Assembly (NCBI GenBank): GCA_022843225.1
Contig: JALHOC010000001.1
Span: forward strand, 20,970 to 56,773
Direction: 5' to 3'
DNA: 35,804 nucleotides
Source of the DNA: Hyphomonadaceae bacterium
GTDB lineage: Bacteria > Pseudomonadota > Alphaproteobacteria > Caulobacterales > Aquidulcibacteraceae
Shown piece after piece: positions 1 to 35,804 of this stretch; positions within the stretch are counted from its first letter, which is position 1; every line of letters starts with the position of its first letter. The notes beneath the pieces were generated by a model. It was not told where the DNA came from, ran no database searches, and worked only from the letters and a program-made list of their open reading frames with translations. A program made the translations under genes and the position numbers.

Positions 1-533
1 CGGACAAGGATCAGTTCGCGTTCTGCTGGATCGTAGACTTCCCGATGTATGAATGGAGCGAGGAAGAGAAAAAGATCGACTTTTCGCACAACCCATTCTC
101 GATGCCGAACTTCGACCATGAAGCGTTCTTGCAGCTCGATCCGGGCGACCGAGCCACGATCGAGAAGATCACTGCCTTCCAGTACGACATTGTCTGCAAT
201 GGTGTTGAGCTCTCATCGGGCGCGATCCGCAACCACAAGCCTGAGATCATGATCAAGGCGTTCGAGATCGCCGGTTATGGCCGCGACGTGGTGGAAGAGA
301 AATTCGGCGGCATGCTCAATGCCTTCCGCTATGGCGCGCCCCCGCACGGGGGCTCGGCGCCTGGCGTTGACCGCATCGTCATGCTGCTGGCGGGCGTCGA
401 CAATATCCGAGAAGTGATCGTCTTCCCGTTCAATCAACAGGCCCAAGACTTGATGATGAACGCGCCGGGAGAGGTGACGCCAAAGCAGCTGAAAGAGCTG
501 CACATCCGCATGGTGGAGCAAGCGAAGAGCTAG
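1..533 (+). CDS. aspS: Aspartyl-tRNA synthetase, C-terminal part (5' truncated by window)
   Basis: Class II aminoacyl-tRNA synthetase that charges tRNA-Asp (possibly also tRNA-Asn; the discriminating residues lie outside the window). The gene enters already open, with reading frame from base 3, and about 176 codons are visible. Seen here: the [12 protein letters not shown] segment, the [12 protein letters not shown] stretch of the class II core, and class II motif 3 as [16 protein letters not shown], whose Arg binds ATP. The tail [11 protein letters not shown] is the usual bacterial AspRS ending. The TAG stop at 531-533 overlaps the stop of the convergent NrdJ-like gene by 4 nt. Identity is secure; the start and anticodon-binding domain are missing only because of the window edge. 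Confidence 0.97.
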
Positions 534-3337
534 CCTCCGCTTGCTTCGCCCTTAGCGCCGCAGGCGTCGCAAGTTCCGCTTTCTTGCACCGTGAAGTGCC
601 CGCACGCGCCGCATGGCTCGCCGCGATAACGCGGGCCGTTTGCGGTGCGCGCAGGCGGGGCCTTGCCAACTATTTTGCCCGATGCGATGCGCTTGTCCTG
701 TGTGATCTCGGCTGTGGTTTTGGGGCGCAGCATTACCAGATTATCAGGCGCTGCGCCGCGCGCGAAACCACGTGAAATAAGCCGCGCTGCGCTCTCAGCG
801 TCTTGCGCATGTTTCGAGAGCCCATCGCCGCGCGCTTCGAAGGGATCAATTTGTGCTAGATCAGCGCGGCCCAGATAGGAGACCGCCAGTTCACGGAAAA
901 TGTAGTCGAGGATTGAGGTCGCGTGGCGGATCGTGTCGTTGCCCTTGACCTCGCCTGCAGGTTCAAAGCGCGTGAACAAGAAGGCGTCCACATATTCTTC
1001 GAGCGGCACGCCATATTGCAGGCCAATCGAAATCGAGATCGCGAAATTGTTCATCAAGGAGCGGAACGCTGCGCCCTCCTTGTGGAGATCGATGAAGATT
1101 TCGCCGAGGGCGCCATCGTCATACTCGCCGGTGTGCAGATAGACTTTGTGGCCCCCGACCGTGGACTTCTGAATATAGCCTTTGCGCCGTTCGGGCAGGC
1201 GACGGCGTTGCACGTCCGCTGCAAGTGCTTGTTGGGTGACACTGGCGGGCGCTGGTGGCGCGCTGATCGTTTCCGGCTCCTCGTCGAGCGTCGGCAGGGT
1301 CAGGGAAACCGGCGGCGCTTCAGCGCGGATGTTGATCAGCGCGACGCCTGCGGCTTTCGCTGATTCCAGCAGAGCCGAGCGCTTTTCATAGTCGGCATGT
1401 GTGAGCGTAATGTCGAGCGCCGTGCGCGCAAATGGCGCCACTTTCTCCGCCATGGCGATACGGGCCTGCGGGGGCACGTCAGCGGCGTTGGAGAAAATGG
1501 CGGCGTGAGCCTGATCGAGCACTTCGGCAGTTCTGAAGTCGGCCGCGCCGATGGCGAAGGCTTCCGCAGCCGCAATGTCGCTCTCGCTGAAGCCCAAAGT
1601 CATCAGAAGGTCGCCGCGTTTGCCCGCCGCAACATCAGGCGGCAGCTTAAGAACGCTCTCGCAGAATTCCGGCCCGATCACGAGCGGATGGATGGCTGCA
1701 CGCAGGTTGAACGCATCGGCGATGGCGTCCTCTACGGCGTCGAGCGCGGGTTCGGTGAAACCTTTCGCCGCGAGTGTGTCGAGGTTCACGCCCGGCGCGC
1801 CTCTAAGAGTGCGCCGCCCTTCGATGTGCAGCGCGAGCGCGGCGATCTCTTCACCATCATAGCCCAGGCTGACAAGCGCGATGCGTGCGTCGTCGCTGAG
1901 AATGCGGCCGAAGCGGCCGTCTGGGTTAGCGCCGAAATTCGCGACGCCAAACACTGGGTCGAGGCCGATGCTGCCTTGGCCCAAGCGGCGCGCGCTGGCG
2001 CTGTCGAGGGCGCAAGCAATGCCGACAGAACAGCGTTGGCTGACCGTCTTCGGTAAGGCGCTGTAAAGGGCTTGCGCGCGTTCGCCAATCTGGCCCGTAA
2101 GCTGCGTCGCGGCATCGCGTGCGCGCTTCAGACTTGCGTCCTCGGCACGTTTGACGCGACTCCAATCCGCGTATGCGCCGCCTCTCTCAGCAAGGGCTGC
2201 GCTCTCGGTCATCGCCGCCGCATGGGCAAGCGCCGCGACATTGGCGGCCAGAGCGCGCGCGGTATCGCTGTCATAAGCGAGTCCGGTACGAAGTATCAGC
2301 GCGCCCAGGCCCTCCAAGCGGAGAAAAATGGCGCGACGCTGTGAGACCGGCGCCTCGCCATGCGCTGCATTAAGCGCGCGCACCAGTGCACGCACAGCAG
2401 CTTCGAAAGCCGTTGTGTCGAAGCCGTTGGATGCGTCGTGAAACCGCGGCAACGCCAAACTTGCGCCAATGGCGACGTCGTCGGTTTGCGCTGCAAACGC
2501 GCCGGTTGGATCGATGACGCCATCGGCCAGCGCGGTCAGCGCGTGCGCGCCGGGCTCGCTTGCGGCAATGGCGACGCGGTTGCGTGCTTGGCCCGCGCCG
2601 GCGTCGATGGCGGCGGCATAGGCGCCGCGTGCGACGGTCCCGGAGAGCGCCGCAAGGATGTCGGAATCTGGCGCGCCCGCGAGACGCGCGACTGCCGCTT
2701 TGCGCTGCACCGCGCCATGTTGCGCATTCAAACCGGCGCGCACAGCTTCGATGGCAAGCTCAGCCAGTGCCGCGTCGAGCGCGCGTGCGCCGGCAGCCAA
2801 GGCCGCGTCTGCGCGTGAGCGAGCTTGGTCATTCGCCAGCACCGTTGTGTCGCCGTGCGCGCGAACAAGCACTGACGGGCCGTCGATGCCGTCTGGATCA
2901 AAAAGCCGAGCGCTTGCGTCGAGGGCATCGAGCGCGGCGGCTTTTGGCGCGCCATTGATACCGATCTTGCAGCCGGCGGCGAGCAAGGTTTGCGCTTGTG
3001 CGAGGGCCTCGAATTCGGCGCGTGGCGTCTCTGGCCAAGTGAGAACCGCCGCCGAGGCTGTCTCGACTTTTGAGTCCAAGAGGGCTGCTCGGATCAAGGC
3101 GGGATCGAATGCGATCTTGCCGTCGCGCAGCAAGGCGGCGATTTGGGCGTCAAGAGCGGGGTCGCCCGCCCAAGCGCCGAGGTGCTCTGCGACGGCATCA
3201 ATGGCGGCCTCTATGTTGGCGGCCTGCTCGTCCTCTATCACCAGGCCGCTCTCCAGCGCCGCGCGGGCCATGCCTTCGCTCCAGTTCGGCGGGGCGGCCA
3301 CCGTCAGTGCATGGTCGTCGTCTAGGTCGTGGGCCAT
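530..3337 (-). CDS. Degenerate B12-dependent ribonucleotide reductase (NrdJ-like) paralogue with TSCPD domain and zinc ribbon
   Basis: A 935-residue protein that aligns by eye along much of class II RNR NrdJ but lacks its chemistry. Residues 720-825 ([53 protein letters not shown]) are a near-perfect alphaproteobacterial NrdJ TSCPD region, and C909/C912/C923/C926 form the terminal zinc ribbon. Residues 344-391 ([15 protein letters not shown] and following) and 488-690 still track NrdJ. The loop that is N-P-C-x-E in active enzymes (radical Cys, catalytic Glu) reads D276-P-T-G-A280. The following C-N-L-A-S is A-I-G-A-S (289-293), and the A-P-T-G-T-I phosphate loop is unrecognisable near 440-448. 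The N-terminal 330 residues are Ala-rich and helical-looking. I chose ATG 3337, with GGAG 8 nt upstream, over TTG 3388. The frame is intact, so this is a maintained pseudoenzyme rather than a pseudogene. A regulatory, nucleotide-sensing or RNR-partner role is inference. It overlaps aspS by 4 nt. Confidence 0.85.
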
Positions 3338-3386
3338 GGGGCGCGTCTCCGAAAGCAATGCGAAGCTACGCCCGTTGGGGGTATGC

Positions 3387-3402
3387 AATCAACATTTAGT
3401 GG
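3387..3402 (-). promoter_or_regulatory. Candidate NrdR box 2 upstream of the NrdJ-like gene
   Basis: On the minus strand this reads CCACTAAATGTTGATT, 11 of 16 against the recalled NrdR consensus. It begins 33 bp after box 1, about three helical turns. NrdR sites typically occur as tandem pairs with similar helical phasing. Together the two boxes bracket the -10-like TAAAAT. Weaker than box 1; it gains support only from its spacing and from the NrdJ-related gene downstream. Confidence 0.35.
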
Positions 3403-3419
3403 CTCGTAAGGCCATTTTA

Positions 3420-3435
3420 TCCCAAGATATTGTTT
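3420..3435 (-). promoter_or_regulatory. Candidate NrdR box 1 upstream of the NrdJ-like gene
   Basis: Read on the minus strand, this 16-mer is AAACAATATCTTGGGA. Against the NrdR-box consensus as I recall it (ACACwATATaTwGTGT) it matches 12 of 16 positions, including the central AATAT core. It lies about 83 bp upstream of the chosen start. A TAAAAT -10-like hexamer abuts it (minus strand, 3419 to 3414), though I see no convincing -35. NrdR is the ATP-cone repressor of RNR genes in bacteria. The match is by eye from memory and a weight-matrix score has not been computed. Confidence 0.45.
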
Positions 3436-3553
3436 CGCGACTGCACTGGACGCGCTCACGGCGCGACGCCATAGTGCTGTTCTGACGTTGATTTGCCCTG
3501 ATTTTCCTCTATCGGGCCGCGAAGTCAGGGTCCGGGAGCCAAAAGTACAGCTC

Positions 3554-3952
3554 ATGCTTAAGCGGATATTCACTTGGTGGAACGGAGCGACCCTTGGCGC
3601 GCTGTTCGACATTGGCCGTCGCGGCGTGCTGGTTGGCCAGGACGAGCAGGGCAATAGGTACTTTGTAGAGCGCCGCGCCAGCCAGGATGGCGGCAAGCGC
3701 CGCTACGTCATTTACAAGGGCTTGGCGGAAGCGTCGCGCGTGCCGCCGGATTGGCATGCCTGGATGCACTACACGATCGACGAGCCGCCGAGCGTTAAGC
3801 CGCTGAAGCGCCAGACTTGGGAAAAGCCTCACTTGCCCAATCAAACCGGAACCGTACGCGCATACCGGCCGAAGGGATCGCTAGCGCGCGGGGGCGTACG
3901 CGCTGCGGCTACGGCGGATTACGAAGCATGGACGCCTGGAGATAAGCCATGA
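3554..3952 (+). CDS. NDUFA12/B17.2-like complex I accessory subunit
   Basis: A 132-residue protein of the NDUFA12 family, an accessory subunit of NADH:ubiquinone oxidoreductase found in mitochondria and alphaproteobacteria. It acts on the cytoplasmic face of complex I. The N-terminus MLKRIFTWWNGATLGALFDIG, then GQDEQGNRYFVER, VPPDWHAWMH and WEKPHLPNQTGT are the family hallmarks. I start at ATG 3554 because family members begin MLK..FTWWNG; the upstream TTG at 3488 would add 22 unrelated residues. The stop overlaps the mlaD-like ATG by 4 nt, so the two are probably translationally coupled. The main nuo operon is not in the window, which is usual for this gene. Confidence 0.93.
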   Translation: MLKRIFTWWNGATLGALFDIGRRGVLVGQDEQGNRYFVERRASQDGGKRRYVIYKGLAEASRVPPDWHAWMHYTIDEPPSVKPLKRQTWEKPHLPNQTGTVRAYRPKGSLARGGVRAAATADYEAWTPGDKP

Positions 3953-4419
3953 AGCTCAATCTCGAGCGCTGGGGAGAGACGCTCCTTGGCGCGGCGGTAG
4001 CGGTTGTGGCGGTTGGATTTTTTGTATTCGCGGCAGCGCAGGCCGGGCAAACGAGCGGCGCCTCCGGGTACGATTTGATCGCGCGCTTCCAGCGCGTCGA
4101 TGGCGTCGCGGTTGGGTCTGATGTGCGCGTTTCCGGCGTGAAGGTCGGCGTTGTGCGCGCTGTGGCGCTCGATCCGGCAACCTATTTGGCGCAGTTGACA
4201 CTCACCGTAAACGAAGACGTGCAGGTCCTTGATGATTCCACCGCCCGCATCGCCAGCGATGGCTTGCTGGGCGGCGCGTATGTCGCGATTGAGCCGGCGG
4301 GTCTCGATGCGTTGGCGCCAGGCGCCGAAATTCCCAACACGCAAGGCGCGGTCGATTTGCTCACCTTGTTCGCGAGCTTCGCGCAGGGCCAATCTCAAAA
4401 CGGGGACGCGCCACAATGA
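3949..4419 (+). CDS. mlaD: MlaD-type MCE-domain protein (phospholipid transport)
   Basis: A 156-residue single-MCE-domain protein. MlaD is the periplasmic, inner-membrane-anchored hexamer that passes phospholipids between the MlaFEB ABC transporter and periplasmic carriers to keep outer-membrane asymmetry. One N-terminal membrane helix (about residues 11-30, GAAVAVVAVGFFVFAAAQA) is followed by the MCE domain at about 38-120 (YDLIARFQRVDGVAVGSDVR, VSGVKVGVV, GGAYVAIEPAG). The C-terminus has a short hydrophobic segment (LLTLFASFAQ) like the MlaD central-pore helix. The mlaF, mlaE and mlaB genes are not adjacent. It overlaps both neighbours by 4 nt (ATGA), so it is the middle cistron of a three-gene unit. 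Confidence 0.9.
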   Translation: MKLNLERWGETLLGAAVAVVAVGFFVFAAAQAGQTSGASGYDLIARFQRVDGVAVGSDVRVSGVKVGVVRAVALDPATYLAQLTLTVNEDVQVLDDSTARIASDGLLGGAYVAIEPAGLDALAPGAEIPNTQGAVDLLTLFASFAQGQSQNGDAPQ

Positions 4420-4781
4420 TCCGTGCATTACTTGCAGCTTTGGTGCTGACATTCGCCGCTGTCGGGCCAGCCTACGCGCAGCGCGCGGTCGTTCGAGGTT
4501 TGGATAAGGTTACCGGACACGCGCGCGATTATTCGCTGACTATTGGCCGCCCCGCACGGGTCGGTACGCTCGAAGTCGTCGCGCGGTCGTGTTCAAAGAA
4601 CGCGCCGGAAGAGACGCCGGAAGTGCGCATTTATGTCGAGGTGTTCGACAGCCCGCCCGCGCGCGCCGGCGAAGAGGCGGAGCGCCGCGAGATCTTTCAT
4701 GGCTGGCTATTCGCCTCCAGCCCAGGGCTCTCAGCCATCGACCACCCAACCTATGATCTTTGGGCGATCGATTGCCGCTGA
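4416..4781 (+). CDS. DUF2155 exported protein
   Basis: A 121-residue protein with a clear Sec signal peptide (MIRALLAALVLTFAAVGPAYAQ, cleavage after AYA) and a DUF2155 body. Features typical of the family are ARVGTLEVVARSC near residue 46, the acidic PEVRIYVEVFDSP strand, and IFHGWLFASSPGLSAIDHPTYDLWAIDC. Two cysteines, one in VARSCSK and one in the terminal WAIDCR, could form a disulfide. The family sits beside NDUFA12-like genes in many alphaproteobacteria, and its biochemical role is unknown to me. It overlaps the MlaD gene by 4 nt. Confidence 0.88.
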   Translation: MIRALLAALVLTFAAVGPAYAQRAVVRGLDKVTGHARDYSLTIGRPARVGTLEVVARSCSKNAPEETPEVRIYVEVFDSPPARAGEEAERREIFHGWLFASSPGLSAIDHPTYDLWAIDCR

Positions 4782-4880
4782 TTGTGCGACGCAGCGAAGA
4801 GAGAATTCCCTGGCTTTCTTAGGGACTCTGCTAAGCTCCCATAACAGCGGCGGCAGACCGCTCAAAAAAGGGAGAGGAAC

Positions 4881-5288
4881 ATGCGTGTCATGGGGCACAA
4901 TGCGCTCGCGATTATCGTCGCGGCGATCGTTATCTACGCAATCGAGTTCGTGATTTTCGCCATGCTGATCAGCGGCGAGCAATACATGAGCTTCACGGGC
5001 TTTACGCAGGCGCAAGCCGAAGCGATAGGCCAAAGCCGGATGCCGTTTGGCATCATCATGCCGGTGCTGACGGCGATCGGTCTGTCGCTGGCGATCAAGT
5101 GGCGCAATGCGCCCGGCTTGATGGGGGGTGTGACGACAGCGTTGTTGATGGCTGTTTTCTTCGGCTTTGGGACCAGCCTCTATGGCTATGTCTACGGCGC
5201 ACACACCGAAGCCTACCTGCCCGTCAACCTCGCACATTTCCTTGTGTGTTGGGGCGCGGCCGGCGCCGTGATCGGGGCGTGGAAGTAG
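4881..5288 (+). CDS. DUF1761-like small integral membrane protein
   Basis: A 135-residue polytopic membrane protein with about four helices: roughly residues 6-29, 53-71, 77-98 and 110-132. The arrangement, including the long first loop and the NLAHFLVCWGAAGAVIGAWK end, resembles DUF1761 proteins, which have no established function. A strong ribosome site (GGGAGAGG, about 6 nt before ATG) supports the start. About 100 bp precede it, containing a small inverted repeat CTTAG-N8-CTAAG (4818-4835) and a 5-bp hairpin at about 4844-4860, so it may have its own promoter. The family call is moderate, membrane topology is firm. Confidence 0.75.
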   Translation: MRVMGHNALAIIVAAIVIYAIEFVIFAMLISGEQYMSFTGFTQAQAEAIGQSRMPFGIIMPVLTAIGLSLAIKWRNAPGLMGGVTTALLMAVFFGFGTSLYGYVYGAHTEAYLPVNLAHFLVCWGAAGAVIGAWK

Positions 5289-5332
5289 CCCGCGAGTGAC
5301 AAGCCATGGTCGTCGCGCTAAGCGCAGCGACC

Positions 5333-6118
5333 ATGCGCATTCTCTGCACCAATGATGACGGCATCCACGCCACCGGGCTTGCGGTTCTTGAAAAGATCGC
5401 GCGCGGGTTCAGCGATGATGTCTGGGTGATAGCGCCGGAGAGCGAGCAATCGGGCGCCTCGCGCGCGCTGACGCTCTCGGCACCCATCCGCGTGCGTCAG
5501 GCGGGGGAGAAGCGTTTCGCGGTGTCGGGGACGCCAACAGATTGTGTACTGCTTGGCGTGGAGCATTTGATTGAAGGGCCAGCGCCCGATCTCGTGCTTT
5601 CAGGGGTCAATCGCGGCCAGAACATCGCCGAGGATGTCACCTTCTCAGGCACCATCGCCGGCGCGATGCAAGGCATGCAATTGGGCATCCCCGCGATTGC
5701 GTTGAGCCAGGCGCGTGGCCTTCGTGGCGAGGAAGCGGCGATTCCCTGGGAGACCGCCGAGCGCTTCGGACCCGGCATCGTCGGGCAATTGATCGAGCGT
5801 GGTTGGCCGAAAGATGTGCTGATGAATGTGAACTTTCCCGACGCGCTACCCGATGATGTGCGCGAGGTGGAGATGACGTTCCAGGGCCGGCGCGATCAAC
5901 ACATCGTCTATGCCGACAAGCGCACCGATCTGCGTGGTGGCGCGTATTTCTGGCTCGGCTTTCGCGGCAAGCTTTCCAATCCGCCTGACGGCTCTGATCT
6001 GCGCGCGATTTACGACGGCCGCATTTCGGTGACGCCGCTCCATGTTGATCTCACCCACGCCGACACTCTGCAGAAGTTGAAAGGCTTCTTAGGCGGTGCG
6101 CCGCCAAAGGCGCCTTGA
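5333..6118 (+). CDS. surE: 5'/3'-nucleotidase (survival protein) SurE
   Basis: A 261-residue SurE-fold metal-dependent phosphatase acting on nucleoside monophosphates. The metal-binding N-D-D-G is at residues 7-10 ([12 protein letters not shown]). [13 protein letters not shown] carries the conserved Ser, and [25 protein letters not shown] supplies the Asn ligand and the signature helix; VNFPDALP is also typical. I choose ATG 5333 because SurE proteins start MRIL..NDDG; ATG 5306 would add nine residues and has no better ribosome site. Its stop overlaps the beginning of pcm, giving the classical surE-pcm-nlpD order. Confidence 0.96.
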
Positions 6119-6120
6119 GC

Positions 6121-6762
6121 GTGAACGGCGCCGACCCCGCGCGCTTGATGCGCTTTGTTTTGGAGATGCGCCAAGCGGGCGTTACGGACGCGCGCGCGCT
6201 GGCGGCGCTCGAGCGCACGCCCCGAACGCTTTACGCGCCAGCACATCTCGAAGGGCTCGCTATGGACGACATGGCGCTTCCGCTTGCGCACGCCCAAACC
6301 ATGACCAAGCCCTCGCTGGTAGGCCGAATGATCGCTGCGCTTGGCGCAGGCGAGGAAGAAACCGTACTTGAGATAGGCACCGGGTCTGGTTTTCAGTCCG
6401 CAGCCCTGACGACGGTGGCGCACAAGGTGGTTACCCTCGATCGAATTGCGCCGCTCGTGTCCGACGCGCGCGCCAGATTCGGCGCCGCGCGACTCATGCG
6501 CGTGTTCGCACATTGCGCAGACGGTTTCGACGGTTGGGAACAGGACGCGCCATATGATCGGATCATTATCAATGCGGGTGTCTTCGAGCTGCCACGTGTT
6601 GTGTTGGCCCAGCTGAAGCCTGGGGGCGTGCTGGTCGCGCCCCTTGGGCCCGTCGAACAGCAACGATTGGCGCGGTATCGCGACGGGGAGGTCGAAGATT
6701 TCGGTCCAGTCCGATTCCAACCGTTGGAGCGCGGCGTTGAACAGGTGATGCAAGAGCCCTGA
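6121..6762 (+). CDS. pcm: Protein-L-isoaspartate O-methyltransferase
   Basis: A SAM-dependent methyltransferase of about 213 residues that initiates repair of isoaspartyl residues in damaged proteins. SAM motif I is VLEIGTGSGFQSAALT; the PIMT-specific substrate loop is LPLAHAQTMTKPSLVGRM; later strands IIINAGVFELP and LKPGGVLVAPLG are typical. The start is GTG 6121, or TTG 6115 which overlaps the surE stop; neither has a strong ribosome site and coupling to surE is likely. A second, more divergent PIMT-like gene lies at 31829, but only this copy has the normal catalytic loop. Confidence 0.93.
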   Translation: MNGADPARLMRFVLEMRQAGVTDARALAALERTPRTLYAPAHLEGLAMDDMALPLAHAQTMTKPSLVGRMIAALGAGEEETVLEIGTGSGFQSAALTTVAHKVVTLDRIAPLVSDARARFGAARLMRVFAHCADGFDGWEQDAPYDRIIINAGVFELPRVVLAQLKPGGVLVAPLGPVEQQRLARYRDGEVEDFGPVRFQPLERGVEQVMQEP

Positions 6763-6782
6763 TTCTCAGCGAGGTTCGACGG

Positions 6783-7724
6783 ATGAAGCGTGTTTGGCTG
6801 GTCTCGATATCATGGATTGCGGCGTGCGCATCAGGCGCGCCCGCACCGGTCACCTACGGAGATGCTGAGCGCGCTCCGGTGCCGCGCGCTGAGCCTGCGC
6901 GGCAAGCAACACCCCAAACGCAGACTGAACGGACAGGCGCGCTTTCGGACTACGCGTTGCGCCCGGAAGATGTGCAACCCTTAGACCCAACCCGCTTGCC
7001 GCGCACGCATCGGGTTGGCGCCAATGAAGCCATCTATGACATCGCCACCCGGTATCAGATACCGATGCTGGCGCTGATCGATCAGAATGGACTTGGGCCC
7101 CCCTATGCGCTTTCGCCCGGTCATGTTCTGGAGCTGCCGCCGCCGCGATTTCACGTGGTTGAGCGCGGCGAGAGTTTGCGTGACGTCGCCGAACGCCACG
7201 CGATCGATCCGCGTTCGCTAGCTTTGCTGAATCGGCTGGCTGAACCCTACGAGGTTCGCCCGGGCGATCGGCTTGTTTTGCCGGCGATGGCGGCCGCGCG
7301 CGCTTCCGAGCCCGATGCGCCTGCGCCGCCGTTGACCGCGCCGCGCGCCAGCGGCGAAGCGCGTTTCGCGTGGCCTTTACGCGGTGATGTGGTGGGCCGC
7401 TTCGGCGCGCAATCCAACGGCGCGCGCATCGACGGCATCGAAATCGCCGGCCGGGAGGGTAGTCGGGTTCTGGCGGCGGCCGATGGCGACGTCGTCTATG
7501 CTGGCGCGGATTTGGAATCCTACGGCGCGCTTGTGCTCGTGCGCCATGCTGGGAATTACGTCAGCGCCTACGGTTATGGCGCGCGGGTGCTGGTGCGCGA
7601 AGGGCAGCGCGTGCGCGCGGGCGAAGCAATCGCGGAGGTCGGCGCACGCGGACGGCTACTGTTTCAGGTGCGACAAGGGCGCGACGTTGTCGATCCGATG
7701 CCGCTGCTCGGCGAAGGCGGCTAG
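6783..7724 (+). CDS. nlpD: NlpD-like lipoprotein: two LysM domains plus degenerate LytM/M23 domain
   Basis: A 313-residue outer-envelope lipoprotein. The lipobox I-A-A-C ends the signal peptide (MKRVWLVSISWIAAC), giving lipidated Cys15. Two LysM repeats follow, HRVGANEAIYDIATRYQIP...LELP and FHVVERGESLRDVAERHAID...LVLP, expected to bind peptidoglycan. The C-terminal LytM domain (about 195-310) resembles E. coli NlpD. It lacks the zinc site: the H-x-G-x-D motif reads I216-D-G-I-E220, and H-x-H is replaced by LLFQV. Such domains activate N-acetylmuramoyl amidases instead of cutting peptidoglycan; an AmiC is encoded at 20188. Gene order surE-pcm-nlpD supports the name, but no rpoS follows. It shares a CTAG with the convergent EamA gene. 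Confidence 0.87.
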   Translation: MKRVWLVSISWIAACASGAPAPVTYGDAERAPVPRAEPARQATPQTQTERTGALSDYALRPEDVQPLDPTRLPRTHRVGANEAIYDIATRYQIPMLALIDQNGLGPPYALSPGHVLELPPPRFHVVERGESLRDVAERHAIDPRSLALLNRLAEPYEVRPGDRLVLPAMAAARASEPDAPAPPLTAPRASGEARFAWPLRGDVVGRFGAQSNGARIDGIEIAGREGSRVLAAADGDVVYAGADLESYGALVLVRHAGNYVSAYGYGARVLVREGQRVRAGEAIAEVGARGRLLFQVRQGRDVVDPMPLLGEGG

Positions 7725-8635
7725 GCGCTCTTGCTCTTGAGCAGCAACCATTGGCCCGCCAGCACAAGCAAGACACCCGCGAGCGCCCACGGCCCCCAGG
7801 TCTTGGCCTCAAACACACTTGAAACAAGCATCGCCACGGGCGGCGTTAGCGCCGAGATGTAGGAAGCCGTCGCGTAGCCACGCCGTCGCGCGAGGCCAAA
7901 ATAAAGCAGGAACGCTAGCACCGAGCCGATGATCGACAAATACGCCAGTGACAGCATGTATTCAGGGGTGAATTCGAACAGCCAGGGTTTGCCTGTCGCG
8001 ACGGCAAACGCCGTGAGCCCGGCCACGCCGTATAACATGCCCCACGCAGTGAAAGCGGCGACGCTGGCGCCGGCAATCTCGCCGCGCCGCGCGAACACAT
8101 TGCCGAAGGACGCGGCGATGACGCCCGCGAAGGTCAAGCCGATGCCCGCCAGGGCGCCAGGGTTCATTTCCGCGCCGGTGAGTTCTTCCCACGACAAGAA
8201 ACCAACGCCGACAACGCCAAGTCCAGCGGCGAGCCAAGACAGCAACGGCGCACGCTGAGCGAACACCGCGCGGAAGGTAAGAAGATTCACGAACGCCATG
8301 GCGGCGAAGACGACGGCCACGACAGCGGAGGTGACACGCTCTTCGGCCCAATACACGAACGCGTAATTGACGGCGAAATTGCATATGCCCATGCCGAGCG
8401 CGGCGGCATGCTGGGCGCTGGAGAGCTTGATGCTCTCACGTCGCAGCGCGCACCAACCCAACAACAGCGCGGCGGCGAGGGCGAACCGATAGATGATCGA
8501 GATGATCGGATCGACGACGCCAAATTGCAGTGTGATGGCAAACCAAGTGGTGCCCCACGCCAAGGTGCAAATCACGATCGCGGCGATGTCGCCCAATTGC
8601 AGTGGGCTTCGCGCGCCCATCGTGTCCGCGTTCAT
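7721..8635 (-). CDS. EamA/DMT-family transporter
   Basis: A 304-residue inner-membrane protein with ten hydrophobic helices in two EamA repeats, the drug/metabolite exporter architecture. The first repeat has IVICTLAWGTTWFAITLQFG and the second GAEMNPGALAGIGLTFAGVIAASFGNVFARR; both are typical. It ends in a short basic tail (LLLKSKSA). The substrate cannot be read from sequence, and exporters of amino acids or small metabolites are common in the family. The ATG at 8635 is preceded by a G-rich stretch that can serve as ribosome site; MGARSP, 5 codons in, is an alternative start. Its stop overlaps that of the nlpD-like gene by 4 nt. Confidence 0.92.
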   Translation of the reverse strand: MNADTMGARSPLQLGDIAAIVICTLAWGTTWFAITLQFGVVDPIISIIYRFALAAALLLGWCALRRESIKLSSAQHAAALGMGICNFAVNYAFVYWAEERVTSAVVAVVFAAMAFVNLLTFRAVFAQRAPLLSWLAAGLGVVGVGFLSWEELTGAEMNPGALAGIGLTFAGVIAASFGNVFARRGEIAGASVAAFTAWGMLYGVAGLTAFAVATGKPWLFEFTPEYMLSLAYLSIIGSVLAFLLYFGLARRRGYATASYISALTPPVAMLVSSVFEAKTWGPWALAGVLLVLAGQWLLLKSKSA

Positions 8636-8826
8636 GGCGCCCCCCGGCGGACGTCTTAGAGGAGCCTGAACCCGCCGTCCTCCCAGATGGGCTGCGTCAA
8701 GATGGTGAATGCCGCTGAAACGGCGCCTTTCGAAGCGCGCGGCGCGTTGACACCCCCAAAGGGAGGCATACCTTGGTCATGGCATTGGGAGGCGCTCCAG
8801 GGGGGCGGGGCCCGGCCTGACGCCTC

Positions 8827-8843
8827 CGCGCCATTGTGGCGCG
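8827..8843 (+). promoter_or_regulatory. Hairpin just upstream of the hpf ribosome binding site
   Basis: A perfect 7-bp inverted repeat, CGCGCCA-TTG-TGGCGCG, ends 7 nt before the AGGAGG at 8851-8856 that precedes the hpf start. It is not followed by a T-run, so it does not look like a terminator. In mRNA it could insulate or modulate the strong ribosome site. The role is inference. Confidence 0.35.
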
Positions 8844-8862
8844 CCCATTGAGGAGGCATTGC

Positions 8863-9471
8863 ATGCGCATACAAGTCGCCGGACGGCAGATGGATGTCGG
8901 CGAAGCGCTTCGAACGCGAATTGAGGACGAACTAGCGTCTGGCGTCAGCAAGTATTTCAACCGCGCGACCGACGCGGTCGTGACGGTGGCCAAGAATGGC
9001 GGGCCTGGGATCGAGGTCGATTGCACGGTTCATTTGGCGTCCGGAATATCCCTACAAGTTGAAGGGCAGGGCGGCGACGCCCACTCCGCGTTTGACGATG
9101 CTATGGGTAAGCTCGAAAAGCGGGTGCGCCGCTATAAGCGGAGACTGAGAAACCACCACGCCAACGGCAAGTTTGCCCTTCCCGCCGAGAACGCGACGGC
9201 GTATGTGCTCGCCCCGTTTGAAGAGGACAGCGAGGCCGGCGCCGATGAAGCGTCGGGGGACCAGGAGCCCGGCCCCTTGGTGATCGCCGAGACAACTGTC
9301 CCGGTGCGCGCCATGACCGTCTCCACCGCCGTAATGCAACTCGACCTATCGGAAAGCCCGGTGCTCTTGTTCAGGAACGCCGCCCATGGCGGGCTGAACC
9401 TGGTTTATCGCCGCGCGGACGGAAACGTCGGTTGGATTGATCCTGAGCGGGCGACCACCCGACCTACGTGA
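8863..9471 (+). CDS. hpf: Ribosome hibernation-promoting factor, long form (HPF/RaiA)
   Basis: A 202-residue long-type HPF. The N-terminal S30AE domain (residues 1-103; MRIQVAGRQMDVGEALRTRI, with KLEKRVRRYKRRLRNHH at its end) binds the decoding centre of idle 70S ribosomes. A variable acidic linker (about 115-150) leads to the C-terminal dimerisation domain (VIAETTVPVRAMTVSTAVMQLDL, PVLLFRNA, GGLNLVYRRADGNVGWIDP), which joins two ribosomes into 100S dimers. The start is fixed by AGGAGG at 8851-8856, 6 nt before ATG 8863. A TTGACA at 8747-8752 could be a -35, but no good -10 follows. ptsN lies 59 bp downstream as in many alphaproteobacteria; rpoN and lptAB, often next door, are absent. Confidence 0.95.
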   Translation: MRIQVAGRQMDVGEALRTRIEDELASGVSKYFNRATDAVVTVAKNGGPGIEVDCTVHLASGISLQVEGQGGDAHSAFDDAMGKLEKRVRRYKRRLRNHHANGKFALPAENATAYVLAPFEEDSEAGADEASGDQEPGPLVIAETTVPVRAMTVSTAVMQLDLSESPVLLFRNAAHGGLNLVYRRADGNVGWIDPERATTRPT

Positions 9472-9497
9472 GACGCTGAACTCGAAGGCTGCGGCGC

Positions 9498-9513
9498 CGC
9501 TCCCCCCGGAGCG
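9498..9513 (+). other. Small hairpin between hpf and ptsN
   Basis: CGCTCC-CCCC-GGAGCG forms a perfect 6-bp stem with a 4-nt loop and is followed by TTCGTCT. The T content is too low for a convincing terminator. It could attenuate read-through from hpf into ptsN or be a processing site. Confidence 0.3.
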
Positions 9514-9530
9514 TTCGTCTGAGGTAAGGC

Positions 9531-9998
9531 ATGAACGGTTTGAGCGATCTGGTCGCGCCAGAGGCAATTCTCGCGCGTCTTCCGGCGAGTTCCCGGCGGC
9601 AGGCGTTGCAGGCCATGGCCGACGCACTGGCCAAAACGCAGCCGGTGAACGCGCGTGTCGCGTTTGAGGCTGTGCTGATACGTGAGAGATTGGCGGGCAC
9701 CGGCATGGGCGAAGGGGTGGCGATCCCGCATGCGACCATTCAGGGTCTCGCACATCCCATCGGCGCATTCGCGCGCCTGGAGACGCCAATCGAATTCGAC
9801 GCGCTCGACGGCCGACCGGCTGACCTCGTGTTCATGCTGCTATCGCCAGCGGACAGGGCCGCCGACCACCTCAAGGCGTTGGCGCGCGTTTCGCGTTTTT
9901 TCCGCCGCGCGGACTTACGCGAGAAGCTGCGTGCGGCTCGTGGGGCTGACGAGTTGAGCGCGCTGTTCGCGAGCGCTGTCCAAAGCGACGCCGCATGA
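9531..9998 (+). CDS. ptsN: PTS IIA-like nitrogen regulatory protein PtsN (EIIA-Ntr)
   Basis: A 155-residue PTS EIIA domain of the fructose/mannitol/Ntr type, the terminal phospho-acceptor of the PtsP-PtsO(Npr)-PtsN relay that signals nitrogen and potassium status. The phosphorylated histidine sits in GMGEGVAIPHATIQG (about His70). LDGRPADLVFMLLSPADRAADHLKALARVSRFFRR is the typical second half. It starts at ATG 9531 after GAGGTAAGG. The ATGA overlap with the next gene at 9995 indicates co-translation. No transporter EIIB/EIIC genes are near, consistent with a regulatory role. Confidence 0.95.
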   Translation: MNGLSDLVAPEAILARLPASSRRQALQAMADALAKTQPVNARVAFEAVLIRERLAGTGMGEGVAIPHATIQGLAHPIGAFARLETPIEFDALDGRPADLVFMLLSPADRAADHLKALARVSRFFRRADLREKLRAARGADELSALFASAVQSDAA

Positions 9999-10660
9999 TG
10001 ACCGCGGCCGACAGGCTGTTTTCCTATTTTCCGTTATTGATGACAATCGCGTCGTTTGCGGCGCTTGGCGTCTTCGCGGCGTGGCCAAATGGCTGGAGCG
10101 CGGCGCTGGTGGTGCTGGTGATTTACCTGTTTCCACCGATGCTGCTGCGAATTGTGTTCCGCTGGGCGCCGCTGAAACATGGTGTGTTGACGATCGATGG
10201 TCGCAAATTCTGCCCATGGCTCGCGGCGCACCACATCCAAGCCTTTTACGATGCGCTCCCGTATCTCGAATCTATGCTGCGGGTGATCCCTGGGTTCTAT
10301 TCGATGTGGCTTCGGATGTGGGGGTCTCGGATAGGCTATGGTGTGGAGTGGCCCGTGCGCATGGACGTGCTGGACCGCAACTTGATGGATATCGGCAACC
10401 GTGTTGTCTTCTCGCGCGAGGTGGAGCTTGCCGCCCATGTTCGTCAAAAGACCGAGGGTGGGGGCTCGCGCGTTCTTGTGCGACCGGTGCGGATCGGCTC
10501 TTACGCCTTTATCGGCGCTGGAGCACGGCTCGGCCCTGGCGCGGTGGTTCCGCATAACGTTTCGGTTCCGACATCGGCGGTTGTCGATGTGAACCAGACC
10601 TTCGGTGACCCCAAGCGACGCCATCCGGAGTTGATCGAGGCGGAATTCGCGATCTCCTAG
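9995..10660 (+). CDS. Membrane-anchored hexapeptide-repeat (left-handed beta-helix) protein, possible acyltransferase
   Basis: A 221-residue protein I cannot name with confidence. Two N-terminal membrane helices (about 12-30 and 35-54, the second ending PPMLLRIVFRW) are followed by a globular part. The C-terminal third shows hexapeptide-type repeats (VRPVRIGSYAFIGAGARLGPGAVVPHNVSVPTSAVV), the signature of left-handed beta-helix acyltransferases. An earlier coil (MDIGNRVVFSREVELAAHV) also fits this fold. A membrane-anchored O- or N-acyltransferase acting on an envelope glycan is a reasonable guess but unproven. It overlaps ptsN by 4 nt and is the last gene before the yajC promoter region. Confidence 0.7.
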   Translation: MMTAADRLFSYFPLLMTIASFAALGVFAAWPNGWSAALVVLVIYLFPPMLLRIVFRWAPLKHGVLTIDGRKFCPWLAAHHIQAFYDALPYLESMLRVIPGFYSMWLRMWGSRIGYGVEWPVRMDVLDRNLMDIGNRVVFSREVELAAHVRQKTEGGGSRVLVRPVRIGSYAFIGAGARLGPGAVVPHNVSVPTSAVVDVNQTFGDPKRRHPELIEAEFAIS

Positions 10661-10703
10661 AGTATAGCTCCCCCGGCGCGCCAGATCGGCGCAGGTGTGC
10701 GGA

Positions 10704-10731
10704 TTGAAATGATGGGGCTGGGCGATATAGT
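10704..10731 (+). promoter_or_regulatory. Candidate sigma-70-type promoter for yajC-secDF
   Basis: TTGAAA (10704-10709), a 16-nt spacer, then TATAGT (10726-10731). These match 5 of 6 at both -35 and -10. The hexamers lie in the 154-bp gap before yajC and would give a leader of about 77 nt. Seen directly; activity not tested. Confidence 0.5.
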
Positions 10732-10814
10732 CCCGGCCGCGCGGGGTCCCCTCGCGACCGTTTTCCCTTCCGTCGCAACGGTGAACCCCGACGCGACGCA
10801 GCTTGCGAGGATCA

Positions 10815-11165
10815 ATGTTCATTTCCGAGGCTTATGCGCAGACTGCGGCGCCCGCTGGCGACCCCGCCGGCGCCATCTTCATGCAGATATTGCCGCTGCT
10901 GTTGGTATTCGTCGTGTTCTACTTCCTGCTGATCCGTCCTCAGCAGCAGGCGCGCAAGCGGCACATGGATATGGTCGCCGCACTCAAGAAAAACGACGTG
11001 GTGGTCACGTCTGGCGGTTTGATCGGCAAGGTGAAATCCGTCGCCGACGATGAGGTGCGCGTGGAACTGGCGCCGAATGTCGAAGTCCGCGTCGTGCGCG
11101 GCACCATCGCCGAAGTCCGCTCCAAGACTGATCCTGCGCCTGCGAACGATTCTTCCGCGAGTTAA
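10815..11165 (+). CDS. yajC: Preprotein translocase subunit YajC
   Basis: A 116-residue single-span inner-membrane protein that associates with SecDF and SecYEG. The hydrophobic helix at about 20-41 (FMQILPLLLVFVVFYFLLIRPQQQ) ends in the family signature LIRPQQQARKRH. A small basic/beta domain follows (LKKNDVVVTSGGLIGKV, VRVELAPNVEVRVVRGTIAEV). I choose ATG 10815, with GAGG 4 nt upstream, over the TTG at 10803. The alphaproteobacterial-style N-terminal extension (MFISEAYAQTAAPAG) is present. secD follows after 3 nt. Confidence 0.96.
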   Translation: MFISEAYAQTAAPAGDPAGAIFMQILPLLLVFVVFYFLLIRPQQQARKRHMDMVAALKKNDVVVTSGGLIGKVKSVADDEVRVELAPNVEVRVVRGTIAEVRSKTDPAPANDSSAS

Positions 11166-11168
11166 TCC

Positions 11169-12746
11169 ATGTTGAATGTCGCCCGCTGGCGAATCGTCCT
11201 GGTTGCGGTGGTCGCCGCGCTCGGGATTGTGTTCGCGCTTCCTAACTTTCTTTCGCAAGCTGTACGCGACACGTTGCCGGGCTTCATGCCCCGGCAAGCG
11301 CTTAATCTGGGGCTTGATCTGCGCGGCGGCTCACAATTGCTGCTTGAGGTGGATATCGAGACGCTGCGTCGCCAACAGCTCGACAACATCGCCGATCAGA
11401 TGGGCTCTTCGTTGCGTGAGGCGGAGCCGCGCATCGCGGCGACGGGCCGGGGCGTGGTCGGCGATGCGGCGCGCATAAGGCTGATCAATATCGAGGACAT
11501 GGGTCGCGCGCGCGCCGCGCTGCGCGAAATCGCACGTAATCCCACCGGTGGGCAGGACGATATCCTGAATTTCACGCAAGGCGAAGACGGAACCATCGAA
11601 GCGCGCATTACCGATGAGTATCTCGGCCAATTGAGCCGGCAAGCCGCGCAGCAATCGATCGAAGTTATTCGCGACCGCATCGATCCGACTGGCACCAGCG
11701 AAGTGTCGATTGTCCGCCAAGGTGATCGCCGCATCGTCGTGCAAGCGCCGGGCGTATCCGATCCGGGCCAACTGAAGAGCCGGATTGGTCAAACTGCCTT
11801 GATGACCTTCCATATGGTCGCGCAGCCCGGGCGCACCGGCGGGGTCATGCAGGCGCCGCCCTATCAGCAGATGAACCAGGGGCAGCCGGAGATCGTCGAA
11901 CGCCGCCCGCGCTTGACCGGCGAGCACCTGTCACGCGCGTCGCCGTCGACCGATCCCACGACGAACGAGTTCGTACTGAGTTTTCAACTCGACTCGCAGG
12001 GCGCGCGCATCTTTTGCCGCATTACCCGCGAGAGCACGGGCGAGCGCTTCGCGATCCTCCTCGATGGCCAGGTGCTCACCGCGCCGCGCATCAATGAGCC
12101 GATCTGCGGTGGCTCGGGGCAGATAACCGGCAGCTTCACCGCCGCTTCGGCGAGTGAACTCGCTTTGATGCTGAACGCCGGCGCGCTGCCGGCGCCACTC
12201 ACGGTAATTGACGAGCGCACCGTGAGCGCGAGCTTGGGTCAAGACGCGATCGAGTCCGGCACCGTGGCGTCGATGGTCGCGGTTTTAGTCACGGTTGGCT
12301 TTATGCTGCTCGCGTATGGCACATTTGGGATATTCGCGTGCTTGGCGCTGATCGTGAACGGCATTCTGATCACAGCATCCATGACGGTGATCGGCGCGGC
12401 TTTGACGCTGCCTGGCATTGCCGGCCTAATCCTCACCATCGCCATGGCGGTCGACGCCAACGTGCTGATCTATGAACGTATGCGAGAAGAAGCGAACGCG
12501 GGCCGAGGTCCCGCGCTGGCCATAGACGCCGGGTTTAACCGCGCGATGATCACCATCATCGACGCGAATCTGACCACGATCCTGGCGGCGTTGATTTTGT
12601 TCCAGTTCGGCGCGGGACCGGTTCGAGGTTTCGCCTGGACGCTCTCGATTGGCGTGATCACTTCGGTGTTTACCGCCGTGCTCGTGACCCAGATTCTAAT
12701 CGCATGGTGGTTCCGACTGAGCCGCCCCAAACAATTGCCGATTTGA
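11169..12746 (+). CDS. secD: Protein translocase subunit SecD
   Basis: A 525-residue RND-superfamily membrane protein that, with SecF, uses the proton gradient to pull translocated chains into the periplasm. An N-terminal membrane helix (about 7-27) precedes the periplasmic P1 region with LGLDLRGGSQLLLEVD, the DIVEVIRDRIDPTGTSEVSI-like segment (SIEVIRDRIDPTGTSE) and VQAPGVSDPGQLK. The C-terminal five-helix bundle contains IAMAVDANVLIYERMREE, the conserved Asp-containing helix of the proton path. Length is that of stand-alone SecD. secF follows 12 nt downstream, so the pair is separate rather than fused. Confidence 0.97.
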   Translation: MLNVARWRIVLVAVVAALGIVFALPNFLSQAVRDTLPGFMPRQALNLGLDLRGGSQLLLEVDIETLRRQQLDNIADQMGSSLREAEPRIAATGRGVVGDAARIRLINIEDMGRARAALREIARNPTGGQDDILNFTQGEDGTIEARITDEYLGQLSRQAAQQSIEVIRDRIDPTGTSEVSIVRQGDRRIVVQAPGVSDPGQLKSRIGQTALMTFHMVAQPGRTGGVMQAPPYQQMNQGQPEIVERRPRLTGEHLSRASPSTDPTTNEFVLSFQLDSQGARIFCRITRESTGERFAILLDGQVLTAPRINEPICGGSGQITGSFTAASASELALMLNAGALPAPLTVIDERTVSASLGQDAIESGTVASMVAVLVTVGFMLLAYGTFGIFACLALIVNGILITASMTVIGAALTLPGIAGLILTIAMAVDANVLIYERMREEANAGRGPALAIDAGFNRAMITIIDANLTTILAALILFQFGAGPVRGFAWTLSIGVITSVFTAVLVTQILIAWWFRLSRPKQLPI

Positions 12747-12758
12747 GGAACATGAACG

Positions 12759-13802
12759 ATGTCGTGGTGGCCTCTCATCAGACTACTCCCCAAGAAAACG
12801 AACTTCACCTATGTGAAGTTCGCTGGCTTCGCGGCGTTTGCCTCGATCGCCGCCGTCACCGGCTCGCTTGTGTCGATGTTCACCGGTGGGTTCCGTGAAA
12901 ACCCGATTGCGATCTATCAGCAAGCCGAGGGCAGCCCATTGGCGCGGGTTGGCGCCATCATGGAGCGGGGCTTTGATCTGGGGATCGACTTCCGAGGCGG
13001 CACCTCAATTCTGATCGAGGCGCCTGCCCCGATTGATCTAGGCGATCTGCGTGCGCTTGGCGGGCGTCTGCAGGAAGGTGGGATCGAAGTGCAAGGCACG
13101 ACGTGCCGACCTACCGATGCCCCGCCCTATTGCGCCATCATCAATTTCGAAGCGACGGAGGGCGGCTCGCAGACGGTTGAAGAGCTACGAGCAGCGTTGC
13201 CAGGGCTTGTCGACGGCGCGCGCATCGCCAACGTCGATGTCGTGAGCGGGCGGGTGTCGGAAGAATTGTTTTCCGGCGGCTTGATCGCACTCGGCCTCGC
13301 GATGCTGCTCATGCTGATCTACATCTGGTTTCGGTTCGAGTGGCAATTCGGGCTCGGCGCCATCATGGCGCTGCTGCACGACGTGATCCTCACGCTTGGG
13401 CTGTTTTCGATTTTCAGGCTTGAGTTCAATCTCACCATCATTGCCGCGCTCCTGACCATCATCGGCTACTCGATCAACGACACGGTGGTCGTCTTCGATC
13501 GGCTTCGCGAGAATCTACGCAAGTACAAGCGCATGCCCCTAGGCGAATTGGTGGATTTGTCGCTGAACGAAACGTTGTCGCGCACGATTATAACCGGCTG
13601 CACGGCGCTGTTTGCCTTGGTGGGGCTCTATTATTTCGGCGGTGAAGCGCTGGAAGGCTTCGCGATTGCGATGATTTTCGGCATAATCGTCGGTACGTAT
13701 TCGTCGCTCTATGTCGCCGCGCCGGCCATTCTGTTGTGGGGGGTGAGGCGCGGGCGCGGCGGGGATGAGGCCAAGGTTGGCGCGCCGCAAGCCGCTGGGT
13801 GA
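12759..13802 (+). CDS. secF: Protein translocase subunit SecF
   Basis: A 347-residue partner of SecD. The N-terminal helix at about 19-43 is followed by the SecF signature GFDLGIDFRGGTSILIEA (residues about 68-85). The RND-type membrane bundle includes MALLHDVILTLGLFSIF, YSINDTVVVFDRLREN and NETLSRTI. The start ATG 12759 is 8 nt after GAGGAA. A short Gly/Arg-rich tail (VRRGRGGDEAKVG) ends the protein. Part of the yajC-secD-secF transcription unit, which probably runs on into the next two genes. Confidence 0.97.
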   Translation: MSWWPLIRLLPKKTNFTYVKFAGFAAFASIAAVTGSLVSMFTGGFRENPIAIYQQAEGSPLARVGAIMERGFDLGIDFRGGTSILIEAPAPIDLGDLRALGGRLQEGGIEVQGTTCRPTDAPPYCAIINFEATEGGSQTVEELRAALPGLVDGARIANVDVVSGRVSEELFSGGLIALGLAMLLMLIYIWFRFEWQFGLGAIMALLHDVILTLGLFSIFRLEFNLTIIAALLTIIGYSINDTVVVFDRLRENLRKYKRMPLGELVDLSLNETLSRTIITGCTALFALVGLYYFGGEALEGFAIAMIFGIIVGTYSSLYVAAPAILLWGVRRGRGGDEAKVGAPQAAG

Positions 13803-13823
13803 GCACGGGCTGGAGGAATTGGA

Positions 13824-14450
13824 ATGGCTTGGTTCTTGAGCAATATTCGCTATGTGGCGTGGACGTCGCTGGCCGTGGGCTTGTTGCTGCTGATCTATTT
13901 CGGCATCGGCGTGGCCGGTTTCGGCTTTACGGATTCGATCTATATTGAGGCTTTCCTGCGCTGGACCCACGTGCTCACCGGCATCATGTGGATCGGCCAC
14001 CTCTATTATTTCAATTTCACCCAGATCCCGAACATGCCCAAAATCCCGGAGGAGCATCGTGGGCCCGCGATCGCCAAAGTGATCGCGCCGGCGGCGTTGT
14101 TCTGGTTCCGCTGGGGGGCGATGCTCACTCTGATAACCGGGCTGTTGCTCGCTGCCAATCAGAACTATCTGGTGGAAGCGCTGACCTTGGGCGCCACCGA
14201 AGGCTTCCTTGTGCCGAAGCACATTCTGATCGGCATCGGCATGTGGTTCGCGATCATTATGTTCTTCAACGTGTGGTTCATCATCTGGCCGAACCAGCAA
14301 CGCGCCTTGAACATCAACAACAAATTCCCTGACCTCGCGGCGGATGTGAAGGCGGGTCACGGCAAGACGGCCATGTTGTTCTCCCGCACCAACACCTTCC
14401 TCTCCGTGCCGATGCTGGTGGCGATGACGGGCGCCAGCACGCTGTTCTGA
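13824..14450 (+). CDS. PuuD-like (urate hydroxylase membrane-domain) integral membrane protein
   Basis: A 208-residue membrane protein with about five hydrophobic helices. It resembles the membrane domain of PuuD/DUF989 proteins, haem-containing membrane urate oxidases. The helix FLRWTHVLTGIMWIGHLYYFNFTQ has the histidine spacing expected of haem ligands; further histidines occur in VPKHILIGIGMWF. PuuD proper carries a C-terminal cytochrome c domain, absent here with no CxxCH. Oxidation of urate is therefore uncertain, and a more general redox-membrane role is possible. GGAGGA 6 nt before ATG gives a clean start. The gene follows secF by 21 nt and precedes the NDUFAF6-like gene by 7 nt. Confidence 0.75.
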   Translation: MAWFLSNIRYVAWTSLAVGLLLLIYFGIGVAGFGFTDSIYIEAFLRWTHVLTGIMWIGHLYYFNFTQIPNMPKIPEEHRGPAIAKVIAPAALFWFRWGAMLTLITGLLLAANQNYLVEALTLGATEGFLVPKHILIGIGMWFAIIMFFNVWFIIWPNQQRALNINNKFPDLAADVKAGHGKTAMLFSRTNTFLSVPMLVAMTGASTLF

Positions 14451-14457
14451 CGCCGCG

Positions 14458-15177
14458 ATGGGCGAGAGCCTTGATGCGCTCGTCCGGCGGGTTGACGAAG
14501 ATCGCTGGCTTGCGAGCCGCTTCGCGCCTTCAGGGGTGCGTGAGCGGCTCGTGGCTATTTACGCGCTCACTTATGAGATCGCGCGCACTAGCGAGGTTGT
14601 GAGTGAGGCCGGGATCGGCGCCATTCGGCTCGCCTGGTGGCGCGACGCGATTGCTGACCTTGCGGCGGGGAAGTCCCCAGCTCACCACCCCACGCTCCAA
14701 GCTCTGGCGGCGACGGGGGGCGCAGCGACAGCGGAGCAGGCGCTCTGGAATCGGATGATTGAGGCGCGCGCGGAGGAATTTTCTGAAGCGCATTTCTCAA
14801 GTGCAGAAGCGCTGGAGACTTATCTCGACGCCACCGCTGGTGGCACAATGCGTTTGGCGCTGAACGCGTGCGGCGCTGTGTTGGAGGAAGCCGTGGCGAC
14901 GCAAGCTGCACGAGCATGGGGCATGCTCAGCCTCGTTCGCGCGCGCCGTGCCGGGTCCGAACCAGCCTGCGCCCACGATGCGATGGCGAGTGCGGCGCGT
15001 GGAGCCTATGAAGCGATCCGGCGCGGCGCGGGCGCAGCCCCGAGCGCCGCCTTTCCCGCAATTGGCTATACTGCGCTTATCCCAGCACATCTGCGCGCGC
15101 TTTCACGTGACGCGCCCGCGTCTCTCCAACATCGGCAATGGACGCTGGTGTGGGCGTCTGCGACGGGGCGGATCTAG
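14458..15177 (+). CDS. Squalene/phytoene-synthase-fold protein, NDUFAF6-like
   Basis: A 239-residue member of the squalene/phytoene synthase superfamily. Fold hallmarks are DEDRWLASRFAPSGVRERLVAIYALTYEIART at the N-terminus, RLAWWRDAI near residue 57, and ETYLDATAGGTMRLALNACG. The two Asp-rich motifs that bind prenyl-diphosphate magnesium in true synthases are missing: EIARTSEVVSE stands where the first should be, and I see no D-x-x-x-D in the second half. The proximity to sec genes and the lack of catalytic aspartates match the bacterial relatives of complex I assembly factor NDUFAF6. A prenyl synthase role is unlikely. The stop shares a CTAG with the convergent DsbA-like gene. Confidence 0.78.
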   Translation: MGESLDALVRRVDEDRWLASRFAPSGVRERLVAIYALTYEIARTSEVVSEAGIGAIRLAWWRDAIADLAAGKSPAHHPTLQALAATGGAATAEQALWNRMIEARAEEFSEAHFSSAEALETYLDATAGGTMRLALNACGAVLEEAVATQAARAWGMLSLVRARRAGSEPACAHDAMASAARGAYEAIRRGAGAAPSAAFPAIGYTALIPAHLRALSRDAPASLQHRQWTLVWASATGRI

Positions 15178-15896
15178 CGCGCGGCTTCGCGGCGCTCGCG
15201 CGCTTCTCGCGTGGCTTGGCGCAAACGCGCATCGAGCTGTTCTTGGTTGAAGCCCGGCACCAATTCGCCGTTGATGATGAAGCCCGGCGTGCCCGAGATC
15301 GAGTAGTCGAGGGCGTGAGCGCGGTTGTCTTCGAGTAATGCGGTTATGTCGGCGCTTTGCATCGCCCGGCGCATGCGGGGCACGTCGAGGCCAGCGCGTC
15401 TCGCGATGGTGTCGATCGCACTTGAATCAAGTTCGCCACGATGCGCCATCAATCCACGGTGAAACTGCCAGTAACGGCCTTGCGGGATCGACGCGACGGC
15501 AGCGCGTGCAGCCTCCATCGATTGATCGCTCAGGATGGGAAGTTCCTTGAGCACAACGCGCACATCGTTGCGCGTACGCACAACCTCGCTCACCCACTCC
15601 AAGGCCGCATGGCAATAGGGGCAACGATAGTCGAAGAATTCCACGATCACGATCGGCGCATCGGCCGGCCCGATCGAGAAATCACGGGGGTCAGAGCGCA
15701 CCTCTTGCCAGCGTTCCGAAGTCACGCGGGCCTCCAGCGAGTCCAGCGCCTCGCGCAGCACGTCGGGATTGCGCACCAGATACTCGCGGACAATCGCGCG
15801 AATCTCAGCTTGCTCTTGTGCGTTAAAGCTTTGTGCGGACGCTGCGGGCGCGAGAGCGGCCAGAAACAAAAAAACACCCGCGATCACGCGTGCCAT
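15174..15896 (-). CDS. DsbA-family thiol:disulfide oxidoreductase (periplasmic)
   Basis: A 240-residue exported thioredoxin-fold protein. The signal peptide is MARVIAGVFLFLAALAPAASA. A short helical N-terminal domain (EIRAIVREYLVRNPDVLREALDSLE) resembles the scaffold region of Com1/ScsC-like proteins. The active site is C92-P-Y-C95 in FFDYRCPYCHAA, and the cis-proline loop is SGTPGFIINGE. It may oxidise or isomerise disulfides; which one depends on oligomeric state and partner, not visible here. I start at ATG 15896 because it opens the signal peptide and has GGAG 7 nt upstream. It is the last of three minus-strand genes after rne and the M48 protease. Confidence 0.9.
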   Translation of the reverse strand: MARVIAGVFLFLAALAPAASAQSFNAQEQAEIRAIVREYLVRNPDVLREALDSLEARVTSERWQEVRSDPRDFSIGPADAPIVIVEFFDYRCPYCHAALEWVSEVVRTRNDVRVVLKELPILSDQSMEAARAAVASIPQGRYWQFHRGLMAHRGELDSSAIDTIARRAGLDVPRMRRAMQSADITALLEDNRAHALDYSISGTPGFIINGELVPGFNQEQLDARLRQATREARERREAAR

Positions 15897-15952
15897 GGGA
15901 CGTCTCCAGAAGATGTGCGCAGCAATGGCGACTTTTGGAACCGGCTGCAAGT

Positions 15953-17338
15953 TCAGCCGCGACGCCCGCGCTCTTGCGCTCGCTCGCGCACTTCCTCACC
16001 CGCGAAGGTCAAGAGGTCCATCGCCCGTTGATAATCTGGCGTGTTCCGCGGCAGGCCTCGACGCGCGCGCTCGGCGAAGCTGACGGCGGCGCCGAAATCA
16101 CCAAGGTGGAAATTTTGCTCCGCAGACGCGAGTTCCGCCAAGGCTTGTTGCCCCTTGAGATCGCGTGAAACGGCGAGTTCGCGCCAAGCGAAGGCGTTGT
16201 TCGGTTCGTGATTGAGCGCCTGCTGAAGCAGGTTGACGGCTTCGTCGGCGCCGTCGCGACCGTGCGCGGCGTTCAGAGCACGCGCTAGATTGATCTGGAG
16301 AAGAGGCTGTCCCGGCGCCAGTTCGAGCGACCGACGATGAAAGGGGATAGATTCCTCAGCGCGGCCATTCTCGAATAGGATTTGTCCCATCAGCTCTTGA
16401 AAATAGGGGTTCCTGGGATCTTCGGCTATCAGGCTTTCGAGTTCCGTGCGCGCGCGCGGAAGGTCCGAGACGCGGTAATACGCGACGGCGCGCGCGTAGC
16501 GAGCGGGCTGGGAGACGTCGCTGAGCGGGTACCGTGCTAAGGTCTGACCTTGATTTTGAATGAATCCGATCAGCTTCGCCTGCATGAAACGGAAACGCCG
16601 GATGTTGTCTTCCGAATCCGTCGCATTGTAGTGCTCACCCGCCATCACGCGTTGTCGAAGGGATTCCACGCGATCGGATGAGAAGGGGTGTGTCATCATC
16701 CAAGGCGGCGCCCGCCGTGTCAGGAACTCATAGGGACGGATGTTCTCGTTGAAAAATGAGATGAGACCGCGCCCGGATTGTCCGGTGGCTTCGAGGTAGG
16801 AGGTAGCCGCCTGATCTGCTGCGGATTCTTGAACCTGCGTGTGACGGACGAAGTTGCCCATCGCGATACCTTGCGAGCCGCTTATGAGAACGGCGCCCGC
16901 GTCCGGCGCGCCGGCTGCGATCGCGAGAACGCCGAGCCCGATCGAGATCAGGGCGGCGCCCATCGACTGTCCCATCGCTTCGCGAGAGCGCGCCAAGTGT
17001 CCGCCCGCGATATGTCCTGTTTCGTGTGCGAGCACGCCAATCACTTCGTTGGGCGTGTCGGCGGCCAGGATGAGGCCGGTGTGGACGAAGATATTCTGCC
17101 CGCCTGATACGAAGGCGTTAATCGACGGGTCGTTGACGATGTACATATCGATATCGGCTGGATTGAGGTTCGCGGCGCGCAACAACGGCTCTTGGTAGAC
17201 CCTCAACGTGTCTTCGATTTCAGCGTCGCGAATGAGACCCTGCGCTGCCGCAGCTCCTGCCGATGTCAGCAACGCGCCGGATGCCAGGGCGGCAGCGGCA
17301 AAGCCCCGGATTGTCGCGCCGAACCACGATGCGGCCAT
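15953..17338 (-). CDS. BepA-like M48 metalloprotease with TPR repeats
   Basis: A 461-residue periplasmic zinc protease. An N-terminal signal segment (residues about 10-32) is followed by the M48 catalytic domain. The zinc motif is H105-E-T-G-H109 within GVLAHETGHIAGGHLARS, and the third ligand is E171 in ESAADQAA, with D175 completing the usual E-x-x-x-D. ADIDMYIVNDPSINAFVSGGQNIFVHTGL is the typical leading strand. The C-terminal half (about 285-455) contains TPR-like helices (NPYFQELMGQILFENGRAEESI, NAFAWRELAVSRDLKG). E. coli BepA degrades or assists misassembled LptD and other outer-membrane proteins; a similar role is likely. AGGGAGCGG precedes the ATG. It lies downstream of rne and upstream of the DsbA-like gene, all minus strand. 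Confidence 0.92.
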   Translation of the reverse strand: MAASWFGATIRGFAAAALASGALLTSAGAAAAQGLIRDAEIEDTLRVYQEPLLRAANLNPADIDMYIVNDPSINAFVSGGQNIFVHTGLILAADTPNEVIGVLAHETGHIAGGHLARSREAMGQSMGAALISIGLGVLAIAAGAPDAGAVLISGSQGIAMGNFVRHTQVQESAADQAATSYLEATGQSGRGLISFFNENIRPYEFLTRRAPPWMMTHPFSSDRVESLRQRVMAGEHYNATDSEDNIRRFRFMQAKLIGFIQNQGQTLARYPLSDVSQPARYARAVAYYRVSDLPRARTELESLIAEDPRNPYFQELMGQILFENGRAEESIPFHRRSLELAPGQPLLQINLARALNAAHGRDGADEAVNLLQQALNHEPNNAFAWRELAVSRDLKGQQALAELASAEQNFHLGDFGAAVSFAERARRGLPRNTPDYQRAMDLLTFAGEEVRERAQERGRRG

Positions 17339-17428
17339 GAACCGCTCCCTTATCGCATGACTGAACCTACCGGACTTGAAGCCCCGGTTTGAGGCGGGAT
17401 CAAGGCCGGTGAGTTGTGGGCTTGCGCC

Positions 17429-19702
17429 TCAAGTCTTTTTCGCCCAGCGCGAGATGCGTGAGAAAAATCGGTCTCGTCGTTCCTGATCCGGTTCGTAGGA
17501 CGAGGTCTCGGCATCCGGCTCATCCGTTTCGCTTGATGGCGATGGCGGCGGCTCTAGCGCCATGGTGGAGGCCGGCGGCGGCGTTGTCGGCTCGTCTTGA
17601 GAAATCTCAGCGACGGTGGCCGCATCTAGCACCGGCGCGACGTCGGCGCGCGGTTTGCGCGGCGCGAGAGCCTCAGGCTCTGGCGCAGCACTCGGCTCCG
17701 GCCGCGGCTGAAGGCGTTTCAAGTCAGCGCTGACGAAGTCCAACCACTCGCCGCCATCGACCTCATACACACGACGACCGCGCCCACGCCCGCGCCGACG
17801 GCGTTTGCCGCGTCCGCCTCGATCCTCGCGCGCTTCGCGTGCCGGCGGTGTCCGTGTCTCTTGGCTAGCCGGCGCGTCCGCAGCCTCTTCCGCAGCGCCC
17901 TCGACGCCTTCTTCACGCCGATTCTTGCCGCCGCGCCGTCCGCGCCGGCGTCGCCCGCGACGACGGTCTCCATCACCGTCGGCAGCTGTCTCGGGTGCTT
18001 CCACTTCCACGGACTCTTCTTCGTCCTCTATCTCGTCCTCGATCTCTGGCTCTTCCCGCGTCTCGACAAGGCGCTGTGCGCGTGCTGTGGACGGGGCTTC
18101 CGCCTCGACGCCGTCGTCTTCGCTAAGGACATCGGCGCCGATATTAATCTCGAAGTCGCCCGAGTGCAGATCCGAGACCGCGACGATACGCACCCGCACG
18201 CCGTGATTGGCTTCGAGCGCCGCAAGTGCGTCACGCTTTTCGTTGAGCAGATAAAGCGCGGTGTCGGTCGCGGTGCGGGCTTCGATCACCCGGCCTTTCT
18301 GACGCGCGCTGGCTTCATCCAACGCACGGAACAAGGAGAGTGAAGCAGATTCCACGGAGCGCACGCGCCCCGCGCCCTGGCAATGCTCGCAGACATGGCT
18401 GGTGCCTTCTAGAACGCCGGTGCGACGGCGCTGTCGCGACAGCTCAAGCAGGCCAAATCCAGATATCTTTCCCATCTGAACGCGCGCGCGATCGAAACGG
18501 AGATTGTCCTTCATACGCTTTTCGACAGCGCGGTCGTTCTTGTTTTCCTCCATGTCGATGAAGTCGATCACGATCAGGCCCGCAAGGTCGCGCAAGCGCA
18601 TTTGCCGGGCAGCCTCGTCGGCGGCTTCCATATTGGTCTTGAAAGCGGTTTGCTCGATATTCCGCTCGCGCGTGGCACGCCCGGAATTGACGTCGATCGC
18701 AACCAGCGCTTCGGTCTGATTGATGACGATGTAGCCGCCGCTTTTGAGCGTGACGATCGGGGAGTAGATCGACTCCAGCTGCCGCTCGACGCCGCTTTTC
18801 GCGAAAATCGGGCTTGCGTCCTTCCACAGATGCACGCGTTTGGCGTGGGAAGGCATCAGCATGCGGACGAAGTCCTTCGCCTCCTTGTAGGCCGCCTCGC
18901 CATCGACGTGCACTTCATCGACATCTTTGTCGTACAGGTCGCGGATCGCGCGCTTCACCAGCGAGCTTTCCTCGTAGATCAAGGCCGGGGCGACGGATTT
19001 CAGCGTTTCGTCGCGGATCGTCTCCCAGGCGCGGATCAAATACTCATAGTCGCGTTTGATTTCCGTCTTGGTGCGCTTGGCGCCGGCGGTGCGTATGATC
19101 AGGCCCATGCCCTGCGGTACGTCGAGATCGACAGCGACTTTCTTCAAACGCTTGCGATCCGTCGCCTGCGTTATCTTGCGCGAAATCCCGCCGCCGCGTC
19201 CGGTATTCGGCATCAGCACGCAATAGCGACCGGCGAGCGAGAGGTAGGTGGTCAACGCAGCGCCTTTGTTGCCGCGCTCTTCTTTCACCACTTGCACCAG
19301 CATGATCTGCCGGCGGCGAATGACCTCCTGGATCTTGTAGCGGCGGGTGAGGATGCGACGGCGGCGCTCTTCCGCCGCGCCTTCATCTTCCTCCTCGTCG
19401 TCCGCCTGCGCTTCGGCTGCGGCGAGTTCGGCTTTGATGGCCTCTTGGTCGGCGACCGGAATGGCGTAGTAGTCCGGGTGGATTTCCGAGAAGGCAAGAA
19501 AACCGTGGCGGTTGCCGCCATACTCAACGAAGGCCGCCTGCAGCGACGGCTCAACGCGCGTCACTTTGGCGAGATAGATATTGCCTCTGAGTTGTTTTCT
19601 GGACTGAACCTCGAAATCGAAATCTTCAACCCGGTTTCCATCGAGCACCGCAACCCGGGTTTCCTCCGGGTGGGCGGCGTCGATCAGCATTTTCTTGGCC
19701 AT
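17429..19702 (-). CDS. rne: Ribonuclease E (RNase E/G family)
   Basis: A 757-residue RNase E, the endonuclease that initiates mRNA decay and processes rRNA/tRNA. The S1 region (about 35-165) is interrupted by a highly acidic insert (D101-E112, DDEEEDEGAAEE), common in alphaproteobacteria. Catalytic aspartates are in AIDVNSG (D337) and IVIDFIDM (D380); the Zn-link is C438-E-H-C441. Beyond about residue 540 the protein is low-complexity: acidic (EEPEIEDEIEDEEESVEVE), then Arg/Gly-rich (RRRGRRRRGRRGGKNRR, GRGKRRRRGRGRGRR), then Pro/Glu-rich, typical of a degradosome scaffold. It ends RDRFFSRISRWAKKT; the basic-tryptophan ending may parallel the Caulobacter PNPase-binding tail, which is inference. 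The upstream 485 bp are strongly folded and may mediate autoregulation. Confidence 0.95.
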   Translation of the reverse strand: MAKKMLIDAAHPEETRVAVLDGNRVEDFDFEVQSRKQLRGNIYLAKVTRVEPSLQAAFVEYGGNRHGFLAFSEIHPDYYAIPVADQEAIKAELAAAEAQADDEEEDEGAAEERRRRILTRRYKIQEVIRRRQIMLVQVVKEERGNKGAALTTYLSLAGRYCVLMPNTGRGGGISRKITQATDRKRLKKVAVDLDVPQGMGLIIRTAGAKRTKTEIKRDYEYLIRAWETIRDETLKSVAPALIYEESSLVKRAIRDLYDKDVDEVHVDGEAAYKEAKDFVRMLMPSHAKRVHLWKDASPIFAKSGVERQLESIYSPIVTLKSGGYIVINQTEALVAIDVNSGRATRERNIEQTAFKTNMEAADEAARQMRLRDLAGLIVIDFIDMEENKNDRAVEKRMKDNLRFDRARVQMGKISGFGLLELSRQRRRTGVLEGTSHVCEHCQGAGRVRSVESASLSLFRALDEASARQKGRVIEARTATDTALYLLNEKRDALAALEANHGVRVRIVAVSDLHSGDFEINIGADVLSEDDGVEAEAPSTARAQRLVETREEPEIEDEIEDEEESVEVEAPETAADGDGDRRRGRRRRGRRGGKNRREEGVEGAAEEAADAPASQETRTPPAREAREDRGGRGKRRRRGRGRGRRVYEVDGGEWLDFVSADLKRLQPRPEPSAAPEPEALAPRKPRADVAPVLDAATVAEISQDEPTTPPPASTMALEPPPSPSSETDEPDAETSSYEPDQERRDRFFSRISRWAKKT

Positions 19703-20187
19703 TGAGGGCTCCGTGGGCGTCGCGCGCGCGGGCTTGGCGCCGAACGGCGACCAAGCGGGCAGCGTCGATGCGACGCGATGTCATGAGACGGTCATGGGAC
19801 CCTTGCGCATAGGCGTTTCCGGCTCGGAAGCCGGCTTCGCGATAGCTTGCGCAAGAGGCCATGGGTCACTCCAAGGTGCTCCGCCTCGAAGGCGGCGCGG
19901 GGCGGGTGCTCCCGGTCGGGCACGCGTCGTGGGACCTGATGCGGGAGCGCCGCTAGGGGCTTCCGCGGGACCGTTCCGCGTGGCGGGAGCGTGTTGGCGC
20001 AGGAGAGAAAGCCTCTGGTGCGCCAAACGAGCGCCCACCTTTGCATGAATTCGTTGAGAATTGGAAGGCTTGCCGTGGGCAGGACATCGGTTCGCGACCG
20101 CTTCGCCCAAATTTCTGTGGTTAAGGGCGTATTCACTCAGCTTTTCAACGCGATAGCAATTGCTCGCTGTTAACGTCCGTGACTGCC
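19703..20187 (-). promoter_or_regulatory. Structured intergenic region between rne and amiC; likely long rne 5' leader
   Basis: No credible gene is seen in these 485 bp. They hold at least four hairpins. One is two-tiered (19802-19855): CTTGCGCA pairs with TGCGCAAG and encloses CCGGCT-CGGA-AGCCGG. Others are CCGCC-TCGAA-GGCGG (19881-19895), CGCGG-N7-CCGCG (19964-19980), and TTGGCGCA...TGCGCCAA (19994-20026) with an inner AGAG/CTCT stem across a GG/GG internal loop. A near-direct repeat TCATGRGAC occurs at 19781 and 19792. A palindrome AGCAATTGCT (20155-20164) lies 24 bp before the amiC ATG. E. coli rne has a long hairpin-rich leader used for autoregulation, and a similar function on the minus strand is inferred. 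I found no convincing promoter for either gene. Confidence 0.45.
19994..20026 (-). other. Strong imperfect hairpin in the rne-amiC spacer
   Basis: Arms TTGGCGCA (19994-20001) and TGCGCCAA (20019-20026) are perfectly complementary over 8 bp. An inner 4-bp AGAG/CTCT stem is separated from the outer stem by a symmetric GG/GG internal loop. No T-run follows on either strand, so it is not a Rho-independent terminator. It is the longest single stem in the spacer and could be an RNase E recognition structure in the rne leader. Confidence 0.5.
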
Positions 20188-21336
20188 ATGGACTTGACCC
20201 GTCGTTCTTTGTTGTTCGCTGGCGCGACCGCCTTGGGCGGCGTGGGTTTGCCGAGGCGCGCCTGGGCTGACAATCCAGCCTTGATCCGGGGCGTGGCTGT
20301 TGGCCCGTCGGCTGCCGGCGCGCGCGTTTCAGTGGTGCTGGAGCAGCAGGCGTCCAGCCGTACATTTTTTCTCGAGAATCCAAATCGCTTCGTCATTGAC
20401 GTCGCCAATAGCCGCTTGGCGCTGCCGCAAGGCGCGACGGGCGAGGGGCCGGGGGTAGGTTTCATCCGCCGCTATAGGTTCGGGCCACGCCCTGAGGGCG
20501 TTTCTCGCCTCGTACTCGACCTCGAAGCTCCGGCGCGGCTTGTTCGGCAGGATCTGGGAACGCGCCGTCAGCCCGAGATTACGTTCGATTTGAGCCCGAC
20601 CGCGCCCATCGTCGCGCCGGCGCCACGCGAAATGCTGGGGCGGGATGCGGCGCGGCGCACTATCGTCATCGATGCCGGCCATGGCGGGCGCGATCCAGGC
20701 GCGATCGGCACAACAGGTACCCGTGAGAAAGATGTGGTATTAAACGCCGCGCTGCAGCTTCGAAGCGCGCTCGAGGCGCGGGGGCGGTATCAAGTGGCCC
20801 TGACCCGGGATTCCGACCGTTTCGTGCCGCTTGAGGATCGCGTGCGTTTCGCTCGCACGCAAAACGCGGACCTCTTTATCTCTCTGCACGCCGATTCCAA
20901 CCCGCGCGCCGAGGCGCATGGCGTATCGGTCTATACTTTGTCGGAGCGGGGGGCCAACCGCGCCCAAACCGTCATGGACGCCCAAAATTGGGAGATCGAT
21001 CTTGGCGAAGCGCCCCGCCAAGGCATGATTGGCGACATTCTGGTCGACCTGGCGCAACGCGAGACCACCAACCGCTCTGCGCAATTCGCAGAGGCGTTGA
21101 TCCCGAGGCTGGGCCAAGTGGCGCCGCTCCTGAGCAATACCCACCGCAATGCGGGCTTCTTCGTGCTGCTCGCGCCGGATGTACCGGCCGTCCTGATCGA
21201 AACCGGTTTTCTCTCGAATGTGGCTGATGAGCGACGGCTGGCGAGTTCAAGGGCGCGTCAGGCTATGGCGGAGGCCATGGCGTCGTCTGTGGACGCATAT
21301 TTCGCCGGACCGCAGATCTACGCAGCGCGCGCCTAA
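20188..21336 (+). CDS. amiC: N-acetylmuramoyl-L-alanine amidase AmiC (Tat-exported)
   Basis: A 382-residue septal peptidoglycan amidase. The N-terminus MDLTRRSLLFAGATALGGVG is a twin-arginine signal peptide. An AMIN domain follows (about 33-135; RFVIDVANSRLALP, SRLVLDLEAPARL), which targets the cell wall or division site. The Amidase_3 catalytic domain (about 157-378) has zinc ligands H165 (IDAGHGGRDPG), E180 (TREKDVV), H234 (SLHADSN) and the catalytic Glu in VLIETGFLSN. I choose ATG 20188; a GTG at 20179 would add three residues. Such amidases are autoinhibited and need a LytM activator; the NlpD-like lipoprotein at 6783 is a candidate. mrcA follows 115 bp downstream. Confidence 0.95.
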   Translation: MDLTRRSLLFAGATALGGVGLPRRAWADNPALIRGVAVGPSAAGARVSVVLEQQASSRTFFLENPNRFVIDVANSRLALPQGATGEGPGVGFIRRYRFGPRPEGVSRLVLDLEAPARLVRQDLGTRRQPEITFDLSPTAPIVAPAPREMLGRDAARRTIVIDAGHGGRDPGAIGTTGTREKDVVLNAALQLRSALEARGRYQVALTRDSDRFVPLEDRVRFARTQNADLFISLHADSNPRAEAHGVSVYTLSERGANRAQTVMDAQNWEIDLGEAPRQGMIGDILVDLAQRETTNRSAQFAEALIPRLGQVAPLLSNTHRNAGFFVLLAPDVPAVLIETGFLSNVADERRLASSRARQAMAEAMASSVDAYFAGPQIYAARA

Positions 21337-21451
21337 AACCGGCTCGAATCTTGGGCTATAGGCGTTAAGGTCCCTGCGGTCATAATCGCGCCGCAATGGA
21401 AAGCGAGGCGCGGGGGCGAGACCAGAGCATTCGCGCGAGAAGCAGGACGCC

Positions 21452-23998
21452 ATGCAGCGAAATGATACCTACAATCGCGACCGTTGGGACGACGATTACC
21501 GCGAGCCTCAGGGCGGCGGTTTGCCATGGCGCAAAATATTTCTTGGACTCGCCATAGCGGGCGGCGCTGGCGTGCTTGCAGTGATCGTTTTCCTGATCGC
21601 CGCGTTCCAAGGCCTGCCGAGCCTCACTGAGTTGGAAAACTACGAGCCGCCTGTCACCAGCCGGGTGCACGCGGGCGATGGCGCCTTGGTGGCGGAGTTT
21701 GCGCGCGAGCAGCGCGTGTTCGTGCCCATCGAACAAATTCCCGATCACGTGAAGAACGCTTTCATCGCCACCGAGGATGCTCGTTTCTTTGAACATTCGG
21801 GCATCGATTATGCGGGCCTTGCGCGTGCGATGGTGTCGAACGTCGGCAATGTGCTACGCGGGCGGCGCCTCGAAGGCGCCTCGACCATCACCCAGCAGGT
21901 TGCGGGCAATATGCTAACAGGTCGCGCGGCTTCGTGCCCTGGCGGCATCGGCGGCATTTTCTGCGCTGTCTACACCAAAACGCGTGAAGGCTTGATGGCT
22001 CAACGCATCGAGCGCGTGTTCGACAAGGAACGTATTCTTGAGCTTTATCTAAATCAGATTTATCTGGGCAACCGCGCCTATGGCGTGGCGGCTGCGGCGC
22101 TGAACTATTTCGACAAGCCGCTGACTGAACTCACGGTTGCCGAAGCCGCTTATCTCGCGGTGCTGCCTAAGGGACCGGCCAACTACCATCCGGTGCGCCA
22201 ACGCGAGCGGGCGCTTGCGCGGCGTAATTACGTGGTCGCGCGGATGTTGGAGCGCGAATACATCACCGAAGAACAGGCCACCGAGGCGCGCGCGTCCGAT
22301 CTCGTGACTCATGACCGGCTCGCGGGCGATCAGTTCGTGGCGGCGTCGCATTTCGTCGAAGAAATTCGCCGCCAGGTGCAGCAGCAATATGGCGAGCAGG
22401 CGCTTTATGACGGCGGACTTTCGATCCGCTCGACCATAGACACGCGACTGCAATTGGCCGCCGCGCGCGCGCTGCGTGCTGGGCTGGAATCCTATGATCG
22501 CCGCCACGAATGGCGCGGTCCTTTGAGCATGGGAGATGCGAGCGCCGACGTGCAGGCGCAACTGGGCGAAGCGCAGCGCCCGCCGACGCTCTCGAACTGG
22601 GTGCGCGCCATGGTGACCGCCACTGGCAGCGGTGCGATCACATTGACGGACGAGAACGGCCAAACCGGGCGCCTGAGCAATGACGACGCCCAATGGGCCG
22701 CTCAAGGCGCGCGCCGCGATCGAGCGCGTGCGTTGCGGGCTGGTGCAATCGTCTATGTGCAGCGAGCATCGAACGGACGCTATGCTCTGAAGCAACGCCC
22801 GGACATCCAAGGCGCGCTTGTCGCTATGGATCCGCACACGGGCCGTGTGCTCGCCATGGTGGGCGGTTATTCGTTCGACGACGCTGACGGCTTGAACCGC
22901 GCCACGCAAGCGAACCGTCAACCGGGCTCTTCGTTTAAGCCTATCGTGTATGCGGCCGCGCTTGAGTTTGGGCTCACGCCCTCAACCTTGATCGACGATG
23001 GTCCGTTGGCGATCGAAGCTGGCGACGGCAGCAATTGGTCGCCTGAAAATTACACGCGCGAATACTATGGCCCGACGACCTTGCGGCGTGGCCTGGAATT
23101 CTCGCGCAACGCTATGACGGCGCGCATCGCCTACGAGATGGGGCCGGAGCGTGTGCTTCAGTATGGGCAACGCCTCGGCGTCTATGGCGAGAACACCTCG
23201 GCGGTGTTCGCGCTGGCGCTGGGCGCGGGTGAAACCACGCTCATGCGTATGACGACGGCCTATGGGATGTTCGTGAATGGCGGCCGTTGGGTGCAGCCGA
23301 TTTTGATCGATCGCATTCAGGATCGCTCAGGACGCACTGTGTTCCGGCGCGATCAGCGCGAATGCGCTGAGTGCGCGGCCGAGTGGCGCCGCCAAGCGCC
23401 GCCGACCTTGCCGGACACCCGCCAACAAGTAATTGACCCCGTGACCGCCTACCAAATTGTGTCGATGTCGGAAGGCGTGGTGCAACGCGGTACAGCGACG
23501 GTCATCAACGCGCTTGGTGTGCCGCTCGGGGGTAAGACGGGAACCACCAACGACTATAAGGACGCTTGGTTCATTGGCTTCTCGCCTGACCTGGTTGTTG
23601 GCGTGTGGGCGGGTTTCGATACGCCGCGCGACATGGGCGAAGGTGAAACCGGTGGGCGTATCTCGGCGCCGATCTTCCGTGATTTCATGCGTGAGGCCTT
23701 GCGTGAGGTTGCGCCCGCCCCATTCCGGATTCCGGCTGGCGTCCGCCTTGTGCGGGTGGATTACCAAACGGGGCTCTTGCCCAGCCCCACAACGACGCAA
23801 ACCATCCTGGAAGCCTTCCGGCCGGACACCGAGCCGACGCGAGATGTCTCCGGTTCGCCCTTCGTATTTGGCGGCACCGATCCGATCGATCCCCGGGTGC
23901 TGTCAGGCCTCGGCGACGTCTATGCGCCAACCGAGGGCGATAGCCGCCCGGCGCCAAACAACCCGCAACAACAAGAAGAACTCGGCGGACTCTACTAA
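21452..23998 (+). CDS. mrcA: Penicillin-binding protein 1A (class A, bifunctional)
   Basis: An 848-residue class A PBP that polymerises and cross-links peptidoglycan. A cytoplasmic tail and one membrane helix (about 28-52) precede the GT51 glycosyltransferase domain, which has EDARFFEHSGIDYAGLARA (catalytic Glu), GASTITQQVAGNML and RILELYLNQIYLGNRAYGVAAAA. An OB-like insert (about 350-440) leads into the transpeptidase domain. SxxK is S493-S-F-K496 (QPGSSFKP), SxN is in EFSRNAMT, and KTG is in GGKTGTTNDYKDAWF. A Pro/Gln-rich tail closes the protein. All catalytic motifs are intact. It lies between amiC and prfB on the same strand. Confidence 0.97.
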   Translation: MQRNDTYNRDRWDDDYREPQGGGLPWRKIFLGLAIAGGAGVLAVIVFLIAAFQGLPSLTELENYEPPVTSRVHAGDGALVAEFAREQRVFVPIEQIPDHVKNAFIATEDARFFEHSGIDYAGLARAMVSNVGNVLRGRRLEGASTITQQVAGNMLTGRAASCPGGIGGIFCAVYTKTREGLMAQRIERVFDKERILELYLNQIYLGNRAYGVAAAALNYFDKPLTELTVAEAAYLAVLPKGPANYHPVRQRERALARRNYVVARMLEREYITEEQATEARASDLVTHDRLAGDQFVAASHFVEEIRRQVQQQYGEQALYDGGLSIRSTIDTRLQLAAARALRAGLESYDRRHEWRGPLSMGDASADVQAQLGEAQRPPTLSNWVRAMVTATGSGAITLTDENGQTGRLSNDDAQWAAQGARRDRARALRAGAIVYVQRASNGRYALKQRPDIQGALVAMDPHTGRVLAMVGGYSFDDADGLNRATQANRQPGSSFKPIVYAAALEFGLTPSTLIDDGPLAIEAGDGSNWSPENYTREYYGPTTLRRGLEFSRNAMTARIAYEMGPERVLQYGQRLGVYGENTSAVFALALGAGETTLMRMTTAYGMFVNGGRWVQPILIDRIQDRSGRTVFRRDQRECAECAAEWRRQAPPTLPDTRQQVIDPVTAYQIVSMSEGVVQRGTATVINALGVPLGGKTGTTNDYKDAWFIGFSPDLVVGVWAGFDTPRDMGEGETGGRISAPIFRDFMREALREVAPAPFRIPAGVRLVRVDYQTGLLPSPTTTQTILEAFRPDTEPTRDVSGSPFVFGGTDPIDPRVLSGLGDVYAPTEGDSRPAPNNPQQQEELGGLY

Positions 23999-24074
23999 TT
24001 CCGGCAAAGTGATTGTTTGCGCGGCGCGGGCCGTCGTTTATCTATCGCGCGAACCGAATCCAAGGAAAACTCCC

Positions 24075-25206
24075 ATGCGCGCCGACATCACTCATCTCGC
24101 CGAGCAAATCTCGTCGTCCGCCGTCCTGCTGCGGAGGCGTCTTTGACTGGGATCGCGCCCAGGTCCGATTTGACGAACTAACCGCGCTCTCCGAGCGCCC
24201 TGATTTTTGGAACGACCCCGAGAAAGCGCAAAAGCTCATGCGCGAGCGCAATAAGCTCGACGCGGGCATGGGCGCGATCACGGCGATTGAACGCGAGCTT
24301 CGCGACTCGCTCGAACTCGCGGAAATGGCGGAAGCCGAGGGCGATACAGGCCTCGTGGATGAGGCACATGCGACGCTCGTGCGGCTACAAGAGCGCGCCG
24401 CCAAAGCCGAGCTCGAAGCGCTGCTGTCCGGCGAGGCCGATGGCAACGACGCGTATGTCGAGTTCAATTCCGGCGCTGGCGGAACCGAGAGCCAGGATTG
24501 GACCGAGATGCTTTTGCGCATGTATTCGCGCTGGGCCAACGTGCGGGGCTTCAAGGTCGATCTGCTTGAAGAGCAAGGCGGCGACACAGCCGGCATCAAG
24601 TCAGCCACGATCTTGGTGCAGGGTGAAAACGCCTATGGCTGGCTGAAGACCGAAGCGGGCGTGCATCGTCTCGTGCGTATAAGCCCTTATGATTCCAACG
24701 CGCGACGTCACACCTCGTTCGCGAGCGTTTGGGTCTATCCAAAGATCGACGACACAATCGAAATTGAGATCAACGAGAAGGATGTGCGCACCGACACGTA
24801 TCGCTCATCCGGCGCGGGCGGCCAGCACGTCAACAAGACCGATTCCGCCATTCGCCTCACGCACGTGCCAACGGGCATAGTCGTCGCCTGCCAAGCCGAG
24901 CGCAGTCAGCACAAAAACCGCGCCGCCGCGTGGGACATGTTGCGCGCGCGGCTTTATGAGGCGGAGCTTCAAAAGCGCGAAGCAGAGTCCCAGAAGCTTG
25001 AGGATTCGAAAACCGAGATCGGATGGGGTCGGCAAATCCGCTCTTACGTTCTGCAACCCTATCAGATGGTCAAAGACCTCCGCACGGGCGTCGAAACCTC
25101 CGACACCCAAGGCGTGCTTGATGGCGACCTCGATCGCTTTATGGCGGCATCCCTGGCCGCGCGTCTGACTGGCGCGGGTGAACAATCGGTCGCGGATATC
25201 GATTAG
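24075..25206 (+). CDS. prfB: Peptide chain release factor 2, expressed by programmed +1 frameshift
   Basis: RF2 releases nascent chains at UGA and UAA. Frame one starts at ATG 24075 and gives [19 protein letters not shown] then RRRL before an in-frame TGA at 24144-24146. A +1 slip on CTT resumes at GAC 24145 ([22 protein letters not shown]). The join is join(24075..24143,24145..25206), about 376 residues. The peptidyl-release motif is G-A-G-G-Q ([25 protein letters not shown]); the stop-recognition tripeptide reads S-P-Y ([12 protein letters not shown]) where E. coli RF2 has S-P-F, which I believe is usual in this class. Low RF2 lets the ribosome pause at UGA and shift, so the factor regulates itself. 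The stop overlaps that of the minus-strand AsmA-like gene by 4 nt. Confidence 0.95.
24132..24147 (+). promoter_or_regulatory. prfB programmed frameshift site
   Basis: The site reads CGGAGG-CGT-CTT-TGA-C. An internal Shine-Dalgarno-like GGAGG ends 3 nt before the slippery CTT, followed by TGA and C, the poor-termination context. This is the same layout as E. coli prfB (purine-rich SD, three bases, CUU UGA C). Frame before and after the site encodes continuous RF2 sequence. Confidence 0.95.
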
Positions 25207-28200
25207 GGGGCGACTGGGGGCACCGTTTGCGGCGCGTCTTCGGTTTGGGCGAGCGTTTCGGTTTCTGCGGCGGGTTCTGGCGCAAGAGCATGCGCGCCGC
25301 CGCTCGTGGACGCGGGCTCGCGCTGCGGGAGCGGCTCGAAGATGCGCCGCAAGATGCCGGGCGTCAGTGCCGACACTGGGTTGACGCCAACGCGCGGCTC
25401 GCCGGCGGCGCCGTTGATCGAATAGGTCATGCCGAAGACGCCTTCGCCACGGCGCGAAACCAGGAGGTCGCCGATGACAGGGACTTGACCCAACATCGAA
25501 AGATTGAGCATCGGCGATGGCGCGACCACGCCGTCGATGTCGAGGTCGTCGCGCGCAATGTCATAAGCGCCTGACCCTGTCAGACCCAGAGACGGTCCGC
25601 GCATCGCCCCGTCGGTGAACGCCAAGCGATTGTTCGCGTACGTCATCCGCGCTTCCATGTTGGAGAAGCCGATGCCGTCGCCGTTGAGCATCTCGACAAG
25701 TCCCGTGAGCGAGCCTGCCGAGGACAAGAGCCGCGCCATCGCCGGCAAGCGCACCACTTGGAAATTCCGCATCTGCACGTCAAAGCGCGCTGTGGATGGA
25801 GGGCCGGTGCGCCAATCGCCTTCGGCGCGCGCCGTGCCGCCGACAACATTTTCCGCGCCGGTGAGCGCGCGAACGGCGAACCCGGCGTCGTCGGAGTTGA
25901 AGAGTATGCGTCCGTCCGCGCGATCGGGACGGGGCCCGAGCCCCAGTGTGAACGCGCGCCCACCAGGGGATGCGCCCGTGACGGTCAGCATCGCCAGCGC
26001 ACCGCGAGAGGTGTTGAGGTTCACGCGCGCATCCGTGAGAGTGGCGCCGCCGCGCATCTTCAAACGGTCAACCACGACGCTGGCGCGCAACGGCGCAGGC
26101 GCTGCCGCGCGGCCAGCGCCTGGTGTTGTCGCGGCAGGCTGACCCGCGCTCATGAACGGCGCTGCATCAAACAATGGTCCACGCACCTGCACATCAAGCC
26201 CGCCATCGTCAGCGCGGGTGGCGTTGATGCGTGCGTCGGAGCGACCTTCCACAGCGAGCCGCGCGAATTCGGCTTCGACAATGCGATCATCCCGCGCCAG
26301 GCGCACGCGCCCCTGCGCGGTCAGCCCGCCGCCGCGCGCATCGAGATTGGAAAAGATAAGCCCGCCATCTGTGGCGCGCTCCACGTTGAACCGCGCTGTG
26401 GCGGCGATTCCGGCGCGCTTGGTCCAGAACGAGAAGGGTGATTCCACCGCTGCATTGGTGAGATCGATTTCGATGCGTGCGTTGTCGACATCAAAGCCGC
26501 GACCCTCGCCGGTAACGGTGAGTCCGAGGCGACCCTGCGCGTACTCCGCCACCGGATAACCCAAGCGTTCTAGGTCATTGGCGTCGAAATCGCCGGCGAT
26601 TTGGTATTCCGAAGATGAGCCTGCGCGGCGGCCGATATGTTCGGTCCAACGCACGTTCTGGATATTCGAGCCGCCCACGCGGATCGGACCGGACACGGTG
26701 ATGGCGCGTTGATCGCCGCGAACCTGCAGCTGGCCGTTGGATAAGGCGACGCGTCGCGTCGACATCGTGCCGGCAAAGTCGCGGATCGCGCCGTCCACGG
26801 CGAAACGCCAATCTTCAAAGCGGACCTCGCGTTTGGTGGGGCGTTGCAGGCGTAGATTGATCGTCCCGCGACCGCTCGCGCTCGCCGCGTCCACAGGCAG
26901 CCGTTCTCCCAGACCAAGCGGCTCCTGGTAGAGCAGCTCAAGCATGTGACGCGCATCGCCGTCCGCGCGGCCAGAAATCGTGAGCATCGCGCCTTCCGGT
27001 TTAAAGCGCGGAATGTCAATGCGGCCATTGGTTATGCTAAGCGTGTTGAGGCGCGCTTCCGGTACCGTCATTTCGAAGCGGTTGCCGCGAAGCACAGCGC
27101 TAGCGCGTGCGCCCATGACCGGCGACATGGTCGAGATAAAGCGCAATTGGCCACCCGCGACGTTGAAGCGAACATCTACGGCGCGGTCGGGGAGGGCTGG
27201 TGCGGCGAGATCGCCGGGGCGCAGATCAAGCCGGGCCGTTAGGTCTGTGACTTGTCCCGCCTCCAGGCCACGCGCCATGAACGCGCGCGCGCCCTCGCCC
27301 AAGCCGATCGGCCAAGCCAGGATCAGCGGCCGCGCCTCGATCGCACCCTCCGAAGCGGCTTCCAATTCGATGCCTGTATGGGTGTCGGCGCCGACCTCGC
27401 GCCAGTAGAGCCGGCCTCGCCCTGAAAGCGCCCCGCCGCCAATGTCGGCGCGCAAGCGCTCGAAGCGGATCGCGCGCTCGCTTGAGACGACCGCGCCCAC
27501 CGCTTGAATGTTTAAGAGCGAAATCGGCTCGGCGAACGTGCCCGGCACATCAAGCCGCATGGAGGGCAAGGTGATGTTGAAGGCCGCGGGTTGGTCCGGC
27601 GCTGCGTTGAAGATCGCGGAGACGTTCCGCAGCCTAGCCTCGCCATTGATGCGCGTGCGGTCCCCGGCGAAGCTTAGTTCGTTGATCACGAGTTCGTCGC
27701 TCTCAACGTCGTAATTGCCGTGCACGCGCCCGCCATCGAGGCTGAAGCGACCACCCGCCATGTCAGCGGCGCCGCGTCCGAACACAGCTTCGCCTTCAAA
27801 ACGGCTCACGCCTGCATCGCGGTCGAGCGCGATTGAGATTGTCGCCGTCAGCGGAGCGTCGAGCCCAGCGAATGGGCCAAGCGCTGCCTGTGAAAACAGC
27901 GCGCGCGGGCGCACGTTCTCGGCGCTGAACTCAACGACCGCCGATTGGAATCGCGTGTCCGTGGTGACGCGAAGGCTTGTTGGCGAGCCGCCTTCGACGC
28001 CTTCAACGCTGACGTCGGCAACGAGCGCGAGCGATCCGCCCTGGCGTGCGAGTTGGAGGCTCGCGTCCCGACCGGTCCAACGGCCGCCGCCTTGGTCATC
28101 GACAATTGTAAGTGCCGCGCCGCGAATGCTCAGCGCGCGAAGCCCGCCGCCGGCGCCAACGGGGCGGAACGCTTTTTCGAGGCTATCGAGGATGCGCGCC

Positions 28201-28682
28201 ACACGCTCTTCGAGCGTTTCGTTTGGTGGGGGCGCTGGGATGATGATGTCGGCGGCCGCGCCCTCGGGGCCAAAAGCCACGTGCACTTCCCCGTCAAGCT
28301 TGCGGGTGAAGGTCAGTGCGCCGCCGATGAACTCCGCGCGCACAACCGAGACTCTGCCTAACAGGAGCGAGGCCAAGCCGAGTTCAATGCGAGCCTCATC
28401 TGGCCGGGAGAGCACGCCGCCGAGCCCGTCTTCGATCGAGACATTCAGCGCGCGCAGCTCGATCGCTGTTCCATTGGGGCTCAGCGCCAACACGACGCGC
28501 TCAATCCCAACCGGGCGTCCTCCGCGGGCGGCGCTGAGTTCGGCTTGGACGGTTTCACGGATGAAGGAGAGTTCAATGGGGCCTTGCGAGAGCCGCCACC
28601 ATGCTACCCCGAGCCCGATCACCAAAGCGGCGATCAGGCCGAGAACGATTTCGACGGCAATCAGCGTCGAGCGGCGTATCAT
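25203..28682 (-). CDS. Large AsmA/YhdP-like (DUF3971 + AsmA-like C-terminal) envelope protein
   Basis: An 1159-residue inner-membrane-anchored periplasmic protein. One N-terminal helix (about 8-29, [23 protein letters not shown]) is followed by a very long beta-rich region of repeated short strands, as in YhdP and other AsmA-clan proteins. The C-terminal part ([57 protein letters not shown]) is the conserved AsmA-like C-terminal signature. The family forms hydrophobic-grooved bridges that carry phospholipids to the outer membrane. A disordered Pro/Ala/Glu tail ends it. ATG 28682 has GGAG 8 nt upstream. It is divergent from bcp (123 bp between starts) and convergent with prfB. Confidence 0.85.
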
Positions 28683-28805
28683 CGCCTCATCTCCGACGCC
28701 CCTCGGCGGTATCTAGCGCGAATGGCGAAGGTGACGCAAAGCACGTTTTCAGCGCCGCCGTCATGACGGGCGAAGCGCCCCAACCCGAAGACCGGGAGAA
28801 CCGAT

Positions 28806-29276
28806 GTGGCCAAAGAACTCAAACCTGGCGACCCCGCACCCCTATTCGATCTCCCGACGGCCGGGGGAGGGCGCGTCAGTCTCGCCAGCCTGAAGGGCAA
28901 GCGGGTCGTTCTCTATTTTTACCCGAAGGACGACACGCCGGGTTGTACCACCGAAGCCCTAAACTTCACTGAAAAAGCCAAGCAGTTCAAAGCTAAGAAG
29001 GTCGAGATCATCGGGGTTTCCCGTGACAGCGTCGCCAAGCATGAGAAATTCGCCGTCAAACATGCCCTAACCATTACCCTTGCCTCGGACGAAGATGGGG
29101 CGGTTTGCGGGCTTTATGGCGTCTGGGTGGAGAAAACGCTGTACGGCAAGCGCTACATGGGCGTGGAGCGGGCGACCTTCCTGATCGACGCCCATGGCCG
29201 GCTGGACCGGGTCTGGCGTCAGGTCAAAGTGAAGGGTCATGTGGATGACGTGCTCGCCGCGCTCAAAGCCACCTAG
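28806..29276 (+). CDS. bcp: Bcp-type thioredoxin-dependent peroxiredoxin
   Basis: A 156-residue peroxiredoxin of the BCP/PrxQ group that reduces hydroperoxides. The peroxidatic cysteine is in YFYPKDDTPGCTTEA (about C47), with the usual T-P-G-C-T motif. Many PrxQ proteins have the resolving Cys five residues later; here that position is Leu (TEALNF). The only other Cys is in GAVCGLYG (about C99), which matches the alternative resolving position, otherwise the enzyme is 1-Cys. The start is GTG 28806 with GGGAG about 8 nt before it; the ATG two bases earlier is out of frame. About 190 bp separate it from lmdC. Confidence 0.95.
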   Translation: MAKELKPGDPAPLFDLPTAGGGRVSLASLKGKRVVLYFYPKDDTPGCTTEALNFTEKAKQFKAKKVEIIGVSRDSVAKHEKFAVKHALTITLASDEDGAVCGLYGVWVEKTLYGKRYMGVERATFLIDAHGRLDRVWRQVKVKGHVDDVLAALKAT

Positions 29277-29333
29277 ACCATATCGCCATTTTTTCCTCGA
29301 TTTGGCGCTGGTTTGGTTGAATTTCGGCTCTTC

Positions 29334-29366
29334 GCCGTTAACGACTCTGAAATTCCTGTAAACGGC
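29334..29366. promoter_or_regulatory. Imperfect inverted repeat upstream of lmdC
   Basis: GCCGTTAAC (29334-29342) and GTAAACGGC (29358-29366) are complementary at 8 of 9 positions, separated by 15 nt. They sit about 100 bp before the lmdC start in a 188-bp gap with no gene. A hairpin with a long loop or a dimeric regulator site are both possible. No regulator is identified. Confidence 0.3.
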
Positions 29367-29464
29367 AGTCACACCCTGTTGCAATTCGTGAGCGTTTCAT
29401 GTTGGATCGAACTTGGCGGGGCTATCGGGCATAGTTTTTTGGGTTTACGGGCGGTGGTCGGACA

Positions 29465-30700
29465 ATGAGCCAGTTCGGATCGCGGGCGCGAGCGTATTTC
29501 GATCGCATGTTCCCGGAGCGTCAAATTTATCACCGCAGCGGCGGGACGGTTAGATACGTCTCGTTGTCGCCGAGTAAGCAAGCCTTGCTGGCGCTGAGCG
29601 CCGTGGGCCTCGCGGGCTGGTGCGTCTATGCGACCACTAATACCGTGCTGGAAGGTCCCCAGGCGACAGCCAGCAACGCGGAAATCGAGCGTGAGCGCGC
29701 GAAATATGACCGCTGGCTCAACGAATCCCGCGCTCAAGCCGCAGCTTCCCAAGCGATGCTTGAAGAGCGTACGCGCCAGTTTGATCGCGCCACCGCCGAC
29801 TTTGAGAGCCGCCACGAAGTGCTCCGCTCGCTTCTGGAATATGCTGGTGGCTCTGGCCTCCAACTGGCGGCGAACCGTCCGATCGAGCGCGATGGCGCTC
29901 GGATCATCATGGCGGCTTCCATTGATGAGGCAGAGCCGCGTCAGTCGCGTGCGCTGGCCTCTGAGCCTTATCAGGTTACCACTGTTGGGTTCCGCGCCCG
30001 CACCGAGCGCCTCGAGGGCGATCAAGAACAAACGCTTGCCGAGCTTGAGGATCAGGTCTCCGAGAGCAGCGAGCAAGTCCGTGGCGTGTTGCGCCTGACG
30101 GGCGTCTCCATGGCGTCTTTGACTGGTGAGGAAGCCGATGGCGGAACAGGCGGCCCCTTGGTGCCGCAAGATTTCGTCGCCTATTTGCGCGAGAGCGGCT
30201 TGAACCCGCAATTTGCGGATCGCGTCGCCCAGGTCGCCGCCCGAGTTACAGAGTCGCGCCGGTTGAACGATATCGCGAGCTCGACGCCTTTGGCGCCGCC
30301 GGTGGCCGTAGATTACCGCGAGACCTCAGGCTACGGGCAACGCATGGACCCCTTTACGGGTCGCCCGGCATTCCATTCCGGCTTGGATCTGGCTGCGTTT
30401 GAGCGTGCGCCGGTCGTCGCCACGTCTCCGGGTGTGGTGTCCTTCGCGGGCACGAAGTCTGGCTACGGCTACACCGTTGAGATCGACCACGGACACGGCT
30501 TCAAGACCCGCTACGCCCATCTGCGCGATATCCAAGTCGAGCGAGGCGACCGGGTCGCGATTGGGCAGCGCGTCGGCTCCATGGGCTCGACTGGCCGCAG
30601 TACGGCCACACACCTCCATTACGAGGTTTGGTTCCGCGGCAGGGCGGTTGACCCTGTGAATTTCTTGAGGGCAGGACGGCATGTTCACGAACAAGGGTAG
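29465..30700 (+). CDS. lmdC: LmdC-type M23 peptidoglycan endopeptidase (bactofilin partner)
   Basis: A 411-residue membrane-anchored hydrolase. A cytoplasmic N-terminus (residues 1-39, containing FPERQIYHRSGGTVRYVSLS) is followed by one membrane helix (about 40-57), a periplasmic coiled coil (about 65-130 and 170-200), and a C-terminal M23/LytM domain. The zinc site is intact: H304-x-G-x-D308 (FHSGLDL) and H383-x-H385 (THLHYEV), as is the middle HGHGFKTRYAHL. LmdC-type peptidases in Hyphomonas and Caulobacter work with bactofilin to direct stalk or local wall growth, and the conserved cytoplasmic stretch is the likely bactofilin contact. The bactofilin gene starts 20 nt before its stop, implying translational coupling. 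Confidence 0.9.
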   Translation: MSQFGSRARAYFDRMFPERQIYHRSGGTVRYVSLSPSKQALLALSAVGLAGWCVYATTNTVLEGPQATASNAEIERERAKYDRWLNESRAQAAASQAMLEERTRQFDRATADFESRHEVLRSLLEYAGGSGLQLAANRPIERDGARIIMAASIDEAEPRQSRALASEPYQVTTVGFRARTERLEGDQEQTLAELEDQVSESSEQVRGVLRLTGVSMASLTGEEADGGTGGPLVPQDFVAYLRESGLNPQFADRVAQVAARVTESRRLNDIASSTPLAPPVAVDYRETSGYGQRMDPFTGRPAFHSGLDLAAFERAPVVATSPGVVSFAGTKSGYGYTVEIDHGHGFKTRYAHLRDIQVERGDRVAIGQRVGSMGSTGRSTATHLHYEVWFRGRAVDPVNFLRAGRHVHEQG

Positions 30701-31217
30701 ACCGGCGGATTCAATGCCTGCGATGCCCGAACCCGTGCCCCAACGCCGCCAGCCCAGTCGCCCCGGAATTGCATCGATCATCGCCAATGGCGTGAAGATC
30801 ACCGGGACTATTGACGCTGACGGCGCCGAGATTCAGGTTGATGGCGAGATCGAAGGCAATGTGCGCGGAGGCTCTCTGACCGTTGGCGACACGGGCATGG
30901 TCAAAGGCGACGTGGTGTCCGAGAGCGTGACAGTTCACGGGCGCGTTGAAGGTTCGGTTCGCGCCCGCAAGGTCGTTCTCGCGCGTAATGCGCATGTGCT
31001 TGGCGATATCGTGCACCAATCCCTCTCCGTGGAGATGGGCGCGGTGTTCGAAGGCCAGTGTCGCTATCTGCAGGATCCGCTCTCGCAGTCGGGACCAGGA
31101 ACGCCAGCCGCGCCGCCCGCCGCCTCGCCGGCCTCATCGTTCGGCGGGTCTGTGTTCGGCGAGCCACGTGACGACCGCATGATGTCGGGCGTCGTGGTGA
31201 CGGGTGCGTCAAGCTAA
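30681..31217 (+). CDS. bacA: Bactofilin (BacA-type cytoskeletal protein)
   Basis: A 178-residue bactofilin that polymerises into nucleotide-free filaments on the inner membrane. The central DUF583 beta-helix (about 31-130) has regular short strands: GVKITGTIDADGAEIQVDGEIEGNVRGGSLTVGDTGMVKGDVVSESVTVHGRVEGSVRARKVVLARNAHVLGDIVHQSLSVEMGAVFEG would be one block, described here in parts by its repeated G-x-(I/V) turns. Pro-rich flexible ends flank it, and the N-terminus (MFTNKG) could contact membrane. The start overlaps lmdC by 20 nt and has a GGCAGGAC ribosome site. A strong terminator follows. The overlap with lmdC is the best evidence that the two products act together in localised wall synthesis. 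Confidence 0.94.
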   Translation: MFTNKGRPADSMPAMPEPVPQRRQPSRPGIASIIANGVKITGTIDADGAEIQVDGEIEGNVRGGSLTVGDTGMVKGDVVSESVTVHGRVEGSVRARKVVLARNAHVLGDIVHQSLSVEMGAVFEGQCRYLQDPLSQSGPGTPAAPPAASPASSFGGSVFGEPRDDRMMSGVVVTGASS

Positions 31218-31243
31218 TTCAGTTTGGGTTAGACTAGAAACTC

Positions 31244-31273
31244 AAGGGCCTGGCGAGAGCCGGGCCTTTTTCT
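31244..31273 (+). terminator. Rho-independent terminator after the bactofilin gene
   Basis: An 11-bp stem (31244-31254 with 31259-31269, including two G-T pairs) with a GAGA loop runs into five T residues (31267-31271) and CTT. It closes the lmdC-bacA operon 26 nt after the stop codon. Confidence 0.9.
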
Positions 31274-31330
31274 TGTGCTGAAGCACAACTACGCCCTTAA
31301 GGCTAGGCGCACTTATTCGTGAGAGAAAAC

Positions 31331-31405
31331 TGGCTCCGCGGGTAGGATTCGAACCTACGACCAGCCGGTTAACAGCCGGCTGCTCTACCACTGAGCTACC
31401 GCGGA
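31331..31405 (-). tRNA. tRNA-Asn (anticodon GUU)
   Basis: A complete 75-nt cloverleaf on the minus strand. Acceptor stem TCCGCGG pairs with CCGCGGA, the discriminator is G, and CCA is encoded. The D-arm is GCTCAGTGGTAGAGC, the anticodon stem AGCCGGCT/AGCCGGCT region presents loop CTGTTAA with anticodon GTT, and the T-arm contains GGTTCGAATCC. No own terminator is seen immediately downstream on this strand. Confidence 0.96.
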
Positions 31406-31495
31406 TCAGGGTAAGGCGCGCTTCCTATCAAGTTCGACCCGCCGGGGAAAGGGTCTGAGTGAAGCTTTCCCCTTCATAGCGCATCGGCGTTGTAG

Positions 31496-31524
31496 AAAAA
31501 CGAGGGCCCCTTTCGGGGCCCTCG
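31496..31524 (-). terminator. Rho-independent terminator downstream of tRNA-Cys
   Basis: A perfect 10-bp stem, CGAGGGCCCC with GGGGCCCTCG, and a GAAA tetraloop on the minus strand are followed by TTTTT (31500 down to 31496). It lies about 120 nt past the tRNA-Cys 3' end and 90 nt before tRNA-Asn, so it separates the two tRNA units. Confidence 0.92.
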
Positions 31525-31645
31525 AAGGCGTTGGGTATGGTGGGGTGTCTCCAAGGGAAGACATTGTGAATATGAAGCTAATCGGTAAAGAACGCGTTAA
31601 TGGCAAACGCGCCATTCATCGAGCTTGCTGAAGCTTGAAGAGAGT
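31525..31645 (-). other. tRNA-Cys trailer / possible small RNA or tiny ORF
   Basis: This 121-nt stretch sits between tRNA-Cys and its terminator. On the minus strand it holds a perfect hairpin CGCGTT-N7-AACGCG (31593-31611) overlapping a 13-codon ORF (MNGAFAINAFFTD) with no clear ribosome site. A weak promoter-like pair, TTGCCA and GATTAG spaced 17, could drive an RNA of about 100 nt ending at the terminator. Most simply it is the tRNA 3' trailer. Confidence 0.3.
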
Positions 31646-31719
31646 TGGAGGCCTCGCCCGGAATCGAACCGGGGTGCACGGATTTGCAATCCGCTGCGTC
31701 ACCACTCCGCCACGAGGCC
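31646..31719 (-). tRNA. tRNA-Cys (anticodon GCA)
   Basis: A 74-nt cloverleaf on the minus strand. Acceptor stem GGCCTCG pairs with CGAGGCC, the discriminator is U73 (the tRNA-Cys identity base), and CCA is encoded. The anticodon stem GGATT/AATCC surrounds loop TTGCAAA with anticodon GCA. The T-arm contains GGTTCGATTCC. It is divergent from the PIMT-like gene at 31829. Confidence 0.96.
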
Positions 31720-31828
31720 GCCTGGAGGCGGGGATCGGTTCCTAGGGCGGTTCCGTGTCGGCGACAAGGCGCCGCTTGCGGCGGGCGGCGGGCGGGCTTA
31801 ACGGGAACCCGCAACAAGGAAGATACGA

Positions 31829-32479
31829 ATGGATCTCGCGCGCGCCCGCGACTTCATGGTGGAGAGCCAAGTCCGCACCAGCGACGTGACGGACATGCGC
31901 GTTCTGGAAGCTATGCGGACGCTGCCGCGCGAGCGCTTCGCGCCAGCGCAGAAGCGAGCTTTGGCTTACGCTGATCTCGAACTTGAAGTCGCTCCAGGTC
32001 GCACGCTGCTGCGGCCGCGCGACCTTGCCAAGCTTATCCAGGGGCTGGCGCCGAAACCGAATGAGCGCGCGCTTGAGATCGCGGGCGCCACAGGCTATGG
32101 CGCTGCGCTCTTGGCGCATTGCTGCCGAGAAGTCGTCTCGCTCGACCCAGATCCCAATATTTCCTTCGCGGCGCGTGCGGCGCTTGAGTCGGTTGGCGTC
32201 GCGAACGCCAAAACAGTATCCACGCCTACCGTGGATGGGTGGCGCGATGAAGCGCCGTATGAGGTGATTTTGCTCAATGGCGCGGCCGAGTTCGTTCCAG
32301 AGTCGTGGCTCGCACAATTGGCTGACGGGGGGCGGCTAGGCGTTATTGTGCGGCAAGGGCAAGCTGGCGCTGCACGCATCTACGCGAAATCAGGCGGCGC
32401 GATTGCATACCGCGTCGCGTTCGACGCCGCGCCGCCGCTCGCGCCGGGACTTGAGAAGCCGCCGGCCTTTGCATTCTGA
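31829..32479 (+). CDS. PIMT-like methyltransferase family protein (divergent)
   Basis: A 216-residue protein of the protein-L-isoaspartate methyltransferase family. The N-terminus RDFMVESQVRTSDVTDMRVLEAMRTLPRERFAP is typical. The SAM motif I is altered to ALEIAGATGYGAALLAH (normally LEIGTGSGYQAA). The substrate loop that carries Q-T-I-S-x-P in active PIMT reads GRTLLRPRDLAKLI, so isoaspartyl repair is doubtful. SAM binding may persist (VVSLDPDP follows motif I). A true Pcm is encoded at 6121. In Caulobacter, as I recall, a similar gene lies upstream of a tolC homologue and popZ; here popZ follows directly with no tolC. The ATG has AAGGAAG upstream. Confidence 0.83.
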   Translation: MDLARARDFMVESQVRTSDVTDMRVLEAMRTLPRERFAPAQKRALAYADLELEVAPGRTLLRPRDLAKLIQGLAPKPNERALEIAGATGYGAALLAHCCREVVSLDPDPNISFAARAALESVGVANAKTVSTPTVDGWRDEAPYEVILLNGAAEFVPESWLAQLADGGRLGVIVRQGQAGAARIYAKSGGAIAYRVAFDAAPPLAPGLEKPPAFAF

Positions 32480-32501
32480 TCCGCGCGCGCAACGAAAGCC
32501 T

Positions 32502-32516
32502 TTAACGATCTCTTAT
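32502..32516 (+). promoter_or_regulatory. Candidate CtrA-type box upstream of popZ
   Basis: TTAA-N7-TTAT (TTAACGATCTCTTAT) matches the CtrA consensus TTAA-N7-TTAA at 7 of 8 fixed positions. It lies 110 bp before the popZ start, in the 146-bp gap after the PIMT-like gene. CtrA is the cell-cycle master regulator of this group. One near-match can arise by chance, so this is tentative. Confidence 0.3.
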
Positions 32517-32525
32517 CCCGGTCAG

Positions 32526-32545
32526 CGCACACAAGCTCGTGTGCG
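32526..32545 (+). other. Hairpin in the popZ upstream region
   Basis: CGCACAC-AAGCTC-GTGTGCG is a perfect 7-bp stem with a 6-nt loop, 81 bp before the popZ start. It is followed by TTGATTC, too few T residues for a strong terminator. It could attenuate read-through from the PIMT-like gene or be a palindromic regulator site. Confidence 0.4.
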
Positions 32546-32625
32546 TTGATTCAAATTGCGTCCATTCAGATGGGGAATCAGCGCAAATGGTGATCAACGA
32601 ACTTTGATCTTGCGTGAGGTTTCAG

Positions 32626-33093
32626 ATGGCGGCTCAGGAACAACAAGCTGAACCTTCCATGGAAGAAATTCTGGCTTCCATTCGCAGAATCATTTCCGAG
32701 GAAGATCAAACGGCGCCGGAGCCAGTGCTTGATCTGACGCAGAAGGAAGAAGCCGCGCCTGCGTTCGACGAAGAAGATGACATCGTCTTCGAGGCGGCCT
32801 CTGAGCCCGAGCCCGCTCCAGTCGCTCGATCGCCGGCGCCAATCGCCCCGCCCGTGATGGAGGCCCCTGCGGAGCCCATTCTATCAACGCCCACAGCCAA
32901 CGCAGCGGCAGGCGCGCTCGCGCGCCTCGCTGGTACGCTCCGCATCGCCGATACGGAAGGTCAGACCGTAGAGGGCGTGGTGCGCGAGCTTCTGAAGCCG
33001 ATGCTGAAGGATTGGCTCGACCGGAACCTGCCGGCGATCGTTGAAAGCCGCGTCGAAGCGGAGCTGGAGCGGATCGCGCGCATGGCGCGCTAA
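32626..33093 (+). CDS. popZ: PopZ polar organising protein (DUF2497)
   Basis: A 155-residue PopZ. In Caulobacter, PopZ forms a polar condensate that tethers the ParB-parS centromere and recruits cell-cycle kinases. The N-terminal client-binding helix is intact (residues 11-25, SMEEILASIRRIISEE). A disordered, acidic, Pro-rich linker covers about 28-90, shorter than the roughly 80-residue linker in the 177-residue Caulobacter protein. The C-terminal oligomerisation helices (about 96-155) contain VEGVVRELLKPMLKDWLDRNLPAIVESRVEAELERIAR in the expected order. I choose ATG 32626 with GAGG 6 nt upstream over GTG 32614. A terminator follows, then valS, the conserved popZ-valS order. Confidence 0.93.
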   Translation: MAAQEQQAEPSMEEILASIRRIISEEDQTAPEPVLDLTQKEEAAPAFDEEDDIVFEAASEPEPAPVARSPAPIAPPVMEAPAEPILSTPTANAAAGALARLAGTLRIADTEGQTVEGVVRELLKPMLKDWLDRNLPAIVESRVEAELERIARMAR

Positions 33094-33115
33094 CATCCCG
33101 ACATAAGCGATTTCG

Positions 33116-33144
33116 AAACGCCTCGGCTCCTGCCGGGGCGTTTT
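33116..33144 (+). terminator. Rho-independent terminator after popZ
   Basis: A 12-bp stem (33116-33127 with 33132-33143, one T-G pair) with a TCCT loop ends in TTTT. It lies 22 nt after the popZ stop and 52 nt before valS, so valS probably has its own promoter. Confidence 0.87.
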
Positions 33145-33195
33145 GCTTTTCGGCTCTTCGCGCGGCGCCGTTGGGCCTGCTATAGCTTCCGGGCA

Positions 33196-35804
33196 ATGAT
33201 AGAAACCACGTTCAATCCAAAAGAAGTCGAGCCGCGCTGGAGCGAGGCTTGGGAGAAATCCGGCGCATTCAAGCCGAAGAGCGATCCTGACGTCGAAGCG
33301 TTCTGCATCGTCATCCCCCCGCCCAACGTGACGGGTTCGCTCCACATTGGTCACGCGCTGAACAACACCTTGCAGGATGTGCTGGCGCGGTTCGAGCGCT
33401 TGCGCGGCAAGAGCGTGCTCTGGCAGCCGGGTATGGACCACGCTGGCATCGCCACACAGATGGTGGTGGAGCGGCAACTCTCGCAGTCGGGCGCGAATGA
33501 AGATCGCCGTACGATGGGCCGCGAGGAATTTCTAAAGCGCGTGTGGGCCTGGAAAGACACGTCGGGCGGCATGATCATGAACCAGCTGCGTCGGTTGGGG
33601 GCGTCGTGCGATTGGTCCCGCGAACGCTTCACCATGGACGAAGGCCTGTCAGCGGCGGTGCTGAAGGTCTTCGTCCAACTCTACAAGGAAGGGCTGATCT
33701 ACAAGGACAAGCGCCTTGTGAACTGGGACCCACACTTCGAAACCGCGATCTCCGATCTCGAAGTGCAAAACCAGGAAGTGAACGGGCACTTCTGGCACTT
33801 CAAATATCCGCTGGAGAATGGCGAGAGCTACCAGTTTCCGATTGCGTTCGATGAAGACGGCAAGCCGACGGAGTGGGAAGCGCGCGACTACATCGCGATC
33901 GCCACGACACGGCCGGAGACTATGCTGGGCGACGGCGCGGTGGCCGTGCATCCGAGCGATGCGCGCTATGCGCCGATCGTCGGCAAGCGCGTGCTCTTGC
34001 CGCTCGCCAATCGCTATATCCCGATCATCACGGATGAGTATCCGGATCCCACCTTCGGCTCAGGCGCGGTGAAGATCACCGGGGCGCATGATTTCAACGA
34101 CTACAAGGTCGCGCGCGCTCACAGCATCGAACTTTTCGTGCTGATGGATACGAAGGGCCGCATGGCCGACGCCGAACACGTGCCGGCGAAATATCGCGGC
34201 CTCGATCGCTTTGAGGCGCGCAAACAAGTAGTGGCCGACATCGAGGCGCAGGGGCTGCTGCTTAAGGTCGAGGATAAGAAAATCCAACAGCCGTTCGGCG
34301 ACCGCTCCGGCGTCGTGATCGAGCCGATGCTGACCGATCAATGGTACGTTAATGCGGGTGAGCTGGCGAAGGCGGCGATCGCGGCGGTAGAAGATGGCCG
34401 CACCAAGTTCGTGCCGGAGAATTGGACGAAAACGTACTACCAGTGGATGCGCAACATAGAGCCGTGGTGCATCTCGCGCCAGCTCTGGTGGGGCCACCGC
34501 ATTCCGGCGTGGTATGGGCCGGATGGGCAGGTGTTTGTCGAGGAAAACGAAAGCGCGGCAAAGAGTTCAGCCAAGAAACACTACGGCAAGGACGTAGCGC
34601 TCACCCAAGACGAAGACGTCCTCGATACTTGGTTCTCGTCTGGCCTCTGGCCATTCTCCACGCTCGGCTGGCCGGAGAAGACGCCAGAGCTGAAAAAGTT
34701 CTATCCGACCTCAACACTCGTCACCGCGCACGACATCATCTTCTTCTGGGTGGCGCGGATGATGATGCTCGGCATGCACTTCATGAAAGAAGTGCCGTTC
34801 CACGAGGTCTATATCCACGCTTTGGTGCGTGACGCCACCGGCGCCAAGATGTCGAAGTCCAAGGGCAATACCATGGACCCCCTGGAGCTCATCGATAAGT
34901 TTGGCGCTGATGCCTTGCGCTTCACTTTGGCGGCGATGGCGGCGCAGGGGCGCGACATCAAACTCAGCGAACAGCGCATCGAAGGCTATCGCAATTTCGG
35001 CACCAAGCTCTGGAACGCCGCGCGTTTCGCGCAGATGAATGAATGCGCGGTGTGGGATCAGTTCGATCCAGCAAGCCCAAAGCAACTCGTGAACAAGTGG
35101 ATCGTCGGCGAGACCGCGAAATGCACGGCGGATGTCACGCGTGAACTGGAAGCGCGGCGCTTTAACGAGGCAGCTGGTACGCTCTACAAATTCGTTTGGA
35201 ATGTCTATTGCGATTGGTATCTCGAATTCATCAAGCCATTGCTCAATGGCGAGGATGAAGCCGCGAAGACGGAAACGCGGCGCACCGCGGCGTGGGCGCT
35301 CGATCAAATCCTGATCATGCTGCACCCGTTCATGCCCTTCATCACCGAGGAGCTTTGGGCGCGGCTGGGGGACTTCGGCCAAAAGCGCTCCGGCATGCTC
35401 ATTGTTGAGAAGTGGCCGAAACTCTCGTCGGACTTGATCGACCCGCAAGCCGAAGCCGAAATTGACTGGATGGTGCACCTTATCGCTGAGACCCGCTCGA
35501 CACGCTCTGAGCTGAACGTGCCGCCAGCGGCAAAAATCCCTCTGCTGCTGATTGGCGCGGATTCGGTCACCGAAGCGCGGCTTGAACGCTATCAGGACCT
35601 GATCGATCGCATGGCGCGATTGGAATACTCGACCAGCGCAACCGAGGCGCCGAAGGGTTCGGTGACGTTCGTGCTTGATAACGCCACCGTCGCGTTGCCG
35701 CTTGAAGGCGTGGTCGATCTGCCAGCGGAAACGACGCGGCTGGCGAAAGAGATCGCCAAGCATGATGCGGAAATCAAAAAGATGGACGCAAAGCTCTCCA
35801 CCGC
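33196..35804 (+). CDS. valS: Valyl-tRNA synthetase (3' truncated by window)
   Basis: Class I synthetase that charges tRNA-Val and edits mischarged threonine. About 869 codons are visible. The start MIETTFNPKEVEPRWSEAW at ATG 33196 is the usual bacterial ValRS N-terminus. The HIGH motif is in PPPNVTGSLHIGHAL. The editing domain includes ATTRPETMLGD and FGSGAVKITGAHDFNDY. The KMSKS loop is GAKMSKSKGNTMDPL (about residue 551). The anticodon-binding helical domain contains WNVYCDWYLEFIKP and LHPFMPFITEELW, and the sequence ends entering the C-terminal coiled coil (AKEIAKHDAEIKKMDAKL). Only the last part of that tail is missing. Confidence 0.97.
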   Translation, partial: MIETTFNPKEVEPRWSEAWEKSGAFKPKSDPDVEAFCIVIPPPNVTGSLHIGHALNNTLQDVLARFERLRGKSVLWQPGMDHAGIATQMVVERQLSQSGANEDRRTMGREEFLKRVWAWKDTSGGMIMNQLRRLGASCDWSRERFTMDEGLSAAVLKVFVQLYKEGLIYKDKRLVNWDPHFETAISDLEVQNQEVNGHFWHFKYPLENGESYQFPIAFDEDGKPTEWEARDYIAIATTRPETMLGDGAVAVHPSDARYAPIVGKRVLLPLANRYIPIITDEYPDPTFGSGAVKITGAHDFNDYKVARAHSIELFVLMDTKGRMADAEHVPAKYRGLDRFEARKQVVADIEAQGLLLKVEDKKIQQPFGDRSGVVIEPMLTDQWYVNAGELAKAAIAAVEDGRTKFVPENWTKTYYQWMRNIEPWCISRQLWWGHRIPAWYGPDGQVFVEENESAAKSSAKKHYGKDVALTQDEDVLDTWFSSGLWPFSTLGWPEKTPELKKFYPTSTLVTAHDIIFFWVARMMMLGMHFMKEVPFHEVYIHALVRDATGAKMSKSKGNTMDPLELIDKFGADALRFTLAAMAAQGRDIKLSEQRIEGYRNFGTKLWNAARFAQMNECAVWDQFDPASPKQLVNKWIVGETAKCTADVTRELEARRFNEAAGTLYKFVWNVYCDWYLEFIKPLLNGEDEAAKTETRRTAAWALDQILIMLHPFMPFITEELWARLGDFGQKRSGMLIVEKWPKLSSDLIDPQAEAEIDWMVHLIAETRSTRSELNVPPAAKIPLLLIGADSVTEARLERYQDLIDRMARLEYSTSATEAPKGSVTFVLDNATVALPLEGVVDLPAETTRLAKEIAKHDAEIKKMDAKLST

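What the first reader, a model, noticed from the sequence alone, without database searches (positions are those of the whole stretch)
530..3337. A full-length NrdJ relative that has lost every recognisable catalytic element of a ribonucleotide reductase
The protein keeps an almost perfect TSCPD region (720-825), the Cys4 zinc ribbon (909-926) and readable NrdJ segments (344-391, 488-690). Where active class II enzymes have N-P-C-x-E it has D276-P-T-G-A280. C-N-L-A-S is A-I-G-A-S, and A-P-T-G-T-I is gone. The frame is intact over 935 codons with a good ribosome site, so selection seems to maintain a non-catalytic form. Possible roles: an RNR regulatory or scaffold subunit, a dNTP or cobalamin sensor, or a protein exploiting the TSCPD/zinc-ribbon module. 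I do not know of a described function for this family.
Basis: partly seen in the sequence, partly recalled or inferred. Interest (0 to 1): 0.8.

Follow-up and report, generated by a model that had tools for sequence, protein, structure and literature searches.

The report
Dead reductase keeps one living domain
A bacterial gene annotated as a vitamin-B12-dependent DNA-precursor enzyme has lost its known catalytic parts, yet one of its domains is still kept almost letter for letter across many relatives, which suggests that this domain does a second, unrecognised job.

Summary
The gene (530-3337, minus strand, 935 aa) descends from class II ribonucleotide reductase NrdJ but lacks its catalytic residues. 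It sits in the nrdJ slot, beside NDUFA12 and DUF2155 in 40 of 40 degenerate loci examined, so it is most simply nrdJ decayed in place. In its order 286 of 298 genomes have an NrdJ-like match but only 65 match an active alphaproteobacterial barrel. Decay is uneven: in 65 degenerate proteins 60 of 262 columns fixed in active enzymes survive, but 34 of 35 in the TSCPD domain. The four ribbon zinc cysteines survive in 65 of 65, the two redox cysteines in none. A pair of NrdR-box-like palindromes lies near the start of 36 of 62 degenerate genes; scrambled motifs average 0.1. Similar decay occurs elsewhere in the class, down to stand-alone TSCPD proteins in the same slot of small genomes. Class I NrdA/NrdB in the window's genome looks intact. 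Best reading: a repurposed, non-catalytic NrdJ whose TSCPD/zinc-ribbon module docks on a partner in dNTP supply or replication. The partner is unknown. The papers searched held no description.

The parts
530..3337 (-). degenerate NrdJ coding sequence, 935 aa from ATG 3337 (952 aa from TTG 3388)
845..1207 (-). TSCPD (IscU-like) domain, residues 728-848 of 952; the strongly conserved part
   Evidence: AlphaFold pLDDT mostly 92-95 in the model of the C-terminal module
560..613 (-). zinc ribbon CxxC...CxxC (four Zn ligands kept, redox pair lost)
   Evidence: C1, C2, C4, C5 in 65 of 65; C3 and C6 in 0 of 65
1484..1972 (-). helical region after the barrel, weakly conserved (matches 7b9q 685-847)
2138..2464 (-). 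barrel remnant recognised by PF02867
2498..2512 (-). relic of the NPCxE catalytic loop, here DPTGA
2459..2473 (-). relic of CNLAS, here AIGAS
1994..2011 (-). relic of APTGTI, here ALDSAS
3346..3350 (-). GGAGA ribosome-binding site before ATG 3337
   Evidence: sequence
3390..3399 (.). NrdR-box-like palindrome, nearer the gene
   Evidence: member of the only such pair in the window
3423..3432 (.). NrdR-box-like palindrome, 33 bp further out
45..533 (+). 3' part of aspS (AspRS), tail to tail with the gene; common neighbour of this slot
   Evidence: named from sequence and recall, not by a family scan
3488..3952 (+). NDUFA12-family gene, divergent; marks the nrdJ slot
3949..4419 (+). MlaD-family gene
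4416..4781 (+). DUF2155 gene; marks the nrdJ slot

Best explanation
Shown: the gene lies where active nrdJ lies in relatives and lacks all the catalytic residues tested; its TSCPD domain and structural zinc site are under strong protein-level selection; its promoter has a paired palindrome that looks like NrdR boxes; and the genome has class I NrdA and NrdB. Inferred: when NrdAB took over ribonucleotide reduction, the active site and redox tail were lost, but the TSCPD/zinc-ribbon module had a second job that did not need them. I think it is a docking module that binds a partner in dNTP supply or DNA replication when NrdR allows expression; class I RNR is the first candidate partner, and the decayed barrel is mainly a spacer or passenger. 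The repurposing claim is about 0.8 likely, the link to dNTP supply or replication about 0.5, NrdAB as direct partner about 0.25.
For: Spread: 286 of 298 order genomes have an NrdJ-like match, 65 the active barrel, 293 NrdB. Selective retention: of columns invariant in 33 active enzymes, 60 of 262 are kept overall, 34 of 35 in TSCPD; families f2 and f3 are 0.17 identical in the barrel and 0.84 in TSCPD, active enzymes of the order 0.63 and 0.86. TSCPD dN/dS about 0.04 in the window's genus, 0.11 in f3, with free synonymous change. Zn ligands kept 65 of 65, redox pair 0 of 65. Same slot as active nrdJ. Degenerate rows on one side of a branch, SH-aLRT 100, in a 403-column tree. NrdR-like pair near the start of 36 of 62, scrambled motifs mean 0.1, maximum 1; similar pair before own nrdB (31 bp) and some active nrdJ genes. 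Stand-alone 278-282 aa TSCPD proteins in the same slot, in genomes with an NrdA-like match and no NrdJ over cut-off.
Against: No partner was identified and no function tested. Twelve of 298 genomes, eight of them from one genus, have neither form. The NrdR-like pair was not found at 26 of 62 degenerate genes, including all nine f4 rows and seven of eight f2 rows, nor at the stand-alone forms, nor at nine active nrdJ genes of the order, nor as a pair before own nrdA; nrdR was not searched for, and the spacing in the window's genus is 33 bp against 31 bp in Streptomyces. Within the window's genus the rest of the protein is also constrained (barrel dN/dS 0.27, against 0.23 in active f5 enzymes), so the barrel may not be a mere passenger there. 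In L134 the TSCPD domain itself has decayed. A role unrelated to dNTPs is not excluded.
Confidence: 0.5

Rival explanations
1. Moonlighting outside nucleotide metabolism: the TSCPD domain serves another alphaproteobacterial process (translation, metal or Fe-S handling, envelope), and its stay inside nrdJ is an accident of history.
For: Stand-alone forms without NrdR-like boxes. IscU-like fold reported for class II C-termini by PMC9669993 (passages); 10 of the 50 listed Foldseek rows are IscU chains or ISC complexes, none significant (best E of any row 0.41).
Against: The NrdR-like promoter pair is present at 36 of 62 degenerate genes. The window's TSCPD segment has no cysteine for a cluster (sequence).
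Confidence: 0.28
2. Regulatory or scaffold subunit of class I RNR: the whole protein, barrel included, forms a mixed complex with NrdA and senses dNTPs, replacing the missing ATP-cone.
For: Own NrdA shows no ATP-cone in Pfam; NrdB in 293 of 298 genomes; NrdR-like boxes; the barrel is still constrained within the window's genus (dN/dS 0.27); the AlphaFold model resembles RNRs (Foldseek top 7b9p, E 7e-19). I raised this odds from 0.12 to 0.15 on re-reading.
Against: Below the TSCPD stretch few of the residues fixed in active enzymes remain (20 of 214), and the barrel falls to 17-27% identity between families. Stand-alone TSCPD forms have no barrel.
Confidence: 0.15
3. NrdJb-like electron-delivery subunit for some other NrdJ, as in the split enzyme of Pseudomonas aeruginosa.
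For: Same domain pair as NrdJb (passages of PMC4520616 and PMC9669993). Of 11 degenerate-bearing order genomes checked, 3 (G001, G022, G067) carry another class II NrdJ over the cut-off.
Against: The redox cysteine pair is lost in 65 of 65, and the window's genome has no NrdJ over cut-off.
Confidence: 0.02
4. A decaying pseudogene, still open by chance.
For: Most of the protein evolves faster than TSCPD; broken frames in L023, L029 and G223, and a shifted start in L019.
Against: Open over about 760-1,060 codons in the other complete frames through four families; TSCPD 82-87% identical across families with free synonymous sites; Zn ligands 65 of 65.
Confidence: 0.04

Closest known systems
Alphaproteobacterial class II RNR, NrdJ (PRK07562 type; solved relative 7b9p/7b9q of Rhodobacter sphaeroides)
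   Same: Same genomic slot; helical region, TSCPD domain, four-Cys zinc site; top Foldseek hits
   Different: No catalytic loop, no barrel redox Cys, no C-terminal redox pair, N-terminal class II domain not detected, far below the model cut-off
NrdJb of Pseudomonas aeruginosa (separate IscU-like plus zinc-finger chain of a split NrdJ; passages)
   Same: A non-catalytic protein carrying the same C-terminal domain pair
   Different: NrdJb mediates thiol-disulfide exchange for NrdJa; here the redox pair is lost and no NrdJ over cut-off is in the genome
Herpesvirus R1 homologues with non-RNR functions (recalled; an EBV RNR subunit that regulates another enzyme is mentioned in a passage of PMC9669993)
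   Same: Precedent for an RNR large subunit relative with another job
   Different: Viral class I relatives, unrelated event; the retained part here is a class II C-terminal domain
Caulobacter crescentus 'NrdJ' CCNA_01966 (named in PMC6538847 and PMC5869019, one passage each)
   Same: By inference the same degenerate family: the C. vibrioides control rings for TSCPD, and none of the 14 controls is over the PRK07562 cut-off, which three active alphaproteobacterial enzymes pass at 1929-2144 bits
   Different: Its own sequence was not read; searches put 7 controls over the broader TIGR02504 cut-off without saying which

Membership tests
Class II ribonucleotide reductase (NrdJ) | NPCxE loop with the thiyl-radical cysteine | tested here: not met
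   DPTGA; 0 of 65 keep Asn, Cys or Glu
Class II ribonucleotide reductase (NrdJ) | barrel redox cysteines | tested here: not met
   Cys of the PHACFI column 0 of 65, Cys of the CNLAS column 1 of 65; role of these Cys recalled
Class II ribonucleotide reductase (NrdJ) | C-terminal redox cysteine pair (Cys933/Cys945 of S. nassauensis) | tested here: not met
   C3 and C6 in 0 of 65; four Cys in the last 45 aa in 65 of 65, six in 32 of 32 active rows with an intact end
Class II ribonucleotide reductase (NrdJ) | score over the PRK07562 or TIGR02504 cut-off | tested here: not met
   377.6 of 1737 and 41.3 of 399.95 bits
Class II ribonucleotide reductase (NrdJ) | C-terminal TSCPD (IscU-like) domain and four-Cys zinc site | tested here: met
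Class II ribonucleotide reductase (NrdJ) | adenosylcobalamin binding and nucleotide reduction | not testable with these tools
   needs the protein
NrdJb (split class II RNR subunit) | redox pair and an NrdJa partner in the genome | tested here: not met
NrdR regulon | two palindromic boxes about three helical turns apart upstream | tested here: met
   exact pair at 33 bp; similar pair at 31 bp before own nrdB; box features from passages of PMC9110341
NrdR regulon | nrdR gene present and acting on this promoter | not tested
Pseudogene | relaxed selection and random frame breaks | tested here: not met
   a few broken frames exist

The most novel reading that the evidence does not exclude
The TSCPD (IscU-like) domain carried by alphaproteobacterial NrdJ is an independent functional module that has always done a second job. 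It survives when class I RNR makes NrdJ chemistry redundant, first inside a decaying barrel and in the extreme as a stand-alone protein at the same locus. In many genomes it is still run as part of the NrdR regulon, and it acts on class I RNR or the replication machinery.
Probability: 0.3. Interest if true: 0.9.

Novelty: new variant of a known kind. Interest (0 to 1): 0.77.

Why it matters
[quoted passage not shown] Models of nucleotide reduction and B12 need that include it (for example the pathway drawn in PMC6538847) would need correcting. It would also give the unexplained TSCPD/IscU-like domain of class II RNRs a function separable from catalysis, testable in a laboratory model organism by deletion and fragment complementation.

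Tried and rejected
Active enzyme with a relocated catalytic loop: rejected; a search of the frames held for NxCxE, C[NT][LI]x[SA] and [APGS]P[TS]G[TS][IV] gave, in degenerate frames, one chance CTLDA (L104). Paralogue beside a real nrdJ: rejected; same slot as active nrdJ in 8 of 14 active loci, and none of 50 order genomes re-searched showed both a degenerate and an active alphaproteobacterial-type copy. Conservation of TSCPD for DNA reasons: rejected; fourfold sites vary by 35-62% within families. Cobalamin riboswitch: no Rfam match at 9 active or 9 degenerate loci, and only two tRNAs in the window. IscU homology by fold: not significant. Independence of the decayed lineages outside the order: a tree on TSCPD alone (130 columns) cannot decide it. 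One clade for all degenerate rows is not rejected (AU p 0.315); the same test for the order's own rows gave p 0.751; a third test did not finish. Repeated loss is therefore inferred from taxonomy, not shown. My first NrdR-box scan with a recalled consensus was mostly no better than shuffles; the motif CNANATNTNG was then taken from the window gene, own nrdB and own nrdA after looking, and tested with scrambled motifs and other spacings.

Dropped rows: the 65 degenerate rows (window plus 64) and 33 active rows remain after dropping rows with the same last 300 residues, L002-L007, the broken L029 and L076, and the fragment L052. Five degenerate rows are partial: L021, L022, L080, L083 (locus edge) and L023 (broken). 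The promoter count uses the 62 degenerate rows whose frame does not start at a locus edge, and looks 250 bp to either side of the open frame's 5' end, so a few misses (L008, L023, L027, L079) may be due to long or broken frames. Degenerate and active were read from sequence only in these rows; the figure of 221 genomes is a difference of two searches.
Full report
Observation. The frame at 530-3337 (minus) is real: 935 aa from ATG 3337, with GGAGA nine bases upstream, or 952 aa from TTG 3388. Pfam finds a barrel fragment (309-417) and TSCPD (741-835) above cut-off. The NCBI NrdJ model PRK07562 gives 377.6 bits against 1737. The only solved relatives found by sequence are 7b9q and 7b9p, matched at 473-635 and 352-412.

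The family. A scan of named genomes gave 47 loci. Of these, 22 (L008-L029) are close orthologues, 57-73% identical in the best segment, all from metagenome-assembled genomes titled Hyphomonadaceae, Caulobacteraceae, Terricaulis or more broadly. Seventeen are open from the shared start, one (L019) is open but its shared ATG is in another frame, 2 are cut by a contig end and 2 are broken. A search of 298 genomes of the order found an NrdJ-like match in 286 at E 1e-5 or better. A barrel query from an active enzyme of the order (L091) found 65 at E 1e-60 or better, all among the 286. That leaves 221 with only a degenerate-type match and 12 with neither, eight of these from one genus. NrdB was found in 293 of 298. 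All 33 active rows carry NPCSE, CNL[AS]S and APTGTI; the degenerate frames lack all three apart from a chance CTLDA. Their open frames are mostly shorter (763-1,061 aa), though L008's stop-to-stop frame is 1,188 aa. Fifty order genomes, mostly those with two or more matches, were searched again; none shows both forms. Of 11 degenerate-bearing order genomes checked, three (G001, G022, G067) carry another class II NrdJ of 582-779 aa over the TIGR02504 cut-off; the window's genome does not.

Origin. The gene lies where active nrdJ often lies. NDUFA12 and DUF2155 are beside it in 40 of 40 degenerate loci examined and 8 of 14 active loci, two of these (L031, L032) from outside the order (first seen by clustering neighbours). 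A tree on 403 columns of the helical and TSCPD regions puts all 65 degenerate rows on one side of a branch (SH-aLRT 100); f2 and f3 rows each group together, f4 rows group with one f1 row (L102), and f1 lies in several branches. Shared decay could help to draw these rows together. The simplest reading is nrdJ decayed in place and inherited within the order, while the f5 genomes and part of f4 kept the active form.

What selection keeps. Of 262 columns invariant (97% or more) in the active rows, degenerate rows keep 60 (same residue in 80% or more): 20 of 214 before L091 position 1000 and 34 of 35 at 1000-1149, the TSCPD stretch. Between sampled f2 and f3 rows identity is 0.17 in the barrel and 0.84 in TSCPD; among active enzymes of the order 0.63 and 0.86. 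TSCPD thus evolves in the dead protein about as in the live one. In the window's genus dN/dS is about 0.04 in TSCPD and 0.13-0.36 elsewhere (barrel 0.27; active f5 enzymes 0.05 and 0.23); in f3 it is 0.11 against 0.51-0.83. Synonymous sites are near saturation, so these ratios are rough, and the first set says that the rest of the protein is not free of selection in the window's genus. At the C-terminus the four zinc ligands are kept in 65 of 65 and the other two cysteines in none. By spacing those two match Cys933 and Cys945, the proposed redox pair of Loderer et al. (PMC5704485, passages). The electron relay is gone and the structural zinc is kept.

Structure. AlphaFold gives mean pLDDT 77.6 for the whole protein; the 50 Foldseek rows listed are all reductases, led by R. 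sphaeroides NrdJ at E 7e-19. In the model of the C-terminal module pLDDT is mostly 92-95 over TSCPD. Its fold matches are not significant; 10 of 50 listed rows are IscU chains or ISC complexes, in line with the IscU-like domain reported by Burnim et al. (PMC9669993, passages), who say no role for it had been reported.

Promoter. The window holds one pair of the palindrome CNANATNTNG at 30-34 bp spacing, at 3390-3399 and 3423-3432, just upstream of the gene. Such a pair (one mismatch allowed, 31-33 bp) lies within 250 bp of the frame's 5' end in 36 of 62 degenerate genes; 200 scrambled motifs gave a mean of 0.1 and a maximum of 1, and the spacings peak at 32 and 33. Own nrdB has an exact pair at 31 bp, own nrdA no pair within one mismatch. 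Exact pairs stand at 6 of 30 active genes, all Sorangium or Caedibacter, and near pairs at 11 of 20 active class relatives in a wider stretch without a scrambled control. NrdR boxes are palindromes with conserved G-C pairs nine apart and a 31-bp offset (PMC9110341, passages). The match is strong but inferred: the motif was defined after looking, nrdR was not searched for, nine active nrdJ genes of the order lack the pair, and so do 26 of 62 degenerate genes.

Beyond the order. In 192 genomes of the class, 130 match at E 1e-20 or better. Fetched outliers include a 918-aa degenerate NrdJ (L125) with four-Cys ribbon and a near NrdR-like pair; 530-667 aa forms with TSCPD (L127-L129); and stand-alone TSCPD proteins of 278-282 aa with no barrel (L130 and L131 at 27% GC in 1.2-Mb genomes, L132 at 29%). 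L127-L132 and L134 have NDUFA12 close by, as in the window; L125 does not. The eight genomes concerned have an NrdA-like match and no NrdJ over cut-off. In L134 the TSCPD domain has also decayed; L135 is the converse, an NrdJ with all motifs and a six-Cys tail but without TSCPD. Whether these are independent losses is not resolved.

Caulobacter. C. crescentus CCNA_01966 is called NrdJ and drawn in the nucleotide-reduction pathway (PMC6538847, one figure-legend passage). The C. vibrioides control rings for TSCPD, but no control is over the PRK07562 cut-off, which L033, L090 and L091 pass at 1929-2144 bits. Seven controls are over the broader TIGR02504 cut-off, unnamed. I infer that CCNA_01966 belongs to the degenerate family; its sequence was not read, and that f3 is Caulobacteraceae is also inference.

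Mechanism. The module kept is the one that in other class II enzymes takes part in oligomerisation and terminal reduction, or docks on NrdJa (PMC5704485, PMC4520616, passages). With the redox pair gone, docking is what remains. The promoter evidence points to dNTP supply or replication. Own NrdA and NrdB look intact by motif and NrdA has no ATP-cone in Pfam, so class I RNR is a natural first partner to test, but nothing here shows binding.

Literature. Ten searches and passages of twelve papers gave no description of this family; two searches listed 30 of 102 and 10 of 79 papers. The library lacks most subscription journals, and two Caulobacter essential-gene papers were not held, so essentiality is open.

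Noticed in passing
L010:8827-9408, L084:8300-10320, L091:9184-9735 and others: A pentapeptide-repeat protein gene (apparently exported, by its N-terminus) lies downstream of nrdJ on the same strand in 31 of 40 degenerate and 8 of 14 active loci, in several after only 3 nt, but not beside it in the window's genome.
   Followed up: partly
L130:4891-5724, L131:4626-5465, L132:4732-5577: Stand-alone TSCPD proteins of 278-282 aa in the nrdJ slot of small AT-rich alphaproteobacterial genomes.
   Followed up: partly
L135:5008-7713 (-): The converse case: an NrdJ with all catalytic motifs and a six-Cys tail but no TSCPD match.
   Followed up: partly
L134:4281-7181 (-): A 967-aa degenerate NrdJ beside aspS in which the TSCPD domain has decayed too.
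   Followed up: no
L125:2496-5249 and L126:3-2294: Genome G481 holds two nearly identical degenerate NrdJ copies on different contigs; real duplication or assembly artefact not decided.
   Followed up: no
G001:C4:49109-50713, G022:C3:154990-156639, G067:C39:18794-20428, G002:C1:145938-147593: A further class II NrdJ of 582-779 aa over the TIGR02504 cut-off in some genomes of the order, too short to carry the usual long C-terminus; domains not scanned.
   Followed up: no
L136:5323-7694 (-): Degenerate NrdJ of a one-contig genome split into overlapping frames of 624 and 432 aa, with TSCPD and ribbon in the second.
   Followed up: no
window 31334-31405 and 31649-31719 (-): Two tRNA genes by Rfam.
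   Followed up: no
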